DNA of 61,552 nucleotides, taken from positions 1 to 61,552 of the IMG/VR virus record IMGVR_UViG_3300029258_003188; one strand, written 5' to 3'. This stretch comes from a virus. Numbering within the stretch: position 1 is the first letter of the stretch; every line of letters starts with the position of its first letter. Positions 1-61,552 of the stretch are shown piece after piece. Under the pieces are notes generated by a model, which was not told where the DNA came from, searched no databases, and was given only the letters and a program-made list of their open reading frames with translations. A program made the translations under genes and the position numbers.

Positions 1-40
1 GAATCATTGCTTGGTTGAAGATTCGCATAGACCTACTCCT

Positions 41-2380
41 TTATAGTTCACCCCAAGTTCTCCCAGTTGTTACTTTCACTGGTAGAGGGGTTAAGAATTT
101 ATAGTTAAAATACTTCTGAAACGACTTATCAACTGATTCGCATATTTCTTTTATTTTATTTGGAAATTCAGGCAATAGTTCTGTTTTGGCTTCGATTATA
201 ACTTGGTCATGCACAGTATTGATTAGATAAGCATCCACGTTGTTTTTAGACAACCACGTATGAATTTTGTTCAAAGCCATAAACAAAACAAACCCAGCCA
301 TGTTTTGTATAGGGAAATTAATAGCCTGTCTTAGTTGAGCCTCCGTGCCATCAGGGAGATGTCTGGTTGCTCCCAGAGGAGACTTGACTATTCCTCTAGC
401 TTTAGCATTACTAGTCACTGTCAATATATAAGCTTTTATACCAGGATAATTGGTAAACAAATTATCCTGCAGCTTCTGTATTTCCCTCATAGGTAATTCT
501 AGTGTGTTAGATAGTCCCCTGGCGCTGGACCCATAGATAGTTGCATAAAGAAACGTTTTAGTTTTAATTCGTAGATCGTCGCTGATAGTTTCTTTTGGAA
601 CTTTGAACAATAATGATCCAATTTCTGCGATGGGATCTTGTGCTGTTCTAAAGGCAGCTATAAGAGCTGCATCTTTAGCTACAGTTGCCAATACTCTGAG
701 TTCAACCTGGGAGTAATCTACAGATACTAGCACATAACCCGCCCGAGAAATAAAACCCTTTTTTATTACTTTATGCTCCCCCCTTTGGGGGATGTTCTGA
801 ATGTTAGGCTTAAAGCTGGATAGCCTATAAGTCTTAGCCACAGTCTGGGAGAAGTTTGGGTAAAGAATCCCGTTTTCTAGTTTATCTAGGATTCCATCGA
901 TGTATGTGTTTTTGTTTTTTGTGTACTCCCTAAGCTTTAATATCTCAACTACTAGAGGATCACCTCTTTTAATTTTAGACAGAACTTTTTTGTCTACGAC
1001 TGGTTTGTTGGTTTTCTTGCTTAATTTTTTAGGCTCCTTCTTCCCAGTAAATAATACTTTTCCTATATGATCATTCGAGTTTGGATTAAACTCTTTTCCA
1101 GTTTCCTTTTCAAATCTCTTAATCCTGTTAAATCGTCTTGATAAGCGTGACTTTATCTCTTCCAGAGCTGTGCTGTACTTATTTCCTAATGTCTCTAGAT
1201 ATTCTGTGTCTATGAGAGTCCCGCGTTGTTCCATTGCTAGAATACTAGGTAAGGTAGGCATGAATAAGTATTTGAATATCCTCAGCTTTTTTGATTCTTT
1301 CAGCATAGTTAGTTGCTTGGAAAAGACTCGTCTAGTTGCATCAACATCGCCCATTGCATATGGAGCTAAAATGTCTGGAGGGATAAGACTATAGTCATTT
1401 TCAATCTCAGGATGCTCAGCTTTATATGTCTTTAATTCCTTTTCATATCCTCCAAGCTCGGTAAAGTCAGCAGCTAAGCTATCTAGATCAACAGATGGTC
1501 TATTTTCATCTAGAAGATGTGCGGCTACCATAGTGTCAAACAATATAGGTTTTAAATTTATTCCATTCTCCCTTAGGAAGTGAATGTCAAATTTAATGTT
1601 TTGACCGATCTTAGGTATCGGACCTTCTAAGATTTCTTTTAAGTCATTAAGTTGTATTTTGTTGAGATCGAAGAAAAAAGCTTCTCCAGCTTTAGCACAA
1701 AAGGAAACGGAGATTATTTTATCTTTCCTGTGGTTACTCCCCGTTGTTTCTAAATCTACTACCAAATCTTTAGCTTGACCAAGATAATCTAAAACAGCCT
1801 TTAGATTTTTCTTGGTTACAATATGATACCTCAATTTTTCCTTTTTAGACTTCTGTACATAAGTAATAGCTTTCTCTACATCTATCCTAAAGAATCTTAG
1901 GTAATCTGCTCTTCCTCTTAGCCCAGCCGCAGGATGGTAAGTCACTAGCACAGGGATGTTATTCCATAAGTGATACTTTCCTCTGAGATTCTTCATAGCG
2001 CTTCTTCCAGTGAAGAATTTTGCTGCTGTAGCCCCTAAAGCAAGAATCAGTTTTGGCTCTACTTTCTTAATGTTAGAGAGAAGATAGTCAGAGCATACCT
2101 TCATTTCTTTAGCTACAGGTGGCCTATTCTTTCCTTCTGCATCAGTAGGCCGACAATGAACAACATTATCTATGAAGATCTTGTCTCTAGAATACCCAGT
2201 TTTTGCTAGGACTCTATCTAACTCTCGTCCTGATAGCCCAACAAACGGACGACCCTGGCTTTCTTCTTGAGTCCCTGGAGCTTCGCCACAGATCAGTAGA
2301 TCAGCTTTGTCTGGACCAGCTCCAGGAACTGCTGGGAAGTTGCGTTTGTCCCTTATAGGACAATCTTTTGTGCAGAACAT
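41..2380 (-). CDS. Family-4-like uracil-DNA glycosylase fused to family A DNA polymerase
   Basis: This 779-residue protein is likely the replicative polymerase. Residues 1 to about 165 form a family 4 UDG-like domain: GEAPG at 32-36, GRPFVG at 43-48, HPAAG from 149, and four cysteines (3, 7, 76, 96) spaced as for an Fe-S cluster. A DEDD 3'-5' exonuclease follows (VVDLETTG, NIKFDIHFL, GDVDATRRVF), then polymerase motifs A (DYSQVELR), B (KTFLYATIYG) and C (VHDQV). A UDG-like N-terminus on a PolA is, to my knowledge, known from SPO1-type phages. Whether the glycosylase is active here is unknown. It is the last visible gene of the minus-strand replication cluster. Confidence 0.93.
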   Translation of the reverse strand: MFCTKDCPIRDKRNFPAVPGAGPDKADLLICGEAPGTQEESQGRPFVGLSGRELDRVLAKTGYSRDKIFIDNVVHCRPTDAEGKNRPPVAKEMKVCSDYLLSNIKKVEPKLILALGATAAKFFTGRSAMKNLRGKYHLWNNIPVLVTYHPAAGLRGRADYLRFFRIDVEKAITYVQKSKKEKLRYHIVTKKNLKAVLDYLGQAKDLVVDLETTGSNHRKDKIISVSFCAKAGEAFFFDLNKIQLNDLKEILEGPIPKIGQNIKFDIHFLRENGINLKPILFDTMVAAHLLDENRPSVDLDSLAADFTELGGYEKELKTYKAEHPEIENDYSLIPPDILAPYAMGDVDATRRVFSKQLTMLKESKKLRIFKYLFMPTLPSILAMEQRGTLIDTEYLETLGNKYSTALEEIKSRLSRRFNRIKRFEKETGKEFNPNSNDHIGKVLFTGKKEPKKLSKKTNKPVVDKKVLSKIKRGDPLVVEILKLREYTKNKNTYIDGILDKLENGILYPNFSQTVAKTYRLSSFKPNIQNIPQRGEHKVIKKGFISRAGYVLVSVDYSQVELRVLATVAKDAALIAAFRTAQDPIAEIGSLLFKVPKETISDDLRIKTKTFLYATIYGSSARGLSNTLELPMREIQKLQDNLFTNYPGIKAYILTVTSNAKARGIVKSPLGATRHLPDGTEAQLRQAINFPIQNMAGFVLFMALNKIHTWLSKNNVDAYLINTVHDQVIIEAKTELLPEFPNKIKEICESVDKSFQKYFNYKFLTPLPVKVTTGRTWGEL

Positions 2381-2388
2381 ATTTTAGT

Positions 2389-2643
2389 TTAGCAATTAGT
2401 AATGACTAGAGATAAAATAATAGCCAGTGTCACGGCTGAGCTGTGAAAAGCCACTATATATTTAATCAATTGTTTCTTAACATGTTTATATTTTTTAGTT
2501 GCACTAACTTCTTTATCAAGTGCTTTTTGTAGCTCTTTACTTTTAGCAGCTAGCTTCTGTTCAAGTTTTACTTTAACGAAGTTAGTTTGATATAGAATAG
2601 TTAGCAACTTCTTTTGATCGGATGGTTCTAACTCTTTGTCCAT
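2389..2643 (-). CDS. Small coiled-coil protein with C-terminal membrane helix
   Basis: 84 residues. The first 60 are charged and Lys/Glu-rich with coiled-coil periodicity; the last 20 or so are hydrophobic (HSSAVTLAIILSLVITN), consistent with a C-terminal membrane anchor. It lies 8 bases upstream of the polymerase gene and 16 bases downstream of the exonuclease gene, so it is probably co-transcribed. No family recognised. A tail-anchored protein that places replication proteins at the membrane is only a guess. Confidence 0.6.
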   Translation of the reverse strand: MDKELEPSDQKKLLTILYQTNFVKVKLEQKLAAKSKELQKALDKEVSATKKYKHVKKQLIKYIVAFHSSAVTLAIILSLVITNC

Positions 2644-2659
2644 CTAGATGAAGCTCCTG

Positions 2660-3328
2660 TTATATAGACGTATTAGTTTCTTTGGCAAATTTATTTACCT
2701 TATTCCACAGTCTTTCAGTCTCTCTCACATCTTTGCGGCAATGGTCAATGATGTATTTCATCGCGTCTTCATGTCCTTGCAAAGCTCTAAGCCAAATCAT
2801 CGGATCAAAGTGTGTTTTCTGAGTCTTGCCTAACAATACTCTACAAGCATTCTCTAAGCGATTGCTGTGTAGTTTAAACCTGTTCCTAATAATGTAATAA
2901 AGGTCACTGTGGTAAATTTGACCAATAGGAGGAAAGTCTATTCCCCAAACTAGTGCTCTGGTTCTAAGAAATTTTAAGTCGAATCTAGTTCCGTAGTAGC
3001 TTACAACCCGATCACACGAGGTGACAGCTTTAACAGCAGCCTCAACGTTTTTCTTGTCGATGCAATTAGGGTCATGAAGCTCCTTAGGGGTAGCTACCCT
3101 TTCAATTATCTTGTTTTGGCCTTTAATCTTCAGACACCAAGCTAAAATTACTCCGATATCTGCGTTAAGATCACTGCACTCGATATCAAAGAAACCAACG
3201 ACTGGCTGTGGTTGCTCTTTCAGATAACATGAATAATGCGACAAGTAGGGCATCCTATGTTTACAGTAATGAGTGCTCAACCAGTCGATTTCCTTCTTCT
3301 TTAGCTTAGTAATTGGTGGTGTTGGCAT
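2660..3328 (-). CDS. DEDD-family 3'-5' exonuclease (RNase H-like fold)
   Basis: 222 residues. Exo I is seen as GFFDIECSDL (catalytic Asp and Glu), Exo II as VVSYYGTRFDLKFL, and Exo III as HCRKDVRETERLW. This order and spacing matches the predicted PolB-like/YprB ribonuclease H-like exonucleases. It is a stand-alone exonuclease beside a polymerase that already has its own exonuclease domain, so a role in primer removal, end processing or host nucleic acid degradation is likely. The N-terminal stretch with two cysteines and several histidines (HYCKHRMPYLSHYSC) may bind metal. Confidence 0.8.
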   Translation of the reverse strand: MPTPPITKLKKKEIDWLSTHYCKHRMPYLSHYSCYLKEQPQPVVGFFDIECSDLNADIGVILAWCLKIKGQNKIIERVATPKELHDPNCIDKKNVEAAVKAVTSCDRVVSYYGTRFDLKFLRTRALVWGIDFPPIGQIYHSDLYYIIRNRFKLHSNRLENACRVLLGKTQKTHFDPMIWLRALQGHEDAMKYIIDHCRKDVRETERLWNKVNKFAKETNTSI

Positions 3329-3464
3329 AATACCTCTCTCTTCTTTACTTATAATTTAACCTTGTATTTTAGTACCTTAGAATCAAACTCAAAGACCAAG
3401 GATTTTTTTAGCTTTATAAATGCTTGATTATACTTTAAAATAAAATTTGTCTTGTTAGTTGCTA

Positions 3465-3499
3465 TTGATTGTCCTCTAGCTTTTGGATAATAATTATCC
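3465..3499 (+). promoter_or_regulatory. Host-type sigma-70 promoter with palindromic operator, thioredoxin gene
   Basis: TTGATT at 3465-3470, a 17-base spacer and TAATAA at 3488-3493 fit a host promoter. The -10 box lies inside a perfect 15-base palindrome, GGATAATAATTATCC (3485-3499), which could be a repressor site. The thioredoxin ribosome site follows at 3518-3524. Confidence 0.5.
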
Positions 3500-3532
3500 A
3501 TTCGTTATTTTTGTTCGAAAGGAGATTTATTG

Positions 3533-3877
3533 ATGACAAAGCTTCCTGAGTGGAACGGTAAAGTTAAACACGTTAATGAGAAAAACTTCTCTGAGGAAGT
3601 GTTGAAAGAAAGGCGGCCAGTCTTGGTAGATTTCTGGTCGCCTTCCTGTGTACCGTGTAGAGTTATGATACCATCTGTAGAAAGCATCGTTGATAAGTAT
3701 AATGGTAAAGTTAAAGTTGTGTCAATAAATGTAGAGGACAGCCCTAGGTTAGCTTCGCGTCTTGGTATACAATCCCTGCCTAACATTCTGTTATTTTCTA
3801 ACGGAGAAGTACAGGGGCAGTTAATTGGCAGAGTATCCACTACTAAATTAGAGGGTGCTTTGTCACCATTACTATAA
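3533..3877 (+). CDS. Thioredoxin-like protein (CVPC active site)
   Basis: 114 residues from ATG at 3533; a TTG sits directly before it, and the AAAGGAG site at 3518 favours the ATG. The thioredoxin fold is shown by VLVDFWSPSCVPCR, then VKVVSINVEDSP, and the cis-proline loop in IQSLPNILLF. The active site is CVPC rather than the usual CGPC, which alters redox potential in known thioredoxins. It could reduce a phage or host ribonucleotide reductase or act as a polymerase processivity factor as in T7; nothing here decides. It is the only plus-strand gene in this replication cluster and overlaps the stop region of the nuclease gene opposite. Confidence 0.9.
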   Translation: MTKLPEWNGKVKHVNEKNFSEEVLKERRPVLVDFWSPSCVPCRVMIPSVESIVDKYNGKVKVVSINVEDSPRLASRLGIQSLPNILLFSNGEVQGQLIGRVSTTKLEGALSPLL

Positions 3878-4714
3878 ATTGCGATAATTACCGAAGTCAG
3901 TAATTATTTTTTGTTTATCTTCGTTACTGAGTTTAATACCAGATAAGCTATTATGAAGATCTATCTTCATGCATTCAGTGATGATTTCAGGATTACAGTA
4001 AGTACAGCTCCATTCTCTTGTAGTTACACTCGTATAGATATCTTCTTCGGCTTGTTTATAGTATGACATCTTAGTTTTCAATAGTTCTATCCTGTCATCA
4101 CTAGGCCATATTTCACAATTAACTTTTCTAGCATCAGTCATATCAAAGTAGACTACCTGTCCATTTTCAACTGGCAGTTTGTTTCGCTCTAGTAGAACAG
4201 AATAAATGTTTATCTGTTCTTGGTGGTGTTTATAAGGGTATTTCCAGTTAGGTATCTTTTTTACTGATTTGTAATCTCTGATTAACTTTTTTGATCTTAT
4301 ATATTCGTCGACTGTCCCAGTAAGGACATTACCGTCTATTTTGATTTGCAAAGTTAGCTCAGAATCAGTTTGAGGAGAATCTTTAAGTGCATCTTCAATG
4401 TCTTTAGACTTCTTAGCACTCTTTGTAGCTCTCTCTAGCATAAGGTGGATCATCTTCCCCCTAAGCAAATGCCATAGATTAACTGGATCAACAGTATAAT
4501 CTACCCTCTTTTTTAGAAGGGCTTGCCTAGGACAAGACAATAAATCACTAACATGGATACCCTCTCTATTTTCCTGTGAGAACATAGCTAAAAGAACAGC
4601 TTGAGTAAACTGACAAGGAGGGTCGCCTGTCATCGCACATTTTAGACAGCTAGAAATAGTTTGGATATGTTCCTTACCCTTTTTAACCGGGCATCTTACT
4701 CCTACTACAGGCAT
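3872..4714 (-). CDS. PD-(D/E)XK nuclease, Cas4/RecB-like with Fe-S cysteines
   Basis: About 280 residues from the ATG at 4714, which has AAGAAAGGG upstream; an in-frame ATG 21 codons earlier lacks a site. The RecB-type nuclease core is GTVDEYIRSKKLIRDYKSVKK (Asp of motif II, Asp and Lys of motif III) followed by HHQEQINIYSVLL (the QxxxY motif). Cysteines in LLSCPRQALL and in WSCTYCNPEIITECMK fit the N- and C-terminal cluster ligands of Cas4/AddB-like nucleases. An extra cysteine pair in the N-terminus (residues 29-70) may bind another metal. Phage homologues act in recombination or end resection; it neighbours polymerase and exonuclease genes. Confidence 0.82.
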   Translation of the reverse strand: MPVVGVRCPVKKGKEHIQTISSCLKCAMTGDPPCQFTQAVLLAMFSQENREGIHVSDLLSCPRQALLKKRVDYTVDPVNLWHLLRGKMIHLMLERATKSAKKSKDIEDALKDSPQTDSELTLQIKIDGNVLTGTVDEYIRSKKLIRDYKSVKKIPNWKYPYKHHQEQINIYSVLLERNKLPVENGQVVYFDMTDARKVNCEIWPSDDRIELLKTKMSYYKQAEEDIYTSVTTREWSCTYCNPEIITECMKIDLHNSLSGIKLSNEDKQKIITDFGNYRNL

Positions 4715-4746
4715 TTTATACCCTTTCTTTTTATTTAAACTTATGT

Positions 4747-4754
4747 GGTATAAG
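4747..4754 (+). promoter_or_regulatory. GGTATAAG phage promoter candidate
   Basis: TGGTATAAG, 37 bases before the GTG of the 57-residue gene on plus. It lies just upstream of the divergent nuclease gene. Confidence 0.6.
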
Positions 4755-4791
4755 ATCAACGTCAAGTCTTTTAACATAGAAAGGAGTCAAC

Positions 4792-4965
4792 GTGGATCTA
4801 AAGAAGCTTGATCGAGTAGTGTCAGCGTCTACTACTATTTTGCATGAATTGGCGAACTTTGCTGACAAGATTTCACCAGCCATTCATGAACTCGTCAAAG
4901 AAACTGAGAATGAGCAAGAAACAGACGAAACTGAGCCAGAGGATCCTGCCCCTGAGATTTCTTAG
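4792..4965 (+). CDS. Small acidic hypothetical protein (GTG start)
   Basis: 57 residues beginning MDLKKLDRVVSASTTILHEL and ending in an acidic tail (ETEPEDPAPEIS). The GTG start has AAAGGAG at 4780-4785 and a GGTATAAG promoter candidate 37 bases upstream, so it is very probably expressed. An amphipathic helix of about 35 residues is predicted from the pattern of Leu/Val. Acidic tails of this kind occur in DNA-mimic and inhibitor proteins, but there is no direct evidence for that here. Confidence 0.65.
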   Translation: MDLKKLDRVVSASTTILHELANFADKISPAIHELVKETENEQETDETEPEDPAPEIS

Positions 4966-5000
4966 TTCTTCGTAAGTATTCATTAAAAAAAGTATTTAAA

Positions 5001-5029
5001 TTGATAGTTGAACCCTACCCTATTACAAT
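5001..5029 (+). promoter_or_regulatory. Host-type sigma-70 promoter
   Basis: TTGATA (5001-5006), 17-base spacer, TACAAT (5024-5029). It precedes the small helix-turn-helix-like gene. The leader also holds a hairpin, TCATTTA/TAAATGA, just before the start codon. Confidence 0.45.
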
Positions 5030-5099
5030 TATCTAAACTCGTTATGATACTTTTTTTTGACTTGAAATTACTTCTTCCCTCATTTATCATTGTAAATGA

Positions 5100-5351
5100 A
5101 TGGGGTGTAGCATGTCAAGTCATGAAAAAAAATCTAGAGTTTCATCCGAAAAACGGTGGACCCTAGATAAATTAGCTTATTTTTTTATTCTAAGCGATGA
5201 AGAATTTTCGGAGAAATTTGGTGTGTCTGTAATCGCCGCCGAACGAGCTCGTCGGCGGGCTGGTATTAATAAAGTGAGGGGGGTCCTCCCCAACGAAGAG
5301 GAGAACCCCCCGAGATTGTGCAGTGAGGACATGCTATACTATTACGATTAG
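5100..5351 (+). CDS. Small HTH-like protein
   Basis: 83 residues. The section RWTLDKLAYFFILSDEEFSE followed by KFGVSVIAAERARRRAGI looks like a helix-turn-helix of the kind in phage transcription regulators and small terminase subunits. The start is uncertain: ATG 5100 has no ribosome site, while ATG 5112 has a weak GGGGTG four bases upstream. Its stop overlaps the stop of the ubiquitin-like gene on the other strand by three bases, so the two are convergent. Confidence 0.55.
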   Translation: MGCSMSSHEKKSRVSSEKRWTLDKLAYFFILSDEEFSEKFGVSVIAAERARRRAGINKVRGVLPNEEENPPRLCSEDMLYYYD

Positions 5352-5545
5352 CCTTTCTCTGCAGCAGGAGGCACAGCATGCCCGCAAGTATCGGAATCCC
5401 AGCGGACATAACCTCCACGATATTCGGGGAACAGACTGGAAATGCGCAACATCACCTGAGACTCAGTCTCACCAGCATTCATCTCGACAGGAATTTCAAC
5501 GTTCTCTGCTCCACGAGCGGTTAAAACATAAACGGTTCTGACCAT
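5348..5545 (-). CDS. Beta-grasp ubiquitin-like protein, PRTRC protein C-like
   Basis: 65 residues, strong AAAGGAGG before the ATG. The order is a beta hairpin (VRTVYVLTARGAENVEIPV), a helix (ESQVMLRISSLFPEY) and a strand (GGYVRWDS), which is the beta-grasp pattern, and it ends in EKG. PRTRC protein C, from memory, has the same SPEEV-xxx-YPEL-like helix and ends in GTKG. Position at the end of an operon with E1-, E2- and JAB-like genes supports a protein modifier whose C-terminal Gly is activated by the ThiF protein. The similarity is weak by eye, so structure prediction should decide. Confidence 0.6.
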   Translation of the reverse strand: MVRTVYVLTARGAENVEIPVEMNAGETESQVMLRISSLFPEYRGGYVRWDSDTCGHAVPPAAEKG

Positions 5546-5567
5546 CTACATATCCTCCTTTGGATTT

Positions 5568-5672
5568 TTACTTGTCCTCTTTCTCTGTCTTTGTGTTTTC
5601 TAGTGCACTTATTACTTGAATTGTTGCGTGAATTAGCGCCCCCACCACACTTAGTAATCTCAATACAGACAC
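5568..5672 (-). CDS. 34-residue peptide between E1-like and ubiquitin-like genes
   Basis: GTG start at 5672 with AAGGAGAT eight bases upstream, encoding MSVLRLLSVVGALIHATIQV and a charged tail. The first 25 residues are hydrophobic with some amphipathic character. It fills the gap between the E1-like and ubiquitin-like genes. No family recognised; translation is likely given the ribosome site. Confidence 0.5.
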   Translation of the reverse strand: MSVLRLLSVVGALIHATIQVISALENTKTEKEDK

Positions 5673-5699
5673 AATATCTCCTTGCTTTTATAGCTGGTA

Positions 5700-6944
5700 C
5701 TACTTAGTTCGTGTTGCCAGTTTTGATTCTGTAAGTTTTGACGTAAAACATACGTTTCCAGGTAGCCATGTCACTTCTGCTTTGTCGATTATCCTAGTTA
5801 ACGTCTGTAGATAAAGGACATAACTTGACAAGGCTGCCTTTATGGTTTCATTCAAAGTGCCAGTCAGTTTATCATCTTCCTCGCCGTTGTCGTACCCTTC
5901 TATAGGTCTATTTGTCAAGCTCCCACAGGTGAATGGTTCTACATTCCTAAAAGTGCTGAATATTCTAGCTTTATTTGGGCCTGATCTTATTACATATTGA
6001 TTAAGATGGGTATGACCCACTACTTGGTGGAGATTAAACTTAATACATTGGTCATTGAAAAGTGAAATATATGGTTTTACAACACAACCACTATGCTCTG
6101 TGAATGATGAAACTAGCTCTATAAGATTATAGATATTAGGATATAAGTTTCGCTTATTTCTTTGGCTAATCTTAGGGAGTAAGTACAACAACGAAAATTT
6201 GAACGGAGATAACTCTGACAGAAGCCACTTGAATATCCAGCTGCCGCTCTCGTCAATATTTACTGAGGCATTAAATGCAACGTTAGCACTAGGCATAACA
6301 TGCTGTATCTCCGGCTCATGAGTTTGAAAACCGGTATTACTTATACCATCTTTTTGATTGTATACTAGAAATGGTTTCTCTATTTCTTCACCTTCTAGTT
6401 TAGCGTTCATCAAGATGAAAGCCATAGCCCCAGCAATTATGTTTTGACTTGGAGAGCTAAATTGAATGCAGGTTAGACCACTATCTTTATCTCCACGCAT
6501 GAATATGTCTTCGCTTGGTCGCTGAGTTTTAGTATTTATAGAGGCATAGGCTCTGCCTATCTCAACACCGCAGTCCACCCACCAATGCCACTTACTTTCC
6601 GCGATCTCTTGTCTGGACTCTTTGTTGTCGACAGCTGATATAACGATGTCTGACTCACGAGGCTTATACCTTGAGATCTCATATTTGAACGGAATTTTGG
6701 GGGATGTGGCCTTATTATAGTAGTCACTTATAACTTTTGCTTTATGTTCTCTCAGCTTTAGGAAGGGTAGGTTTTGGTTAATTGTGTTTTTCTTTTCGAT
6801 GATGTCATCATCCCAGATTGTTATTTGTAAAGGCTTCTTTTCAGCAGCCCTTGCTAACATTGGCATTATCCAACTTCCGTTACCCCCAGCACCTACGAGA
6901 TCGACTGATATAATACTATTAGCTTCCGGTTTCTTGGAACTCAT
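5700..6944 (-). CDS. ThiF/E1-like adenylyltransferase, PRTRC ThiF-like
   Basis: 414 residues. The nucleotide-binding Rossmann loop is ISVDLVGAGGNGSWIMPMLA near residue 12; ITIWDDDIIEKKNTINQNL carries the acidic and Asn/Gln residues typical of E1 proteins; DIVISAVDNKESR holds the catalytic Asp. GLTCIQFSSPSQNIIAGAMA has a cysteine at the place where E1-like enzymes carry a thioester or metal-ligand cysteine, though the role is inferred. The protein would adenylate the C-terminus of a ubiquitin-like partner. It overlaps the JAB gene by 26 bases, so the two are translationally coupled. The C-terminal half is not recognised. Confidence 0.85.
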   Translation of the reverse strand: MSSKKPEANSIISVDLVGAGGNGSWIMPMLARAAEKKPLQITIWDDDIIEKKNTINQNLPFLKLREHKAKVISDYYNKATSPKIPFKYEISRYKPRESDIVISAVDNKESRQEIAESKWHWWVDCGVEIGRAYASINTKTQRPSEDIFMRGDKDSGLTCIQFSSPSQNIIAGAMAFILMNAKLEGEEIEKPFLVYNQKDGISNTGFQTHEPEIQHVMPSANVAFNASVNIDESGSWIFKWLLSELSPFKFSLLYLLPKISQRNKRNLYPNIYNLIELVSSFTEHSGCVVKPYISLFNDQCIKFNLHQVVGHTHLNQYVIRSGPNKARIFSTFRNVEPFTCGSLTNRPIEGYDNGEEDDKLTGTLNETIKAALSSYVLYLQTLTRIIDKAEVTWLPGNVCFTSKLTESKLATRTK

Positions 6945-7932
6945 CTTTCCTCCACTTTTCTAGTATATGTTCGATGTCGGTAACTTTAGAATCCGGATCT
7001 GTTGATGTCATGATTTCATTCACTAGCTCTTCAGCTAGCAATATCATGCTTGATTCTAAGCTATCTCCGACATAACCACCAAGCTCATTACTCAAATCAG
7101 CTAAAGTTTTTTGAGCTGTGTCATCGAACACGTCATCGTCTTTTATTTTTTTTTTTTTAGGAAGCCCGCACTTGTCTTTAGACTTAGATTTAAGGCTAGG
7201 GAACCCTCCCCCAAAGTAACTACCGAAGCTGTCTAAGTCCTCGCTCTTAAACCAATCATATGCGCCTGACCACGATCCAGTTTTAGAGGCTACTTCTACT
7301 TTATTCATCCATTCGCTTGGAAAGCTCCTCTCAAACACATCATATAAAGGAATCTTTACCGTTTCTCCTCTGTTAGCTGCCCGCAGAAAGATGTTGCTTT
7401 CTAGATTGCCAATTATCCCAAAAAGTCCGAAACTTCCACTTTCGTCGGTGTCATCTATTCCACTTGGGCTAGGGTCACTAGACCAAGGATGGGAATGGAA
7501 TTCAACAACAGGAATATCCTCTGGATAATCTACTACATACTCCCTGTCCCAAGAAGCTCTCGTCCCAGCTACGTCCAGATTTGGAACGTGTACCCAATAC
7601 TTCTCGTCTTTGATGTTGTACATGATTACCGCTCCAGCTTCTGTACCATGTTCAATATAAACTTCATGGAAGAATGACATTATTTGGATGAGGAGTTCAA
7701 TCGGTATCTTTTTGGTGGTTGTCACCCCACTTTTTAGCTCTTCTCCAGCTTCAGGGATATCTTTGGTAGGAAGTGTAATAATCATCGGGCCTTTCGGTCT
7801 AACCTCAACAAACCCGCCTTTAGTGATTACCAAATTCCTAATTGCGTTTGGGTCTATATCGTCTAACCGCTTACAAATGTTAACGATTTTTTGCGTCGGT
7901 ACATTCTTATCTTTGTTTTTGTCTTCGCCCAT
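6919..7932 (-). CDS. JAB/Mov34 metallopeptidase, PRTRC protein A-like
   Basis: 337 residues. The JAMM zinc motif is VVEFHSHPWSSDPSPSGIDD, with the upstream glutamate in HGTEAGAVIMY. Spacing between the second His and the Ser is one residue longer than in RadC-type motifs. FGLFGIIGNLESNIFLRAA follows, as in PRTRC protein A. Such enzymes remove or mature ubiquitin-like modifiers. An additional C-terminal region of about 130 residues is Gly/Ser/Asp-rich and of unknown role. AAAAGGAG precedes the start; the end overlaps the E1-like gene. Confidence 0.85.
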   Translation of the reverse strand: MGEDKNKDKNVPTQKIVNICKRLDDIDPNAIRNLVITKGGFVEVRPKGPMIITLPTKDIPEAGEELKSGVTTTKKIPIELLIQIMSFFHEVYIEHGTEAGAVIMYNIKDEKYWVHVPNLDVAGTRASWDREYVVDYPEDIPVVEFHSHPWSSDPSPSGIDDTDESGSFGLFGIIGNLESNIFLRAANRGETVKIPLYDVFERSFPSEWMNKVEVASKTGSWSGAYDWFKSEDLDSFGSYFGGGFPSLKSKSKDKCGLPKKKKIKDDDVFDDTAQKTLADLSNELGGYVGDSLESSMILLAEELVNEIMTSTDPDSKVTDIEHILEKWRKDEFQETGS

Positions 7933-7948
7933 TTATTTTTTTCTCCTT

Positions 7949-8530
7949 TTATCTTTCATTATACGCTTCGACTAAAGCTCTAATTGTAGTTCTAGACGCA
8001 TCGTGATTTTCTAGCTTCCTTAAATCAGTATCAGGAAAATAACCCGTAAAAGGTCTGCGTTTGAACTCCTCAAATATTTCATTTGGTTTATTTGGGAGAG
8101 GATCATCCCCAAAACAGATGGTAAATGCGCCAACCCAATTCGGTCCTGCTAGTGCAAACAAAGTTGTGTCTAGAGATAATGAGCTAATTTCTTCCTTAGC
8201 TATACCTCCCATTCGCACAAAGTTATCAGCTCCGTTAGACACCCAGACTGTGTCTGGGAGGGTTAAGGGGACGCGTATACTTTCACAAAGTACGTCGACA
8301 GTTTGCTCAGGAATCAAAGAGATATAACCTACGTTGTTTCTACCAGGAAAAATTCCAACGACGATAGGATCCAAGATCTCAGCTTCTCCCTTAACTTTTT
8401 CAGGGAACAGTTCAAGGAGGTTTTTGTTTTCTACAGGCCAAAATTTGACCTTTCCATCGACTGCTTTATAGATAATGGAATGATTCTCTCCGAATCTAAC
8501 TAAAGTTTCTGGTCCAATCGTTATATTCAT
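7949..8530 (-). CDS. E2-like protein, PRTRC protein B-like
   Basis: 193 residues. Recognition rests on pattern, not a firm motif: LPDTVWVSNGADNFVRMGG, then TLFALAGPNWVGAFTICFGD, then EIFEEFKRRPFTGYF, which parallel the WW-P, AL-RP, VC-G and W-FF-S-FTH series I recall for PRTRC protein B (prokaryotic E2 family D). C in TICFG would be the candidate thioester cysteine. It sits between the JAB gene and an unknown gene in the same operon and overlaps the latter by 4 bases (ATGA type). Confidence 0.55.
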   Translation of the reverse strand: MNITIGPETLVRFGENHSIIYKAVDGKVKFWPVENKNLLELFPEKVKGEAEILDPIVVGIFPGRNNVGYISLIPEQTVDVLCESIRVPLTLPDTVWVSNGADNFVRMGGIAKEEISSLSLDTTLFALAGPNWVGAFTICFGDDPLPNKPNEIFEEFKRRPFTGYFPDTDLRKLENHDASRTTIRALVEAYNER

Positions 8531-9090
8531 TTTGTATTCTCCCTTGTATTTTTCATCTCGGTTTTGATGCTGCTTACCAAGTTTTGATAAGAATCTCTAA
8601 ATGGGTAGAAGTTAACATTAATCGTCTTTTCTCCTCTAACTTCTATTTTTATTTTTTCTGGGATAACGGTGATGCCCTGGCCTGATTTAGAATCTTCAGC
8701 TTGAGGCACACGGAGAATGTTCAATTTTTCTCTGGCTCTACGCTTGTAACCTAGGCAAAAAGTGTAAGCCGGGAAATCTTGGACAAGTTTTTGATACAAT
8801 GCAGACTTAACATTGAGAATTCTCCTGTCTACTGTGCACCCACTTTCTATATCTGTTCCTATAAGCTCACAGACAAACCCATTAGTATAGGCTTTTTGTA
8901 AGATGTCGTCTATGCATGTTGATGTTTTTAAGATAAGGGCGAGATTTCTATAATCATTTCCGGATTGATTACTAACCCCTATTTCCGAAGCTGTAGGAGA
9001 GATAATCGCCTTTGATACTAGTGCAGGGGGACCATCTTTGGTTACGTATGTAGGCTCATAGGTCAAGACTGGGATTTCTCCTGTGATCAT
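8527..9090 (-). CDS. Hypothetical protein of the ubiquitin-like operon
   Basis: 187 residues, not recognised. It is mixed alpha/beta, with four cysteines spread out and a C-terminal part rich in beta strands (KIKIEVRGEKTINVNFYPF). It lies 13 bases downstream of the reverse transcriptase and overlaps the E2-like gene by 4 bases, so all are one transcript. It could correspond to another PRTRC component (for example protein E or F), but I cannot see shared motifs. Confidence 0.6.
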   Translation of the reverse strand: MITGEIPVLTYEPTYVTKDGPPALVSKAIISPTASEIGVSNQSGNDYRNLALILKTSTCIDDILQKAYTNGFVCELIGTDIESGCTVDRRILNVKSALYQKLVQDFPAYTFCLGYKRRAREKLNILRVPQAEDSKSGQGITVIPEKIKIEVRGEKTINVNFYPFRDSYQNLVSSIKTEMKNTRENTK

Positions 9091-9103
9091 TATTTTTGTC
9101 TCC

Positions 9104-10033
9104 TTATTGTGCTATTTTATCCAGGAATTTATTTGTGCCTTTGCTAAGGCGTAGGCGGTTATGGTGTGCGGCTCCCAACTTACCGTTTGAACTTTCATAC
9201 GTCAGTTTGTCAGAGATTGAATTTGCCCATGCAATAAGGCCGTCTTTGGTTGCTTCATCGCATTCGTTAATGTGGTTCAAAATTTCAGCCCTGCGCCACC
9301 TTGGTATGGAAACGTCGATTGCATCGTCATTAAAGGAGCAGACTAGTCCCATTACCTTGAGATGTGATCTTACGTTTATTTTCCTGGTTTTTTTCTTGTT
9401 GATAGCATACCCATAATCATTCATGATATAGTTGATTAGAGGCACACTCTCCCTAAAGTTATCTTCGTTATTGAACAAAATAAAATAATCATCAGCATAT
9501 CTTTCTAGCCTCAAAACTTTGTCACACAAACCGTGGACAAGCCTCCGGTCTAGATGCTCAGAGGCTAGTGAGCTGATAACCGGAGAGCTTGGAGATCCGG
9601 TAGGAAGACGACCATTATAGAAACAAATCTTGATTAGTTTATCAACCAGCTCCTCATCAAATCGTCTAATCAACATCTCCTTCTTAAACATATCTGAGGT
9701 TGTATTTTGGAAAAAGTCTTTGATGTCTACTCGGTAGAATACTGGGTTTTCTGGGAATGAATCATTAGTTTGATTAATACCATTCATAATAGAAAAGACA
9801 GCATCCAGATAGCATCTACCTTTGGAAAAAGCTTTATTCAACGTGGGGGTATAAACTTTAGTCAAATACTTAGAGATAATCTTTTGGACAGTGGCTAACC
9901 CTTCATTAGGAATTTCAAGCTTCCTAATCTTACCGTTGGATTGCTTAAACTTAGATATTCTATAGGAAATAAAGGTAGGCGGTATTTCCCAGTTTAGAAT
10001 CTCTGTGAACTTTTTCGGGACTTTTTTGCTCAT
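9104..10033 (-). CDS. Reverse transcriptase (retron/group II-like fold)
   Basis: 309 residues, only slightly larger than a bare RT domain. Motifs in order: FYRVDIKDFFQNTT (RT2), LPTGSPSSPVISSLA (RT4), LERYADDYFILF (RT5, catalytic YADD), INKKKTRK (RT6) and LKVMGLV (RT7). It starts with AAAGGAGGAA nine bases before the ATG, from a GGTATAAG promoter candidate at 10101-10108. It is the first gene of the operon that ends with the ubiquitin-like protein. No msr/msd-like RNA fits in the 70-base leader, and no template repeat is visible, so neither retron nor DGR can be claimed. Confidence 0.9.
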   Translation of the reverse strand: MSKKVPKKFTEILNWEIPPTFISYRISKFKQSNGKIRKLEIPNEGLATVQKIISKYLTKVYTPTLNKAFSKGRCYLDAVFSIMNGINQTNDSFPENPVFYRVDIKDFFQNTTSDMFKKEMLIRRFDEELVDKLIKICFYNGRLPTGSPSSPVISSLASEHLDRRLVHGLCDKVLRLERYADDYFILFNNEDNFRESVPLINYIMNDYGYAINKKKTRKINVRSHLKVMGLVCSFNDDAIDVSIPRWRRAEILNHINECDEATKDGLIAWANSISDKLTYESSNGKLGAAHHNRLRLSKGTNKFLDKIAQ

Positions 10034-10062
10034 TTTGTGTCTATTCCTCCTTTCATGAAACT

Positions 10063-13000
10063 ATGTTAAACTTACTAAGGAAAAGTTTTATAGCGAAATA
10101 CTTATACCATAATTTTATGACAGATAAAGTAAGGAATATAATCTCATATGAGAGTAATTATGAGGAACTAACTAAATCAGCTTTAGATTCTTACAAATCC
10201 CTTTTCCCTATAGAAACAATCAAAACTAAACTGGAGCTCCAAGATATTTGGGTTGATGATAATCTTAATGCCGAAGATTACTCAGCTCAAAAAGAAATTA
10301 AGGGGCAGAGGGGAAGCTGGACAGTTCCTATATACGGAAAGTTTAATCTAGTAGATAAGAGTACAGGCAAAGTTATTGAAAAGGTAAATAAATATAAGAT
10401 TAGTGACCTGCCTAAAGTGACCCCAAGGAACACATTCATTTGGAAAGGTGTTGAATATCAATCAGTTAACCTGCTTAGAAGAAAGCCTGGGGTTTATCTT
10501 AGAAAAAAGGAGTCTAATGAGGTTGAGGCTTTCTTTAATTTAGCTAAAGGGTTGAATTTTAAGTTTACGTATGACCCCTCAGATAGAAAATTTTCTGTTT
10601 TGTTTGGGACTAGAAGGATACCGGGATACTCATTATTAAAAGCTTTGGATGTACCTGATTCCCAGCTTAAGAGTGTGTGGGGAGATGAAGTCTATGCATC
10701 TAATTATAAAGAAGATGTATCTAAAGATATAGATAGAATTTACAATGTTGTTTTTAGAAAACCTATGTCCAGCAAGGAGGAAGCTAAGGAAGCTTTAAAG
10801 GAATACTTTTCTAAAACTGAGCTAGATCCTAATGTAGCTAAAGCTTTTATTAAGAAATCATACAAGAATGTTTCTCCGAGTGCTCTTGTTGATACAACAG
10901 TTGAGTCCTTGAATATTGCTAGAGGCAAATCTAAGCCATTGAATTCTGAATCATTATTTTTTAAAAGCTTTCATACGATGGAGGATTTTGTTAATGAATC
11001 GTTTAAGCAAGAAGGAAAGGAAATCCAAAGGAAGCTAAAGAGAAATCTATCTTTTAAGAAGGATCTAAATGATATCCTATATAGGCCAGCATTAGCGTCA
11101 CCAATTAAACGTCTATTCAGTCTTAATGTCGTTAGAACCCCAGAGCAAACTAATCCTCTACATATTCTTGATGAAACAATGAAGACTACTATTTTAGGTG
11201 AAGGCGGGATTCAAGACGAGCATCAGATAACTCTAGCTATGAGGGACATAGACCATACCAGCACTGGTTTCATTGATCCTATTCAAACTCCGGAGGGAAG
11301 CTCTGTAGGCATCATAAATTTTTTAACATTAGCTAGTGGAAAACGTGGGACTGAGATTGTTACTCCGTTCAAGGACATAAAAACAAATAAGATAGCAGAT
11401 TATAGTCCGGCTCAAATGGTAGATAAGGTTATATTGTTTCCTGGACAAACTGGAAGCACTAAGCTTAAGGCTATGAAGAACGGTGAAGTTCTGTATACTG
11501 ATCGTAAAAATGCTGACTTCGAATTCCCGGCTAGTGACCAGATATTTGGGGCGTCGTCTAACATGATACCGTTTCTACATTCTATCGGTGGTGGGCGTGC
11601 AGGGATTGCTTCTCGTTTCAGTTCCCAAGCAATTAGCCTTGTTAACCGAGAAAAACCTTTAGTAGCCGCTGCCATCGAAGGAAAACCTGTTACCCAGCTT
11701 TTTGGAGATGCTATTATTGAGAAAGCTCCAGTGTCGGGCAAAGTTTCTAGGGTAGGAAAAGATTTCATTGAGATTACTGACAATAAAGGTAAGAAACATA
11801 AATCTTTCTTCTACAAAGATTTTTATCTGAATGATAAGAATTATCTTGATAGTACCCCTGTTGTGTCAGAAGGTGATCAAGTTAAAGCTGGTGATCAGTT
11901 AGTAGAGCTTAATTATACCAAGGATGGGCAGCTAGCCTTAGGAACTAATCTCAAAGTTGGATATTTACCGTACTACGGTTTGAATGAACTTGATTCTATG
12001 GTAATTAGTGAAACAGCTTCTAAAAAATTAACATCTGAGCATGTTTATCAGTTTGACATCGAGCTAGACGAGGACTTACACACCAACTTGCAAAAGTACT
12101 CATCTTTGTATCCTAGCAGATTAAATAAAGATCAAAAAGAAAAATTAGATGCTAATGGAGTAGTCCAAGTTGGAGCTAAAGTTGAGCCGGGGGATACTAT
12201 TGCAGCATTGTTGAAGTACAGAAAGGATACACCCGAGGACCTGATTCTAGGCAGATTAAGTAGAGGCTTGGTTAATAGGTTTAAAGACCACTCGCTTAAG
12301 TGGGATAGAGTTGAACCTGGCGTAGTTTCAGATGTAGTGGTTGGGAAAAAGCATATTTCGATTTTTATTAAGTCTCAAGAACCTGCTAGGATTGCTGACA
12401 AGCTCAGTAATCTTTCTGCCGGTAAAGGAACAATAGGAGCTATTATACCAGATGACCAAATGCCTAAAGATAAAGAAGGTAATCCCCTTGAGATCTTACT
12501 GCCTCCAGCTGGAGTTATATCCAGACTAAATCCTTCTCAGCTTTATGAAACTATGGCTGGGAAAATTGCAAAGAAAATTGGCAAGCAGATTTTAGTTAAT
12601 AACTTCGAACCAAAAAACCAGTTTGAAGAAATTAACAAGATGATGAAGAAGTACAATGTATCTGACACTGAAACACTAATAGACCCTAAGACTAACAAGG
12701 AAATTAAAGATGTATTTACTGGTAACCAATACTTTTATAAGCTTAAGCACCAAGCCTTAGATAAAGCTTCGTCTAGATATAAGGGGGTGTACTCTGTACT
12801 GGATCAGCCTGTCAGGGGTGGTGCCGAAGGAAGTAAAAGCTTAGATGCTTTAACTTATTATTCTTTATTGTCGCATGGGGCAACATCATTCATCAAGGAT
12901 GTTATGCAGAAAAGTGAGAAGAATGATGACTTGTGGAGGGCGATCGAACTAGGGGAAACTCTCCCAGCCCCAAAGCCTACATTTGCCTACGATACATTCC

Positions 13001-16000
13001 AAGGGTATCTGAAGGCCATGGGTGTGAATCTTCAAAAACAAGGAAGAGAATTAAAGCTTCTACCGTTAACAAATAAAAACATCAAAGAAATGAGCAATGG
13101 TAAAATAGAAAAGGGGAAGATGCTAGACCGCAACCTCAGACCTGAGAAGGGTGGTCTATTTGATCCTGTTAAGACTGGTGGTCTTTTAGGTTCAGCTGAG
13201 AAATGGACGCATGTAGAGCTTAACGAGCCTCTCCCCAACCCAATCATGGAAAAGCCTATTACTGGTTTGCTAGGATTGACTGAAGCTTCTTACAATAAAA
13301 TAGTGGATGGAACATTATTTATAACCAGAGAAGGTTCAATCGTAGACAAAAGTACCCCTGGGGCGATAACTGGAGGAAAAGCTATCGAGAGACTTCTATC
13401 TAAAGTTGATTTAGATAAGGAGTACAAAGTAGCTTTGGAAGAAGCTAAAGGTAAAACTGGTTCTGATTTAGATAAGATAAACAGAAAGCTTAGATCAATT
13501 AGATCGTTAAAAACTCTAGGAATTAAAAATCCTGCTGATGCTTATATACTAAAGAATGTTCCTGTCATTCCCCCAAAAATGAGACCAATTTATCCTTTAC
13601 CGGATGGATCACTAGAAACATCTGATTTTAACTATCTGTATAGAGACATTATCCTGACAAATAATTTACTTAAGGAGTCTAAGGATTTAGAAGTTCCGGA
13701 AGCTCAGGAAAGGGATCTGAGGAATAATTTATATAGAAGCATAAAAGCTTTATATGGACTTGGTGACCCTATCTCAGGCTATTATCACAAGAAAACTGGG
13801 ATTCTTCCTATGATAACAGGGAGCTCACCCAAAGAGGGTTATTTCCAAAGCAAGCTACTAAGTAAAGAACAGGATTTAGTCGGCCGGTCAGTTATTATTC
13901 CTTCTGAAGATTTACATACAGATGAGGTCGGAATCCCAGAAAGATTAGCTTGGAATTTATTCAAGCCTTTCGTTGTTAGAGAATATACATCTAGAGGCTA
14001 CAGCCCCATTGAAGCCGTCCAAAAAATAGACAGTAGAGACCCGGAATCAAGGCGGTTTTTAGAGATGACAATGGATAAGCATCCAGTCTTACTTAATCGA
14101 GCACCCTCCTTGCATCGCTTTAGCATCATGGCGTTTAAGCCTAAGCTCAGTGAAGGGGAGGGGATGAAGATTAATCCTCTAGTTGCTACTGGATTTAATG
14201 CTGATTTTGACGGTGACGCTATGACTATTCATGTTCCGTTTTCCAATGAAGCTATTAAAGAAGCTTATACTATGCTCCCATCACAACATGTGATTAACCC
14301 TTCAACTGGAAAGTTTATGCTGATACCGCAAGAGGAATCTATGGCTGGAATTTATAAGCTAAGCTTAACTGCTGAAGGCAGAAAGAAACTAAACAGTGTA
14401 CTTCCAGCTTCTTATTATATTACTGAACCAATCAACAAAGGAAAGTTACAAAAGCTACTAACTGAAATAAGTGAGAAAGATCCATCTTCAGGAGCTATTA
14501 TAGCGGATAGTCTCAAGAAACTAGGAGATGAATACGCATATTCATCCGGGTACTCCTTCAAGTTTGAGGATTTAAGGCCAATAAAAAGGCCGGATCTTGT
14601 CGATAAATATATGACTAAAGTACATAAAACTGAGGATTTAAATGTGCGAGTTTCTCTTCTGCAACAGCTGACTACTGAACTAGATGCTAATCTACTAAAG
14701 AACAAATCTAATATGTTTGTTGAACAAACTTTAGCTGGAGTTAAGGGCAAGCTTGGAAATGCTAGGCAGATACTAACATCACCAGTAATGACACAGGATA
14801 TTGATGGGGCTCCGGTTCCAATCTTTATTGAGAAATCATATTCGGAAGGGTTATCCTTACCCGACTATATTGTAGCTAGTCAAGGTGCTAGAAAGGGTCT
14901 AGTTGATAAGGGGATTGAAGTAGCTGAACCTGGGAAGCTAGCTAAAGAGTTTGCTGCGGCAGGATTAGATTACAAAGTCACAGAAAAAGATTGCGGAGCC
15001 ACCCGTGGGTTGGTTCTCCCGATTAACAACCAAGACGTGCTCGATCGCTATTTAGCCGCTCCAGTTCACGTTGGAGGTAAGACTATAGCCAAAAGGAATC
15101 AGTTGGTAGATCCTGAACTAGTGCAGTTACTAAAGAAAAATAAGGTTACTAGTATAGAAGTTAGATCCCCGCTTTATTGTAAATCAGTATCTGGATCTTG
15201 CAGCATGTGTGCTGGGTTAGGTGCGGATGGACAAGCACCTAATGTAGGTGATTACTACGGAGTTTTTGCAGCCCAGGCACTTAGCGAGCCAGCTACCCAA
15301 GCAGCTTTATCTACTCCTCATAAAGGCGGTGTAGCCGGTACTGGATCCCCAGATTCAGGTTTAACTGGTTTAACCAAGATAAGAACATTACTAGAGATGC
15401 CTAAGAACTTTGCTGGCCAGGCAACCGTTGCTGAAAATAGTGGGGTAGTAAAAAGAGTCACTCAAACACCAGACTTGACTGAAATAGAGGTAGATGACAC
15501 CATGTACTCACTTCCTGGAAATACAGCAGTAGAGGTTAAAGAGGGTGACGCTGTAGCTAGAGGGTCACGATTAACGACCGGGTTAATTAATCCTAATGAT
15601 GTTTACAGGACTAAAGGGCTGCCTGAGATGAGAAATTACTTACGTGATGAGTTGCTAAATGCCTATAGATCAGAAGGAATACCAGTACGTTCTAACGTAG
15701 TAGAGAGTGTTGTGGCGGCGACAACTAAAGCTGGAGTAGTTAGGGATCCAGGCGATTCAGAATTCCTTCCAGGAGATTTTATTAGGATAGCTCAAGCTGA
15801 AGCTGAGAATGAAAAAAAAGAGCTTGAGCTTGATGTCTCGTCAGCTACAGGAAGAACTTTGATGGAGAACATCGGTCCAATTAGAGCTGGAACAGAAATA
15901 GATAATAAGATATCCAGAGAGCTTAAAGCCAACGGAGTAAAGAAAGTAAGGGTCAAACCAAATCCTATTCAGTACGATCCCTTTATCAGGGGGATTAGTC

Positions 16001-16143
16001 AAATACCACTAGCTAAAGAAGATTTTATGTCACGTTTAGGATATAGAGAACTTAAAAACACTATAGAGGAGGGGGTAGCTAGAGGATGGACATCAGATCT
16101 GGATGGGTACTCTCCTATACCACAATATATAACATCAGCTTAG
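10063..16143 (+). CDS. Fused beta-beta-prime DNA-dependent RNA polymerase
   Basis: 2026 residues. The first 1000 align with RpoB: NLLRRKPGVYL (cf. RSPGVYF), FIDPIQTPEGSSVG, GTNLKVGYLPYYGLNELDSM, LSAGKGTIGAIIP. From about 1025 it is RpoC-like: GGLFDPVK, VLLNRAPSLHRF, the metal-binding NADFDGDAM (1379-1387), a zinc motif CKSVSGSCSMC, and AAQALSEPATQAALSTPHKGG. The beta-prime N-terminal zinc ribbon is missing, and the total is well below the roughly 2750 residues of E. coli beta plus beta-prime. With the sigma factor at 48.5 kb it should make a phage transcription enzyme. ATG 10063 and ATG 10117 both lack a ribosome site, so the start is uncertain. No alpha or omega gene is seen. Confidence 0.97.
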   Translation: MLNLLRKSFIAKYLYHNFMTDKVRNIISYESNYEELTKSALDSYKSLFPIETIKTKLELQDIWVDDNLNAEDYSAQKEIKGQRGSWTVPIYGKFNLVDKSTGKVIEKVNKYKISDLPKVTPRNTFIWKGVEYQSVNLLRRKPGVYLRKKESNEVEAFFNLAKGLNFKFTYDPSDRKFSVLFGTRRIPGYSLLKALDVPDSQLKSVWGDEVYASNYKEDVSKDIDRIYNVVFRKPMSSKEEAKEALKEYFSKTELDPNVAKAFIKKSYKNVSPSALVDTTVESLNIARGKSKPLNSESLFFKSFHTMEDFVNESFKQEGKEIQRKLKRNLSFKKDLNDILYRPALASPIKRLFSLNVVRTPEQTNPLHILDETMKTTILGEGGIQDEHQITLAMRDIDHTSTGFIDPIQTPEGSSVGIINFLTLASGKRGTEIVTPFKDIKTNKIADYSPAQMVDKVILFPGQTGSTKLKAMKNGEVLYTDRKNADFEFPASDQIFGASSNMIPFLHSIGGGRAGIASRFSSQAISLVNREKPLVAAAIEGKPVTQLFGDAIIEKAPVSGKVSRVGKDFIEITDNKGKKHKSFFYKDFYLNDKNYLDSTPVVSEGDQVKAGDQLVELNYTKDGQLALGTNLKVGYLPYYGLNELDSMVISETASKKLTSEHVYQFDIELDEDLHTNLQKYSSLYPSRLNKDQKEKLDANGVVQVGAKVEPGDTIAALLKYRKDTPEDLILGRLSRGLVNRFKDHSLKWDRVEPGVVSDVVVGKKHISIFIKSQEPARIADKLSNLSAGKGTIGAIIPDDQMPKDKEGNPLEILLPPAGVISRLNPSQLYETMAGKIAKKIGKQILVNNFEPKNQFEEINKMMKKYNVSDTETLIDPKTNKEIKDVFTGNQYFYKLKHQALDKASSRYKGVYSVLDQPVRGGAEGSKSLDALTYYSLLSHGATSFIKDVMQKSEKNDDLWRAIELGETLPAPKPTFAYDTFQGYLKAMGVNLQKQGRELKLLPLTNKNIKEMSNGKIEKGKMLDRNLRPEKGGLFDPVKTGGLLGSAEKWTHVELNEPLPNPIMEKPITGLLGLTEASYNKIVDGTLFITREGSIVDKSTPGAITGGKAIERLLSKVDLDKEYKVALEEAKGKTGSDLDKINRKLRSIRSLKTLGIKNPADAYILKNVPVIPPKMRPIYPLPDGSLETSDFNYLYRDIILTNNLLKESKDLEVPEAQERDLRNNLYRSIKALYGLGDPISGYYHKKTGILPMITGSSPKEGYFQSKLLSKEQDLVGRSVIIPSEDLHTDEVGIPERLAWNLFKPFVVREYTSRGYSPIEAVQKIDSRDPESRRFLEMTMDKHPVLLNRAPSLHRFSIMAFKPKLSEGEGMKINPLVATGFNADFDGDAMTIHVPFSNEAIKEAYTMLPSQHVINPSTGKFMLIPQEESMAGIYKLSLTAEGRKKLNSVLPASYYITEPINKGKLQKLLTEISEKDPSSGAIIADSLKKLGDEYAYSSGYSFKFEDLRPIKRPDLVDKYMTKVHKTEDLNVRVSLLQQLTTELDANLLKNKSNMFVEQTLAGVKGKLGNARQILTSPVMTQDIDGAPVPIFIEKSYSEGLSLPDYIVASQGARKGLVDKGIEVAEPGKLAKEFAAAGLDYKVTEKDCGATRGLVLPINNQDVLDRYLAAPVHVGGKTIAKRNQLVDPELVQLLKKNKVTSIEVRSPLYCKSVSGSCSMCAGLGADGQAPNVGDYYGVFAAQALSEPATQAALSTPHKGGVAGTGSPDSGLTGLTKIRTLLEMPKNFAGQATVAENSGVVKRVTQTPDLTEIEVDDTMYSLPGNTAVEVKEGDAVARGSRLTTGLINPNDVYRTKGLPEMRNYLRDELLNAYRSEGIPVRSNVVESVVAATTKAGVVRDPGDSEFLPGDFIRIAQAEAENEKKELELDVSSATGRTLMENIGPIRAGTEIDNKISRELKANGVKKVRVKPNPIQYDPFIRGISQIPLAKEDFMSRLGYRELKNTIEEGVARGWTSDLDGYSPIPQYITSA
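10101..10108 (-). promoter_or_regulatory. GGTATAAG phage promoter candidate for the RT to ubiquitin-like operon
   Basis: Reads TGGTATAAG on minus. The ATG of the reverse transcriptase is 68 bases downstream. The site lies inside the first codons assigned to the RNA polymerase gene on plus, between its two candidate starts. Confidence 0.6.
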
Positions 16144-16149
16144 AAGCGA

Positions 16150-16395
16150 CTAGTCAAATGGAGCCTCTTCTAAAAGACCGATCATGAGTGAGTCTACTGT
16201 GTCCAAGCGTTTTTTAACATACTCGGAAAAGGCGGGTGACGGTTTGAATTTTTTCAAACTACTATTTAGGTTATCCTTATCCACAACGAAAATGTTACGC
16301 TTGAATTTCAAACGCTTAAATGATTTAAGGAAGGTTTCATCTTTAGGTGAAACTTTAACGTTTATTTTGATAGGTACTAATACAAATGCATTCAC
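16150..16395 (-). CDS. Small basic hypothetical protein (GTG start)
   Basis: 81 residues from GTG 16395, chosen because AGAAAGGAGAAATTA lies directly upstream; an upstream in-frame ATG at 16446 has no site and would overlap the promoter. The protein is Lys/Phe-rich (SFKRLKFKRNIFVV). It is convergent with the RNA polymerase gene and driven by its own GGTATAAG promoter candidate. Function unknown; a small basic protein could bind RNA polymerase or nucleic acid. Confidence 0.6.
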   Translation of the reverse strand: MNAFVLVPIKINVKVSPKDETFLKSFKRLKFKRNIFVVDKDNLNSSLKKFKPSPAFSEYVKKRLDTVDSLMIGLLEEAPFD

Positions 16396-16432
16396 TAATT
16401 TCTCCTTTCTAAAACTTGTTGATGATACTAAA

Positions 16433-16440
16433 CTTATACC
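16433..16440 (-). promoter_or_regulatory. GGTATAAG phage promoter candidate, minus strand of divergent pair
   Basis: TGGTATAAG on minus, 38 bases before the GTG at 16395. It is back to back with a plus-strand GGTATAAAG 14 bases away. Confidence 0.55.
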
Positions 16441-16453
16441 AGCCAATTTAACT

Positions 16454-16462
16454 GGTATAAAG
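16454..16462 (+). promoter_or_regulatory. GGTATAAAG promoter candidate for baseplate gene
   Basis: TGGTATAAAG, one base longer than the common octamer, 35 bases before the ATG at 16497. With the minus copy at 16433 it forms a near-palindrome CTTATACC...GGTATAAAG. Confidence 0.45.
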
Positions 16463-16496
16463 CCGATAATATAAGGGAGGTAATGAGGGAGAGGTA

Positions 16497-17411
16497 ATGG
16501 TTTATTCTGGGACAGTTTTTGCAGTTTATAAAGACGGATCTTTCCAAGTAATTCTTGATGATGAAAGAATAGTTGATAATGTAGTGCCTTTGTCGGTAGC
16601 AGCTAGAAGAGGCGAGGGGGTGTTTAGCATCCCAGCAGAAGGTGATCGCTGTGTTATTTTTTTTGATAGTAAACGTAAGCCTTATGCACTATTTTCTTTT
16701 CTAGAAATAATGAAAGATGATGGTACTATGTCTCTTTCACCCAATTATCCTAAGTACAAAAATGACTCCCCAAATCTAAGATCGAAAGATTTTTGGGTTG
16801 GAAGTGATTCTAAGTATATATGTGTAAGATCAGCTGGAAGTATAGAAATAAAAGCTTCACCCAGTTGTGGTATAGTACTTAGTCCAGCTGGTCAGTTTTT
16901 AAGCATTAACGATTCTGAGTTTGAGCACTATTCAACCGGAATGGTAATTTCTCATACAGTTAATTCGATCACAGGGATGAAACATCTAGAAGAATATCAA
17001 GATACTACTGGTGTTCCTACTGGAAAATTTTATGAATATATTGTTAAAGATATACTAGGATTAGAGAAAGCAAGCCTAAAGGTTGACAAATTAGGGTTCA
17101 TTGAATTAAAATTAGGACAAGTGAGCGTTTATCTTAACACAGCTGAAGTAAGAGTAAATGTTAATGAACCGGCAAACACAAGTATCGCAGTTGATTTTAT
17201 AGGAAATGTTGAGGTTAAGACAAACGGAATGGCAACAATTGATGGCAGCTTGATAAAAATAGGAGATAAGGCTTCTAGCCACGCTATCAAGGGAGAAGAT
17301 TTGATTAGTTATCTGTACACACATACACACTCGCACCCGACAGGACCCACTGGCCCACCGATTACGCCACCGCCTTTTTCTTTGTTAGCTACAAAAACAT
17401 TAGTTGAGTAA
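16497..17411 (+). CDS. Baseplate/tail spike hub protein (gpV/gp5-like)
   Basis: 304 residues. The N-terminus (YSGTVFAVYKDGSFQVIL to GDRCVIFF) looks like the OB-fold of phage gpV/gp5 proteins, the middle is beta-rich, and the C-terminus THTHSHPTGPTGPPITPPPF is the His/Pro/Gly-rich sheath typical of baseplate spikes. It opens the plus-strand virion cluster. Contractile-tail phages use this protein as the hub under the membrane-piercing tip. GGGAGG and GAGGGAGAGG precede the ATG. Confidence 0.75.
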   Translation: MVYSGTVFAVYKDGSFQVILDDERIVDNVVPLSVAARRGEGVFSIPAEGDRCVIFFDSKRKPYALFSFLEIMKDDGTMSLSPNYPKYKNDSPNLRSKDFWVGSDSKYICVRSAGSIEIKASPSCGIVLSPAGQFLSINDSEFEHYSTGMVISHTVNSITGMKHLEEYQDTTGVPTGKFYEYIVKDILGLEKASLKVDKLGFIELKLGQVSVYLNTAEVRVNVNEPANTSIAVDFIGNVEVKTNGMATIDGSLIKIGDKASSHAIKGEDLISYLYTHTHSHPTGPTGPPITPPPFSLLATKTLVE

Positions 17412-17425
17412 AGGAGAAAGCTAAA

Positions 17426-19477
17426 GTGCCAATTTTAGACGACATTTTTGTTGAAGGTCCTAGCTTGGAAGATACTTACATCCCCCTTTCTGGGGATCCG
17501 AGCAGATGGCCAAGCGAAACCTTAGAGAAACTTCTATCTGACTTCCCCTTTTTCAGGGAATCTGTCATCAAAACTAAAATAACTCACGCAGACGACAAAA
17601 CCCATTCAATGTTGGGTTCTCACACCATAGTTTTCCCTAATGACCAGATTATTTTCCCAACTATTGTCAGGCAAGGTAAGCTTTCTCCATTTGATGTTTT
17701 TCTATACAACGGCCTTTACTACCCTGCTACTGAAACTAGGATCCGTCTGATCATTTCCGGAAGAGGTCTGGTCGAATCTACTACTAGTGAACCTGAAAAG
17801 TCTACTAGCCTTCTTGAAACTACCCAGACACCTGAGCTGATGACTGATCAGCCGACTGTCTACCAAAAGACATCATCTATTCTAGATAAGCTTGCTTTTA
17901 CAGTTACTCCTGCTGCAAAAAGCAATCTACTTAAATATATTAGAAGTAACAAAGATCTAGTTTCATTAAGCAAATACCCAGAAGTAACAAAGGTATTCAA
18001 GAAACTTGTAGACTTACCAGTTTTAGACGATGACCAATATAATACAGCTCTTTCCGCACTTCTTCCTGTAGGAATTATTCAGATCAGGAAGAATACTGAC
18101 GATACGTATACAGTTCTAACTAGCTCAGACAAAGCTTTTCATCCGGTTGAGCATAGCATGAGTGCAGAAGAACTTAATGCTTATCTAAACAGCTTTATGG
18201 AGACAAGCTGGCCAGTCATTGATTCAGTCAATAGGGGAGGGGAGATTACTGTTTCTATGATGGATAATTCAGGGTCGATGGCTGTGCTTAGAACTAAAAT
18301 TGAAGACACACTAGAAGTAGTTGATCCTGGGACCTATGCTTGTAAGACTGATTCTGGTGCTTTTGTTAAAGGTAAAGTTATCCCTCTATTTGATTACTTG
18401 ATGCAGCCACTTAATATGAATATATTTTACAATTCCTCTTTCTATTCTATTCAGGATAGATTCGCTGGAGAAAAGACAGAGGATTATGAAGTCCCTAAAG
18501 GAACTGAACCCTCGCCAGGCATGGTGGGAACATTCATACATAAAAGGAAGCCGATCGCGGTGATGCCCTTTACTATTACGTCTTCGCACATGAAGACGCT
18601 TTATGATGATGCTAAGGCTTACTACGTCAAAGGTGTTTCTCTGGATAACCGCCCGGTTGAATTTCGATTCTCTGATACGTTTAAGGGGTGGATTAAAACT
18701 TCTGCTCCAGGAGAAGGTTCAAATGTAGGATCATCCAGATTACTAGATGAAGCTCGAGAAAGGATCTTCTGCGTCTCTTCAGATGACTTTGTGTTCGTCA
18801 GCTTAAAGGATGCTGTCAATCTTTCCCGCTATGCAAATCAGTTTAGCAAAGAGGCAGCACTTCGTTATGGAGATAGATTGAAGATCAAGAGCGATGGCAG
18901 TCGCTTTGTGATGGAAAGCCATCAGCTAAGTAAGTTTGCTTCTGTCCCTTCGTTTTTGACTGGGAGAGGGACTAGAAAAACCTTTAATTTCAACGACATG
19001 GACTATAACGACGCTAAATTTTTCTTGGGTTCTGTCGGCTTTGATGTTCCCAGAACTGATGAGATCCTGAAAAAAGCTAAAGTTAATGGCAAGGTTGAAC
19101 TCGTTAAGGTTAGCTTTCCTCAAACTATAGCTGAGCGTAAAGAAGAGCTTATCCCTAAAGTTAAAGCTACTCTGCAAGCTATCCCAGCAATCAAGGCTAG
19201 TTTTGTGAAGCAGGCAGCTATGACTAGGGATGAAGTTGCATTAGATCAGACTCTAGGACTTAATTTGGTAACCCCAGATAACATTATCTACTTTGTCAAT
19301 GGAATTCCTGAAATGCAAAATACAGTGGAGAGACTAGCCTCCTTGCTCATATTCTCAAGGCTAGGGTTTAAAGATGTTCCTGAAAGAGCTATCAGAGACA
19401 CTATGCTAGGATTGGAAAAGATATTATCAGTAGTTAAGATATTCAAAATTTATCTAGAACAGGATGATAAGGAATAA
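17426..19477 (+). CDS. Large virion-region protein, function unknown
   Basis: 683 residues, GTG start with AAAGGAG upstream. Not recognised. N-terminal half is Thr/Pro-rich; the C-terminal half contains FVKQAAMTRDEV and FSKEAALRYG, resembling the K-x-A motif that recurs in this cluster. Its position between the baseplate hub and the terminase suggests a structural or internal head protein. It is not an obvious portal. The next gene starts 3 bases after its stop. Confidence 0.7.
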   Translation: MPILDDIFVEGPSLEDTYIPLSGDPSRWPSETLEKLLSDFPFFRESVIKTKITHADDKTHSMLGSHTIVFPNDQIIFPTIVRQGKLSPFDVFLYNGLYYPATETRIRLIISGRGLVESTTSEPEKSTSLLETTQTPELMTDQPTVYQKTSSILDKLAFTVTPAAKSNLLKYIRSNKDLVSLSKYPEVTKVFKKLVDLPVLDDDQYNTALSALLPVGIIQIRKNTDDTYTVLTSSDKAFHPVEHSMSAEELNAYLNSFMETSWPVIDSVNRGGEITVSMMDNSGSMAVLRTKIEDTLEVVDPGTYACKTDSGAFVKGKVIPLFDYLMQPLNMNIFYNSSFYSIQDRFAGEKTEDYEVPKGTEPSPGMVGTFIHKRKPIAVMPFTITSSHMKTLYDDAKAYYVKGVSLDNRPVEFRFSDTFKGWIKTSAPGEGSNVGSSRLLDEARERIFCVSSDDFVFVSLKDAVNLSRYANQFSKEAALRYGDRLKIKSDGSRFVMESHQLSKFASVPSFLTGRGTRKTFNFNDMDYNDAKFFLGSVGFDVPRTDEILKKAKVNGKVELVKVSFPQTIAERKEELIPKVKATLQAIPAIKASFVKQAAMTRDEVALDQTLGLNLVTPDNIIYFVNGIPEMQNTVERLASLLIFSRLGFKDVPERAIRDTMLGLEKILSVVKIFKIYLEQDDKE

Positions 19478-19480
19478 GAT

Positions 19481-19708
19481 ATGAACGAAGATAGAATTTA
19501 TAAGCGAGCTTCTGACCTTCTCAAGAAAGAAGGAATGTCCCCCGTAATAACTTATAAGTTCTTGCGGCTACATAAAGGTTTGCCTAAAGCTAAAGCTGTT
19601 AAAAAGATGGTTCAGCTCGAAGGACCGACGACCAAAGCAGTCTATGGAGGTCAAAGAGCATCCGGTAAAGGTAGAATTAAGTCTTTGATCGAAGCTATCA
19701 AGTTCTAA
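19481..19708 (+). CDS. Small basic virion-region protein with DRIYK N-terminus
   Basis: 75 residues, strongly basic. It begins MNEDRIYKRASDLLKKEGMS, a leader shared in form with the proteins at 28008 and 40959 and part of 23670. The rest is Lys/Gly-rich (KAVYGGQRASGKGR). Possibly a DNA-binding internal head protein whose leader is removed on maturation; that is inference from the shared leader. Confidence 0.65.
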   Translation: MNEDRIYKRASDLLKKEGMSPVITYKFLRLHKGLPKAKAVKKMVQLEGPTTKAVYGGQRASGKGRIKSLIEAIKF

Positions 19709-19717
19709 CCTATTTTT

Positions 19718-20662
19718 ATGCTAACATATCCTAGTGTTCCTTACGAAACTTTTTTAAAGTATGCTATCTTTATTTATGGAGATAATAAAGAGGTTAACGA
19801 TTTTTTAAGGGAAAGTTTCTTACCCCCGATTGAAGATGAGTTTATAGACGCTAGAAGAGAAGCTTTACTTAACACTACTAAAAAGAAAACAATTAGGGAA
19901 TCTATAAAGGGTTCTTACATCCCCCCTAAAAACAGGACCACTTTTAATCACTTACTAAAGTGGCTAGTGGAAACTGGCCTTATCTTCCCATTTATTTATT
20001 TTCACCCCCAGGTTCTTCGTAGATATAAAGGGATTGAAGTTAAGGTTCTCAGGGAAGTTTTCTTACTAGCACTTCACCCTATGCTCAGGAGAGTCCACAA
20101 CTGTGCTGTCTTCTTGAGGGAGAGCAGGGAGTTCCAGAATTGGTTCCCAATGAGGTGTTCTAGTCCAGCCTTCGAGTGGTATAGGTATATCTTTTTTAAT
20201 CCTGAAATGGTAGAGACTGAGGGTGATTGGATCTACTACTTTAGAAAACTAGATAAGTCTGAAGCTAAACTGTATGATGCAGCTAAAAGGAATAATATAA
20301 AGTTTTGTATCTGGCTCCTTGGAGGGATACCTCAGATTAGTTTGGAAGAGCTCCAGGAAAACTTACAGTCTATCAGTTACTGGGGAACCCTGGAGAAAAT
20401 GAGAACAGATTTTGTAGGTGGTGAGCCTGAAGATCGTGGTGATCCTGAAGCTAAGCGGTGGGCTAGAATCGGTATAGATACAATGAAAGCTTCTACTCCT
20501 AAAGCCTTACCCCCTCCTCATTTAGAGGATGAAGAATCATTTGAACAGGTTATTGACGCTGAAGAAATAAAGGATAGTGACATTCAGCAAGAAATACCGG
20601 TGTTCGAAGGTCCTCTAGAAGGAAGAAAGAAGAAAAACCAGGAGGAAGGGATACACCATTAA
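19718..20662 (+). CDS. Hypothetical protein upstream of terminase
   Basis: 314 residues, not recognised. It is rich in aromatic residues (KLVVET..., FPFIYFHPQVLRRYKG, WYRYIFFNPEM) with an acidic C-terminal tail. It lies 12 bases before the terminase large subunit, the usual place of a small terminase or other packaging protein, but it lacks a clear N-terminal HTH. No strong ribosome site precedes ATG 19718, so it may be coupled to the gene upstream. Confidence 0.65.
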   Translation: MLTYPSVPYETFLKYAIFIYGDNKEVNDFLRESFLPPIEDEFIDARREALLNTTKKKTIRESIKGSYIPPKNRTTFNHLLKWLVETGLIFPFIYFHPQVLRRYKGIEVKVLREVFLLALHPMLRRVHNCAVFLRESREFQNWFPMRCSSPAFEWYRYIFFNPEMVETEGDWIYYFRKLDKSEAKLYDAAKRNNIKFCIWLLGGIPQISLEELQENLQSISYWGTLEKMRTDFVGGEPEDRGDPEAKRWARIGIDTMKASTPKALPPPHLEDEESFEQVIDAEEIKDSDIQQEIPVFEGPLEGRKKKNQEEGIHH

Positions 20663-20674
20663 CACCTCCTTTTC

Positions 20675-22708
20675 ATGATTTCCAGAAGTCAGTTTGCTGA
20701 GAAGTTTCTTAAGCTGAGAGGAAAGCCATTCTCTCTAAAAGGATACGAATATTTACTTCCAGTCTATGAAGATAGAGTTAAGGGAAGAAGAATATTACTG
20801 AAGACAGCTCGGCAGATAGCAAAATGCTGCTCAGAAGATACCGAAGTAACGTTATCAAACGGAAACGTAGTTAAAATAAAAGATTTAAAGGCTGGTGATG
20901 GAGTTTGTTGCCTTAATAATTCTACACTAAAAGCAGAGGCGGGTAAGGTTTTAGAAATACATGAAAATGGTGTTCAAGAATGTTACAAAATCAAAACAAA
21001 ATATTTAAGGAATGAATTAATTTGTACATTGAATCACCCACTAAAAACATTATATGGTTATAGGCTTTTAGCTCAGCTGAAACCAGGAGACTTTGTGGGA
21101 ATTTCTAGGCGTTCACCCCACTCAAAGGGGTTAAAACTAACACTAGAATATAATTTAACAAAAAAGAAATTTAAGAATTATGTAGATTTTTTTAATGATT
21201 CATTTCTGACTAGTTTGCTCAATAGCGATATTCTGTGGGATCAGATAGAATCAATAGAACCAGTAGGTGAAAAGCAAACTTATAATCTAGAAACCTCCCA
21301 CAAAAACTTTGTAGCTAATGGGGTTATTACACACAATTCACAGACTATCTGTAATGTTAGTCAAATTGACTGCTTTCAGATATCTAATTTCGATAATCTA
21401 TATATTACTTTCACACAGAAACAGATGCTAGCCTTTGCTAGGCAGAAGATAGACCCACTTCTAGCGGAGAGTCGAAAAATTAGGGATTATTTCTTAGCTG
21501 GTCCTTATATTCGTGATAGCATCACAGATAAACGATACAGTAATAACTCCACTACATTCCTGCGTCACTGCTATTTAACGGCTGACTCTGTTCGTGGAAT
21601 TAGTGCTGATCGTATTTGTGTAGACGAGTGCCAGCTTATACTTACTGATAACATTCCAATCATTGAGGAGTGTGTTTCCCATTCTAACTATAAGTGGATG
21701 TTGTATGCTGGAACTCCAACCTCGGAAGATTCCAGCTTAGAGGATTTATGGGATAATTCTACTCAGAATGAATGGTTGCTTAAATGTCCTCACTGCGGGA
21801 ATTTCAACTATCAAGATATAGATATTATTAAAGAAGAGGGTTTGCAGTGCAGAAAATGCAAACGGATCATGGATAGAGACCAGCTCACAGGCCAATACTT
21901 TTGCTTTCAGCCTGATGCCCCGATTGTCAGCTATAGGTTCACTCAGCTTACAGTGCCCTGGATGACTCATGCTGAGATAATGTACAAGATTAAGAATTAT
22001 TCAACTCAGAAGTTCTATAACGAAGTTTTAGCTTTACCTTTTAATGTTTCTGAGAAGGCTTTAAGCAAAGACGACATTTTGAAGAATATGACTAGTCACC
22101 CCAACACAGTTGAATTTGCTAAGAAATTTGCTCAGCTTCCATTGGTAGCGGGGATAGACTGGGGAGGGGGATCCGATAGTTACACTGTACTTTCAGTCGG
22201 CTATCACCAACATGGAGTAACTAAGATTATCTATTCTAAGAAGTTTATAGGTGCGGAAGCTGACCCAGTTTCACAAATAGATATCTTAGCTGACATTTGT
22301 GTGGAGCTTAAGGTTAGACTAGTTTTAGCTGACTTTGGTATGGGACTGACGAGTAATCCTCTCCTAGCTCAGAAACTAGCTAAATATGGAATAGGATTAT
22401 ATCCTATTATGTACACCGCCCAGAAAGAAACGTTAAGCTGGCAACCTATAGCAGTTAGATACCAAGCTAACAAGACGGTTAGCTTAGGCAGGTTGTTCTC
22501 TGATATGAAACAAGGTGGCAAGATAGAGTTCCCTAAGTATGAACCTGAGCTGTATAAAGACTTTCTCAATGTTAGGACTCAAAAACGATTGCTCAGCGGT
22601 TCTTCAGTGATATTCTACGACCACAGAAGAGACGAGCCAGATGACTTAGTGCAGTCTGTAAACTATGTTCATCTGGGTGCCCCCTTGATCCACCCTTATT
22701 TTCAATAA
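20675..22708 (+). CDS. Terminase large subunit, interrupted by an intein
   Basis: 677 residues as encoded, about 506 after splicing. The Walker A is split: ARQIAK at 45-50, then a 171-residue intein, then SQT at 222. Walker B is DRICVDECQ. A Zn-ribbon KCPHCGNFNYQD...CRKCKR follows. The RNase H-like nuclease has AGIDWGGGSDSY, LVLADFGMG and DDLVQSVNYVHLG, giving three acidic residues. It is the packaging motor ATPase and headful/cos nuclease. A hairpin CCCTTATT/AATAAGGG overlaps the stop. Confidence 0.95.
   Translation: MISRSQFAEKFLKLRGKPFSLKGYEYLLPVYEDRVKGRRILLKTARQIAKCCSEDTEVTLSNGNVVKIKDLKAGDGVCCLNNSTLKAEAGKVLEIHENGVQECYKIKTKYLRNELICTLNHPLKTLYGYRLLAQLKPGDFVGISRRSPHSKGLKLTLEYNLTKKKFKNYVDFFNDSFLTSLLNSDILWDQIESIEPVGEKQTYNLETSHKNFVANGVITHNSQTICNVSQIDCFQISNFDNLYITFTQKQMLAFARQKIDPLLAESRKIRDYFLAGPYIRDSITDKRYSNNSTTFLRHCYLTADSVRGISADRICVDECQLILTDNIPIIEECVSHSNYKWMLYAGTPTSEDSSLEDLWDNSTQNEWLLKCPHCGNFNYQDIDIIKEEGLQCRKCKRIMDRDQLTGQYFCFQPDAPIVSYRFTQLTVPWMTHAEIMYKIKNYSTQKFYNEVLALPFNVSEKALSKDDILKNMTSHPNTVEFAKKFAQLPLVAGIDWGGGSDSYTVLSVGYHQHGVTKIIYSKKFIGAEADPVSQIDILADICVELKVRLVLADFGMGLTSNPLLAQKLAKYGIGLYPIMYTAQKETLSWQPIAVRYQANKTVSLGRLFSDMKQGGKIEFPKYEPELYKDFLNVRTQKRLLSGSSVIFYDHRRDEPDDLVQSVNYVHLGAPLIHPYFQ
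20825..21337 (+). mobile_element. Mini-intein in terminase Walker A
   Basis: Residues 51-221. Block A is CCSEDTEVTLSNGNVVKI (compare CLSGDTLV), block B holds LICTLNHPLKT, block F is YNLETSHKNFVANGV, block G is ITHN followed by Ser. Splicing joins ARQIAK to SQTICN and restores a P-loop. Choosing the first of the two Cys as residue 1 fits both the consensus and the restored Walker A. No LAGLIDADG or HNH endonuclease is present; the linker of about 60 residues is Lys/Asn-rich. Confidence 0.93.
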
Positions 22709-22785
22709 GGGCACTTGTCTTTTATATCTAATTCTATTAAACTTTCATCGTATACATAGTATCTTCATATGATAAGGAGTTTGTA

Positions 22786-23655
22786 ATGGACCAGTTGTTA
22801 GACGGAGAGCTTAAAACATTCGGACCAGAACAGTTTGAAATTTGGGGTGTGCAAGCTACCGATGAGTTTCTCAAGAACGGGGTACCTCTAAAGGATACAA
22901 TCAAGAAGATGGCTACTGAGAATTCACTTAACCCTAAGCAAATTGCTAGAATTGCTGAGGTAGCTAACAATGCAACCTTCCTCGCTTTATATAAGACATC
23001 ACAGGACAAGACCGCAGAATTTCCGCTGGCTGACACTAGAGAGATTGTTACCGAGCTTAATCTTAAAGCATCTACAGATAACCCAGACAGACCAGCAGAA
23101 TTCCTCCAGCCTTTACCTTCGATGACAAAGAAATCCTCAAAAGTTTCCAAGGTATTTAATGATTTCTTAACCATGGGTGACGTCACAAAGGAAGCCGCCG
23201 CCCCGGATGAAAGGGAAAAGGTAAGTGGTGAGATCGACCGATTGCGTCAGGAGATTGAGAACTCCAGGGACGCATATACAACTTCTATCTTCAAGCTAAC
23301 CACTCTTAGGAAGGAAGCTAAGAATATGATGCAGAATCTTATTCTGAATGAACAGGCTTCTGCACCCGACTTAGTAGATGTGATGGATGAAACTATCCCT
23401 GAGCAGAAAGCTACAGGCATGCTGCTGCTTCAGGAAGTTGTAGACCGTCTTAAGAAGTCAGCTGCAGCTACGTCAGAAAACTTATTCAATCGCCACCCTG
23501 GAGTAACTGTAGTTAATGGTTCCCACCCTCTATTTGGGATAATTCAAACTATTGATCTAGAAGAGAACAAAGGCAGTAAAGCTTTAGTTGTAGGTGAGAT
23601 GGCAGAAGAAAAGATTAGAGAGCTTAAGAAATCTCTAGTTAAATCTAACTTATAA
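22786..23655 (+). CDS. Virion-region protein, function unknown
   Basis: 289 residues, mostly helical, with AAGGAG before the ATG. The N-terminus (FLKNGVPLKDTIKKMATEN) looks like a small helical bundle; VTKEAAAPDEREK near the middle resembles the K-x-A motif seen in other proteins of the cluster and could be a processing point. A role as head-neck or internal head protein is inferred from position only. Confidence 0.65.
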   Translation: MDQLLDGELKTFGPEQFEIWGVQATDEFLKNGVPLKDTIKKMATENSLNPKQIARIAEVANNATFLALYKTSQDKTAEFPLADTREIVTELNLKASTDNPDRPAEFLQPLPSMTKKSSKVSKVFNDFLTMGDVTKEAAAPDEREKVSGEIDRLRQEIENSRDAYTTSIFKLTTLRKEAKNMMQNLILNEQASAPDLVDVMDETIPEQKATGMLLLQEVVDRLKKSAAATSENLFNRHPGVTVVNGSHPLFGIIQTIDLEENKGSKALVVGEMAEEKIRELKKSLVKSNL

Positions 23656-23669
23656 AAGGAGAATAAGCA

Positions 23670-24062
23670 ATGGATAAGTTGGCTAGAATGAACCTGCTAG
23701 GTATTGGCGAAGATGATTATAGTGATAGAATCTATAAGTCTGCAGCTAATAAGCTAGCTAAATTTGATGTTGAAAAGGTAGAAGATTACAGTGATTTGAT
23801 AATCCCGACAAAACTGGAACCGGAAGCAAAGCAGCTAATCAAAAGAGAAATAGCAAAAAAGTACATTTTGAGACATCCGTGGGTAACAGGGATTCCCACA
23901 TTAGGTCTTGCCCCCGTGATCCAGAAAGGTGTTTCTTCACAACGTATTGTTAAAGCATTAGCTAAGAGTCATCCAGAATTAATGGATGCGGTTGAAAGGG
24001 CCAAAGACAGGCAAACTCTAACGAATGCGGCTCTGGGTGCCGGGGTTCTTGCTGGTAGATAA
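23670..24062 (+). CDS. Small virion-region protein with MDKLAR leader
   Basis: 130 residues. It starts MDKLARMNLLGIGEDDYSDR and continues IYKSAANKLAKF, thus carrying both leader types seen in this phage (MDK-x-AR-x-N-x-L and DRIYK-x-A). The C-terminus is Ala/Leu/Gly-rich and may be a membrane or packing helix. AAAGGAG precedes the start. Function unknown. Confidence 0.65.
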   Translation: MDKLARMNLLGIGEDDYSDRIYKSAANKLAKFDVEKVEDYSDLIIPTKLEPEAKQLIKREIAKKYILRHPWVTGIPTLGLAPVIQKGVSSQRIVKALAKSHPELMDAVERAKDRQTLTNAALGAGVLAGR

Positions 24063-24071
24063 ATCGAAATA

Positions 24072-24308
24072 ATGAACGAGGTAAGAGATACTCTAAATAA
24101 AGTTAGCTCAATGGGTGATGTAGCTTGGGGAGCTACTGAGAAAGCATGGAAAGGTACTAAGCTTCTAAGTAAAGGCTTGTGGAAAACTGGCCCACTTAAC
24201 TTAATTTTTTTTGGTCCAGAAGCCTTTGCTAAAGCTAGTAAATCATGGAAAGCTTTTGGACCTTCAGCTAGTAAGACTACTAAGCTAATTAAACCTAAAG
24301 GATGGTAA
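24072..24308 (+). CDS. Small basic virion-region protein
   Basis: 78 residues, Lys/Trp-rich (WGATEKAWKGTKLLSKGLWK). It begins MNEVRDTLNKVSS. Not recognised. Its last codons overlap an ATG for the next gene. Co-transcribed with the virion cluster. Confidence 0.55.
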   Translation: MNEVRDTLNKVSSMGDVAWGATEKAWKGTKLLSKGLWKTGPLNLIFFGPEAFAKASKSWKAFGPSASKTTKLIKPKGW

Positions 24309-24313
24309 CAAAA

Positions 24314-24772
24314 ATGCCAACAACCTTGACTGATGCCCAGTTAAATAAACTAATCTCACAGGGATCAAAATTCAGAAGATCGAATTTAGGTATTGCTATA
24401 GGTACTTTACTGGCATTGCCTACAGTTTACACTCTAGGAAAAGAGGTACACAAATCTATTACTATGCCTAGAAAAATAGAAAGATCCAGAGATAACATGA
24501 TGTCATTTTACCCTCAGCTAAAGGAATACAGTAAGAAAGACGTTGACAAGTATTTCAATAGTTTAGCTGAGATTGCTCCTATGACAGCTACTAGCCCAGC
24601 TTTAGCTGGGGCTTTTGTCCAGAAGTCGCTGGAGGCAGGTGGGGTGGATACTAGGATGATGGCAGATGTTCTAGATGTGGAAAAAAGACGTGGAGAAACT
24701 ACAGCCCCTAATGTGCAGAAAGCTTTTGGAGAATCAGTAGCAAAAACTGTAGCTGGTAGTGTTATTGGCTAA
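24314..24772 (+). CDS. Virion-region membrane-like protein
   Basis: 152 residues from ATG 24314, which has AAAGGA about ten bases upstream; an in-frame ATG at 24302 overlaps that site. One hydrophobic stretch (IAIGTLLALPTVYTLGKEV) follows about 25 residues, then a soluble helical part. Similar one-helix proteins recur in the cluster. Function unknown. Confidence 0.6.
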   Translation: MPTTLTDAQLNKLISQGSKFRRSNLGIAIGTLLALPTVYTLGKEVHKSITMPRKIERSRDNMMSFYPQLKEYSKKDVDKYFNSLAEIAPMTATSPALAGAFVQKSLEAGGVDTRMMADVLDVEKRRGETTAPNVQKAFGESVAKTVAGSVIG

Positions 24773-24793
24773 TCAGCTAAGTAAGCCTTCATT

Positions 24794-26353
24794 ATGGATG
24801 GAATTAGAAAAACAATCTACTATGATATAGTAGATAACTATGGAATTCACCTAGAAATAGTTAAACCTAGAGAAGGCATAGTCAAAATGGCTTCTGATAT
24901 TTCAGACGAGTGTCTGAAACATATTAGCAAGCTGGAGAAAGCGGATACTGATATCACTTATGCCTTGACTAATGCTGTAGGAAGTGGTGAATACTGGGGA
25001 TCAAACAAGAACGCCGACTACCTTATAGAAGGGGACTTAGCCGGTGGATCCCTAGACTTCGGCTACCAGACATTTCTAAAAGCTCATGTTTTTAGGGATC
25101 ATCTAAACAAAGACCCGAAGTATAAAGTTGGGGATGTTCTCAAAGCATTCTGGAATCCTAGGATGCATAGAGTTGAGCTGCTAATCGGAATCTACAAACA
25201 TAGAGCTCCAGAGATAGTGCAAAGACTAAATAACATGGAGACATCCAAGGAGCTGGTTGGTGTTAGTTTCGGACTCACAACTCCTTATGAGCAATGTTCC
25301 TATTGCGGTAATGTTAACACCACTAGGTCAACTAGATGCTATCATTTAAAATATGAGTTAAACAAAGTTTACTCAGACGGAAGCAAAGTACAAGCACTAA
25401 CTTTCAAACCCCTTTTCTATGACATCAGCTTCGTGTGGAACAGGGCTAACAGTGAAGCTCTGGTTCTAGTTAAATTAGCTAGTGTCGAGCAGAAAGAAGC
25501 TATTGTAGAAAAAGAAGTTGTATCACAAAACCCGTCTGTATTAGCTATCTATAAAGATCTAGCTAGAAAGGTTGTGGGCAAGATCGTTCAGATTGAACCT
25601 GATCTTAGCCCTGATGAAATAACAGTTTTAGCTAAGAAGCCGTTGAAAAAAGTGATGGGCTCGCTGACGGCTATGGGTATTATTCTAAAGCCAGATGAGT
25701 TTAAAGCTTTAGTTTCCAAGAAGAAAAATGAGGCTAGTGACATAGCTAAATTCTCTATGGAAGATCTGGATAATGACATTTTTGATTTAATGCTGCCTCG
25801 CTTGCACGACCGTTCTTACTACAGACCGTTTGTGCTTAGCAGAGCAATCGAAAACCAGGATAAACTAAAGAAAACTGCATCTGTAGATCTTAATCAGGCA
25901 ACCCCAGAATTATATAAAATTTATAGAGGACGAATAATCAAAGAGGCGAAATCTAAGAAAACATTTCCTTTATTAGCATTACTAATTGCTTTAGGAATAG
26001 GTGCGTATTACGGTAGGAAAACACTCAAGGAAGTTCCAGAACTAGGTAAATTCCCTCACTTTTTGGAGGCTGGTTCCATCAATCCTATCAGCACTGCTGA
26101 CATCCACAACAAAGCAATGGCAGGCATTGTAGTTCCATCAATACCAGTCAAGTTTAACGAAAGATACAAAGACTTGGTTGCTGGTGTTCCAGCTGCTTAT
26201 GTACTATCTGCATACAAAGGTCTTGACTTTTCTGACAAAGACGTACAAAATTTAGCTAAGAATAGCATGGTTTCTTCTGTATATGAAACAGAGGAGGCCG
26301 CAAAAACAGACGTGAGAATTATAGAGTCAATCTATAAGGAGGACACTAAATGA
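24794..26353 (+). CDS. Prohead protease-like protein with C-terminal extension
   Basis: 519 residues. The region GSNKNADYLIEGDL, then KAHVFRDHLNKDPKYKVGDV, then HRVELLIGIYK and KELVGVSFGL resembles the phage prohead maturation protease family, with the His of AHVF and the Ser of VSFG as candidate catalytic residues. A CSYCG...C zinc-like motif follows, as in other large myoviruses. The second half (K-K-T-A-S-V-D and onwards) adds a membrane-like helix LLALLIALGIGAYYG. It precedes the scaffold-like gene and may be a protease-scaffold fusion. The match is from memory of family layout. Confidence 0.7.
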   Translation: MDGIRKTIYYDIVDNYGIHLEIVKPREGIVKMASDISDECLKHISKLEKADTDITYALTNAVGSGEYWGSNKNADYLIEGDLAGGSLDFGYQTFLKAHVFRDHLNKDPKYKVGDVLKAFWNPRMHRVELLIGIYKHRAPEIVQRLNNMETSKELVGVSFGLTTPYEQCSYCGNVNTTRSTRCYHLKYELNKVYSDGSKVQALTFKPLFYDISFVWNRANSEALVLVKLASVEQKEAIVEKEVVSQNPSVLAIYKDLARKVVGKIVQIEPDLSPDEITVLAKKPLKKVMGSLTAMGIILKPDEFKALVSKKKNEASDIAKFSMEDLDNDIFDLMLPRLHDRSYYRPFVLSRAIENQDKLKKTASVDLNQATPELYKIYRGRIIKEAKSKKTFPLLALLIALGIGAYYGRKTLKEVPELGKFPHFLEAGSINPISTADIHNKAMAGIVVPSIPVKFNERYKDLVAGVPAAYVLSAYKGLDFSDKDVQNLAKNSMVSSVYETEEAAKTDVRIIESIYKEDTK

Positions 26354-27078
26354 AATTTGAAGAGCTATTTGCAAAACTAGAAGAAGAGGATGTTCCTACT
26401 CCTTCTGACGACGACCTTAACAAGATGGCTCACCAGCTTCTGACTGAAAGCGTAGCTGATAAAGATGCGCCTGATAATTCAGGTATGGTGAAAAAGATTG
26501 CTTCAGCAGTCCTGGAAGAGCTAAAAAGAGCGGGTGTCGTGAAAAGCGCTACGGATATTAATGCAGGAATTCCTTCCAATGAAAATTCCCCTAATCCGCA
26601 CCTTGAGAACCCGGTTGACGCACCCCCAGCGGTGGCACAGCCAACTAAGGCCCCTCAAACTGGTCTAGCTGATGCTATGCAGGATCCTACGCCAGCTAAC
26701 GTGGCAGCTTCTTCAGCTGACCCTGCTCGGGCTGCAGCTACTTCTGCGGAAGTAACTATTGAAGACCCTGAAGAGGCCGAGCTGATTCAAAAGGAACTGG
26801 AAGTCGTAACTGATACGGCCTCCAGGCTGTTGCAGGATGGAATCACAGAAGATCCCGTGGCCGCTTTGGCCGCTGCTTCTCTAGCAGCAGTTGAGGATTC
26901 TTTGGACACGGACGAAAGTGAAGATGAAGCTGCAACTGATGCTATTGAAGAAACACTGGAAGCCCTTGTAAACAATGCCGCAGAAGAAGAAAAACTCAGT
27001 GAAATCATTGAATCTTATGGCAGAGTCCATGCACGTGATTTAGTGAAAGAATACCTGAGAAACAATCTATTAGACTAA
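26350..27078 (+). CDS. Acidic scaffold-like protein
   Basis: 242 residues, very acidic and Ala/Glu-rich with long predicted coils (EATDAIEETLEALVNNAAEEE). It overlaps the protease gene by 4 bases (ATGA), the usual arrangement of protease and scaffold. VVKSATDINAG is another K-x-A site. Scaffolding during capsid assembly is inferred from composition and position. Confidence 0.65.
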   Translation: MKFEELFAKLEEEDVPTPSDDDLNKMAHQLLTESVADKDAPDNSGMVKKIASAVLEELKRAGVVKSATDINAGIPSNENSPNPHLENPVDAPPAVAQPTKAPQTGLADAMQDPTPANVAASSADPARAAATSAEVTIEDPEEAELIQKELEVVTDTASRLLQDGITEDPVAALAAASLAAVEDSLDTDESEDEAATDAIEETLEALVNNAAEEEKLSEIIESYGRVHARDLVKEYLRNNLLD

Positions 27079-27105
27079 CAAAAAAAAGGTAAAGGAGAAT
27101 AAACA

Positions 27106-27537
27106 ATGAGTAATCTTATCAACAAACTAGCCGAAGAGATGCTTGAAGAGCAGCTAGAAGAAGCTCTTCTTGACAAGCTAGCTGATGAGCTTCTCGGCGA
27201 TGACTTTGATGAAGATGAGCTGGAAGAGATCCTGGAGAAGGATGCTTCCGAGATGACTGATGAAGAAGTTGAGAAGTTGGCAGCGTGGGCTAGAGCTGGA
27301 AAAGCTTGGGGCTATGCCAAAAATCTCCCAGGAAGAGGCTGGGGAAAAGTTAAGGCTGGTGCAGGTAGAGGAAAAGCAGGAGTTCTAGCTGGCGGAAGAT
27401 ATGTGAAGGGACGAGCGGGTGCTCTATACGGAGGTATGTCTCCGCGTGAAAGACAAGCTGCTCTTGCGGCCTTAATCGCCGGTGGCGCACTACCGGGCGG
27501 TTATGCTCTCGGAAAACGCCGAGGCAGAAAAAGCTAA
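27106..27537 (+). CDS. Virion-region protein, paralogue 1 (MSNLINKLAEEML)
   Basis: 143 residues. An acidic amphipathic leader (MSNLINKLAEEMLEEQLEEA) is followed by a Gly/Arg/Ala-rich basic half ending in ALAALIAGGALPGGYALGKR. The leader is nearly the same as in the gene at 27611, so the two are paralogues that differ in their C-terminal parts. The basic half could bind packaged DNA. AAAGGAG precedes the ATG. Confidence 0.65.
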   Translation: MSNLINKLAEEMLEEQLEEALLDKLADELLGDDFDEDELEEILEKDASEMTDEEVEKLAAWARAGKAWGYAKNLPGRGWGKVKAGAGRGKAGVLAGGRYVKGRAGALYGGMSPRERQAALAALIAGGALPGGYALGKRRGRKS

Positions 27538-27553
27538 ACGCCATTCTACGGCG

Positions 27554-27582
27554 GATTAAAGGAAGAGCTTAAGCTCTTCCTA
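27554..27582 (+). other. Intergenic hairpin
   Basis: GGAAGAGCTTAAGCTCTTCC (about 27561-27580) is a perfect 10-bp inverted repeat with no T-run. It sits between the two paralogues and may be an RNA processing or stability hairpin. A second hairpin, GGGAGGA/TCCTCCC, lies after the second paralogue near 27966-27986. Confidence 0.6.
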
Positions 27583-27610
27583 ATTGGAGGTTAAAAAAGG
27601 AGAGTAGATA

Positions 27611-27952
27611 ATGAGTAATCTTATCAACAAACTAGCTGAAGAGATGCTCGAAGAAGCTTTGCTAGACAAGCTAGCTGATGAGCTTATTGAGGATGAGCTT
27701 CTTGATGATGTTCTTAAAGAAGCTAAAGTGCAAGCTCTTAAAAATCTTGCTACCAAAGCTTTTGGCACAGCTAAATCAAAAGTTATGCGAAGGAAAAAGG
27801 GTTGGGGTATAGCCAGAGGACTGGGTAAGTCTAGAGGCGAAGCTACTAGATGGGCATTTACAGCTAGAGAAAGAGCTCTAGGTAAAGGACTTGCCGCCGG
27901 TGGTATTGGTGCTGGTGGTTACACCCTTGGTCGTCGGAGCAACAAGAAGTAA
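27611..27952 (+). CDS. Virion-region protein, paralogue 2
   Basis: 113 residues, same leader as the preceding gene (MSNLINKLAEEMLEE), then a basic Gly/Ala-rich part ending GGYTLGRRSNKK. The upstream sequence AAAGGAGAGTAGATA plus the first 27 coding bases are also near copies of those before 27106, indicating a recent duplication. Function unknown. Confidence 0.62.
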   Translation: MSNLINKLAEEMLEEALLDKLADELIEDELLDDVLKEAKVQALKNLATKAFGTAKSKVMRRKKGWGIARGLGKSRGEATRWAFTARERALGKGLAAGGIGAGGYTLGRRSNKK

Positions 27953-28007
27953 TAGTTATTCCTTAGGGAGGAACAATTTTCCTCCCTCAATTGGAGGCTA
28001 AAAAAAA

Positions 28008-28298
28008 ATGGAAAAAGAAGATAGAATCTATAAAATAGCTAAAGAGCGTCTTATTAACAAAGAGGCTATGAGTGCTAGAGCAAAAGGTATCCTAGCTGGT
28101 CTGGGAATAACTGGGGGCTTAGCTGGTACTGGTTACGGTGGCTATAGATATGGACGAAAACGTGGTGCCGAAGTTGGAGTTAGAACTGGCAGAGTACAGG
28201 CTGCTAGTTATTTTGCTCCTTATTATGCATCTGCCTTAAGAGCTGCACAATATTGGAAGCAGAAAGCATTGCCCAAATCAAAAAGTACAAGCAAGTAG
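28008..28298 (+). CDS. Small virion-region protein with DRIYK leader
   Basis: 96 residues starting MEKEDRIYKIAKERLINKEA, then a Gly-rich hydrophobic section (LAGLGITGGLAGTGYGGYRYG) and a basic end. The leader matches the DRIYK type. NKEAMSARA is a candidate processing point. Function unknown. Confidence 0.6.
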   Translation: MEKEDRIYKIAKERLINKEAMSARAKGILAGLGITGGLAGTGYGGYRYGRKRGAEVGVRTGRVQAASYFAPYYASALRAAQYWKQKALPKSKSTSK

Positions 28299-28319
28299 AT
28301 TATATAGAGGGAAATAACT

Positions 28320-28484
28320 TTGAAAATAACCGATCTACTTAGAGAACAGCTTAGCAAACTTGATGGTGACGCTAAAAAAGACATAGAAAAAGAAGCTAGT
28401 AATAGTTCTACTAACCCAAGACTAGTATTAGCTTCACTTCTAGAAAAGACAGCTGAGCTAATGGAGAAAGGCTATGATAGATAA
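28320..28484 (+). CDS. Small virion-region protein (TTG start)
   Basis: 54 residues from TTG 28320 with GAGGG eight bases upstream, beginning MKITDLLREQLSKLDGDAKK and containing IEKEASNSSTN. Its last 11 bases overlap the start of the next gene (ATGATAGATAAAC), which is the usual coupling in this operon. Not recognised. Confidence 0.5.
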   Translation: MKITDLLREQLSKLDGDAKKDIEKEASNSSTNPRLVLASLLEKTAELMEKGYDR

Positions 28485-28920
28485 ACAAGCAAGAGTGAAT
28501 ATCCTTAAGTCAGCTGGCTGGGTTCAAGGGGCTATAAGCGGGGGAAAGCGTCTGCTTAAGAAGAAAATTGGTGTTAGCCCGAGAACAGCTAAAGCACTGA
28601 AAAAAGACTACTTTCCTACGGTTACTAAGGCAGTTAATAAATTAAAGTCAAAGCCTAAGCCTCAAGCTAAGCCTAGAGCTAAGCCTAGAGCTAAGCCTAA
28701 GCCTAAAGCTGAGCCTCAAGCTGCCTCAACTACCACACCCACTAAGAAGAAAGTTCACCCATTTGCTTATAAGGCTATGACCGCTGGTCTAGTGGGGACA
28801 ACTCCACTAGCTATCTATGGTGGAGTCCAGGCTAAGAAAAACATTAGTAAATCTAGACAGCAAAGAGCTGCCCTAAAACAATATACTGAGCAATTTAAAG
28901 CTCAACAGGGATGGGGCTAA
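28474..28920 (+). CDS. Lys/Pro-rich virion-region protein
   Basis: 148 residues. The leader MIDKQARVNILKSAGW is of the MDK-x-AR type. The middle is a low-complexity Lys-Pro-Ala run (K-P-K-P-Q-A-K-P-R-A repeats, residues 55-80), made by 18-base repeats of CTAAGCCTAGAG. A short hydrophobic stretch and basic tail follow. It looks like a DNA-binding internal head protein. Confidence 0.6.
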   Translation: MIDKQARVNILKSAGWVQGAISGGKRLLKKKIGVSPRTAKALKKDYFPTVTKAVNKLKSKPKPQAKPRAKPRAKPKPKAEPQAASTTTPTKKKVHPFAYKAMTAGLVGTTPLAIYGGVQAKKNISKSRQQRAALKQYTEQFKAQQGWG

Positions 28921-28923
28921 AAA

Positions 28924-29274
28924 ATGGATAACGTAGCAGGAATTTTGAAATACGCAGCTAAAGTTATTAGAGAGCAGGAGCAGAAGAATCAAGCCCTGCT
29001 AGAAACAATTGAAACTAAAGATAAGGAAGAGCAGTTTCGCAAATTGGCAAATGTAATGGCACAAAAGGGTTTGATAAGCTATGAGAATATTGATGATAAG
29101 ATAGAGTCACTAATCAATTCTGGTAAGGATCCAATGATAGTTGAGCAGGCTATTGAGCTAGCATTGACTAAGAAAGCATCGATTATTGAAGACACTTTTA
29201 CTGATATCAAAACTAGTAAAGACCCACGTGCTAAAATACTACAAGTACTTCTAGACGAAGAGGATGAGGATTAA
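28924..29274 (+). CDS. Helical virion-region protein
   Basis: 116 residues, helical and charged. ALTKKASIIEDTFTD contains the K-x-A-S motif near the C-terminus, and ILKYAAKVI near the start. It sits 4 bases after the previous gene. Function unknown; could be a scaffold or head-completion protein. Confidence 0.58.
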   Translation: MDNVAGILKYAAKVIREQEQKNQALLETIETKDKEEQFRKLANVMAQKGLISYENIDDKIESLINSGKDPMIVEQAIELALTKKASIIEDTFTDIKTSKDPRAKILQVLLDEEDED

Positions 29275-29293
29275 AACCATTAAGGAGGTCTAA

Positions 29294-29674
29294 GTGGCTA
29301 ATTTTCAAGTAAGATATGGTTGTATCCTAGCTGAGTCTGAGATCGATACTACAGCTACTTTCGATGAAGGCACGACTCTGCAGCTCGACACTTCTACTGG
29401 TAAGTGGAAGCCAACTGTCGCGGCTACTGGGAAGTTCCGGATCGTTTACACTGGGTATCCGTCCACTCGGCCGGATGTGACTGATGTCGGTAAGATCAAG
29501 GCAGTTCTTGGTCCTGGGATCATTGAGACTGACGTAATTTCCGGAGCAGTTGGTGATTATACTTACGGTGATGAAGTGTCTGCTAAAGCCGGGATGATTA
29601 CATCTCTTGATACGACAGCGATCGGATTTGTAGCTGATAAGAGTACTACTACTCTTACGATTCAGCTATACTAA
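29294..29674 (+). CDS. Probable head decoration protein
   Basis: 126 residues, GTG start with TAAGGAGGTC upstream. All-beta composition rich in Thr/Gly/Asp, lacking Cys, directly before the capsid gene: this is typical of small capsid decoration proteins (lambda gpD position). The codon choice is stronger and more GC-rich than neighbours, matching the capsid gene, which suggests high expression. Confidence 0.6.
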   Translation: MANFQVRYGCILAESEIDTTATFDEGTTLQLDTSTGKWKPTVAATGKFRIVYTGYPSTRPDVTDVGKIKAVLGPGIIETDVISGAVGDYTYGDEVSAKAGMITSLDTTAIGFVADKSTTTLTIQLY

Positions 29675-29757
29675 TACCAAAAAGAATGGTAAAATAGACA
29701 ATTTTTTTTAAATAGTTAAATAGAAACTAGAAAAGAAAACGTAAAGGAGAAGGTAAC

Positions 29758-30660
29758 ATGAGTGATATGAATCTTGAGGGTCAGCGATTTAATCAATTAT
29801 TCATTGAGAAAATCCAGACTGCAGATGGACTAACTAAGGTTGCTAACGCAATGAATTCGTTCATCCGCATGAAGGTTCGTGAGCTCGGCATTGCCAGAAG
29901 GGTTATTAACCCCACTTACGTGACCAAAGAGGATCTAAAGCCTAGGACAGACAGTGATACTCTTGAGTACATTGCTGACAAGGAAGTAGATTCTGATGCT
30001 CTCACCGCTTCTTTCGCGGGGACGGTCGAGTACCATAAGATCAAAGGGCAGCGTGTAGCTATCCCTCTTTATCGGATCGCGAGCCAAAAGTTCAAGATCG
30101 CTGAGGAAGAGTTGCTAGCTTACGGATACCCGGTGACTAAGGTGGTCGAAGAGAACTCGCTGAAAGATATTTACAAGCGGGAAGACGAGAAGCTGGTTAC
30201 GTTAGCTGATGCAGCTACAGCCTCCACTGGGAACCAGAATCTGGCTCTTGGTGCTGGGATGACCAAAGCTAAGCTGATGTCTGTTATGAAAATGATGATC
30301 CAGGACGAAGAGTCTGGATCTCCTATCATGGTTCTGATGCATGAAGCTGCTTGGGCAGACATGGTTGCTACTGATGCTACGGCTATCGGTGACGATCTGG
30401 CTAAGGAAAACCTGATTAATGGTTATCCTTACACAACCGTCTTCGGGAAACGCCTTGTGCTTACCCGGAAGACTTCTGTGATCGCTGAGGACACGTTCTA
30501 TTGCTTCGGAGCTGAGGAGTGGCTAGGATATTTCTTGCTGCTTGGAGACGTGAAATTCTTCATTAAGACTGAACATGGTGACATTGAGTTTGGTACTAGA
30601 GAAACTGTTGGAATGAGTCTAGTGAATGTGCATAGTGTTGCTAAAGGAAAACTTGCATAG
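29758..30660 (+). CDS. Major capsid protein (HK97 fold)
   Basis: 300 residues. The layout, with an N-terminal arm, E-loop region (SFAGTVEYHKIKGQRVAIP), spine helix (KDIYKREDEKLVTLADAA) and a P-domain followed by YTTVFGKRLVLTR and GDIEFGTRETVGM, is that of an HK97-type capsid protein. There is no long N-terminal delta domain; VRELGI at about residue 35 is not an obvious cleavage site. Strong AAAGGAGAAGG site and a terminator directly after the gene fit high expression. Confidence 0.85.
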   Translation: MSDMNLEGQRFNQLFIEKIQTADGLTKVANAMNSFIRMKVRELGIARRVINPTYVTKEDLKPRTDSDTLEYIADKEVDSDALTASFAGTVEYHKIKGQRVAIPLYRIASQKFKIAEEELLAYGYPVTKVVEENSLKDIYKREDEKLVTLADAATASTGNQNLALGAGMTKAKLMSVMKMMIQDEESGSPIMVLMHEAAWADMVATDATAIGDDLAKENLINGYPYTTVFGKRLVLTRKTSVIAEDTFYCFGAEEWLGYFLLLGDVKFFIKTEHGDIEFGTRETVGMSLVNVHSVAKGKLA

Positions 30661-30689
30661 TCTAAACTTGTAATCTGATTTTTGATCTG

Positions 30690-30720
30690 GCCCCCTTGAT
30701 TCGTTGAGGGGGCTTTTTTT
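30690..30720 (+). terminator. Intrinsic terminator after capsid gene
   Basis: GCCCCCT (30690-30696) pairs with AGGGGGC (30707-30713) and is followed by a T-run. Confidence 0.9.
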
Positions 30721-30724
30721 ATAT

Positions 30725-30732
30725 GGTATAAG
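30725..30732 (+). promoter_or_regulatory. GGTATAAG phage promoter candidate for hairpin RNA
   Basis: TGGTATAAG directly after the capsid terminator and directly before the four-hairpin RNA, so a new transcript must begin here. Confidence 0.65.
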
Positions 30733-30738
30733 AACTTA

Positions 30739-30950
30739 TAAGAACTATGGAAGGGGGGAATTATGATTATAAAAAAATTCTCTCCCCTCCCCGAGTGGTA
30801 CTATAAGGAGAGGGAGCTTCCATACCCGGAAGGGCCGGAACTAGTCCGGGTATGGAAAGTAAGCCTAGGCTGGAGGATAATCCAAGCCTGGGCTTTGATG
30901 GTAGGATTTTTGGCAGGGGCTTTCATCTTCTAGGCCCCTGCCTATTTTTT
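30739..30950 (+). ncRNA. Stand-alone four-hairpin RNA
   Basis: Between its own promoter candidate and terminator. Hairpin 1: CTCTCC/GGAGAG (30780-30785 with 30807-30812). Hairpin 2: a perfect 13-bp stem TTCCATACCCGGA/TCCGGGTATGGAA (30818-30830 with 30845-30857). Hairpin 3: AAGCCTAGGCT..GGA with TCC.AAGCCTGGGCTT (861-874 with 881-895 of this kb), 14 bp with one bulge. Hairpin 4: GGCAGGGGC/GCCCCTGCC plus T-run is the terminator (30912-30950). A 56-codon reading frame overlaps it. Nearly all bases are paired, which is unusual for an mRNA. Confidence 0.65.
30763..30933 (+). CDS. Possible 56-residue membrane peptide inside hairpin RNA
   Basis: ATG 30763 follows AAGGGGGG and encodes a peptide with a basic/aromatic N-terminus (MIIKKFSPLPEWYYKERELP) and a hydrophobic end (IIQAWALMVGFLAGAFIF). 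The membrane-like end favours a real peptide, yet the coding region is built of four strong hairpins. It may be a dual-function RNA, or the frame may be fortuitous. Confidence 0.45.
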   Translation: MIIKKFSPLPEWYYKERELPYPEGPELVRVWKVSLGWRIIQAWALMVGFLAGAFIF

Positions 30951-31514
30951 TTACAGCTTATAGATCTTATCTATTATCTTTTTAACTAAGGTTTCTTTAG
31001 TATCTTTCATAGGGAAGCTAGCACCTAGAGCATAAGCTACCTTAACCAGATCATACCTACGCTCCGCTAGTAGAATTTCTCTCATCTCAATGAAATGAGG
31101 AAGAAGCTCTTTATTGTAGTTAACTGGATCCTCAATAAACTTCCTCATACTAAAAGTAGTAGCTTCTTGTATGACTGAAGGAGGAGTAGGCTCCTCTAGA
31201 TCAGGGATTGGTTCAGTTTCTACTGGAGACTTAACTCCATCTAGGACATCCTTAGTTTTAACTGGTTCTGGAGCTGGAGGGGTCTGGGGAACTGAGGGTG
31301 TTGGTTGCTGAGGAGCAGGTTCTTGAAGAATTGGAGCAAGTGGTTCTTTAACTCCTATAGGAGTAATATCAATAAGCTCTAATTCTCTAAGCTCGATTAG
31401 CCTATCAGGAAGCTTGCCGGAGTAAATCCTGAATACCTCAACATCTTTTTTGATTAACTGGTTATCATCAAGAGTAACAAATCCGTTAGAAATGTTCTTG
31501 ATTTTGTACCGCAT
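30951..31514 (-). CDS. Pro-rich linker protein
   Basis: 187 residues. An N-terminal beta domain (MRYKIKNISNGFVTLDD), a Pro/Glu/Thr-rich linker of about 70 residues, and a helical C-terminal domain (SFPMKDTKETLVKKIIDKIY) that resembles a SAP/HeH-like helical DNA-binding end. GGAGGA precedes the start. It is convergent with the hairpin RNA and shares its terminator region. Confidence 0.6.
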   Translation of the reverse strand: MRYKIKNISNGFVTLDDNQLIKKDVEVFRIYSGKLPDRLIELRELELIDITPIGVKEPLAPILQEPAPQQPTPSVPQTPPAPEPVKTKDVLDGVKSPVETEPIPDLEEPTPPSVIQEATTFSMRKFIEDPVNYNKELLPHFIEMREILLAERRYDLVKVAYALGASFPMKDTKETLVKKIIDKIYKL

Positions 31515-31557
31515 GTGAAATCCTCCTTCTTAAAAGTAGTCTTATAACTAGTATACA

Positions 31558-31603
31558 AAAAAAACGACTACATGTCAATGAAGACTTTAAGTAGTCGTTT
31601 TTC
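31558..31603 (-). terminator. Intrinsic terminator, minus strand
   Basis: CGACTAC/GTAGTCG with a 7-T run on minus (and T-run on plus, so possibly bidirectional). It ends the transcript containing the tRNA-Ala-like sequence, before the Pro-rich protein gene. Confidence 0.75.
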
Positions 31604-31616
31604 CTAGTAAAGTTGT

Positions 31617-31688
31617 GGAGCTGGGGAGAATCGAACTCCCAACCTCCGGGTTGCAGGCCCAGCGCTCACCCAAATTCAGCTATACTCC
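31617..31688 (-). tRNA. tRNA-Ala(UGC)-like, degenerate
   Basis: 72 bases. D-arm, anticodon arm CTGGG/CCCGG with loop CCTGCAA, five-base variable loop and T-arm GGGAG/CTCCC are good. The acceptor pairs only at GGAG/CTCC, a T-G, then two mismatches. Position 33 is C rather than the near-universal U, and no CCA is encoded. The 5' end overlaps a 29-codon gene. Probably a decayed or diverged tRNA-Ala. Confidence 0.6.
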
Positions 31689-31765
31689 TTTGTACTAGCA
31701 AACGCAAGGGCAAAGATAAATAGCACTATAATCCCTACTAGTATAGCTGCGATTTTAGATATCAT
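31676..31765 (-). CDS. 29-residue membrane peptide
   Basis: Starts MISKIAAILVGIIVLFIFAL and ends ASTKEYS; one membrane helix. AAGGTGA precedes the ATG. Its stop codon TGA is inside the D-arm of the tRNA-Ala-like sequence, which may explain the odd acceptor of that tRNA. A TTGAAA-N17-TATACT promoter lies upstream at 31819-31847. Confidence 0.5.
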   Translation of the reverse strand: MISKIAAILVGIIVLFIFALAFASTKEYS

Positions 31766-31818
31766 AACTAGAAAATTCACCTTATTCTACTAAGTATACT
31801 ATTAACCGATACTATTAT

Positions 31819-31847
31819 AGTATAAGGTATTGCTTCAATAGTTTCAA
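31819..31847 (-). promoter_or_regulatory. Host-type sigma-70 promoter, minus strand
   Basis: On minus: TTGAAA (31847-31842), 17-base spacer, TATACT (31824-31819). It drives the small membrane peptide and tRNA-Ala-like sequence. Confidence 0.55.
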
Positions 31848-32197
31848 CAACCTTCACTAGAATCCTCTTCAGCATCGAGTAGGCTTTCACTTTTAATCTT
31901 CTTAATTTGCTCCTCTACGAAGCTTAACCTCCATTTAATCTGGGCCTTCATACGCTCTAGTGTCTCGATAGAGTATTCTCCTCTAGATGAATCTTGAGAG
32001 AGTACGTTTCTAGGGCAACCGCTTTGGTCAGTGTTTTCTTTCTTTTTGATTTCAGCTAAGAGTAGTAAAAAACTGTCGATCAGCCAAGAAATATCTTTTA
32101 TATTGAGTGAAACAAGCTTTAGCCCAGTTTTGCTGTCATAAAACTTATCTCTAAACTTAGCTTCAATTTTAGAAAGGTCATCGATTTGTTCTGTCAT
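31844..32197 (-). CDS. Hypothetical helical protein coupled to RNA ligase
   Basis: 117 residues from the ATG overlapping the ligase stop (TGATG). Helical, charged, with a coiled-coil section (ERMKAQIKWRLSFVEEQIKKIKSE). Not recognised. Tight coupling to the ligase suggests a shared role. Confidence 0.55.
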   Translation of the reverse strand: MTEQIDDLSKIEAKFRDKFYDSKTGLKLVSLNIKDISWLIDSFLLLLAEIKKKENTDQSGCPRNVLSQDSSRGEYSIETLERMKAQIKWRLSFVEEQIKKIKSESLLDAEEDSSEGC

Positions 32198-33333
32198 CAA
32201 ATCCTCCCGATTAAGACATTATAGATTATCTTACTATTTTCTCTACCAAACTCATCTCCCATAGACCGCATTATTTCTCTCTTATTATTCTCCATAGTCC
32301 AGCCGTGCTCCTGCTCTAGTTGATTAAGCAGAGAGAAAGCATTTTCCTTTATCCTCTTTCGATTATTAACAAAGGAGATGCACCTTCTGATTAAGTCCTC
32401 ATTTTCATTAACTTGACCTTCATCCCACTCTTCTAGTAATAGAGGCTTGAGATTATCATAGTTAAGCTCATCGTGATCCTCAAAGACATTCCAGCACGTA
32501 GCTATAATAGAATTCTTTCCCATTCTCCGACCAGCAGCGAAGTGAATGGCTTCGATAGTTTCTGGCTTAGCTTTAAACTGCCAGCATCTATTAGATAGAT
32601 CAGTAACATACCAGACCTGCCCTTCTTGACCTTCATATGTATCTTCATCTAGCTTATTGAGATGAGTCTCCATTTCCTGCCTATGCTTATTGTACTCGCT
32701 CTCTAATTTAGCCTTGGAATCTATAACAGTTTCTAATCGAGGAATCGGCAGCTCTTTAGCAGCATCTATTTTCTCAGGGATAATAACTAGACCATCTTGG
32801 TTAACTCCGAATAGCATAGCTACATCCAAGTCTACCTCATATTTGATCAAATGAGTATTTCTATGACCGTATAGCTCATAGCTGATAGATAAGCCACTCT
32901 TGCTAGCTATATCTTTAATCATAGGATACTTCTCCAGCATCTCAAGCCACATGCTGTAGAATGGGCGGTGAGTCATGGTGAAAGGGAGCAATCTAGTCTT
33001 ATAGGAAGTAAACTGCTTGCTCTCATGATAATACGTATATTGAAGGATGTTAGTTCCATCCAGCTTCTCGTAGACCCTTACATTTTTAGCTGGAGGAAAA
33101 TCATAGTTACCTTTTTTGTCAAACGGGTACTCTTGTTTGGGTGTTCCGTAAATCTTTTGGTCAGTCTCTTTACCATTAATAGCAACTAAGTAAAGCATCC
33201 CATAAGTGGACTTTCCTGTTTTGTGAATAAACCCAGCTAAGGTGTTCTCAGGGTTAAACGGGTCCTTCTCTTTGAAAGCTCCCCAGTTTTTATTAAGTCC
33301 TAGATCTTTTTTTGCTTCAACTAAATCTATCAT
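32197..33333 (-). CDS. ATP-dependent RNA ligase (Rnl2/nucleotidyltransferase family)
   Basis: 378 residues. Motif I is VYEKLDGTN, with Lys as the AMP acceptor; SYELYGHRN fits motif III/IIIa; EGQVWYV motif IV; CWQFKAKPETIE motif V. These are the marks of covalent nucleotidyltransferases of the RNA ligase type; a DNA ligase would have more domains. Phage RNA ligases typically repair tRNAs cut by host anticodon nucleases; here it lies within a tRNA-bearing segment. It may also seal the phage's own structured RNAs. The C-terminal 120 residues are helical and specific. Confidence 0.85.
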   Translation of the reverse strand: MIDLVEAKKDLGLNKNWGAFKEKDPFNPENTLAGFIHKTGKSTYGMLYLVAINGKETDQKIYGTPKQEYPFDKKGNYDFPPAKNVRVYEKLDGTNILQYTYYHESKQFTSYKTRLLPFTMTHRPFYSMWLEMLEKYPMIKDIASKSGLSISYELYGHRNTHLIKYEVDLDVAMLFGVNQDGLVIIPEKIDAAKELPIPRLETVIDSKAKLESEYNKHRQEMETHLNKLDEDTYEGQEGQVWYVTDLSNRCWQFKAKPETIEAIHFAAGRRMGKNSIIATCWNVFEDHDELNYDNLKPLLLEEWDEGQVNENEDLIRRCISFVNNRKRIKENAFSLLNQLEQEHGWTMENNKREIMRSMGDEFGRENSKIIYNVLIGRI

Positions 33334-33446
33334 TGGCTAATCCCCTCTTGATTCTTCAAGCGTTATTCCACTCCTCTAATCATTAGTTTAATATCACGTT
33401 CAAGAGCTTCCACCACTATTACTATAAGGAGCATTATCATCAAGCT

Positions 33447-33659
33447 CTAATCATTAAACATAAAAAGAGAACAGTCGTCATTGTCCCTTGGGTCATATTC
33501 TTCCCAATCGTCTGAGTCTCTATCTTCAAACGGCACACGCTCTATAATGCCAACACAACTATTTTTCCAGTATTTAACTTCCGGTTTACTCGTCCGATAA
33601 ACAGCCGATCTCACATGACACCATTCGATTGCGTCTTTCAACAACACTACTTCCTCCAT
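33447..33659 (-). CDS. Hypothetical small acidic protein
   Basis: 70 residues, acidic (YDPRDNDDCSLFMFND). Not recognised. Lies between the RNA ligase and a 166-residue gene in a run of minus-strand genes with a cleaner, less CTAG-rich base composition than the phage core. No strong ribosome site. Confidence 0.4.
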   Translation of the reverse strand: MEEVVLLKDAIEWCHVRSAVYRTSKPEVKYWKNSCVGIIERVPFEDRDSDDWEEYDPRDNDDCSLFMFND

Positions 33660-33786
33660 TCCGTGAAATTTGTTTTTACATCCCCCGTGCTAAATGGGTA
33701 TGATGTAGATATATACCTAGATCGTCAGTCATTTCCCCTCCATTGACTTATCTTTCCTCGTTCCTCCTTTCTTCCAATAAGAACGC

Positions 33787-34287
33787 TTATAAAGTAACCC
33801 AGGTTCCAGTTTCTTCTTCCCAACCGAGCTTAAATTTTGTCATCATAGTCAGCCGTAGCCATACTTTCTCCGGTGATTGCCGATGGGGAAATAGAGCAGA
33901 ACCGATGTAATCTTTTAGTGGTTTCCAAATATTAAAATCAATCATCTGTCCCGCACTCATCAGATTTTGGAGTTGATCCTGGCGTGGGAGCCAGATGTAT
34001 GAATGTTTGTCGAATGTCCAGTTGCTCCAAGTGTAGGGGCGATTTGGAGAGATAAGTAGTTGAGACCTCCAATGTTCGTCAAAATGCTGGAAATACAGGT
34101 ATTCGTTGTTTTCGGACCACTCCCTGTTCATCTCGTCTCGGTTTGCTCTGGTAGCTACCAAGAATCCGATTTCAGGATGGTCTCCATTCATCAGGCAACA
34201 GATGTCCGCTTGGCGGGGGTTCCAATGCTTCCCTTGGATTCGTTCTGCCGCTTGGCACATCTTAATGTAGTTTATACTAGTATCCAC
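33787..34287 (-). CDS. Hypothetical Trp-rich protein
   Basis: 166 residues, Trp/His/Asn-rich (HFDEHWRSQLLISPNRPYTW). GGGAGGA precedes the start. Its last codons (GWEEETGTWVTL) and about 40 bases after the stop are nearly the same as the end of the gene at 52961, so both were copied from a shared source. Function unknown. Confidence 0.55.
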   Translation of the reverse strand: MDTSINYIKMCQAAERIQGKHWNPRQADICCLMNGDHPEIGFLVATRANRDEMNREWSENNEYLYFQHFDEHWRSQLLISPNRPYTWSNWTFDKHSYIWLPRQDQLQNLMSAGQMIDFNIWKPLKDYIGSALFPHRQSPEKVWLRLTMMTKFKLGWEEETGTWVTL

Positions 34288-34317
34288 ATATCCTCCCTTC
34301 TTGTCTAATAATTGTCC

Positions 34318-34503
34318 TTACAGATAACCTTGATAGATCATTTCCCCCCTACCACACTTCCAGCACATAATCTCCCTCTCTCGGTATTCGATGTTTCCAC
34401 ACCTTGTACACACCCAATATGGCCCCTGGATAGATTGGCCTAAACCCCTAATCCACATCCCAACCTTGAGCCTGAATTTTGTCAACTTATTCATAACTGT
34501 CAT
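34318..34503 (-). CDS. Zinc-ribbon protein
   Basis: 61 residues with WVCTRCGNIEYREREIMCWK and CGRGEM: two CxxC knuckles as in rubredoxin-like zinc ribbons. It overlaps the Nudix gene by one base. Possibly nucleic-acid binding; no more specific role seen. Confidence 0.6.
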   Translation of the reverse strand: MTVMNKLTKFRLKVGMWIRGLGQSIQGPYWVCTRCGNIEYREREIMCWKCGRGEMIYQGYL

Positions 34504-34916
34504 TATCGGGTCACTTCGCTCATGATGACTGGTTTGACAAGATATTCATCCAATGCCATCGGGATCAGATATATAAGATTCGAGATCACCGGATAACTAC
34601 CTACGTCTGCCGCGCATATTCTTTCAATCGGTTCATCGGTTGTCTGAAAAGCTAAATCAAACGCCTGGGGATTAATGGCATAATAGAAGTAAACAATCCA
34701 ATCATCTCCTCTCACCACCGCTAAACTTTTCCAGTCTTTTATTTCTACGCCAATCTCCTCTTTCGCTTCTCTGATCATCGCCTCAAGTTCCGATTCGTCC
34801 TCTATGTGACCACCCACACCATTAAGATACCCAACCTGCCACTCTGGGCGATTTTTTCTTATCAGGAGAACATTAGTCAAATCATCGAAGAGAAAACCGA
34901 CTACATATCTTTTCAT
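34503..34916 (-). CDS. Nudix hydrolase
   Basis: 137 residues. The Nudix box is GGHIEDESELEAMIREAKEE with GV following, complete for metal binding. Substrates in phages include oxidised dNTPs, NAD-capped or dinucleotide signals; the sequence does not decide. GGAGGAGATATGAAAAG gives a clear start. Confidence 0.88.
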   Translation of the reverse strand: MKRYVVGFLFDDLTNVLLIRKNRPEWQVGYLNGVGGHIEDESELEAMIREAKEEIGVEIKDWKSLAVVRGDDWIVYFYYAINPQAFDLAFQTTDEPIERICAADVGSYPVISNLIYLIPMALDEYLVKPVIMSEVTR

Positions 34917-34925
34917 ATCTCCTCC

Positions 34926-35558
34926 TTACAGATAAGGCATATTATTATTATTAATAATATCTTCCAAAGAAGACCATTTCGGTGACGTTACCAAAATGGT
35001 TTCACGAACACAATATTCTGCGGTATCCACATCTATCTTATGTTCTGGGTCGTACTTATTGTTTTCCTTGGAGTAATCAAATTCAGCATCTTCATGCTTT
35101 CTTAAAATGCTTCCCATTAATTTGTATGTCTTGGGGGCTTTCTTTGTGTAATCCCCCTCTAGTTTACTTAAATATTCAAACAGCTTCTCGTTCCTGGGAG
35201 AATAGGGTAAGATGCTGTCAGAAAATTCACCTGTATCTTTAAAATACCACCCCTTGCCCCCACTAATCTTAGGACTATCAAATATAACTATTCTTTTAGT
35301 TTTAAGGTCTATAACATCCTCTTCGTGGCAAGAAAGATTAATATCTCTAGGTAAATCAATCCCAGTATCTTCTAGTGGTTTGACTGTGCCATGAGGAGGC
35401 CCATTGTCCCAGTGATACTCTGTGAAAAGAAACAATTCACCAAACTTTTCTCTGATGCCAATAAACCCAAGGCAAGTAGCATCAAACACTCCAAGTAGTA
35501 AGTTTCTAGAATGTATTTTATAAACCCTTCTATTTTTACAGTCTTCTAGCTTAATCAC
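34926..35558 (-). CDS. Hypothetical protein
   Basis: 210 residues. N-terminal half is beta-rich (RRVYKIHSRNLLLGVFDATC), with GPPHGTVKPLEDTGIDLP, the C-terminal half charged. Not recognised; widespread hypothetical phage proteins have this look. Between the Nudix and ParB-like genes. Confidence 0.5.
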   Translation of the reverse strand: MIKLEDCKNRRVYKIHSRNLLLGVFDATCLGFIGIREKFGELFLFTEYHWDNGPPHGTVKPLEDTGIDLPRDINLSCHEEDVIDLKTKRIVIFDSPKISGGKGWYFKDTGEFSDSILPYSPRNEKLFEYLSKLEGDYTKKAPKTYKLMGSILRKHEDAEFDYSKENNKYDPEHKIDVDTAEYCVRETILVTSPKWSSLEDIINNNNMPYL

Positions 35559-35574
35559 CGATAGCTCCTATGGT

Positions 35575-36027
35575 TTAAAATCCAGATACCAAATCTTGCT
35601 GTCTGGTCGTGCTAACTGGTTTAATACTAATCTGCCTGATCCCGAAAATAGTTTGATTATGCTCATCTAGTTTTTCTATACCTAGTTCACCTATGTAAGC
35701 TTCCTTCATAATCCAAGGTGTTAATACTTTAGCTCTTAGAGTTAGTGCCTCTACTAGAATTCCTTTAACTATTCTATGATAACCATCTATAACTCTTAAG
35801 AAAAATGGTTCGACTAGTATAGGTAAACTAATGTTAGCGTCAATTATTCTTTTTAGATGGAGTAGATCATACAGGCACTCAGATGGAGTTCTATTTTCCC
35901 AAACCGGATGATGCATGTAGTCAGCAGATAGAGGCCACTTAACAGTTTGCATATCGAAAGCTAGTTCGTGTAGCTTGCTCACATCAAATATCTTTCCGTC
36001 TAGATAAGCTATACCTTTAGGTGGCAT
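35575..36027 (-). CDS. ParB/sulfiredoxin-fold protein
   Basis: 150 residues. PILVEPFFLRVIDGYHRIVKGI resembles the ParB/Srx core (cf. DGxHR), which binds or hydrolyses CTP/ATP or DNA in known families. There is no HTH as in full ParB, so a partition role is unlikely. The two following small zinc and ATP-grasp-like genes share the strand. Confidence 0.6.
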   Translation of the reverse strand: MPPKGIAYLDGKIFDVSKLHELAFDMQTVKWPLSADYMHHPVWENRTPSECLYDLLHLKRIIDANISLPILVEPFFLRVIDGYHRIVKGILVEALTLRAKVLTPWIMKEAYIGELGIEKLDEHNQTIFGIRQISIKPVSTTRQQDLVSGF

Positions 36028-36030
36028 TGA

Positions 36031-36390
36031 TTAATCCGTGAAGTACCAGTCTGAAAAGACAGCAGAATAGTCATAGCTTTCTCCACAATATCCACAACGA
36101 ACTGTATGTGCTTCTTCATCAATCTTCTCAAAGGCAATAAAAGAGACTGTTCCATCTGCTTCTCTTTCTGGCCTACCAATATAAGTAGCCGTAGTAACTA
36201 GCTCAAATTGTTCAGACCCACATTCTTGGTCGTCGATCAAATTTTTGCATAGTAGAAGGTGACCCTCACCCTCAAAACACTCGTCTGTTAAGAACTCATC
36301 TGCTCTCTTTGAATTTTTTAGCCATTTCTCTAGTTTCTCAGCGTCATCTATTGATAGAGACATCTCTTTATTATTAAAGTTGTAATTCAT
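36031..36390 (-). CDS. Zinc-knuckle hypothetical protein
   Basis: 119 residues. Cysteines in LLLCKNLIDDQECG and VRCGYCGESYD could form one zinc site. The N-terminus has a short helix (DDAEKLEKWLKNSKRADEF). Starts four bases upstream of the ParB-like gene. Function unknown. Confidence 0.5.
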   Translation of the reverse strand: MNYNFNNKEMSLSIDDAEKLEKWLKNSKRADEFLTDECFEGEGHLLLCKNLIDDQECGSEQFELVTTATYIGRPEREADGTVSFIAFEKIDEEAHTVRCGYCGESYDYSAVFSDWYFTD

Positions 36391-36415
36391 TGCTTATTCT
36401 CCTTCCTTAGTTTAA

Positions 36416-36485
36416 GCGGATAATGGGAGTTGAACCCCTGTCCCGAGCATGGCACGCTCCGATTTTACCATTAAACTAAGCCCGC
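36416..36485 (-). tRNA. tRNA-Gly(GCC), imperfect acceptor
   Basis: Anticodon loop GTGCCAT with anticodon GCC. The acceptor pairs GCGG/CCGC then G-T and two mismatches; the anticodon stem has one mismatch and the T-stem one. No CCA encoded. It may be decayed or may need editing-like repair. Its 5' end overlaps the stop codon of the gene at 36476. Confidence 0.65.
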
Positions 36486-37138
36486 TCATAAAATCCCTTA
36501 ATCAAATCGACAACCTCTCTTCCGGTAAGAATATTGTCGACGGCAGCCCCACTCAATCCGGGTGAGATATTGAAATCGATTGCGTAAATCTTCTTGGCGG
36601 CAACGAAATCAACTGCGAACATCGGTTCTTTTATCTTGGGATGATATCCTCTTCCTGCCTCCGCTAAAACCTCTACCCATGCCTTGTCACCGTAATTCGA
36701 CCTCCAATCATCAATACTCGAATACCTCAGCCACCACTTCCTGTCTCCAATCTGCAAATACCTCAAGGAAACTGAACCCTCACCCGGAGAAGTCGGGATA
36801 AATTCAGAGCAGAAATTATCTGGATGCTTTTCAAGGGCCTTTTCGGCAGACATCCTTTCCTTTCCTTCTCCTCTATGAGCCATTTCATCCAAATAAACTA
36901 CAACGCTCACAATCCTCATTATTCCATCAGGAATGTCCGAATACCGCTCTCTCAGCTTGGGGAAAACCTCTTTCACGATTCCAACCTCAGGGCTATTCAG
37001 ACCAAGACTTTTGAGGAAACCAAACATTTCCCTTCTACCCATCCCTCCCCTAGACATTCGCTCAAATACGATGTCCCCTTCTCGATCAAACCAATGGTCG
37101 TAATAATCAAGAAAATCTGTCTTCAGTTGAATCTTCAC
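36476..37138 (-). CDS. ATP-grasp-like protein
   Basis: 220 residues. The C-terminal segment MFAVDFVAAKKIYAIDFNIS followed by PGLSGA matches the metal-binding end of ATP-grasp ligases (DxxxxxG..xExNxxPG with D/N in place of E/N). The upstream EGSVSLRYLQIGDRKWWLRY also fits. Other parts are short for a full ATP-grasp enzyme, so activity is uncertain. It lies between two tRNA genes. Confidence 0.5.
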   Translation of the reverse strand: MKIQLKTDFLDYYDHWFDREGDIVFERMSRGGMGRREMFGFLKSLGLNSPEVGIVKEVFPKLRERYSDIPDGIMRIVSVVVYLDEMAHRGEGKERMSAEKALEKHPDNFCSEFIPTSPGEGSVSLRYLQIGDRKWWLRYSSIDDWRSNYGDKAWVEVLAEAGRGYHPKIKEPMFAVDFVAAKKIYAIDFNISPGLSGAAVDNILTGREVVDLIKGFYERA

Positions 37139-37152
37139 CTCAACCTCTCAAA

Positions 37153-37227
37153 TGGTGGGCCGACTGGGACTTGAACCCAGAACCCCCAGATTAAAAGTCT
37201 GGTACTCTTCCATTGAGTTACCGCCCC
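37153..37227 (-). tRNA. tRNA-Lys(UUU)
   Basis: Anticodon arm CCAGA/TCTGG with loop CTTTTAA, T-arm CTGGG/CCCAG, encoded CCA. Acceptor GGGGCGG with TCGGCCC has one G-G mismatch at pair 4-69. Confidence 0.88.
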
Positions 37228-37323
37228 TTACCCAAAATCCACCGAAATTTTAATCTGTTCCATGTCTCCTCCTTTATTAACTGGAGCTGGCGGTAGGAAT
37301 CGAACCCACATTTCGCTGATTAC

Positions 37324-38115
37324 CTTACCACTATAGCTTTCGCTACCTATTTCTAGTTTGTGGTCTGGACTATGTCTTTACCTTCACAGGTAGATAGCGT
37401 ATAGTCTCTACGGTTCCTTTTCAGTTACCTCGGCATTGGCATGAAGACAATTATTTGGTACTGATTTATTGTCTTTTTAGCTTTCACCGATACAGCTATC
37501 TCCACTCATACTATTCTTTTTCTAGTATAAGGCCCGTTAGTAAGATTTCCCTGATTGATATCTATATCTTCTAGAGAATCGTCCATTCCCTTATTCTTTC
37601 TTTTATAGGTTGGTAACTGAGCATCACAATTGGGGCATACCAATCGTAGGTTTTTGAGGGAATCGTTAGTAGGATCTCCATTGATATGATCGACTATTAT
37701 GGGAATATCTTTGCCATTCCACCTTGACTTATTGCATATTTGACATTTTTGACCAAATTCATTAATTAGTATTCTCCTGAGAGTTTGCAGGTGCAAAACC
37801 CCTTGTCCTAATTTTTCTTTACTCAGTCTCATCCTATATTTAGTTGAGCAAGAAAAACAACAAAACTTTGGCTGCCCCCTTACATTATAACTAATTTCTG
37901 ATCCACAATATAAGCAAGTACGTTTTAAGTGTACTTTCTTGTGGCCTCTGGTTTTTAATCCAAATTTATGCAACCAGTATCTAACTGTGGTTTGACTTAC
38001 TTGTAATTCTCTCGCTATTGCTCTCTGCGTATTATTTTTAGAGAGTTGTTCTAGTACATTTTTTTCCATATGATGATTATACTAGATTTAGTTCTAAATT
38101 ACAAGCTTTTGTTTC
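37324..38115 (-). mobile_element. Group I intron with HNH endonuclease
   Basis: 792 bases. Conserved core elements lie between the endonuclease and the 3' exon: a Q-like AATGCCGAGGTAAC, R element GTAGAGACTATACGC (37398-37412) and S element AAGACATAGTCC (37367-37378), with P7 formed by GACTAT/ATAGTC. The intron starts after a T and ends with G, as required. The insertion after position 34 is the place used by tRNA-Leu group I introns. Confidence 0.88.
37506..38069 (-). CDS. HNH homing endonuclease of the tRNA intron
   Basis: 187 residues. An N-terminal helix-turn-helix (NNTQRAIARELQVSQTTVRY), two CxxC zinc pairs (RTCLYCGSEI, KFCCFSCS) and a C-terminal HNH domain with CQICNKSRW, IVDHINGDPTNDSLKNLRLV and CPNCD. 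It would spread the intron to intronless tRNA-Thr genes. It lies near the intron 5' end, ahead of the catalytic core. Confidence 0.92.
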   Translation of the reverse strand: MEKNVLEQLSKNNTQRAIARELQVSQTTVRYWLHKFGLKTRGHKKVHLKRTCLYCGSEISYNVRGQPKFCCFSCSTKYRMRLSKEKLGQGVLHLQTLRRILINEFGQKCQICNKSRWNGKDIPIIVDHINGDPTNDSLKNLRLVCPNCDAQLPTYKRKNKGMDDSLEDIDINQGNLTNGPYTRKRIV

Positions 38116-38177
38116 AGGTCAGCTGCTCTACCTAGTTGAGCTACGCCAGCTATTAACTATAAATATCTACTTCTTTA

Positions 38178-38435
38178 TTATTTCCCCTTAAATTTACGAT
38201 ACCATTCTCGTTTTTTGGGATCTTCGCTGTTTTTTAATTCACCAAACCATGTTTTCCCGTCTTTGTTAAACCCATACACATCAGATACTTCGTTTAGCTG
38301 TATAGGGAGCTCCTTATCTCTACGCAAGTTTTCTTTTCCTTTCCTTCTGAATGTTCTATTGGCTAGCCTCTTGTCTTCCTTATCAGAAGCAGCACAAATT
38401 CCACAATAATCGTTTTTCCTTCTTGATTTACCCAT
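38178..38435 (-). CDS. Hypothetical basic protein with CxxC
   Basis: 85 residues, strongly basic, with DYCGICAASDK near the start. It overlaps the upstream gene by 8 bases. Ends just before the tRNA-Thr exon 1. Function unknown. Confidence 0.55.
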   Translation of the reverse strand: MGKSRRKNDYCGICAASDKEDKRLANRTFRRKGKENLRRDKELPIQLNEVSDVYGFNKDGKTWFGELKNSEDPKKREWYRKFKGK

Positions 38436-38673
38436 TAAACCTCTTCTCCATTAACTTTTTACCTGTCTTAGCACACACCCACTCTCCACACCATTGATCC
38501 TCAGGTTCTATAATAATTGGCCAATCAGCCACAATACTTTCACCGACATTAGACATAACTTTTCCTGGATACCGTTTACAAATACAGTTACCTCTGTCAT
38601 TGGCGTCACCCTCAGCTCCACAACCATAAAGACAAGTTTTACAGTTGATTTGTTTGCTAGGCAGTTTAACCAT
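38428..38673 (-). CDS. Cys-rich hypothetical protein
   Basis: 81 residues from ATG 38673 with AAAAGGAGGAAG upstream; the frame extends further but into tRNA-Leu. Eight cysteines (INCKTCLYGCG, GNCICKRYPG, WCGEWVCAKTG) point to one or two zinc sites. Function unknown. Confidence 0.6.
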   Translation of the reverse strand: MVKLPSKQINCKTCLYGCGAEGDANDRGNCICKRYPGKVMSNVGESIVADWPIIIEPEDQWCGEWVCAKTGKKLMEKRFNG

Positions 38674-38691
38674 TTTTCTTCCTCCTTTTGT

Positions 38692-38775
38692 TGGTAGGGG
38701 AGACAGGAATCGAACCTGCATGCCGAAGCACTAGCTCCTAAGGCTAGCGTGTCTGCCTAGTTCCACCACTCCCCC
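38692..38775 (-). tRNA. tRNA-Leu(UAG)
   Basis: Type II tRNA with long variable arm. Anticodon arm CTAGC/GCTAG, loop CTTAGGA; acceptor GGGGGAG/CTCCCCT with one wobble; encoded CCA. Confidence 0.9.
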
Positions 38776-38784
38776 CTAGTTATT

Positions 38785-38997
38785 TTACGTTTCTGATTCT
38801 AAGCAAGCATACAGTCTCCTAACCCCAACTCCATCATAGTGCAAAGGTGTAGGCTTATTAGGAAACGATTCACTGAAGTAATATCTGAACAACTCACAAG
38901 TAGGGTTACCAAAGTTATCAGAGGCTAGATAAGGACAAGTAGAATCACAATATTGCTTATCTACTAATACCGTAACTTTTAAACTCTTCTTCTCCAT
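38785..38997 (-). CDS. Cys-containing small protein
   Basis: 70 residues: DKQYCDSTCPYLASDNFGNP followed by TCELF and a C-terminal Cys. A Cys4 site is likely. First gene of the minus-strand tRNA cluster, from a GGTATAAG promoter candidate at 39056. Confidence 0.6.
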   Translation of the reverse strand: MEKKSLKVTVLVDKQYCDSTCPYLASDNFGNPTCELFRYYFSESFPNKPTPLHYDGVGVRRLYACLESET

Positions 38998-39055
38998 AGT
39001 TACTTCTATTTTGGATTAATATCTTTATTTTGTCAATAAAGAGACTAGCTCCAAT

Positions 39056-39063
39056 CTTATACC
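39056..39063 (-). promoter_or_regulatory. GGTATAAG phage promoter candidate, minus tRNA cluster
   Basis: TGGTATAAG on minus, about 60 bases before ATG 38997. It is back to back with the plus host-type promoter at 39071. Confidence 0.6.
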
Positions 39064-39070
39064 ACTTTCT

Positions 39071-39098
39071 TTGCAAAATCTAGTTTATATGCTATAAT
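39071..39098 (+). promoter_or_regulatory. Host-type extended -10 promoter
   Basis: TTGCAA (39071-39076), 16-base spacer, TGCTATAAT with -10 at 39093-39098. The best host-like promoter in the window; it drives a short RNA. Confidence 0.6.
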
Positions 39099-39104
39099 TA
39101 TAAG

Positions 39105-39187
39105 GAGACTGACGTGTTTTCTCCAAAGTCTCTTTCTTTCCTCCTTCCGGGAGCGGTCCTAGTCAGCTAGGACCGCTTCTCTTTTTA
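39105..39187 (+). ncRNA. Short RNA ending in a strong terminator
   Basis: About 80 bases: hairpin GAGACT/AGTCTC (39105-39110 with 39127-39132), a pyrimidine-rich section, then terminator stem AGCGGTCCTAG/CTAGGACCGCT (39152-39177) and T-run. No start codon with a reading frame of useful length. It may be an attenuated leader or a small regulatory RNA; the CTTTCCTCCTT part could pair with ribosome sites. Confidence 0.55.
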
Positions 39188-39188
39188 A

Positions 39189-39196
39189 GGTATAAG
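39189..39196 (+). promoter_or_regulatory. GGTATAAG phage promoter candidate
   Basis: Immediately after the terminator of the short RNA and 49 bases before ATG 39245. Confidence 0.65.
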
Positions 39197-39244
39197 ATAA
39201 TAAATGAAATCTTATTAACGTTATTAACTAAGGAGGGTAAAACA

Positions 39245-39418
39245 ATGGTTAGGTACCAGCTTAAAATCACTAAGTGTAGGGAGCCGGTAAAGTGCTCCAT
39301 TTGCAAGAAGCTCATCAATAAGGGCGAGCTTCATGAAGCGTGGTATTGTGGCTATTGCAAAGAGTGGGCTAACCACTTGAGATGTCAAAAGCCTAGAAAG
39401 GAGCATAACAATGTCTAA
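39245..39418 (+). CDS. Small zinc-finger protein
   Basis: 57 residues; VKCSICKKLINKGELHEAWY followed by CGYCKEW and a further Cys gives a Cys4 or Cys3His site. TAAGGAGGGT precedes the ATG. Overlaps the next gene by 8 bases. Probably a small nucleic-acid or protein-binding factor. Confidence 0.65.
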   Translation: MVRYQLKITKCREPVKCSICKKLINKGELHEAWYCGYCKEWANHLRCQKPRKEHNNV

Positions 39419-39779
39419 TCTTTGGTACTATTATCTCCATCAAGATGGGTCGTTAATAGGGAAAAATCCAGCAGTAGTAGAGCATGATGATCAGTACTTT
39501 AATAGTCCTTTTGTAAAGAAGGTTTGGATGATCGATTTAACTAAGCGAGAAGATGCTTGGACTTTAGTGCTTGAGGCCCTAGCCCTTGGAGCCTCACTCG
39601 ATCGAGCTAAAGAACTAGCTGAAAAGTGGAAACTAACTTATGAAGATTCTTTTGAAATGCTCTCACGGGTTAAGCCTACAGGTGAGATGAAAGAAGGAAT
39701 GAAAATAATGATAGAGAAGATTTTTAAAGTGGACATTGACCAATATTGGGAAAGCGTTTTAGAGAAGCAAAAAAAATGA
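39411..39779 (+). CDS. Hypothetical protein
   Basis: 122 residues, mixed alpha/beta; AAAGGAG precedes the ATG. Trp-rich N-terminus (NLWYYYLHQDG). Not recognised. The tRNA-Arg gene follows 9 bases later in the same transcript. Confidence 0.6.
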   Translation: MSNLWYYYLHQDGSLIGKNPAVVEHDDQYFNSPFVKKVWMIDLTKREDAWTLVLEALALGASLDRAKELAEKWKLTYEDSFEMLSRVKPTGEMKEGMKIMIEKIFKVDIDQYWESVLEKQKK

Positions 39780-39788
39780 GGAATAAGT

Positions 39789-39865
39789 GCGTCTGTAGCT
39801 CAGCTGGACAGAGCAACGGACTTCTAATCCGTAGGCCGCAGGTTCGAGTCCTGCCAGGCGTGCCA
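39789..39865 (+). tRNA. tRNA-Arg(UCU)
   Basis: Acceptor GCGTCTG/CAGGCGT with two wobbles; anticodon arm ACGGA/TCCGT, loop CTTCTAA; T-arm GCAGG/CCTGC; encoded CCA. It is on plus, inside an mRNA with small zinc proteins. AGA decoding fits the AT-rich codon use of the phage. Confidence 0.93.
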
Positions 39866-39884
39866 CTAAGAAAGGAGATCAAAA

Positions 39885-40136
39885 GTGACCAAGGTAAAAA
39901 TATCTGATTTAAGGAGAGAGATGATTGAAGGTGTCTTTAAATGTCCTAAATGCGGGAGAGAGATTTCTGAGGAAAACGAGCTACTAGTTAGTGGAATCCA
40001 CGAAGTATGGGTCTCGGCCACGCTTAGTGAATCCGGAGTTTATTCAGTATCTGAACCAGCTGTTTATTCAGACGATTACGGAGTACACGACGAACCCGAA
40101 GAAGTGGTGGTGCAAGGATGTAATGAGTGTGTTTAA
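39885..40136 (+). CDS. Zinc-binding hypothetical protein (GTG start)
   Basis: 83 residues, GTG with AAAGGAG upstream. FKCPKCGREISEE and a C-terminal GCNECV form a probable zinc site. Middle is acidic and Tyr/Val-rich. Function unknown. Confidence 0.6.
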   Translation: MTKVKISDLRREMIEGVFKCPKCGREISEENELLVSGIHEVWVSATLSESGVYSVSEPAVYSDDYGVHDEPEEVVVQGCNECV

Positions 40137-40197
40137 CTTAAGATAATTTGAATTGAGACAAGGAAGTAATACCAAGAAATAAGGAAAGGAGAACAAA

Positions 40198-40452
40198 ATG
40201 TACAGGGTAGTAAAAACAGACGAAAAGGTTATATGGGGGAAGAAGGAGGATGTTGATTGTGTTGTTGTTAGCCCAGCCATTACCCTTGCTGACGAGTTTG
40301 GGGGGAGAGCCCAGATCATTGTTGACGATCAGTGCTACGTTCTTCTTCTCAAGCAACATCAGGCGGAGAATTACAACCACACCGCTTGGTGGTTCAAGGA
40401 GGCAGTTGAGGCAATTAGGGGATTGGAAACCATCTCTCTAACCAGTCAATAG
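40198..40452 (+). CDS. Hypothetical protein
   Basis: 84 residues, AAAGGAG before ATG. Beta-alpha composition (DCVVVSPAITLADEFG, AQIIVDDQCYVLLLKQHQ). Not recognised. Last gene before a terminator. Confidence 0.5.
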   Translation: MYRVVKTDEKVIWGKKEDVDCVVVSPAITLADEFGGRAQIIVDDQCYVLLLKQHQAENYNHTAWWFKEAVEAIRGLETISLTSQ

Positions 40453-40478
40453 ACTGTGGGAATTAAGCTGCCTTTATA

Positions 40479-40508
40479 AGGAGTAGCTTCTACTACTCCT
40501 TTTTTTTT
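40479..40508 (+). terminator. Intrinsic terminator
   Basis: AGGAGTAG (40479-40486) with CTACTCCT (40493-40500), then eight Ts. Confidence 0.9.
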
Positions 40509-40548
40509 AGCTTATCTTATGCTAAGATTAAAAGGGAGAATTGTATCT

Positions 40549-40959
40549 ATGACTAGAACCCAAGCAGTTAATCGTTTAAGAGAATTTATTAGGGATAAGA
40601 AGGAGTTAAACCGTCTTCTTCAAAATGACTATGAGAATGACCCTAGTCAACTACAGCTGGCTTTGGATATGGCTGTAGATGATTTTAACACAACCCCACC
40701 TAGCATAGGAGGTTGTTCCTTAGAGTCATTTCCTAGTGACTATCTACTTATTATAGGGGCTACAATCTCCCTTCTAGAATCAGCGGGAGTACTTCAGTCC
40801 AGGAATAGATTAAACTATGCTGATGGTGGATTAGCTATCTCAGTATCAGATAAAGCTGAGGAGTATTCCAACTGGCTGAAAATGTTCATAAACGATTATG
40901 AAAATAAGAAGATTAGATATAAACAGTCACAAAACCTAGAATCTTGTTGGAGTATATAA
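40549..40959 (+). CDS. Neck/head-tail connector protein
   Basis: 136 residues from ATG 40549; GGGAGA lies 12 bases upstream and an ATG at 40519 lies in the terminator-near leader. ALDMAVDDFNTTPPSIGG and NYADGGLAIS resemble a neck protein family of large myoviruses, recalled from memory. Stop overlaps the start of the next gene (TAATG). Confidence 0.65.
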   Translation: MTRTQAVNRLREFIRDKKELNRLLQNDYENDPSQLQLALDMAVDDFNTTPPSIGGCSLESFPSDYLLIIGATISLLESAGVLQSRNRLNYADGGLAISVSDKAEEYSNWLKMFINDYENKKIRYKQSQNLESCWSI

Positions 40960-42014
40960 TGAATCGAAGCAGAATCTATAAAATAGCTGAAAACATTCTA
41001 CTAGAAAACCCTCAAGCTTCTAAGGCCGATGCCACTATCAAGCAAAACCAGGAAACTGGGGGAATGATTAAGAAGTATAGAATAGGTGGGGCCTTGAACA
41101 TCTATGATGAGAAGTTTGGTGATGTTCCTAGTAATGCTTATGATTATAGGGCTGCTTCCAGGGTAGCTGAAGCTAAAGCTATCTTGCAGCCAGACGGTCA
41201 AACTGGAGAGAGGATTAAATCTAATTTCAAGGGATTAGTCGATATGTTTGATCTTACTAAGAATCCAACAGCTGATCCTAGAAAGCATCAAAAGATAAAT
41301 GAAGCTATAAACGCACTCAAGGAGTACAACTTGACTAAAGGTGCTTCTACAAATGATACTAGAAGTAAAAAGGAAAAGCGCAGCGACAGACTAGAAACTG
41401 CCGTTGGAGTAGCCGGGTTACTCGGTTTAGCTGGATTAGGCATCTTTGGTGCTAGGAAGTACCATAAGTTCCTCCGCCAAGCTAGCAAACGTGAGCAGCA
41501 GTGGGGGCAGGCTTATGAGGAACGTAGTCGAAAAGCGAAGGAAGAGTGGAGAAGAAGGACGCAGGAGTGGGAACGGGAACGAGCACACAGAAGAGCGCAA
41601 CAAGAAAGCCGCGGAAGAGCACAGGAAGAAAGCGATAGAAAATTTTGGGAAGACCTGGGTTCGTGGTCTAGAGGCGAGAGTTACACTGGAGGCGGGAGTT
41701 ATACTGGAGGCGGGAGTGAATCCCACAAAGCCTGGGAGGACTGGTGGAGATCAGCGAAGGATGTTGCTGGTTCAGAAAAAGCTAAAAAGACAGTAGGATT
41801 TGATCCAGAGCAGTTTACTAGAGAAGAAATCAAAAGAAGAAAGCGTGATTTAATGAAACGTTATCATCCAGACTGGAATCCTAATGTCGACCCCAACAAG
41901 ATGAAAGATATAAATGCTGCCTGGGATGTTTTAAGACGCACTGGAATGACTAAAGGTGCTTCTACTTCTGATAAAATCTATTATAGAGCTTATTCGTTGC
42001 TAACTAAAAAATAA
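40959..42014 (+). CDS. J-domain virion-region protein with DRIYK-type leader
   Basis: 351 residues from ATG 40959 (TTGGAG upstream). Leader SRIYKIAENILLENPQ; a hydrophobic helix (VAGLLGLAGLGIFGARKY) near 150; a Glu/Arg/Gln-rich coiled coil (170-230); a Gly/Ser/Tyr repeat; then a J-domain at about 285-335 with KRRKRDLMKRYHPDWNPN (intact HPD) and DINAAWDVLRR. The tail has TKGAST and SDKIYYRAYSLLTKK. A membrane-anchored J-protein could recruit host DnaK to virion assembly. KGAST occurs twice, on either side of the central part. Confidence 0.75.
   Translation: MNRSRIYKIAENILLENPQASKADATIKQNQETGGMIKKYRIGGALNIYDEKFGDVPSNAYDYRAASRVAEAKAILQPDGQTGERIKSNFKGLVDMFDLTKNPTADPRKHQKINEAINALKEYNLTKGASTNDTRSKKEKRSDRLETAVGVAGLLGLAGLGIFGARKYHKFLRQASKREQQWGQAYEERSRKAKEEWRRRTQEWERERAHRRAQQESRGRAQEESDRKFWEDLGSWSRGESYTGGGSYTGGGSESHKAWEDWWRSAKDVAGSEKAKKTVGFDPEQFTREEIKRRKRDLMKRYHPDWNPNVDPNKMKDINAAWDVLRRTGMTKGASTSDKIYYRAYSLLTKK
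42000..42014 (+). repeat. 15-bp direct repeat, left copy
   Basis: CTAACTAAAAAATAA, identical to 42837-42851. Both encode LTKK-stop preceded by S-L codons. They flank the kinase-like gene, as if it was inserted at the J-protein/connector junction. Confidence 0.8.
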
Positions 42015-42016
42015 AT

Positions 42017-42799
42017 ATGGATAAAATAGCTAGAGAAAACATTTTAAAAAAAATAGCAAAAACACGATGGATAAGAGAGATTTCAAAGTTGTCTCCAAAA
42101 AATCAAAAACGATTAATTGTTAATCTAACTGGAAGATCGAGATTTTTGAAGGAGCTAGGCCGAGGAAGCGAAGGCTTTACTCAAGTGCAGGTAACTCCTA
42201 GACTTGGTTTTACTGTTAAAAAAAGATATTTTCCGCTTTCAAAATGGGTGGGTACTGTCCCAAAGAAAGAAGTCGCTTATAGAGATTTACCTATGGAATT
42301 AAAGCAGCATATAACGAAGCGTTATAAAACAAAATTTGGGGTAGTTCCATCAGAACTTAATGAATATGTAAAGGGAAGGCCATTGAAAGTTGAACAAACA
42401 TCTTTGCCAGTTATACGTTTAGGCGGGCAAGGATCATATACCCCAGCTACGTATGGTGGTCCAGATGCAAAGTTGTATGAAAGATTAACTAAAAAATTTG
42501 AAAAAACGAATATAGGTGATCTTGGCCCTCAGAATATTCTGGTCGCAGGTAAAAAGCCAAAGGTTATTGATTTTGTAAATAAGTCTATTCCTGCTTCATA
42601 CGAGCGTCTTGGAAGGGGTAGCATAAAAGGTCCAATAAGATCATTTCTACTTAATGGCCCTGCACCCCTAGTTAATAATATTTTATCAAGATGGGAAGCA
42701 ACTGGTAAATTCCCAAGAAAATTATTCTTAGAATCTATGAAGAAAAGTAAAGCATCTGGTGCTGAAGTTTTAGAAAAAACTCCAACAGGATTATTGTAG
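42017..42799 (+). CDS. Protein kinase-like fold protein
   Basis: 260 residues with leader MDKIARENILKKIAKTRW. Kinase-like marks: a glycine loop KELGRGSEGFTQVQVTPR, then a Lys in FTVKKRYF, a catalytic-loop-like NIGDLGPQNILVAGKKPKV with Asp and Asn in place, and IDFVNKS at the DFG position (Gly replaced by Val, HxD His replaced by Ile). The C-lobe is short. It may phosphorylate a virion or host protein or be a pseudokinase. The shared leader suggests it enters the virion. No ribosome site is clear. Confidence 0.6.
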   Translation: MDKIARENILKKIAKTRWIREISKLSPKNQKRLIVNLTGRSRFLKELGRGSEGFTQVQVTPRLGFTVKKRYFPLSKWVGTVPKKEVAYRDLPMELKQHITKRYKTKFGVVPSELNEYVKGRPLKVEQTSLPVIRLGGQGSYTPATYGGPDAKLYERLTKKFEKTNIGDLGPQNILVAGKKPKVIDFVNKSIPASYERLGRGSIKGPIRSFLLNGPAPLVNNILSRWEATGKFPRKLFLESMKKSKASGAEVLEKTPTGLL

Positions 42800-42836
42800 T
42801 AGGCATAACTAAACCATGGTCCTTTTTGACTCATTA

Positions 42837-42851
42837 CTAACTAAAAAATAA
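42837..42851 (+). repeat. 15-bp direct repeat, right copy
   Basis: CTAACTAAAAAATAA; the last A starts the ATG of the connector gene, restoring the TAATG coupling that would have joined J-protein and connector genes. Confidence 0.8.
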
Positions 42852-43615
42852 TGTTAGAAATTACAGATGTTGATGTCTTCCCTGACTTTGGTCACGATTA
42901 CAATATAATCAGCTGGGTGGTAGCTCCTACTACGCAGTCAATAGATAATTTCCGTCTAGACATACAAAGAGCTTACTCACCTGAGGACACATTTGTCACT
43001 ATAGGTCAAGGAACATCTGACACTATTACTTTTACTGATTCTGATGTTTATCTAAACGACAGATTCAGAAAATACTATTATAGGCTGCATGTCACCGACT
43101 TAACAACCCTAGAAGAACTAGATACAGACCCGTCTTACTCAAGCTATGAGTGGAATGCTTATTCTGCAGAAATAGCTAGGAGAGAGAACCTTCTACTAGA
43201 AACTTACATTAACTGTCCAGTTAAGTTTCTAGTCAGAAAGACTGAGGGTGAGTACTGTGATTGCTTCGATCCACTGAAACGAAGAGTTAAGACTAGCAGC
43301 TGCAGTGGATGTTATGGAACCGGCTTCCGTGGAGGTTTTTATAACCCTATTGATGGTTATATAGGATCCGTGCCTAAGACTGAAGCAATTAGAATAGTAG
43401 TTGGCTTAGAAATGACTTCCACCGATCCAGTATTTTGGACTAGTAACAGTTTGAAGCTATCACCAGATGACATTATAGTGGACACAAAGTCTAATGAAAG
43501 ATTCAGGGTGGTTAGAATAGAAACTACTTCAATGGAGGGTTACCCTCTCAGGCAAACTCTAGTTTGTCACCAAATTAAGCTTAGCGACATAGAGTACAGA
43601 ATTCCTACTACTTAA
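42851..43615 (+). CDS. Neck/connector-region protein with FN3-like N-terminus
   Basis: 254 residues. The first 100 look like a fibronectin III-type beta sandwich (YNIISWVVAPTTQSIDNFRL, YYYRLHVTD). A zinc-like motif EYCDCFDPLKRRVKTSSCSG followed by CYGTG is central, and the end is beta-rich. Position after the neck protein suggests a virion neck or tail-terminator role, not proven. Confidence 0.6.
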   Translation: MLEITDVDVFPDFGHDYNIISWVVAPTTQSIDNFRLDIQRAYSPEDTFVTIGQGTSDTITFTDSDVYLNDRFRKYYYRLHVTDLTTLEELDTDPSYSSYEWNAYSAEIARRENLLLETYINCPVKFLVRKTEGEYCDCFDPLKRRVKTSSCSGCYGTGFRGGFYNPIDGYIGSVPKTEAIRIVVGLEMTSTDPVFWTSNSLKLSPDDIIVDTKSNERFRVVRIETTSMEGYPLRQTLVCHQIKLSDIEYRIPTT

Positions 43616-43850
43616 AAGTCTTTAGTATTTCGGATGCTTTATTATAGAGGTAATCTTCTTCAGCTTTCTTGGGCAGTTTAGCTCCGTTTTCCCTAGCTTT
43701 GTTATAAGCGATAGCACTAGCGATCTCTTGAGCATGACTAGTGCTTTTAGGGTTAGTGCTACCTATACTCCCTGAACGCTTATACTTTTCCATCATCTCT
43801 TTAATGTTCTTGCTAATTGTTTTCTTTGACTTACCTTCTTGCAGTGGCAC
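43608..43850 (-). CDS. Small basic protein, C-terminal DYLYNKA motif (GTG start)
   Basis: 80 residues; AAAGGAGAA precedes the GTG. KSKKTISKNIKEMMEKYKRS and AQEIASAIAYNKARENG resemble the small phage proteins annotated as DUF6496-like; that match is from memory. The tail EEDYLYNKASEILKTF echoes the DRIYK-x-A-x-x-LL motif. Host-type promoter upstream at 43886-43914. Convergent with the connector gene, overlapping by 8 bases. Confidence 0.6.
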   Translation of the reverse strand: MPLQEGKSKKTISKNIKEMMEKYKRSGSIGSTNPKSTSHAQEIASAIAYNKARENGAKLPKKAEEDYLYNKASEILKTFK

Positions 43851-43885
43851 TTATTCTTCTCCTTTAGTATCCTATTACTATGAGT

Positions 43886-43914
43886 AGTATAACATTAACT
43901 AGTGTTTCGATCAA
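43886..43914 (-). promoter_or_regulatory. Host-type sigma-70 promoter, minus strand
   Basis: On minus: TTGATC (43914-43909), 17-base spacer, TATACT (43891-43886), 36 bases before the GTG at 43850. Confidence 0.55.
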
Positions 43915-43924
43915 TGATTTTTCT

Positions 43925-43932
43925 GGTATAAG
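43925..43932 (+). promoter_or_regulatory. GGTATAAG phage promoter candidate for KH/RNA-array operon
   Basis: TGGTATAAG, 46 bases before ATG 43978. The next plus-strand terminator is at 46297, so the predicted transcript spans three small genes, the KH gene and six structured RNAs. Confidence 0.65.
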
Positions 43933-43977
43933 CAATTTGTCTTCTCAAGGATTTTTATAGTGAAAGGAGAAAGGTAG

Positions 43978-44310
43978 ATGTCAGATGATTTAAAGAGGTA
44001 TGCCGGGGGTTGTATTATTCGCATGATAAAAGACGGAAAATCTCCAGATGAGATTGATCCAGATGAGATTAACAAGATTCTCAAAGGTAAATTTTCTAAA
44101 ACTATTGCCGATCATGAAATCGCAGAAATTGTAGCTGATATAGCATCTAGGTCTGAATCCAGTCATAAACCGAAACAAGTAAGTGGAGGAGGAAGTAAAG
44201 TAAGCCCAATTGAAAAGTTGGCTAAGTACCTTAAAGATAAAGGGTATGATGCCGTTATTGTATATAGTAGCGGAAAGGCTAATTTTTGGGTTAAACCTAA
44301 CAAGGACTAG
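43978..44310 (+). CDS. Hypothetical protein, first gene of KH/RNA operon
   Basis: 110 residues; AAAGGAGAAAGGTAG upstream. Helical N-terminal half with IDPDEIDPDEI-like repeat spacing (SPDEIDPDEINKILKG), a Gly/Ser linker and a beta end (YDAVIVYSSGKANFWVK). Not recognised. As leader of the operon it may be part of the RNA-protein system. Confidence 0.55.
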   Translation: MSDDLKRYAGGCIIRMIKDGKSPDEIDPDEINKILKGKFSKTIADHEIAEIVADIASRSESSHKPKQVSGGGSKVSPIEKLAKYLKDKGYDAVIVYSSGKANFWVKPNKD

Positions 44311-44313
44311 ATA

Positions 44314-44709
44314 ATGTTTGATGACCCAAAGGCTGTCTTAGAAATAAGTAAAGACAGTGTCAATATCTACAAGGGCACTGAAGGTACCATCGTAGGAAAT
44401 AGTTCCATTCTTTTTCTAGACAAGCGAGAAGCTAAAATTAAAGGTAAGCTAGTAAAGCTCTCGGAAAATGATTATCAATACCTAGTTAACAATCGACTAG
44501 ACGATGAGGAACTAGAACTAACTAAGATAATCAAAAGGATAGAAACAGTGTGGAACAGAGTAGGAGACTTAATCAAAGTCCCTACGAGCGCAAGGCAGCT
44601 AGTTCCTGTGTTAGAAAGGCACGGTTTACTAGCTAATACTAAAACCTCAGGAAATGAGGCATTTGTAGGATATGAGAAAGTAGTGAAATTTCTTAGAATG
44701 AACGAGTGA
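44314..44709 (+). CDS. Hypothetical protein of KH/RNA operon
   Basis: 131 residues starting 3 bases after the previous stop. The N-terminus is beta-rich (SKDSVNIYKGTEGTIVGN), the C-terminus helical (SARQLVPVLERHGLLANTKT). Not recognised. Confidence 0.55.
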   Translation: MFDDPKAVLEISKDSVNIYKGTEGTIVGNSSILFLDKREAKIKGKLVKLSENDYQYLVNNRLDDEELELTKIIKRIETVWNRVGDLIKVPTSARQLVPVLERHGLLANTKTSGNEAFVGYEKVVKFLRMNE

Positions 44710-44718
44710 GGTAAGCAT

Positions 44719-44928
44719 ATGATCAAATTGTACCTCGGTTTCTTAGAGGGTCAGGACGGTTATGGGTACCCGCACATAATTGTGTATGATCATAAAGCTG
44801 ATGAGTCATACAACTATGTCGGGAAAACGTTACCATTTGCAGATGTATTCAGGGCGATGCTCGCTAGGGAAGAAGAAGACATGAGAGGATTCCTAGCAAG
44901 ACTAATCGAGGAGGAAAGGAAAAGATGA
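44719..44928 (+). CDS. Small hypothetical protein of KH/RNA operon
   Basis: 69 residues. KLYLGFLEGQDGYGYPHIIV suggests a short beta domain; the tail is Glu/Arg-rich. GAGGTAAG precedes the ATG. Overlaps the KH gene by 4 bases, so translation is coupled. Confidence 0.5.
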   Translation: MIKLYLGFLEGQDGYGYPHIIVYDHKADESYNYVGKTLPFADVFRAMLAREEEDMRGFLARLIEEERKR

Positions 44929-45188
44929 AAGAATGGTTAACAAACACGGTTAAGCAGTTAGTAGGTGAAGAAAATGCTAAGCTAGTGGTAGTTGAAGAGT
45001 TAGAAGGGAAGGAAATGTCAGTTATATTTGTCAGGGGACCTAGGGAAGTCCTAGGAATCGTTATTGGCAAAGGAGGCAGAACAGCTGGAGCCATCAGAAC
45101 TATTCTTAATATTGCCTCTAGGCAGAGCGGTAAAAGATATATGCTAAATATTAGCCATAACACGGATACTAACGTTAAGGAAGAGTAA
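44925..45188 (+). CDS. KH-domain RNA-binding protein (KhpA-like)
   Basis: 87 residues, the size of bacterial KhpA. The KH signature is EVLGIVIGKGGRTAGAIRTI with the GKGG loop, preceded by strands (AKLVVVEELEGKEMSVIFV) and followed by QSGKRYMLNI. Bacterial KhpA proteins bind RNA broadly, often with KhpB. The stop codon is only 5 bases before the first structured RNA of the array, so protein and RNAs share a transcript. GAGGAAAGG precedes the start. Confidence 0.9.
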   Translation: MKEWLTNTVKQLVGEENAKLVVVEELEGKEMSVIFVRGPREVLGIVIGKGGRTAGAIRTILNIASRQSGKRYMLNISHNTDTNVKEE

Positions 45189-45193
45189 TCCAC

Positions 45194-45358
45194 CAAAGCT
45201 TGCAGAAAGCTAGTTTATCCCTAGCAGATCTAAGAAAGTAGAAGGTGTAATGATGCTTCTTTTCTGGGACCTGCCCTGGCGGCTAACGGGCCAACCGGCT
45301 CCGCGCCGCCGCCAGGCGCTGAGCCCAGAAAACGCACATTAATCAGTTAGAAGCTTTG
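45194..45358 (+). ncRNA. Tandem structured RNA, unit 1
   Basis: 165 bases. P1 CAAAGCTT/AAGCTTTG (45194-45201 with 45351-45358). P2 GCTAG/CTAGC (45209-45213, 45221-45225), followed by A-rich CAGATCTAAGAAAG. Long stem: TAATG.TGC with GCA.CATTA, TTTTCTGGG with CCCAGAAAA, CCTGGCGGC with GCCGCCAGG. Before the closing strand: CAGTTAG. Confidence 0.75.
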
Positions 45359-45396
45359 CAACTTAGCGTTTAGTTGGTTATATTCTAATTATTTAT

Positions 45397-45598
45397 CAAA
45401 GCTTGCAATAAGCTTACGAATAGTAAGCAGAAATAAGAAAAACCAACATATAACTGATGAGCAAACCGTTCAAACCAGGTTAGACTTCACCTCGGGAACT
45501 CAGTCGGAGATGTCCTTAAGAACATCTCCAGACGGGAGTTCCTCGTGAAGAACCACCTGGTGAACGCCTTTGCCCACAGCTATTAGTAAGAAGCTTTG
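45397..45598 (+). ncRNA. Tandem structured RNA, unit 2
   Basis: 202 bases. P1 CAAAGCTT/AAGCTTTG (45397-45404, 45591-45598). P2 GCTTAC/GTAAGC. A-rich CAGAAATAAGAAAAA. Long rod: GCAAA.CGTTCA/TGAACG.TTTGC, ACCAGGT/ACCTGGT, CTTCAC/GTGAAG, GGAACTC/GAGTTCC, GGAGATGT/ACATCTCC. Closing motif AGTAAG. Confidence 0.78.
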
Positions 45599-45621
45599 AT
45601 TCACAATGTAATTTATAATTA

Positions 45622-45774
45622 CTATAAAAGCTTGCGTAATCCAGTTCAGAAATGGACAGAAGTAAATAAAACTCGAGTAAGAAGACCATAGTTATATACG
45701 CCAAAGGACAGTTTTACAACGTCCAACGGCGTATAAACTAATGTTCTTCTTAGTTCAGATAGAAGCTTTTATAG
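45622..45774 (+). ncRNA. Tandem structured RNA, unit 3
   Basis: 153 bases. P1 is 12 bp: CTATAAAAGCTT/AAGCTTTTATAG (45622-45633, 45763-45774). P2 TCCA/TGGA. A-rich CAGAAGTAAATAAAA. Rod: AAGAAGA/TCTTCTT, TAGT/ACTA, TATACGCC/GGCGTATA, GGAC/GTCC. Closing motif CAGATAG. Confidence 0.78.
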
Positions 45775-45782
45775 GGTAGATA

Positions 45783-46003
45783 AAATAAAGCTTGCAAAAA
45801 GCCAGAAATACTGGCAGAAAAGAAACAAATAGGCAAGAGGTGCCTAAACACTAGATGACCTGACGACGTCAGCTGGCGAGGCTCCCTACTCAGATTTTTA
45901 GTCCAGGGACAAATCCTCTGGACATAAAAACAGAGACTAGAGCCTACGCCCTGCTGACCCGCAGCTCATCTGAGCCACCTCAACCCAGATAGAAGCTTTA
46001 TTT
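45783..46003 (+). ncRNA. Tandem structured RNA, unit 4
   Basis: 221 bases. P1 AAATAAAGCTT/AAGCTTTATTT (45783-45793, 45993-46003). P2 GCCAG/CTGGC. A-rich CAGAAAAGAAACAAA. Branched payload: AGGCA/TGCCT hairpin, GTCAGC/GCTGAC, GGCTC/GAGCC and GTCCAGGGA/TCCTCTGGAC. Closing motif CAGATAG. Confidence 0.75.
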
Positions 46004-46016
46004 CTAAAGACATCAC

Positions 46017-46147
46017 TTCATAGCTTGCATTTACTTAGATTACTAAGTGAAAAGAAAGTACTACACGATAGCAGGAAGGCAGGCAAGGAGAGACACTGTT
46101 CACCTCCCTTACCTGCCTTCCAGATATGCCTAGATAGAAGCTATGAA
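46017..46147 (+). ncRNA. Tandem structured RNA, unit 5
   Basis: 131 bases. P1 TTCATAGCTT/AAGCTATGAA (46017-46026, 46138-46147), differing from units 1-4 on both strands. P2 ACTTAG/CTAAGT. A-rich GAAAAGAAAG. Rod with a perfect 10-bp GGAAGGCAGG/CCTGCCTTCC. Closing motif TAGATAG. Confidence 0.78.
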
Positions 46148-46155
46148 TCACTGTT

Positions 46156-46295
46156 TAAATGGTTTGCTTTTTCCTAGAAAACTAGGGGGTGTAAAACAAA
46201 CAGCTACACTTGAAATGATGAAGCCCAACCCTTGCACCGACGCCGGTTACAGGGTTGGGCTACAATTCCATTTCAAAACAGATAGAAACCATTTA
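46156..46295 (+). ncRNA. Tandem structured RNA, unit 6
   Basis: 140 bases. P1 TAAATGGTTT/AAACCATTTA (46156-46165, 46286-46295); both strands changed together. P2 CCTAG/CTAGG. An extra hairpin GTGTA/TACAC, then TTGAAATG/CATTTCAA and AGCCCAACCCT/AGGGTTGGGCT. Closing motif CAGATAG. Confidence 0.8.
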
Positions 46296-46296
46296 G

Positions 46297-46324
46297 GAGG
46301 GTAGTACATATACCCTCTTTTTTT
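46297..46324 (+). terminator. Terminator of the RNA array
   Basis: GAGGGTA (46297-46303) with TACCCTC (46311-46317) and seven Ts. It directly follows unit 6. Confidence 0.9.
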
Positions 46325-46351
46325 GACAAATTTTACACTTTATTGTAATCT
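46323..46351 (+). promoter_or_regulatory. Host-type sigma-70 promoter; possible leaderless mRNA
   Basis: TTGACA (46323-46328), 17-base spacer, TAATCT (46346-46351). The ATG at 46358 is where transcription should begin and has no ribosome site. Confidence 0.6.
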
Positions 46352-46357
46352 TTTAAT

Positions 46358-46807
46358 ATGGATCCAGACAATATAGCTGCAGACTCTGTCAAGGACAGAA
46401 TTCTGCACAAGGTGGCAGAACAACTTTTAGTAGAGCTAAAACATCAGCTATACTTGACTAATCTCAATAATAAGGATAAAATATATGAATCCTTTTCCGT
46501 CGATGTCAATAGCCCCGCTGGGAAAATAAACGTTAGTAGCAGCTTCAAACCTGTTAAGTACTTAAATTCTGGTACAAAGCCTCATACTCTGATGGCATTA
46601 ATTGGCAGGACAGTACCAATAAAAACACCCGCTGGTGTGCTTTTTAGAACAGTAACCTGGGAACAAATAATAACTGGAAAATGGTTCCACTCAGGGATAA
46701 AAGGAAAGCATTTTATAGATGTAGCCATAGAAAACACTAAGAAGGATGTTCCTAGAATTATAAAAGAAGAGATGAGGAGATTCAATGAAGAAACTTCCGC
46801 AAGATGA
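46358..46807 (+). CDS. HK97 gp10-like head-tail connector protein
   Basis: 149 residues. KPVKYLNSGTKPHTLMALIG and WFHSGIKGKHFIDVAIENTK match the HK97 gp10/tail-completion family (NxGTxPH and HPGxKGxxF patterns). It places neck/tail assembly genes after the RNA array. The predicted promoter would make the mRNA leaderless. Confidence 0.78.
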   Translation: MDPDNIAADSVKDRILHKVAEQLLVELKHQLYLTNLNNKDKIYESFSVDVNSPAGKINVSSSFKPVKYLNSGTKPHTLMALIGRTVPIKTPAGVLFRTVTWEQIITGKWFHSGIKGKHFIDVAIENTKKDVPRIIKEEMRRFNEETSAR

Positions 46808-46883
46808 GATAACCATCGCTAAAAAACTAAAAAATCTAGTCAAGAAGAAACTCAAAAGCTTGAAAGATCAAGAAAAAGATTAA
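46785..46883 (+). CDS. 32-residue Lys-rich peptide
   Basis: MKKLPQDEITIAKKLKNLVK plus a Lys-rich end. Starts inside the end of the connector gene and its stop TAA overlaps the helicase ATG (TAAATG), so it may couple translation of the two. No clear ribosome site. Confidence 0.4.
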   Translation: MKKLPQDEITIAKKLKNLVKKKLKSLKDQEKD

Positions 46884-48530
46884 ATGATAGAATTAAGTTA
46901 CTGCTTTGATAAAGGCAGGTGGATCATAGCTATTTTTGGGTATGATCCTAAAACGGTGAAGTTTATCAAGGATAATTTCTATCCGGCTTTATTCAAAAAA
47001 GAATACAAATGTTGGTATATTCCCTTCAATATAGATAACTACAAGAAATTATTTAAGAAATTTGGCAATAGCTTGCATATAGATGAACTTTTAATTGAGA
47101 AGGTTAGGCAAGAGAACTCAAAGATTAAGCTCCACGACAAAGAGCAGGTTGAAATAGATGTGCCTGGGTTTGACTTGTGGCCTTTCCAAACTGTAGGTGT
47201 TAAATTCCTACTAGACTCAGGCGGGAGGGCTATACTAGCTGCAGATATGGGTAGCGGAAAGAGTATCCAGACTTTAGCTTATATGTCTATAACTAAACCT
47301 TTTCGAACTCTGATAGTCTGCCCCTCGTCAGTGAAATTCAACTGGAAGCGGGAAATAAATAGGTGGCTGAAAGAACAACCGGTCATAGTCGAAGCTTCTT
47401 CACCAAAAACTGTGAAGGAAGCTAAAGCTGTGCTCAACCACGGCGGTATAATCATAGTAAATTATGAGTCTGTCAAGAAACTAGACACAGGAAGAGTGGA
47501 ACTTCTAGTTTTAGATGAACATCACTTAGTCAAAACTAGGACTGCCAGCAGAACTATAGAAGTTGGCAAAGTAGCAAAGAAAGCGGACCACATAATCTGT
47601 TTGTCGGGTACTCCTATGCCTAATCGCCCAAACGAGTTATTTGGAGTATTAAAAATGATAGATGGGGCTAACTGGTTCAGCTTCGTCAATTATGCTACTA
47701 AGTATTGTGCTGGTCATTATCAATACTTTTATAGAAAGAAGGTATTCAGGTCTGATGGGGCATCTAATCTAGAGGAATTAAAAGAGAAGCTTAAGCCTTA
47801 TATGATTCGCTTCGAGAAAAAGGATGTGCTTAAAGATCTTCCGGAGCTGAGGAGAGATAATCTAGAAGTGCAGCTTGATAACTATGATGACTACAAAGAG
47901 GAAGAAGAGGCTCTAGTTGCTGAAATAAAGAACAGCAAAGACTCTATTTCCAGCATGATCAATCAAGTGAAATCAGATGAAACCATACCTCTACTAGTTA
48001 AAATAGACAGATTACAAGAACTTACAGCTAATCTTAAGGTTAGCCCAGTGTGTAAATGGACTAAAGATTTCTTATCTATATCTGATAATAAACTAGTTAT
48101 CTTTGCTAGGCATATAAGCGTAGTAAACTCTCTCAGAGATGAACTGTCTAAATTTACTCAGGTAGAGGCAATCACAGGAGAAACGCCTGTTCCTGAGAGA
48201 GAGAATCTAATTAACGACTTTATGGCTGATCCTGAGCTTAGGGTTCTAGTGTTATCTAGAGTAGGGACACTCGGGATCAACTTAACTAACGCTTCAACGG
48301 CTGTGTTTATGGAAAGAGATTGGTCTTTAGCTAACGAGGAGCAAGCCGAAGCCAGACTACATCGTCCGGGGCAAGAAAATCCTGTCATGATTTGGTATGC
48401 TTTTGCCCCTGGGACTATAGATGTCAATTTTGCAAACTTGCTCGAAGAAAAGAAGCATGTAATAAACAAAGTTATGAATAGAAACCAATTTTATAGTTTG
48501 CTGGTAACAAGCTTGATTGAAAGGAGTTAA
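46884..48530 (+). CDS. SNF2-family helicase/ATPase with HARP-like N-terminus
   Basis: 548 residues. N-terminal 60 residues (FGYDPKTVKFIKDNFYPALF, CWYIPFN) look like the HARP domain of annealing helicases. Motif I ADMGSGKS, II VLDEHH, III LSGTPMPNRPNELF, V GTLGINLTNAS, VI EARLHRPGQ. Such ATPases reanneal or remodel DNA; a role at replication forks or in helping transcription is possible since the sigma gene follows 5 bases later. Confidence 0.9.
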   Translation: MIELSYCFDKGRWIIAIFGYDPKTVKFIKDNFYPALFKKEYKCWYIPFNIDNYKKLFKKFGNSLHIDELLIEKVRQENSKIKLHDKEQVEIDVPGFDLWPFQTVGVKFLLDSGGRAILAADMGSGKSIQTLAYMSITKPFRTLIVCPSSVKFNWKREINRWLKEQPVIVEASSPKTVKEAKAVLNHGGIIIVNYESVKKLDTGRVELLVLDEHHLVKTRTASRTIEVGKVAKKADHIICLSGTPMPNRPNELFGVLKMIDGANWFSFVNYATKYCAGHYQYFYRKKVFRSDGASNLEELKEKLKPYMIRFEKKDVLKDLPELRRDNLEVQLDNYDDYKEEEEALVAEIKNSKDSISSMINQVKSDETIPLLVKIDRLQELTANLKVSPVCKWTKDFLSISDNKLVIFARHISVVNSLRDELSKFTQVEAITGETPVPERENLINDFMADPELRVLVLSRVGTLGINLTNASTAVFMERDWSLANEEQAEARLHRPGQENPVMIWYAFAPGTIDVNFANLLEEKKHVINKVMNRNQFYSLLVTSLIERS

Positions 48531-48535
48531 ACAAC

Positions 48536-49645
48536 TTGTTAAGCTTCGATGAAACTTCGTTAGAGAGTTACTTCAAAGAATTGCACGACTTACCTTTATT
48601 ATCACCAGAAGAAGAAAAAGAGGTATCATCTAGTTTAGATGAACTCAAAACCGATGCTTTGTTTCTACTATCTCAAGATGATTTGCTCAGAAGGATGTTG
48701 TTTATGCCTAGAGAGCTAGGTGGGGTCTTTTCTGGGCATGATACAATTGAAGATATATTTGAGATCTCTCAGGCTGAAGAGTCCAGGGAGTATAAGGTGA
48801 CTAAAGTTAGAAGGTCACTTTATCGCTTGCTTAAGATAGAGCCTGGAAATGGTGTAAGGGCTTTATCTAAGCTTCCGTTTAGGTGGGAAGTTGTAGAAAG
48901 TCTGCTCCAGAAATACTGCAGTTACGGGCCAAGGCCCCAGTTAGCTCAGCTTCTGTACAACAAGATACTGGAAACTAGGGATAAATTTATAACCTCTAAC
49001 CTAAGACTAGTCATTGAAATGATCAAGAGGCTAGGGATTAATCCTAATGGAGCAATCCCTTGGGAAGACTTGATTCAAGAGGGGAATATCGGTTTGATGA
49101 AAGCCGTCTCTAAGTATGATCCTAGTCGAGGATTTAGGTTCTCTACATATGCTTGCTGGTGGATAACACAATCTGTTATAAGGGCTATAGCTGACAAAGG
49201 ACGGTTAATTAGGCTTCCAGTTCACACTCAAAGCAAGGAGCTACGAGATAGTAATAAGATGCCTGTTCAGATACTAATGCCACTAGACCGACCGGTTTAC
49301 AGTGATGAGGATGGAGAAATGTGTCTAGCTGATGTACTGCCTCAAAAGTCAAACCAGGATGATATCACTTGCCTAGCAGAAATAAATGAGACATTGCTCA
49401 ACTGCTTAACTAGATTTTCTCCTAGAGAGGAGAAAATAATCAGGATGTACTATGGTTTAGATGGTAAGCTATATACACTAGAGCAGATCGGAGTTATCTT
49501 TGGTGTAACCAGAGAAAGGATAAGGCAAATAAGGGATAGACTACTTCAATTGATGAGGTCCAACGAAGATCTAGATAATCTTAAGACAGATATAAGTGAT
49601 GATCTGGATCCATTGGAATCAATGTTTACTTACATTCCAGAATAA
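48536..49645 (+). CDS. Sigma-70 family RNA polymerase sigma factor
   Basis: 369 residues, TTG start with AAAGGAG upstream. Region 1.2 (SLESYFKELHDLPLLSPEEE), an insertion of about 100 residues, region 2 (DLIQEGNIGLMKAVSKYDPS, FSTYACWWITQSVIRAIADK), a short region 3 and region 4 (SPREEKIIRMYYGLDG, ...FGVTRERIRQIRDRLL). It is close to primary sigma factors rather than ECF type. The natural partner is the phage-encoded fused polymerase, and the candidate target is the TGGTATAAG motif. It could also act on host polymerase. Confidence 0.92.
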   Translation: MLSFDETSLESYFKELHDLPLLSPEEEKEVSSSLDELKTDALFLLSQDDLLRRMLFMPRELGGVFSGHDTIEDIFEISQAEESREYKVTKVRRSLYRLLKIEPGNGVRALSKLPFRWEVVESLLQKYCSYGPRPQLAQLLYNKILETRDKFITSNLRLVIEMIKRLGINPNGAIPWEDLIQEGNIGLMKAVSKYDPSRGFRFSTYACWWITQSVIRAIADKGRLIRLPVHTQSKELRDSNKMPVQILMPLDRPVYSDEDGEMCLADVLPQKSNQDDITCLAEINETLLNCLTRFSPREEKIIRMYYGLDGKLYTLEQIGVIFGVTRERIRQIRDRLLQLMRSNEDLDNLKTDISDDLDPLESMFTYIPE

Positions 49646-49667
49646 ATCAAAAAGGAAGGGAGGGGAA

Positions 49668-50477
49668 ATGTGTAAATTTTTCAGTTGTGACTCAGATGGT
49701 GATGGGAATTTACTATATTTTGATTGGGAGTTGAGAAAAAAGATATTGTCTGGGGAGATAAAGCAGTACGAACCAGACAGCCATACCTCAATAGCTCACT
49801 GGTTTGGGTTCGAGGGTGAGGAAGAGGATGTACTAAATAAATACGAATACAATCCCTTGACGAAGAAGTTTGTAATAGATCAGCTTAATGATACTATGGA
49901 TGATTCTATCATAGTAAAAGAGAAGCTGGATAATTTTGATTGGAAAACAATTGTAGAGCCGTTAATCATTAAGCCAATTATTCATCCATTCGAGATGGAT
50001 GCACCCGAAATTACTCCAGAAATAGTTGATTTAGTAAAAAAGTGGGCTTCGGTCAGGGATTCGATCAGGTATTCGGTCTGGCATTCGGTTGGGGCTTCGG
50101 TCAAGGCTTCGACCAGGGATTCGGTCGGGCATTCGGTCAAGGCTTCGATCAGGAATTCGGTCGGGGATTCGGTATGGGCTTCGGCCTGGGATTCGGTCTG
50201 GCATTCGGTTTGGAATTCGGTCGGGGAGTCGGTCTGGTATTCGGTCGGGGTTCCGGCCCGGAAGTCGATCAGGCATTCGGTTTGGAATTCGGTCGGGGAT
50301 TCGACCGGGAATTCGATCGGGGCTTACTTTTCATCTTTCTTTGATATTGATTACAAACACGATCTGTCTCCTGCAATCAAATTGTGGGAAATGGGATTAG
50401 TTCCGTCCTACGACGGGGAAGTATGGAGGCTGCACGGTAAGCCAAACGGTAAGGTATTATGGGAAGGGACAATCTAA
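49668..50477 (+). CDS. SVxx tetrapeptide-repeat protein, copy 1
   Basis: 269 residues from ATG 49668 (GGGAGGGG upstream). N-terminus MCKFFSCDSDGDGNLLYFDW, a helical middle, about 23 tandem tetrapeptides of the type S-V-W/G/R-D/H/N/A (residues 127-218), then AYFSSFFDIDY and a C-terminal domain WRLHGKPNGKVLWEG. The paralogue at 54515 shares all parts. Trp/Ser repeats would form a regular beta or helical rod. Similar repeats occur in phage and metagenome proteins of unknown role. Confidence 0.7.
   Translation: MCKFFSCDSDGDGNLLYFDWELRKKILSGEIKQYEPDSHTSIAHWFGFEGEEEDVLNKYEYNPLTKKFVIDQLNDTMDDSIIVKEKLDNFDWKTIVEPLIIKPIIHPFEMDAPEITPEIVDLVKKWASVRDSIRYSVWHSVGASVKASTRDSVGHSVKASIRNSVGDSVWASAWDSVWHSVWNSVGESVWYSVGVPARKSIRHSVWNSVGDSTGNSIGAYFSSFFDIDYKHDLSPAIKLWEMGLVPSYDGEVWRLHGKPNGKVLWEGTI
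50042..50330 (+). repeat. 12-bp coding repeat array, copy 1
   Basis: About 23 units of the form TCGGTCNGGGAT. No stop occurs in several other frames, so long false reading frames appear on both strands. Confidence 0.85.
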
Positions 50478-50498
50478 ACAAAAGAGGGGGGAGTAACT

Positions 50499-51053
50499 AT
50501 GGAAAGCATGGATTTGAAAACAGAGTTGGTCAATGGGATTATTTCTAATGACATCAAAAATGATGTATTACAAAGTAACCTAGAGATAGACCCAGACTTC
50601 GTCTATAAACTAGCTTTCTATGTCAGGTCTGTTTACAAAGACATTGACTCAGCAATTATGCTCCTGGCTTACTGCGCTCATAATGAAAAAGCTAAAACAA
50701 AACTGAGACGCTGGATGAGTAAAATCATTCAAAGCCCAGAAGAGGTGGTAGATTTAATGTCTGTTTACTTAGACACTTTTGGAAAACCAATACCAAATTC
50801 TCTCAAGAGAGGTTTAGCTGACGTGCTGTCAAACTTTTGGCATTTCCCCCATTATTCTAATAATGGAGTGAGTTACAAGACTGTACTAAAGCTAATCCAC
50901 CCGAAACCGCTCAACGAAACAAGAGCGGTAACTTACAAGTGTATATTGGATAACAAGCTCGACAAATCATTCAAGTCAAAGAAGAAATCTAGGCCAATAC
51001 CCAGTGGTGTAAACGTTCCTAAACTAGTTAGTATAGTTAATGACTATCTGTGA
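50499..51053 (+). CDS. TROVE-domain (Ro60-like) RNA-binding protein
   Basis: 184 residues. DFVYKLAFYVRSVYKDIDSA followed by IMLLAYCA, PEEVVDLMSVYLDTFG, IPNSLKRGLADVLSNFWHF and VSYKTVLKLIHPKPLNE follow the HEAT-repeat pattern of the TROVE domain, including the HPKP signature. It lacks the vWA domain of full Ro60/Rsr. Ro60 proteins bind Y RNAs and misfolded RNAs; bacterial Y RNA genes typically lie beside the ro gene. Here a promoter and a Y-RNA-like RNA begin 5 bases after the stop. GAGGGGGGAG precedes the start. Confidence 0.78.
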   Translation: MESMDLKTELVNGIISNDIKNDVLQSNLEIDPDFVYKLAFYVRSVYKDIDSAIMLLAYCAHNEKAKTKLRRWMSKIIQSPEEVVDLMSVYLDTFGKPIPNSLKRGLADVLSNFWHFPHYSNNGVSYKTVLKLIHPKPLNETRAVTYKCILDNKLDKSFKSKKKSRPIPSGVNVPKLVSIVNDYL

Positions 51054-51057
51054 ATCT

Positions 51058-51065
51058 GGTATAAG
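51058..51065 (+). promoter_or_regulatory. GGTATAAG phage promoter candidate for Y-RNA-like RNA
   Basis: TGGTATAAG, 12 bases before the 17-bp terminal stem of the RNA, with no protein gene before the terminator. Confidence 0.7.
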
Positions 51066-51071
51066 TAAAAT

Positions 51072-51196
51072 GAACCGCATATTATTTCGTTCGTAGTGGA
51101 GAGGGAACCTAATTTCCCTCCGGGTTTCCCAAGTTATATACTCGAACGGAGGAATATGCAAAAATGCCTGAGGTACTAATCTCAGGCATTTTTTTT
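51072..51196 (+). ncRNA. Y-RNA-like RNA next to TROVE gene
   Basis: The ends 51077-51093 and 51143-51159 form a 17-position stem (GCATATTATTTCGTTCG with CGAACGGAGGAATATGC): 14 Watson-Crick pairs, two G-U and one A-G mismatch. Inside is a hairpin GAGGGAA/TTCCCTC and a pyrimidine-rich loop. An intrinsic terminator AAATGCCTGAG/CTCAGGCATTT with eight Ts follows directly (51162-51196). Long paired ends, internal loop and location beside a Ro-like gene are the features of Y RNAs. Confidence 0.72.
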
Positions 51197-51236
51197 GTTA
51201 GTCATCTAAATTAACTCTAATTATAGGAGGATATCT

Positions 51237-51536
51237 ATGGACGTTTTAGTACCTCAATCTAATAAAGTTTTAGAGTACCTAGGTAAAGCTATAGAGGAAC
51301 TAGGTAATCTAAAAGTAACAGGAAAGAGTAAGAAGATAGGAGGAATACTCCTAATCAAGCTCAACGAGATTAGAGATAGTGTTGAATGGCTGGTTAATAA
51401 CACGATGGAACTAGTCAAAGTACAAGATAAACAGCAACTGGAGGTGGTGAATGAAGATAGCAATAGTGGGCTCCAGAAGAAGGAAGACCAAGAAAGACAA
51501 GGAGATAGTGAGACACGTGATAATGAGCTATCCTAG
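51237..51536 (+). CDS. Hypothetical helical protein
   Basis: 99 residues; TAGGAGGATATCT precedes the ATG. Helical (VLEYLGKAIEELGNLKVTGK) with an acidic, Gln-rich end that overlaps the following gene by 86 bases in another frame. Not recognised. Confidence 0.5.
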   Translation: MDVLVPQSNKVLEYLGKAIEELGNLKVTGKSKKIGGILLIKLNEIRDSVEWLVNNTMELVKVQDKQQLEVVNEDSNSGLQKKEDQERQGDSETRDNELS

Positions 51537-51810
51537 TGCAATTATTGTGAGTGGAGGTTGTGCTTCAGGGGCAGACAATTTTGCTAAGATTATCTGTACA
51601 GAGTTAGATCGTGAGATAGTAGAATTTCTACCAGACCTATCTAGTTGCAGTAGCTACCAAGAAGCAACCAAAGCTTATTACACTAGGAATAAGCAAATAG
51701 CCGAAAACGCAGATACAGTCTATGCCCTAGTGTCAGAAGATAGAACTGGAGGAACTGAAAATACAATCAAGCACGCAGTCACGCTAAAAAAGAAGGTAGT
51801 TATACTATAA
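51451..51810 (+). CDS. SLOG/DprA-like Rossmann protein
   Basis: 119 residues; GGAGGTGGTGA upstream. MKIAIVGSRRRKTKKD, IIVSGGCASGADNFA, TRNKQIAENADTVYALV and GGTENTIKHAVTLKKKVVIL are the marks of the YspA/DprA-like SLOG fold, which binds nucleotide-type ligands. In phages it may act in nucleotide signalling or as an anti-defence factor; no direct sign of substrate. Confidence 0.78.
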   Translation: MKIAIVGSRRRKTKKDKEIVRHVIMSYPSAIIVSGGCASGADNFAKIICTELDREIVEFLPDLSSCSSYQEATKAYYTRNKQIAENADTVYALVSEDRTGGTENTIKHAVTLKKKVVIL

Positions 51811-51913
51811 ATAAGGGATAGGGATAGGTGAAATCAAAATAATTATCAATCATATTATACGCTGTAATGAATATTGAATAGTACATAGACAATACTTATT
51901 AGGAGGGAGAGAA

Positions 51914-52555
51914 ATGGAAATAAGAAATAGATTTACCAATGAAATTATCGTAGAAGGAAAAGATTTGCAAGATTGTATTAAGAAAAGAAAAGACTTGAGG
52001 GGTGCATTCTTGGGGGGTACATTCTTGATGGATGCATACTTGAGGGACGCAAACTTGAGGGATGCATACTTGAGGGGTGCAAACTTGGGGGGCGCAGACT
52101 TGAGGGGCTCAGACTTGAGGGGTGCATTCTTGCTGGACGCAGACTTGAGGGGTGCATTCTTGAGGGGTGCATTCTTGAGGGATGCATACTTGAGGGGCGC
52201 AAACTTGGGGGGCGCAGACTTGAGGGGCTCAGACTTGAGGGGTACATTCTTGAGGGATGCATACTTGAGGGGTGCAAACTTGGGGGGCGCAGACTTGAGG
52301 GGCTCAGACTTGAGGGGTACATTCTTGAGGGACGCCTACTTAAGGGACGCAAACTTGGGGGGCTCAGACTTGGGGGACGCATACTTGAGGGGCGCAGATT
52401 TGAGGGGCTCAGACTTGAGGGGTGCAAACTTGAGGGACGCAGACTTGAGGGACGCAAACTTGGGGGGCTCAGACTTGAGGGGACGCAGACTTGAGGGGTG
52501 CATTCTTGAGGGGTGTGTACTTGAGGGGTGCAAACTTGGGGGGGCGCAGACTTGA
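51914..52555 (+). CDS. Pentapeptide-repeat protein (C-terminus frameshifted)
   Basis: 213 residues. After a short lead (NRFTNEIIVEGKDLQDCIKK) come about 34 pentapeptides A(D/N/F/Y)LRG/D, a right-handed beta-helix. Near 52481 an extra G shifts the repeat frame, so the end reads GRRLEGCILEGCVLEGC instead of A-x-L-x-x, and the frame stops at 52553. The repeats are encoded by a 15-bp DNA repeat. Some pentapeptide proteins mimic DNA and block gyrase; that role is not shown here. Confidence 0.75.
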   Translation: MEIRNRFTNEIIVEGKDLQDCIKKRKDLRGAFLGGTFLMDAYLRDANLRDAYLRGANLGGADLRGSDLRGAFLLDADLRGAFLRGAFLRDAYLRGANLGGADLRGSDLRGTFLRDAYLRGANLGGADLRGSDLRGTFLRDAYLRDANLGGSDLGDAYLRGADLRGSDLRGANLRDADLRDANLGGSDLRGRRLEGCILEGCVLEGCKLGGAQT

Positions 52556-52958
52556 GGGACGCAGAAATCTTTTTTCAACCTGATCTTTATATACTTAAAT
52601 CCCTTTGGGGGCAAACTCACTGTTTGGAAATATACGGTTGGCGACAAGACACCCTATCAAACTGCGGTTTATGAGGTTGGTAAGGATTATAAAGAAGATG
52701 AGCTTGATACCAATGAGCTTGAAGCGTGTGGTCAGGGGTTAAATGTGGCTACCTTACGATGGTGCTGGCAAGATTCTAATGGCAAAGATAGTGTAAAATT
52801 CTTGAAGTGTGAGATTTGAGGTAAACTCTCCCGATGATATTGTAATTCCTCTCAATACCGAGGGTAAATTCAGGGTAAAGAAACTGAAAGTGATTGCTGA
52901 ACATACAAGAGAAGATGTTGAGAAGATGCTGCTGGGGTATTCAAACCCAAGGAGATAA
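52556..52958 (+). pseudogene. Frameshifted C-terminal domain of the pentapeptide protein
   Basis: In the same frame as the upstream gene, coding resumes after the TGA: NLIFIYLNPFGGKLTVWKYT and onwards to KDSVKFLK; then a one-base shift near 52808 leads to VRFEVNSPDDIVIPLNTEGK, ending with stop 52956. This looks like the usual C-terminal domain of such proteins. At least three single-base shifts (G-run near 52537, T-run near 52570, near 52808) break it. Either decay or indel errors. Confidence 0.65.
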
Positions 52959-52960
52959 AA

Positions 52961-53131
52961 ATGAATAAAAAACGATTTGTAGAGATTAAAGAGCATATCC
53001 AAAGGTGTAAATCCTGTGTTGGCCTAGATATTCCTCAAGATGAACTTGTCCGTCTTATATCTATCGCCGAGGAACTTCTTGTCGAAGTAAAAAACCGGGA
53101 AGAAGAAATGGGAACCTGGGTTACTTTATAA
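52961..53131 (+). CDS. Small hypothetical protein
   Basis: 56 residues; AAGGAGATAAAA upstream. RCKSCVGLDIPQDELVRLIS and a charged helix. The end EEEMGTWVTL and about 40 following bases copy the end of the gene at 33787. Not recognised. Confidence 0.5.
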   Translation: MNKKRFVEIKEHIQRCKSCVGLDIPQDELVRLISIAEELLVEVKNREEEMGTWVTL

Positions 53132-53217
53132 GCGTTATTATTGGAAGAAAGGGGGATGATGAAACTTGGAACGCAGATTAAGTTAGCTGATGGAAGGGTA
53201 GGAACAAAGGAGGATTT

Positions 53218-53664
53218 ATGACAGAAAAAATAATTAATGAGTCGAGGATAGAAGGCGATTTGATCTTTGATGGGAAGATAATATTTGTCAATGATTGCTA
53301 TGTGACAGGTAATGTCAAGGCAGGAAGGGGGATCGAGGCAAGAGAGTGGATCGAGGCGGGAGAGGCGATCTGGGCGGGAGGGGGAATCGAAGCGGAATGG
53401 GTTTTTAGTTTTACTTTTTCCGTTTCCGCGAAAACCATTACTACCAAATTCCTCCCGTTCTGGCGTAATTATTGGGCGGAAATGCCTCCGTTGAAGAAGT
53501 GGAGAGAGGACATTATGAATGACGAAAAGTGTTGGGGTGATTATCCAAAGATGCTGACAAAGAAGGAGAAAGAGGAAATCTGTGCTTGGGACGGCTGGCA
53601 CTGGATTTTGCGAGCACAGCTGGAAATGTATCTAGGGTTAAAGAAAGAGCACGTTATACAATAG
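53218..53664 (+). CDS. Beta-helix-like hypothetical protein
   Basis: 148 residues; AAAGGAGGATTT upstream. IEGDLIFDGKIIFVNDCYVT, then GNVKAGRGIEAREWIEAGEA and AIWAGGGIEAEWVFS are imperfect hexapeptide-like repeats (I-x-A-G) of a short beta-helix. The C-terminal part (WREDIMNDEKCWGDYPKML) is helical. A tiny 21-codon frame, MMKLGTQIKLADGRVGTKED, precedes and overlaps its ATG. Confidence 0.6.
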   Translation: MTEKIINESRIEGDLIFDGKIIFVNDCYVTGNVKAGRGIEAREWIEAGEAIWAGGGIEAEWVFSFTFSVSAKTITTKFLPFWRNYWAEMPPLKKWREDIMNDEKCWGDYPKMLTKKEKEEICAWDGWHWILRAQLEMYLGLKKEHVIQ

Positions 53665-53689
53665 AGAGTAAAAGATGGAAGGAGAAAAC

Positions 53690-54394
53690 ATGACAGGAGA
53701 AAAATTTGAAAAAATAGTTAAGGCCAGGGCCGAACAGCAAGTCCAAAAAAAGATCAGGGAGTTTAAGAAAAAGTGCTGCGCTGCCGCCAACGAGCTATAT
53801 CGTCTTCATGCAGATGCGATTCATTTTAAAGAATATCCCGAAAAGTGGAAGGTGTTCTTTTTCATACTGGCGAGCACAAACAACACCAAGGGCTGGCCCA
53901 AAGAATTGTGGGAAGATGAGGAGGATCTTGTTACAAACGAACTTCTTGGCACCCTTCCGACCAGGACAGAATCCCCGGTGACTCCCTCCCCGGAGAGCTT
54001 CATCACAGACGAAGAAATTGAGAAGGGAAAAGAGAGAGACAAAAAGGAAGGATTTGTTAAGAAAGCAGATCACTATTTAGATACTCAAACTAGCTTGCAG
54101 TGGTCACTTGAAAATGCTGGACCCATGGACTGGGATAAAGCTATGGCCTATGCTCAGTCGCTGGGGAACGGTTGGAGACTCCCCAGTATTGAGGAACTGA
54201 GAAAAATAAGAGACGGAAAATTACATGATCCGGTAACTCTGTTGCCGGGCATGTTGTCTAAGTGTTACTGGTCGGGTACCACGAACGCAGACAGTACCGA
54301 CTATGCCTGGAGCGTGTACTTCTACTACAGCAGTGCGCTCAACCCTAAGTCATACGACTATTACGTCCGTTGCGTTCGTGACGGAGGGGAGTAG
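53690..54394 (+). CDS. DUF1566/Lcl-type C-lectin-like domain protein
   Basis: 234 residues from ATG 53690 (GGAAGGAG upstream). N-terminal helical part with Cys pair, Pro/Ser linker, then a DUF1566-like domain: SLGNGWRLPSIEELRKIRDG, CYWSGTTNADSTDYAWSVYF, YDYYVRCVRDGG. Domains of this type occur in adhesins and as variable targets of diversity-generating retroelements, but no template repeat is seen. Confidence 0.75.
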   Translation: MTGEKFEKIVKARAEQQVQKKIREFKKKCCAAANELYRLHADAIHFKEYPEKWKVFFFILASTNNTKGWPKELWEDEEDLVTNELLGTLPTRTESPVTPSPESFITDEEIEKGKERDKKEGFVKKADHYLDTQTSLQWSLENAGPMDWDKAMAYAQSLGNGWRLPSIEELRKIRDGKLHDPVTLLPGMLSKCYWSGTTNADSTDYAWSVYFYYSSALNPKSYDYYVRCVRDGGE

Positions 54395-54514
54395 ATACAC
54401 TACAATATCTGGTGATGATCCGGGCAAACCAACCGCACCCCCCGGAAAGATGTTTGCGGCTGTTTAATATACCAATGCCGGAACTAAGGAATCTTATTAA
54501 AAGGAGGAATGAAA

Positions 54515-55312
54515 ATGTGTAAATTTTTCAGCTGTAATTCAGATGGTGGTGGAGAGCTGTTCTATTTTAATTGGGAGCTTCGCAAGAAGATGCTGTCTGG
54601 TGAGATAAAAAATTACGAACCGGACTCCCACACGTCCATAGCTGACTACTTCGGTTACAAAGGGGAAAAGGAAGACTCGATGAACAAATACGAATACAAC
54701 CCCCTGACTGGTAAGTTTGTGATTGATCAACTAAACACCACTGACGATAATAGGATTGTTCAAAAGCAACTAGATAATTTTGATTGGAAAACAATTGTAG
54801 AGCCGTTAATCATTAAGCCAATTATTCATCCATTCGAGATGGATGCACCCGAAATTACTCCAGAAATAGTTGATTTAGTAAAAAAGTGGGCTTCGGTCAG
54901 GGATTCGACCAGGAATTCGGCCAAGGCTTCGGTCAGGGATTCGACCAGGAATTCGGCCTGGGCTTCGGTTTGGGATTCGGTCTGGAATTCGGTCGGGGAT
55001 TCGGTCGGGGATTCGGTCTGGCATTCGATCAGGGATTCGGTCGGGGATTCGGTCTGGCATTCGATCAGGGTCTCTGCCTGGGCTTCGGTCTGGAATGCGG
55101 TTTGGGATTCGGTCTGGCATTCGGTTTGGGATTCGGTCTGGTATTCGGTCAGGGCTTACTTTTCATCTTTCTTTGATATTGATTACGGATATGATTTCTC
55201 CCCGGTGGTTAGATTGTGGGAGATAGGATTGGTTTCATCTTTTGATGGGAAGCTATGGAGATTGCATGGTAAGCCAAACGGTAAGGTATTATGGGAAGGA
55301 AACTTAACTTAG
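54515..55312 (+). CDS. SVxx tetrapeptide-repeat protein, copy 2
   Basis: 265 residues from ATG 54515, spaced seven bases from AAGGAGG and matching the start of copy 1. Same layout as the protein at 49668: MCKFFSCNSDGGGELFYFNW, about 22 S-V-x-x units, AYFSSFFDIDY, WRLHGKPNGKVLWEG. A 136-bp stretch (54773-54908) is identical to 49929-50064, while the units beyond differ in number and order. Confidence 0.7.
   Translation: MCKFFSCNSDGGGELFYFNWELRKKMLSGEIKNYEPDSHTSIADYFGYKGEKEDSMNKYEYNPLTGKFVIDQLNTTDDNRIVQKQLDNFDWKTIVEPLIIKPIIHPFEMDAPEITPEIVDLVKKWASVRDSTRNSAKASVRDSTRNSAWASVWDSVWNSVGDSVGDSVWHSIRDSVGDSVWHSIRVSAWASVWNAVWDSVWHSVWDSVWYSVRAYFSSFFDIDYGYDFSPVVRLWEIGLVSSFDGKLWRLHGKPNGKVLWEGNLT
54886..55155 (+). 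repeat. 12-bp coding repeat array, copy 2
   Basis: About 22 units TCGGTCNGGGAT, with different unit order than copy 1 but identical flanks. Confidence 0.85.
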
Positions 55313-55375
55313 GGGAACTGGGTGATTGGTCTTTCAGCTAGTAGAAGTTTGGTCTAACTAAAAAAGGAGAGTAAC

Positions 55376-55702
55376 ATGAAAAAGCTTTATAACGTGAGCG
55401 TAAGCATAGAAGCTAAACTTACTAGGATTTGGGAGCTTAACCAAATGGTAGAAGATGACCTTGATGTTGCTTTAATGAAAACGGATCTTGGAAACTACAG
55501 TACAGTTGATTTTACCGTAGACATAATCGACACTGACGAGGGAATTAGTGTTAACGGAAACGTCAACGTGTATGATATCCCTGCTGAGTCTAGGGATGAA
55601 GCTGAAGTAATGGTCTACCAGCTCCTAAAAAAAGCCGGTATTAATATTGGTCCTGGTGGTTTACTAGTTATAGAAAAAAGTGAGGATAACAAGGATGAGT
55701 AG
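55376..55702 (+). CDS. Hypothetical acidic protein
   Basis: 108 residues; AAAGGAGAGTAAC upstream. Alternating beta pattern (STVDFTVDIIDTDEGISVNG) and a helix (SRDEAEVMVYQLLKKAG). Not recognised. Two bases before the next gene. First of the small-gene run that leads to 60.5 kb. Confidence 0.55.
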   Translation: MKKLYNVSVSIEAKLTRIWELNQMVEDDLDVALMKTDLGNYSTVDFTVDIIDTDEGISVNGNVNVYDIPAESRDEAEVMVYQLLKKAGINIGPGGLLVIEKSEDNKDE

Positions 55703-55704
55703 TT

Positions 55705-56091
55705 ATGGCTAAACAATTGAAAAACGTCGACGTGTATGCTATCCCAGAGGAACTAGATGAGATGGAGCAAATGATTTTCTTAAATGGGAAGATACCTCTT
55801 GTAGATTATGTAAGAATAGTTATTAACGATGCGGTAGCTAATCTACCTTATGATGATTACGTGCTATTTGTTAAGTCACTGTTTCTGGCTTTGAGCAGGA
55901 ACAAAGCTAAGAGACCTGAACAGTCAAAGAGAAGAATGATTGCGGATTTACAAATGATAACAGGAATAGCTTTAAAGAAGATACAGCATAACAAAAGAAA
56001 ACTTTTTCCTAAGACAGAGGGCATAACTATGGACGACCTTGTTGATTTTACCGCAGACATAATTGACACTTTGGAGTCCTTCAATATTTAA
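55705..56091 (+). CDS. Helical protein with KLFPK motif
   Basis: 128 residues, helical. Contains NKRKLFPKTEG at about 95, then a further helix DDLVDFTADIIDTLESF. First of the KLFP series. Not recognised. Confidence 0.55.
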   Translation: MAKQLKNVDVYAIPEELDEMEQMIFLNGKIPLVDYVRIVINDAVANLPYDDYVLFVKSLFLALSRNKAKRPEQSKRRMIADLQMITGIALKKIQHNKRKLFPKTEGITMDDLVDFTADIIDTLESFNI

Positions 56092-56118
56092 ATAAGTTGT
56101 AAACAGGGGGGTACTAGA

Positions 56119-56466
56119 ATGTACAATGTAATTTCGGGAGAGGTTTTTGAATTTAAATACGACGATGTCTTCAAAATGACTATTACCCTTTTTGGTCGGC
56201 AGGGAGACAGAATACCGACAGAGTCATTGGTAGAAAAACTACTTAGCACTTGTATGTTGTGTGAAAATGTTAAAGATAGTATCAGGGAGTTAAGCTTGCT
56301 GGACTTAGCTTATTGGCTGCACCATAATGAATTTCCTAGATGGGCGGCTGCACATGACAAAGAACTATTTCCCACAAGAGAAATTGTACGTAAAGCCTTG
56401 AAAGCCATTGTATCTGCCGAAAATGATCAGAAGTTATTCCCTCTAGAACTCTACTTTGATGGGTAG
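56119..56466 (+). CDS. Small protein with two LFP motifs
   Basis: 115 residues. KELFPTREIVRKAL in the middle and QKLFPLELYFDG at the C-terminus. Helical. AGGGGGG before ATG. Between its stop and 56653 there are 186 bases with only tiny frames (for example a 21-codon GTG frame at about 56490). Confidence 0.55.
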   Translation: MYNVISGEVFEFKYDDVFKMTITLFGRQGDRIPTESLVEKLLSTCMLCENVKDSIRELSLLDLAYWLHHNEFPRWAAAHDKELFPTREIVRKALKAIVSAENDQKLFPLELYFDG

Positions 56467-56652
56467 AAACTAGTAAAAGGTGGTACTAGTGGATTACAAA
56501 GAAATAGAAGACTCAATTTCCAAGGAAACTAACTATGGAGGGAATATAGGATGAGATCAGCATATCAAGCTTGTTATTTAGCTTTGGTATAGTTTTTGCT
56601 GTGAGTAAATACCTAGCAAACTAGTTGAAGGAAATACAAAAGGGAGGTAAAA

Positions 56653-57057
56653 ATGTCGTTTAGCTGTACGGATAAGTACCTAACTACTGATTCGAGAGAA
56701 TTAGCACATATTTTATTTGAGAACTCTCTGAATAGCATGCTTACAGGTGTGAATCTAGTTCAGTCGCTGGTAAGGTTGCTGCAAGCAACAGAGAAACCAG
56801 CAAAACTAATTGAAATTATAAGATTACTAATCTCAGCAATTATTCATAAGATTAATGATCTGCAAACACATGTCTATAAGTCAGAAATGATTGAATCTGG
56901 ATCCGGGTCAGGGATGGTTGCGATAAATAAGTTTTTTGTCATATCATCCTTGAGTAGTTTAGTTGAATCACTAGAATCTATGTATAGATCTTATAACTCA
57001 GAAAGAGTACTTAGTAGCGAGGGAATGCTTTTCCCGGCTAGAATAGTTAATTACTAG
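56653..57057 (+). CDS. Small protein with MLFPAR tail, paralogue A
   Basis: 134 residues; GGGAGG upstream. Residues 10-51 (LTTDSRELAHILFENSLNSM and on) are identical to the next protein because of a 125-bp DNA repeat. The tail is SSEGMLFPARIVNY. Function unknown. Confidence 0.55.
   Translation: MSFSCTDKYLTTDSRELAHILFENSLNSMLTGVNLVQSLVRLLQATEKPAKLIEIIRLLISAIIHKINDLQTHVYKSEMIESGSGSGMVAINKFFVISSLSSLVESLESMYRSYNSERVLSSEGMLFPARIVNY
56681..56805 (+). repeat. 125-bp exact direct repeat, copy 1
   Basis: Identical to 57124-57248, in frame in both genes. Confidence 0.95.
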
Positions 57058-57065
57058 GAGTAATC

Positions 57066-57662
57066 ATGCCAGTATCATTAGAAGATCTGGAGGCATACTT
57101 GGAGCAAATACCTAAGGAAAGATTAACTACTGATTCGAGAGAATTAGCACATATTTTATTTGAGAACTCTCTGAATAGCATGCTTACAGGTGTGAATCTA
57201 GTTCAGTCGCTGGTAAGGTTGCTGCAAGCAACAGAGAAACCAGCAAAAATGTGGTTTTACTTTAGAGGTTACCGCTACGAAGATTTACCTCTAGATGGAA
57301 CAGCACTCAATTATTGTTATGAAGTACCTCATGCAATTGTAAGCAGCTTATCTGATGAACTATTTGGGGAATCACTAGACAGTATATATTCTGGAGTAGA
57401 CAACATGTCTGAGCTTGTCTCTAAAGTGATAAAGCTAAAAGAGCCTAGTAAAGTAGTTGAATTTATTAAATTAATAGCTGCCTCCCTAGCCTTTAAGCAA
57501 GACGATCTAAGAACAAACCCTACAAAGTATGTAGAGAACACTAATTTTCTACTTTTAGAGAGATTCGGCCCAGATAATATCCAGATGGTTTTACGGAATG
57601 AGGCAGATGCCCTAGTGCATATAATCGAGACATACAGCTCTGAGCGGTTAACCCACAGCTAG
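57066..57662 (+). CDS. Helical protein, paralogue B
   Basis: 198 residues. MPVSLEDLEAYLEQIPKERL then the shared block, then a unique part (FYFRGYRYEDLPLDG, ELFGESLDSIYSGVDNMSEL) that itself resembles the shared block (D-E-L-F-G-E-S-L-D-S-I-Y-S-G-V), so the gene has an internal duplication. No KLFP tail; ends YSSERLTHS. Confidence 0.55.
   Translation: MPVSLEDLEAYLEQIPKERLTTDSRELAHILFENSLNSMLTGVNLVQSLVRLLQATEKPAKMWFYFRGYRYEDLPLDGTALNYCYEVPHAIVSSLSDELFGESLDSIYSGVDNMSELVSKVIKLKEPSKVVEFIKLIAASLAFKQDDLRTNPTKYVENTNFLLLERFGPDNIQMVLRNEADALVHIIETYSSERLTHS
57124..57248 (+). repeat. 125-bp exact direct repeat, copy 2
   Basis: Identical to 56681-56805. Confidence 0.95.
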
Positions 57663-57758
57663 AATAATTAAGGAGGAAAAATTCGGATCTACTATCTATG
57701 ACCGTGAGCTGTCAGACGTATGGCCGCAAACAGCCAGGGAATACTTTGAGGAGGGGAA

Positions 57759-57869
57759 ATGAATATACTAGCTGCACAGGGTAATATCAACCTTAATGAA
57801 TACCTTGACCACCCAACAGAAGACCAGCAGACCAAACTAGTAGAGGGAGAACTAAGATGCTTGAGTTAG
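57759..57869 (+). CDS. 36-residue peptide
   Basis: MNILAAQGNINLNEYLDHPT plus an acidic end. GAGGAGGGGAA before ATG; the end overlaps the next start by 13 bases. A 21-codon frame lies just upstream (57692). Likely translated, role unknown. Confidence 0.45.
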   Translation: MNILAAQGNINLNEYLDHPTEDQQTKLVEGELRCLS

Positions 57870-58315
57870 AGCAGCAAGATAGTATAGATCTAGAGGAATT
57901 CCTAGCCTTACCCACTAGAGGTGAGCCGTTATATACCTTTTGTGACAGGCCCGCCCGACTCCTCGCACCAGTCTGCAGCTATGCTTTCGCCAATGAATCA
58001 ATACAGAGACTAGAAAAGAAGCTGTTTCCAGACATTGCGGATCCAAGCCCAGCAATAAAGAGAATAAGAACACTAGCCAGGAATCTCATGCAGACAGAGT
58101 CTGGCGATAAGCTGGTCAGGAAAATAGTGCTGTTGTACGTAACCGTGCATAAATTCAACTGGAATGTCAGCTTTACCAGAGCTACAAGCCTTATGGGACT
58201 AGTCGAATTAGAAGTTGAACTGTATAAGCTAGCAGTAGTCTGCACCTCAGAACGCAGCTCCAATAAGCTGCTGTTCCCTCTAAAACTAGCGGAAGGAGAA
58301 CTAAAACTAACATGA
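57857..58315 (+). CDS. Small protein with LFP motifs
   Basis: 152 residues. EKKLFPDIADPSPAIKRIRT at about 55 and SSNKLLFPLKLAEGELKLT at the C-terminus. Helical. GAGGGAGAACTAAG upstream. Overlaps the phosphoesterase gene by 4 bases; the ribosome site of that gene (GAAGGAGAA) is made by its last codons. Confidence 0.58.
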   Translation: MLELEQQDSIDLEEFLALPTRGEPLYTFCDRPARLLAPVCSYAFANESIQRLEKKLFPDIADPSPAIKRIRTLARNLMQTESGDKLVRKIVLLYVTVHKFNWNVSFTRATSLMGLVELEVELYKLAVVCTSERSSNKLLFPLKLAEGELKLT

Positions 58316-58896
58316 GAATCTACTTCACAGCCGACCTACACCTCAATCACTGGACTACTGAGGATAGGAACATCATAAAGTACTGTTCCAGGCCATTCAC
58401 TACCATAGAGGAGATGAACCAAAATCTAATCACTAACTGGAACAGCCTGGTCCAGCCGGAAGACCTAGTCTATCACCTAGGGGATTTTTGTCTCCGTACC
58501 AGCAAAGAACTGACAGCAGGGCACTGGGAATCACGGCTTAACGGCAAAATAGTTCACATCCTAGGCAACCATGATTATAATAATAAGGTCAGAGGTCTCC
58601 AACAAGCCGTAATCAGGTTCTCCAAGCAGAAAGCACTCCTAGTCCACTACCCACCTACAATGATAGAGGAAATACCAGACTTCTGTAATATAGTCCTCTG
58701 CGGCCATATCCACCATCATTGGAAGACCAAGTACCTAAAGGATAAGCTCCTAATCAATGTTGGTGTAGATGTCTGGGACTATAAACCTGTGAGCATAGAC
58801 CAGATCCTAGCAGAGATACAGCGGACGCCTAATAATATCATTATAGATGAAACCTCTCCTAAAGCTCATACTCACACAGTTTCCATCCCAAGCTAA
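58312..58896 (+). CDS. Calcineurin-like metallophosphoesterase
   Basis: 194 residues. Motifs TADLHLNHW (D-x-H), LGDFCLR, ILGNHDYNN and LCGHIHHHW complete the two-metal site. Similar small phage and bacterial enzymes act on cyclic nucleotides or nucleic acid ends. It is the only recognisable enzyme in the KLFP gene run. Confidence 0.9.
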   Translation: MRIYFTADLHLNHWTTEDRNIIKYCSRPFTTIEEMNQNLITNWNSLVQPEDLVYHLGDFCLRTSKELTAGHWESRLNGKIVHILGNHDYNNKVRGLQQAVIRFSKQKALLVHYPPTMIEEIPDFCNIVLCGHIHHHWKTKYLKDKLLINVGVDVWDYKPVSIDQILAEIQRTPNNIIIDETSPKAHTHTVSIPS

Positions 58897-59289
58897 ATCT
58901 AGTATCTAACAGATGTTAGATAGTCTAACAATCGTTAGATAGTATGCTGAAGCTCAGGAGGTGAGTGTAAGTATAGTCCCAATATAGCTTAATTCAAGGT
59001 ATAAGGAGGGTAATCACTAGTTTAAGCTACTGTAAGTGTTCATAATGCTTAAATAAATTGGGTATGAGTACAGTTGGGTGGAAGCTCCAGTTAAGCTAAG
59101 CTAAGTTATTAAAATAACTAGTAAAGTTAAGGAGTTAATGATAACAGGTAGTATTAGCTCTAGTGAGTGATAAGCTAAGTCATTAAAATAACTAGGATAG
59201 TTTACTAGTTAAGGTACTAGTAAAGCTTAGGTATAGGATGGAGGGGAGTATTATATCTCACTTAACTCCCTTAAACTTAAGGAGAATTT
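58897..59289 (+). promoter_or_regulatory. 393-base regulatory region with tandem palindromes and GGTATAAG
   Basis: No gene. Two 16-base palindromes with the same arms, TCTAACAGATGTTAGA (58905-58920) and TCTAACAATCGTTAGA (58924-58939), are spaced 19 bases centre to centre and look like an operator pair. GGTATAAG is at 58998-59005. The 285-base leader after it holds two copies of CTAAGTYATTAAAATAACTA near 59100 and 59170 and many CTAG tetramers. Confidence 0.55.
58998..59005 (+). promoter_or_regulatory. GGTATAAG phage promoter candidate
   Basis: AAGGTATAAG, downstream of the palindrome pair; drives the 59290 to 60524 genes with a long leader. Lacks the T before GG. Confidence 0.5.
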
Positions 59290-59781
59290 ATGCTACAATA
59301 TTATTACACTATAACTCTGGACACTTCCCCAGACACTCTAACCATTTACCCTAGCACTGCCGACACTTCCCCAGACACTCTAACCATTTACCCTAGCACT
59401 GCCGCCACTTACCCTAACACTCTAGCCCCTCAAGTCAATGACTCAAGCACTCGCGCTTGCATCTCAGCAAGGACTTTATTTAACATTGACCCTCTAACTA
59501 ATCAAAAATTTAGGGAGAGTGATCTTCGCCTAATCACTGAAGCTATAACGAAGCATGGTGGCTTAGAGATGCTGGAGAGAGTTATACTATTCTGGGAAGG
59601 GTGTGGGTGGGGGCTTTATCTTAGATTCCTTTCTATGCTGAAGATGGCAGCTCACTTTGCTCTTGGACTAGCTAGTACTGACTTTACCTTAATTGATCAG
59701 GTGTTGGCATTAGCTATTAAGCTGCAGATTGAGGGGATTAATGGTAAAGATAAACTATTTCCTCTAAGACTAGGAAGGTAA
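59290..59781 (+). CDS. Protein with tandem 14-residue repeat and KLFPLR tail
   Basis: 163 residues; AAGGAGAATTT upstream. N-terminus carries DTSPDTLTIYPSTA twice and a weaker third copy. The body is helical and the end is KDKLFPLRLGR. After the stop, 59785-59838 contains another frame reading ILEEKNKLFPRRYFLW, a remnant or very small gene of the same series. Confidence 0.58.
   Translation: MLQYYYTITLDTSPDTLTIYPSTADTSPDTLTIYPSTAATYPNTLAPQVNDSSTRACISARTLFNIDPLTNQKFRESDLRLITEAITKHGGLEMLERVILFWEGCGWGLYLRFLSMLKMAAHFALGLASTDFTLIDQVLALAIKLQIEGINGKDKLFPLRLGR
59320..59403 (+). repeat. Two tandem 42-bp direct repeats
   Basis: 59320-59361 and 59362-59403 are identical (GACACTTCCCCAGACACTCT and on). 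In frame, 14 codons each. Confidence 0.92.
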
Positions 59782-59835
59782 AGTACTGAAAATACTAGAA
59801 GAGAAGAATAAACTATTCCCTAGGAGGTATTTTCT

Positions 59836-60090
59836 ATGGTAAGAACTTATTATAATCCCCTATCTAGATTTAGCTATCAAAAACCACAGCTTGATATTGC
59901 GAAGGAGCGTATATCAGTGGAGCTAAGCTGCCGTCGTCTGATGCTCGGGGAGACTCCACGTCGGTACTTTGGGCACACCCAAGACTATGAAAAATACTCA
60001 AGATTACAGTCGCTTGCAGAAGATAAGCTGAAAGAGTGCATGCCTATTGAAGAGGAGAAGAAGCTATTTCCTAAAAGGAGAGTCAAATGA
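59836..60090 (+). CDS. Small basic protein with KLFPKR tail
   Basis: 84 residues. CCTAGGAGGTATTTT gives the ribosome site. Arg-rich (SCRRLMLGETPRRYFG), end EEEKKLFPKRRVK. The codons for KRR (AAAAGGAGA) form the ribosome site of the next gene, whose ATG overlaps this stop. Confidence 0.58.
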   Translation: MVRTYYNPLSRFSYQKPQLDIAKERISVELSCRRLMLGETPRRYFGHTQDYEKYSRLQSLAEDKLKECMPIEEEKKLFPKRRVK

Positions 60091-60524
60091 AAAAGATGCT
60101 AGTGATGTTAATGCTAATAGTTGCTCCTTATACAGCTCAAGCTGCGTCTTATGATGAGCTGTGCAGTGGAGTGCTGCTCCAGCTGAATAAGTATGGCATA
60201 GATGTTGAAAAGGTCTTGGTGGTAAATATAGCTGCTGGGAAGGTTCTAGGGATTGAGACTATCAACAAGATAAACCCGGAACTACATGAAATACTTGCAA
60301 TATCTACAATAGTAGTGGCTGCACTAGTTAAGGAAAGCGGCAGGAAAATAGACCACGTTGTGCTAGGTCCCTTGACTTTTAATGTAGAAGGAGATGTGAG
60401 GACTTATAGGTTCACATCTTCCATGCAAGAGATATGGGTGTTAGTGGGTAAATACTACGGTGAGGGTGCCCCTCCCGATAAGGAGCTCCAGAAGATTTGG
60501 CATCCAGTTGAAGAGGAAGACTAG
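60087..60524 (+). CDS. Exported protein with Sec signal peptide
   Basis: 145 residues. MKKMLVMLMLIVAPYTAQAA is a typical signal peptide with an AQA cleavage site. The mature part is helical with a hydrophobic segment (ILAISTIVVAALVKES) and a beta end. It may act in the periplasm, for example in lysis or superinfection exclusion; no motif confirms this. Last gene before a terminator. Confidence 0.65.
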   Translation: MKKMLVMLMLIVAPYTAQAASYDELCSGVLLQLNKYGIDVEKVLVVNIAAGKVLGIETINKINPELHEILAISTIVVAALVKESGRKIDHVVLGPLTFNVEGDVRTYRFTSSMQEIWVLVGKYYGEGAPPDKELQKIWHPVEEED

Positions 60525-60549
60525 GAGGGCTATATGCCCTCTTTTTTTT
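60525..60549 (+). terminator. Intrinsic terminator
   Basis: GAGGGC (60525-60530), TATAT loop, GCCCTC (60536-60541), eight Ts. Confidence 0.92.
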
Positions 60550-60648
60550 GATTAACCTATAGTACCTAATCACACTTGAGCACCTATAGTGAATAATCCT
60601 TCTCTGTTTTCACTAAATCTCCGAGTGTGAAGGCAAAAAAAGGAACTA

Positions 60649-60794
60649 GGTATATTCGTACCGATATAGTACATTTCACTAGTGACTGGAAAAAAGTACT
60701 TGAGAAAAACTCTATATTCACTAGTAATATCACTAAGATATTAGCCTTTATCCACAAGAGGTATATTCGTACCGATATATCATATTCCACTAGT
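60649..60794 (+). repeat. Two copies of GGTATATTCGTACCGATATA
   Basis: At 60649-60668 and 60760-60779, 111 bases apart, each followed by a variant of CATTYCACTAGT. A partial relative (TCTATATTCACTAGTAATAT) lies between. Iteron-like or regulator-binding arrangement in a gene-free stretch from 60550 to the window end; short reading frames here are not convincing. Confidence 0.75.
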
Positions 60795-60984
60795 AATTTG
60801 AAAAAAAAAGTGGAGTTGTATACAATAAGTTTAGTTTACTAGTTATTACAATAGCTTACACTAGCATAATCTATGGTGTCTCGACGGTGAGCTATGTTAA
60901 GTACCTATAATGTATAGTATATATTATGCATGACCAGCTTTGTGTATAGCAATACATTACTATAAGTGCTTATTACCTCAATGC

Positions 60985-61094
60985 AAAAAAAGAGGGTGCA
61001 GATTTGACCTCCAGTTGGGTCTCCCTCTTGCTGTGACCCCTGGGCTATCACCTCCAGGGGGCACAGCCACAGAGCTCATACAAGCTCTGTCCTT
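60985..61094 (-). ncRNA. Stand-alone three-hairpin RNA, minus strand
   Basis: From the GGTATAAG at 61108-61101, the first hairpin is ACAGAGCT/AGCTCTGT (61090-61069), the second GCTGTG.CCCCTGG with CCAGGGG.CACAGC (61067-61030), the third GAGGG...CCCTC with an inner GACC/GGTC, followed by a 7-T run (61028-60985) acting as terminator. It is GC-rich in an AT-rich surrounding. No reading frame with a ribosome site is present on this strand. Confidence 0.68.
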
Positions 61095-61100
61095 ACTATT

Positions 61101-61108
61101 CTTATACC
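61101..61108 (-). promoter_or_regulatory. GGTATAAG phage promoter candidate for minus hairpin RNA
   Basis: TGGTATAAG on minus; the first hairpin begins 10 bases downstream and no protein gene follows before the terminator. Confidence 0.65.
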
Positions 61109-61330
61109 ATAAAATGTATCATACCCCGCCCCCATACCAATATGCCTAGTATCAAGCTAAAGCTATAGCATAAGCATAGATAGGTGATAGCTAGAGCATA
61201 GTGTAGTTAAGCATAGCCAAGGACTTTGACCTATAAGTTAGTGGGGGGTATAGTATATGGAAATGTGGAGTATATATTACATACCATGTAGTTCACGATT
61301 AGCTCCTCTCCTATAGCTATATTTTTTTTT

Positions 61331-61378
61331 AGCTCCACTAGTCCCTAGCTCCACTAGTCCCTAGCTCCACTAGTCCCT
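61331..61378 (+). repeat. Three tandem copies of a 16-bp repeat
   Basis: AGCTCCACTAGTCCCT three times without change, in the gene-free right end. The remaining bases to 61552 are AT-rich with many CTAG and ACTAGT; no gene seen. Confidence 0.92.
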
Positions 61379-61552
61379 ACTAGCTCCTAAAAGTCTAAAA
61401 AAATTTTATAGTTTACTATAGCTCCACCCCTAGTAACTAGCTATAAGTAGTTGATATCTAAAGCTTTTCACTAGTATACTACTTAGTAGTAACTAGTTAA
61501 GTAGTGAATATTCCTAGAGAATATGGGACCCGTCGGTATGGATATACCAATC

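Follow-up and report, generated by a model that had tools for sequence, protein, structure and literature searches.

The window, by which we mean the whole 61,552-nucleotide stretch of viral DNA analyzed here, probably carries a phage-borne ubiquitin-like (Ubl) conjugation system of the type 6d or PRTRC kind, a reading of its sequence under which an enzyme cascade would run and tag proteins. Its four core parts, a ThiF-like E1 enzyme, an E2-like protein, a JAB peptidase and a small Ubl, are encoded together in an operon that is led by a reverse transcriptase (RT). The record is that of a virus and encodes a terminase, a major head protein and a head protease.

Organization of the operon

The operon occupies the minus strand from 10033 to 5348, in the order RT, 187-aa protein, E2-like protein, JAB, ThiF/E1, 65-aa Ubl and terminator:

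9104 to 10033, minus strand: RT, 309 aa (Pfam RVT_1, St85-type retron RT, PADLOC RT_II-A, motifs)
8527 to 9090, minus strand: 187-aa orphan protein (no convincing family)
7949 to 8530, minus strand: E2-like protein, 193 aa (window-free E2 profile, alignment)
6919 to 7932, minus strand: JAB/JAMM metallopeptidase with an N-terminal domain, 337 aa (Prok-JAB, PRTRC_A, window-free profile, motif table)
5700 to 6944, minus strand: E1/ThiF-like enzyme, 414 aa (ThiF, PRTRC_ThiF, window-free profile, motif table)
5568 to 5672, minus strand: possible ORF of 34 aa with a GTG start, between E1 and Ubl (sequence)
5348 to 5545, minus strand: Ubl, 65 aa (AlphaFold2 beta-grasp model, phmmer, profile)
5278 to 5311, minus strand: terminator hairpin at the operon end (14 pairs, 10 of them G-C)

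The spacing of the reading frames is operon-like, with 13 nt between the RT and the 187-aa protein, a 4-nt overlap of the latter with the E2-like protein, 16 nt between E2 and JAB, and a 26-nt overlap of JAB with E1. The E1-Ubl gap measures 154 nt and contains the possible 34-aa ORF, whose product resembles a membrane helix and which may not be a gene at all. The terminator hairpin lies directly 3' of the Ubl gene. All six ORFs of the preliminary description (RT, a protein of unknown kind, E2-like, JAB, E1 and the 65-aa protein) are present where it had placed them. Its end point for the module at 10108, however, must be moved to 10033, as 10108 falls inside a divergent RNA polymerase gene (10063-16143). 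This polymerase flanks the operon on one side, and a PolA-type polymerase, an exonuclease and a Cas4-like nuclease flank it on the other. A second contig carries the whole set, with an E1 that is 100% identical (L001/L003).

Identity of the core components

Profiles of the core parts were built from other phages and plasmids with the window left out (window-free profiles) and ranked against the 805 ORFs of the window. E1, JAB, Ubl and E2 each took rank 1. The earlier claim that a PRTRC-like ubiquitin-type module headed by an RT resides on a phage is supported.

The E1 and JAB had been called clear, and they are. The 414-aa protein matches Pfam ThiF (1.6e-8) and its window-free profile (1.2e-25), and the 337-aa protein matches Pfam Prok-JAB (6e-6) and its window-free profile (5.5e-33). 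Both were matched by PRTRC models: PRTRC_ThiF was the best NCBIfam match of the E1 (2e-13) and PRTRC_A matched the JAB (0.0018), but both scores remain below the curated cut-offs. The JAB of the window keeps Glu98, His146, His148, Ser157 and Asp160, and the JAMM residues are intact in all 38 aligned rows. The E1 keeps GAGGNG, Lys68, Asp106 and Cys159.

The matches of the E1 to ThiF models would also fit a sulfur-carrier pathway of the ThiS/MoaD type instead of protein tagging. We consider this very improbable, given that the operon also encodes an E2-like protein and a JAB, that relatives have tandem Ubls, and that the ThiF-type scores fall far under the cut-off.

The 65-aa protein is modeled as a small beta-grasp Ubl with a C-terminal Gly. 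Its AlphaFold2 model (pLDDT 85) has the order strand-strand-helix-strand-strand, with a flexible tail ending in PAAEKG, and the fold matches of this model in a structure search agree with beta-grasp. In a phmmer search of 32,967 ORFs its best non-self match was the Ubl of another phage module (L044). The earlier assignment as a beta-grasp protein has held. The window-free Ubl profile found the protein at E 8.7e-4, a value that is partly circular because L044, itself the best match of the 65-aa protein, enters the profile; a less circular profile still placed it at rank 1 (E 0.023). A profile of seven distant Ubls missed the protein, which was found only when closer phage Ubls were included. 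Pfam Prok_Ub did not match the window Ubl, and PF14454 and PF14460 had no match in the window. Two alignments, A1 and A3, proved too diverse for use in scans.

The E2-like protein is a candidate, identified by its family match and by the spacing of its putative active site. The profile of 37 other E2s ranked the 193-aa protein first of 805 ORFs (E 0.0051), and the candidate catalytic Cys139 (8116-8114) is preceded eight residues upstream by Asn131 (Asn-x7-Cys) and followed by Gly141. Pfam Prok-E2_D matches 18 of the 24 alignment members (best 9.9e-21) and not the window protein. The E2 assignment stands on the family profile and residue spacing but not on fold, since comparison of the model with PDB structures did not recover an E2 fold. 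A sequence search of the PDB with the E2 family found nothing, and a BFVD search with the E2 model gave one strong match, the nameless A0A7R7G2H5.

Departures from related modules

Several features of the window set it apart from its relatives. The arginine of the RQ motif aids adenylation in MoeB/ThiF. This conserved residue is Asn56 (6779-6777) in the window E1, the sole case among 38 E1s. The Ubl tail reads AEKG, compared with a Gly at the fourth-last position in nearly all relatives, and the E2-like protein reads PFTGYF where relatives have FNxD. In the tree of E1 and JAB the placement of the window is without support, and its end branch (4.69) is the second longest. These changes could point to a decayed or altered cascade, in which the E1 would activate the Ubl poorly and the proteins would act by binding only, or the E1 would use a host partner. 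Such an outcome seems improbable: the remaining catalytic residues of E1, JAB and E2 are kept, the frames are open, and the same set recurs in the second contig. With the conserved arginine lost, activity of the E1 is likely but not assured. The conjugation system remains the preferred reading.

Relationship to known systems

Type 6d operons of bacteria encode a Ubl, a helical protein, an E2-like protein, a JAB with an N-terminal domain and an E1 (Iyer, Burroughs, Aravind 2006, PMC1779556). The window shares with them the four core parts as separate genes, the JAB with a long N-terminal region and the small Ubl with a C-terminal Gly. It differs in being phage-borne, in having the Ubl last instead of first and the RT first, in the loss of the E1 arginine, and in the replacement of the helical protein by the orphan. 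PRTRC cassettes are carried by plasmids; the E1 and JAB are best matched by PRTRC_ThiF and PRTRC_A, and the Ubl resembles PRTRC C. The strict cassette, however, has ParB and F, whereas the operon has neither: searches for the PRTRC ParB-family and F proteins at E values up to 10 came back empty for this possibly incomplete record. By sequence, the system of the window represents a phage version of the type 6d/PRTRC systems of plasmids that lacks ParB and F. Bil and CBASS Cap2/Cap3 have Ubl-type chemistry in common with it, and the window E1 is weakly like BilD (1.3e-5). The PADLOC E1-E2 models describe fused E2 and E1, whereas the E1, E2 and JAB of the window are separate and belong to another family. 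Type 6d/PRTRC systems were predicted in 2006 (PMC1779556), and the open literature searched reports no function for them.

The module in other phages and plasmids

The module recurs across phages, several of which have an adjoining RT. In about 30 viral loci the order is Ubl, E2, JAB and E1, with other genes between Ubl and E2. The Ubl tails there read GTKG, GNKG or ATKG, and some Ubls are tandem. Two isolates were recognized in this analysis as bearing the module, Salmonella phage Arash (OQ632216), in which the Ubl is unannotated, and Vibrio phage D69 (OZ195729). Both resemble the window in their phage-borne Ubl, E2, JAB and E1 and in the kind of RNA polymerase, but their Ubl comes first, E2 is preceded by two additional genes, the E1 motif is standard and no RT occurs anywhere in either record. 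The gene order of plasmid pANACY.02 is that of these other phage modules (Prok-E2_D 1.9e-42), and the window shares its E2-JAB-E1 part. Among relatives of the RNA polymerase (L075-L153), no module lies near the polymerase, and only 2 of 38 polymerase-relative contigs have an E1 match; module and polymerase therefore do not travel as a block.

A phage module of this kind was not described in the open literature searched. Bacterial ubiquitin-like systems are mainly known as anti-phage defense. Phages with complete systems, two named isolates among them, reverse this picture, and Ubl systems that are virus-encoded and deletable make their targets findable and the phenotype of deletion (yield, competition) measurable.

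The reverse transcriptase and the 187-aa protein

The RT matches Pfam RVT_1 (8.4e-19), the St85-type retron RT (2e-31) and PADLOC RT_II-A (8.5e-36), and its sequence places it in a retron-like group, with the group and length of St85/RT_II-A enzymes. YADD is intact, VTG is replaced by VMG, and, in contrast to retrons, NAxxH is absent and no known effector was found. No Rfam match for a retron ncRNA was found beside the RT, and shuffled sequences fold as well as the leader does. The RT and the RNA polymerase diverge from starts 29 nt apart. A retron was dropped as an interpretation on account of this short distance, the missing NAxxH and the missing msr/msd ncRNA. A diversity-generating retroelement was also dropped, there being no direct repeat pair of at least 45 nt in the first 27 kb. 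The 187-aa protein has no convincing family and no relative among 154 loci; it was tried as the helical protein that precedes E2 elsewhere, and the profile of the helical protein gave no match.

RTs occur in 11 of 35 module-bearing records, 10 of them at most 10 kb away on the strand of the module; the counts for comparison are 1 of 38 among phage contigs with a related polymerase and 0 of 31 among bacterial loci. At least six lineages have an RT next to the module. The RT may be either a functional partner or a neighbor acquired again and again. Joint action, in which, say, a state of the infected cell would be sensed by the RT or by its cDNA, which would trigger tagging or be controlled by it, is a tentative possibility; if true, function and not chance would explain why different retron-like RTs are linked to the module in six or more phage lineages. 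Either way, the recurrent pairing of Ubl module and retron-like RT joins two fields.

The same association could be read as a weapon or shield, the RT being a second, retron-like defense gene in the cargo island that also holds the module, and the system tagging proteins that belong to rival phages, to plasmids or to host defense, as bacterial Bil tags phage tails. Retron-type RTs and ubiquitin-like systems are known anti-phage parts (PMC10097602), and an RT of the retron group adjoins the module repeatedly. However, the RT has neither a retron RNA nor a toxin partner, and in other lineages the module lies among structural or replication genes and not in a cargo island. We regard this reading as rather unlikely.

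Proposed mechanism and targets

In the proposed cascade, the ThiF-like E1 would adenylate the 65-aa Ubl at its C-terminal Gly. The Ubl would then be loaded onto Cys159 of the E1, handed on to the E2-like protein at its Cys139, and finally joined to target proteins. That no conjugation occurs at all appears quite improbable, and rival phages or plasmids are unlikely targets. Host proteins are possible ones, if doubtful. The most likely option, put forward with some reserve, is that the phage would tag its own replication, transcription or virion proteins. We favor this option because replication and transcription genes adjoin the module, because dnaN is nearby in others (MT835919 and two plasmids), and because the virion mass-spectrometry table of Arash includes Gp246-Gp249 (PMC10585845), although this detection may be carry-over, which the authors allow for enzymes in general.

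The JAB peptidase would take the tag off again, and in relatives it would split tandem Ubl precursors. Vibrio phage D69 has three Ubls in a single protein, for which a processing peptidase is needed.

A probable phage-borne ubiquitin-like conjugation module

The 61,552-base virus record contains genes for terminase, major head protein and head protease, and also codes for a PolA-type DNA polymerase and a sigma factor. Two neighboring loci lie back to back, and 29 nt separate the start of the reverse transcriptase (RT) from the start of the RNA polymerase protein:

10033-5348, minus strand: operon encoding, in order, RT, a 187-aa protein, an E2-like protein, a JAB peptidase, an E1, a possible 34-aa ORF and a 65-aa ubiquitin-like protein (Ubl), followed by a terminator
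10063-16143, plus strand: RNA polymerase beta and beta-prime domains in a single 2026-aa protein, divergent from the operon

The same gene set is present in a second contig (L001/L003). Proteins related to the 2026-aa one (~30-37% identity) occur widely among viral contigs, including the phages D69 and Arash, in which the relative is split rather than carried as one protein.

Systems of the type 6d/PRTRC kind are already known from bacteria and plasmids, as are phage tail genes with Ubl and JAB domains (PMC1779556). Since the open-access papers searched yielded neither complete phage-borne Ubl-E2-JAB-E1 sets nor an RT linkage, what appears to be new here is a phage-borne system of this kind with a recurrent RT partner.

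Identity of the components

The E1 matched ThiF (1.6e-8) and PRTRC_ThiF (2e-13), the JAB protein matched Prok-JAB (6e-6) and PRTRC_A (0.0018), and the RT matched RVT_1 (8.4e-19) together with retron-type models. Database searches with the 193-aa and 65-aa proteins gave no noteworthy match, and relatives were therefore gathered from phages, plasmids, viral contigs and bacterial genomes. Profiles built without the window were then scanned against its 805 ORFs, and the best-scoring ORF was in each case the expected one (JAB, 5.5e-33; E1, 1.2e-25; Ubl, 8.7e-4; E2, 0.0051). The E2-like and ubiquitin-like assignments, which the preliminary description had made as pattern matches to PRTRC B and C, are supported, the former at the family level.

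Against 32,967 ORFs, the best non-self match of the 65-aa protein (E 0.014) was the Ubl of another module (L044), which ends in ATKG and occupies the Ubl place there; identity was 29% to this protein and 30% to the Ubl of L047. The beta-grasp fold anticipated for the protein was recovered by AlphaFold2 as strand-strand-helix-strand-strand with a loose tail (pLDDT 85). The nearest solved folds were ubiquitin variants, UFM1, protein G and protein L, with modest scores (best Foldseek E 0.2, best Z 5.4) of a sort common for domains so small. The 193-aa model was fairly confident (pLDDT 81), and a PDB search with it returned no E2. Its sequence DTTLFALAGPNWVGAFTICFGDDPLP aligns with the E2 family motif PFPNxYxxGxxCxGxN and has the Asn-x7-Cys spacing, the same as in the HPN-x7-C of classical E2s.

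The JAB protein keeps the Glu, HSH, Ser and Asp residues, with one extra loop residue common to the L072 relative, and the Gly-rich loop, Asp, Lys, VDN and Cys of the E1 are likewise intact. Because these catalytic residues are mostly kept, yet the E1 motif reads NQ in the window as against RQ in 37 of 37 other rows, and E1 and JAB together form one of the longest branches of the tree, the module is likely, though not certain, to be enzymatically active.

Relatives in phages and plasmids

Ubl, E2, JAB and E1 occurred in that order in about 30 viral loci among the 154 scanned, some of them near-copies; in further loci E1 and JAB were present, or E2 lay apart. The Ubl profile gave no match in L043 and L050, but a short ORF ending in GDKGC or GELG occupies the Ubl place. 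Pfam Prok-E2_D was matched by 18 of 24 E2 family members (best 9.9e-21; phage D69, 3.6e-5). The layout of these modules is that of type 6d as described by Iyer et al. 2006 (PMC1779556), and plasmid pANACY.02 has the viral gene order.

Salmonella phage Arash encodes JAB (gp247c), E2 (gp248c) and E1 (gp246c), together with a Ubl of ~65 aa ending in TGTKG that is absent from the annotation (OQ632216.1 180516-180713, minus strand; L004), where gp251c is annotated over the stretch in another frame. In Vibrio phage D69 the order is a triple-Ubl protein, two more genes, E2, JAB and E1. The first of these, gene 0307 (OZ195729.1 177294-178085; L017 12295-13086), carries three ubiquitin-like domains in tandem, with TGTKG at the end of each, and its product is a phage 'polyubiquitin'. 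A row of genes in the crAss-like phage cr126_1 (MT774391.1; L008 7405-10791), lying among replication genes, encodes ThiF, a metalloprotease and a protein whose HSH...PCLG stretch resembles an E2 active site; the row may represent an additional, divergent Ubl system of phages.

Linkage with reverse transcriptase

Searching whole contigs with PF00078 revealed an RT in 11 of 35 module-bearing records, compared with 1 of 38 contigs of RNA polymerase relatives picked without regard to the module (Fisher p 0.002, window left out). Bacterial type 6d loci had none (0/31, 416 kb). Of these 11 RTs, one (G026) is far from the module; the other ten are encoded on the module's strand no more than ~10 kb away, the nearest at 0.3 kb (L050) and the most distant at ~9 kb (L025). 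The combined probability of such closeness by chance was 6e-5, with one contig per lineage and the window excluded, a figure that assumes uniform positions, relies on a manual count of lineages and takes no account of contig ends. At least six changes in RT status are needed on the tree, although several rows scored as lacking an RT come from contig ends, where one would have escaped detection.

The RTs are retron-like, and the others are ~20-24% identical to that of the window. No Rfam retron RNA was found near them, and the window leaves hardly any room for one. The L050 RT (8680-9489) has YVDN where YxDD is expected and may be catalytically dead. Two module-bearing viral contigs have tmRNA genes near the RT (L158 365-770; L162 201-654).

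Proposed mechanism and targets

In the proposed cascade, the Ubl would be activated by E1, carried by E2 and attached to lysines of targets, and JAB would remove the tag and also split the tandem Ubls of relatives. The parts, their residues, the predicted Ubl fold and the conserved operon support this scheme, whose chemical steps are all inferred.

Nucleic-acid or virion proteins of the phage itself are the favored targets, on the circumstantial grounds that modules neighbor replication, transcription or structural genes and that the Arash virion table includes Gp246-Gp249. The module lies beside replication and transcription genes in the window and among structural genes in Arash and D69, and the more distant cr126_1 set has primase and helicase as neighbors. 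A DnaN-like sliding clamp gene directly follows E1 in MT835919.1 (L006 13024-14921), and dnaN is near the module in two plasmids; by analogy with PCNA, one idea is that the clamp could be tagged with Ubl.

Other features of the window

Some additional features were noted:

3530-3877, plus strand: TTG-initiated ORF resembling thioredoxin (CVPC), adjoining a nuclease gene on the opposite strand
56681-56805 and 57124-57248: exact direct repeat of 125 nt, starts 443 nt apart
51901-52560, 49984-50403 and 54840-55259: proteins encoded by 15-nt and 12-nt unit repeats, plus two paralogous genes ~4.8 kb apart
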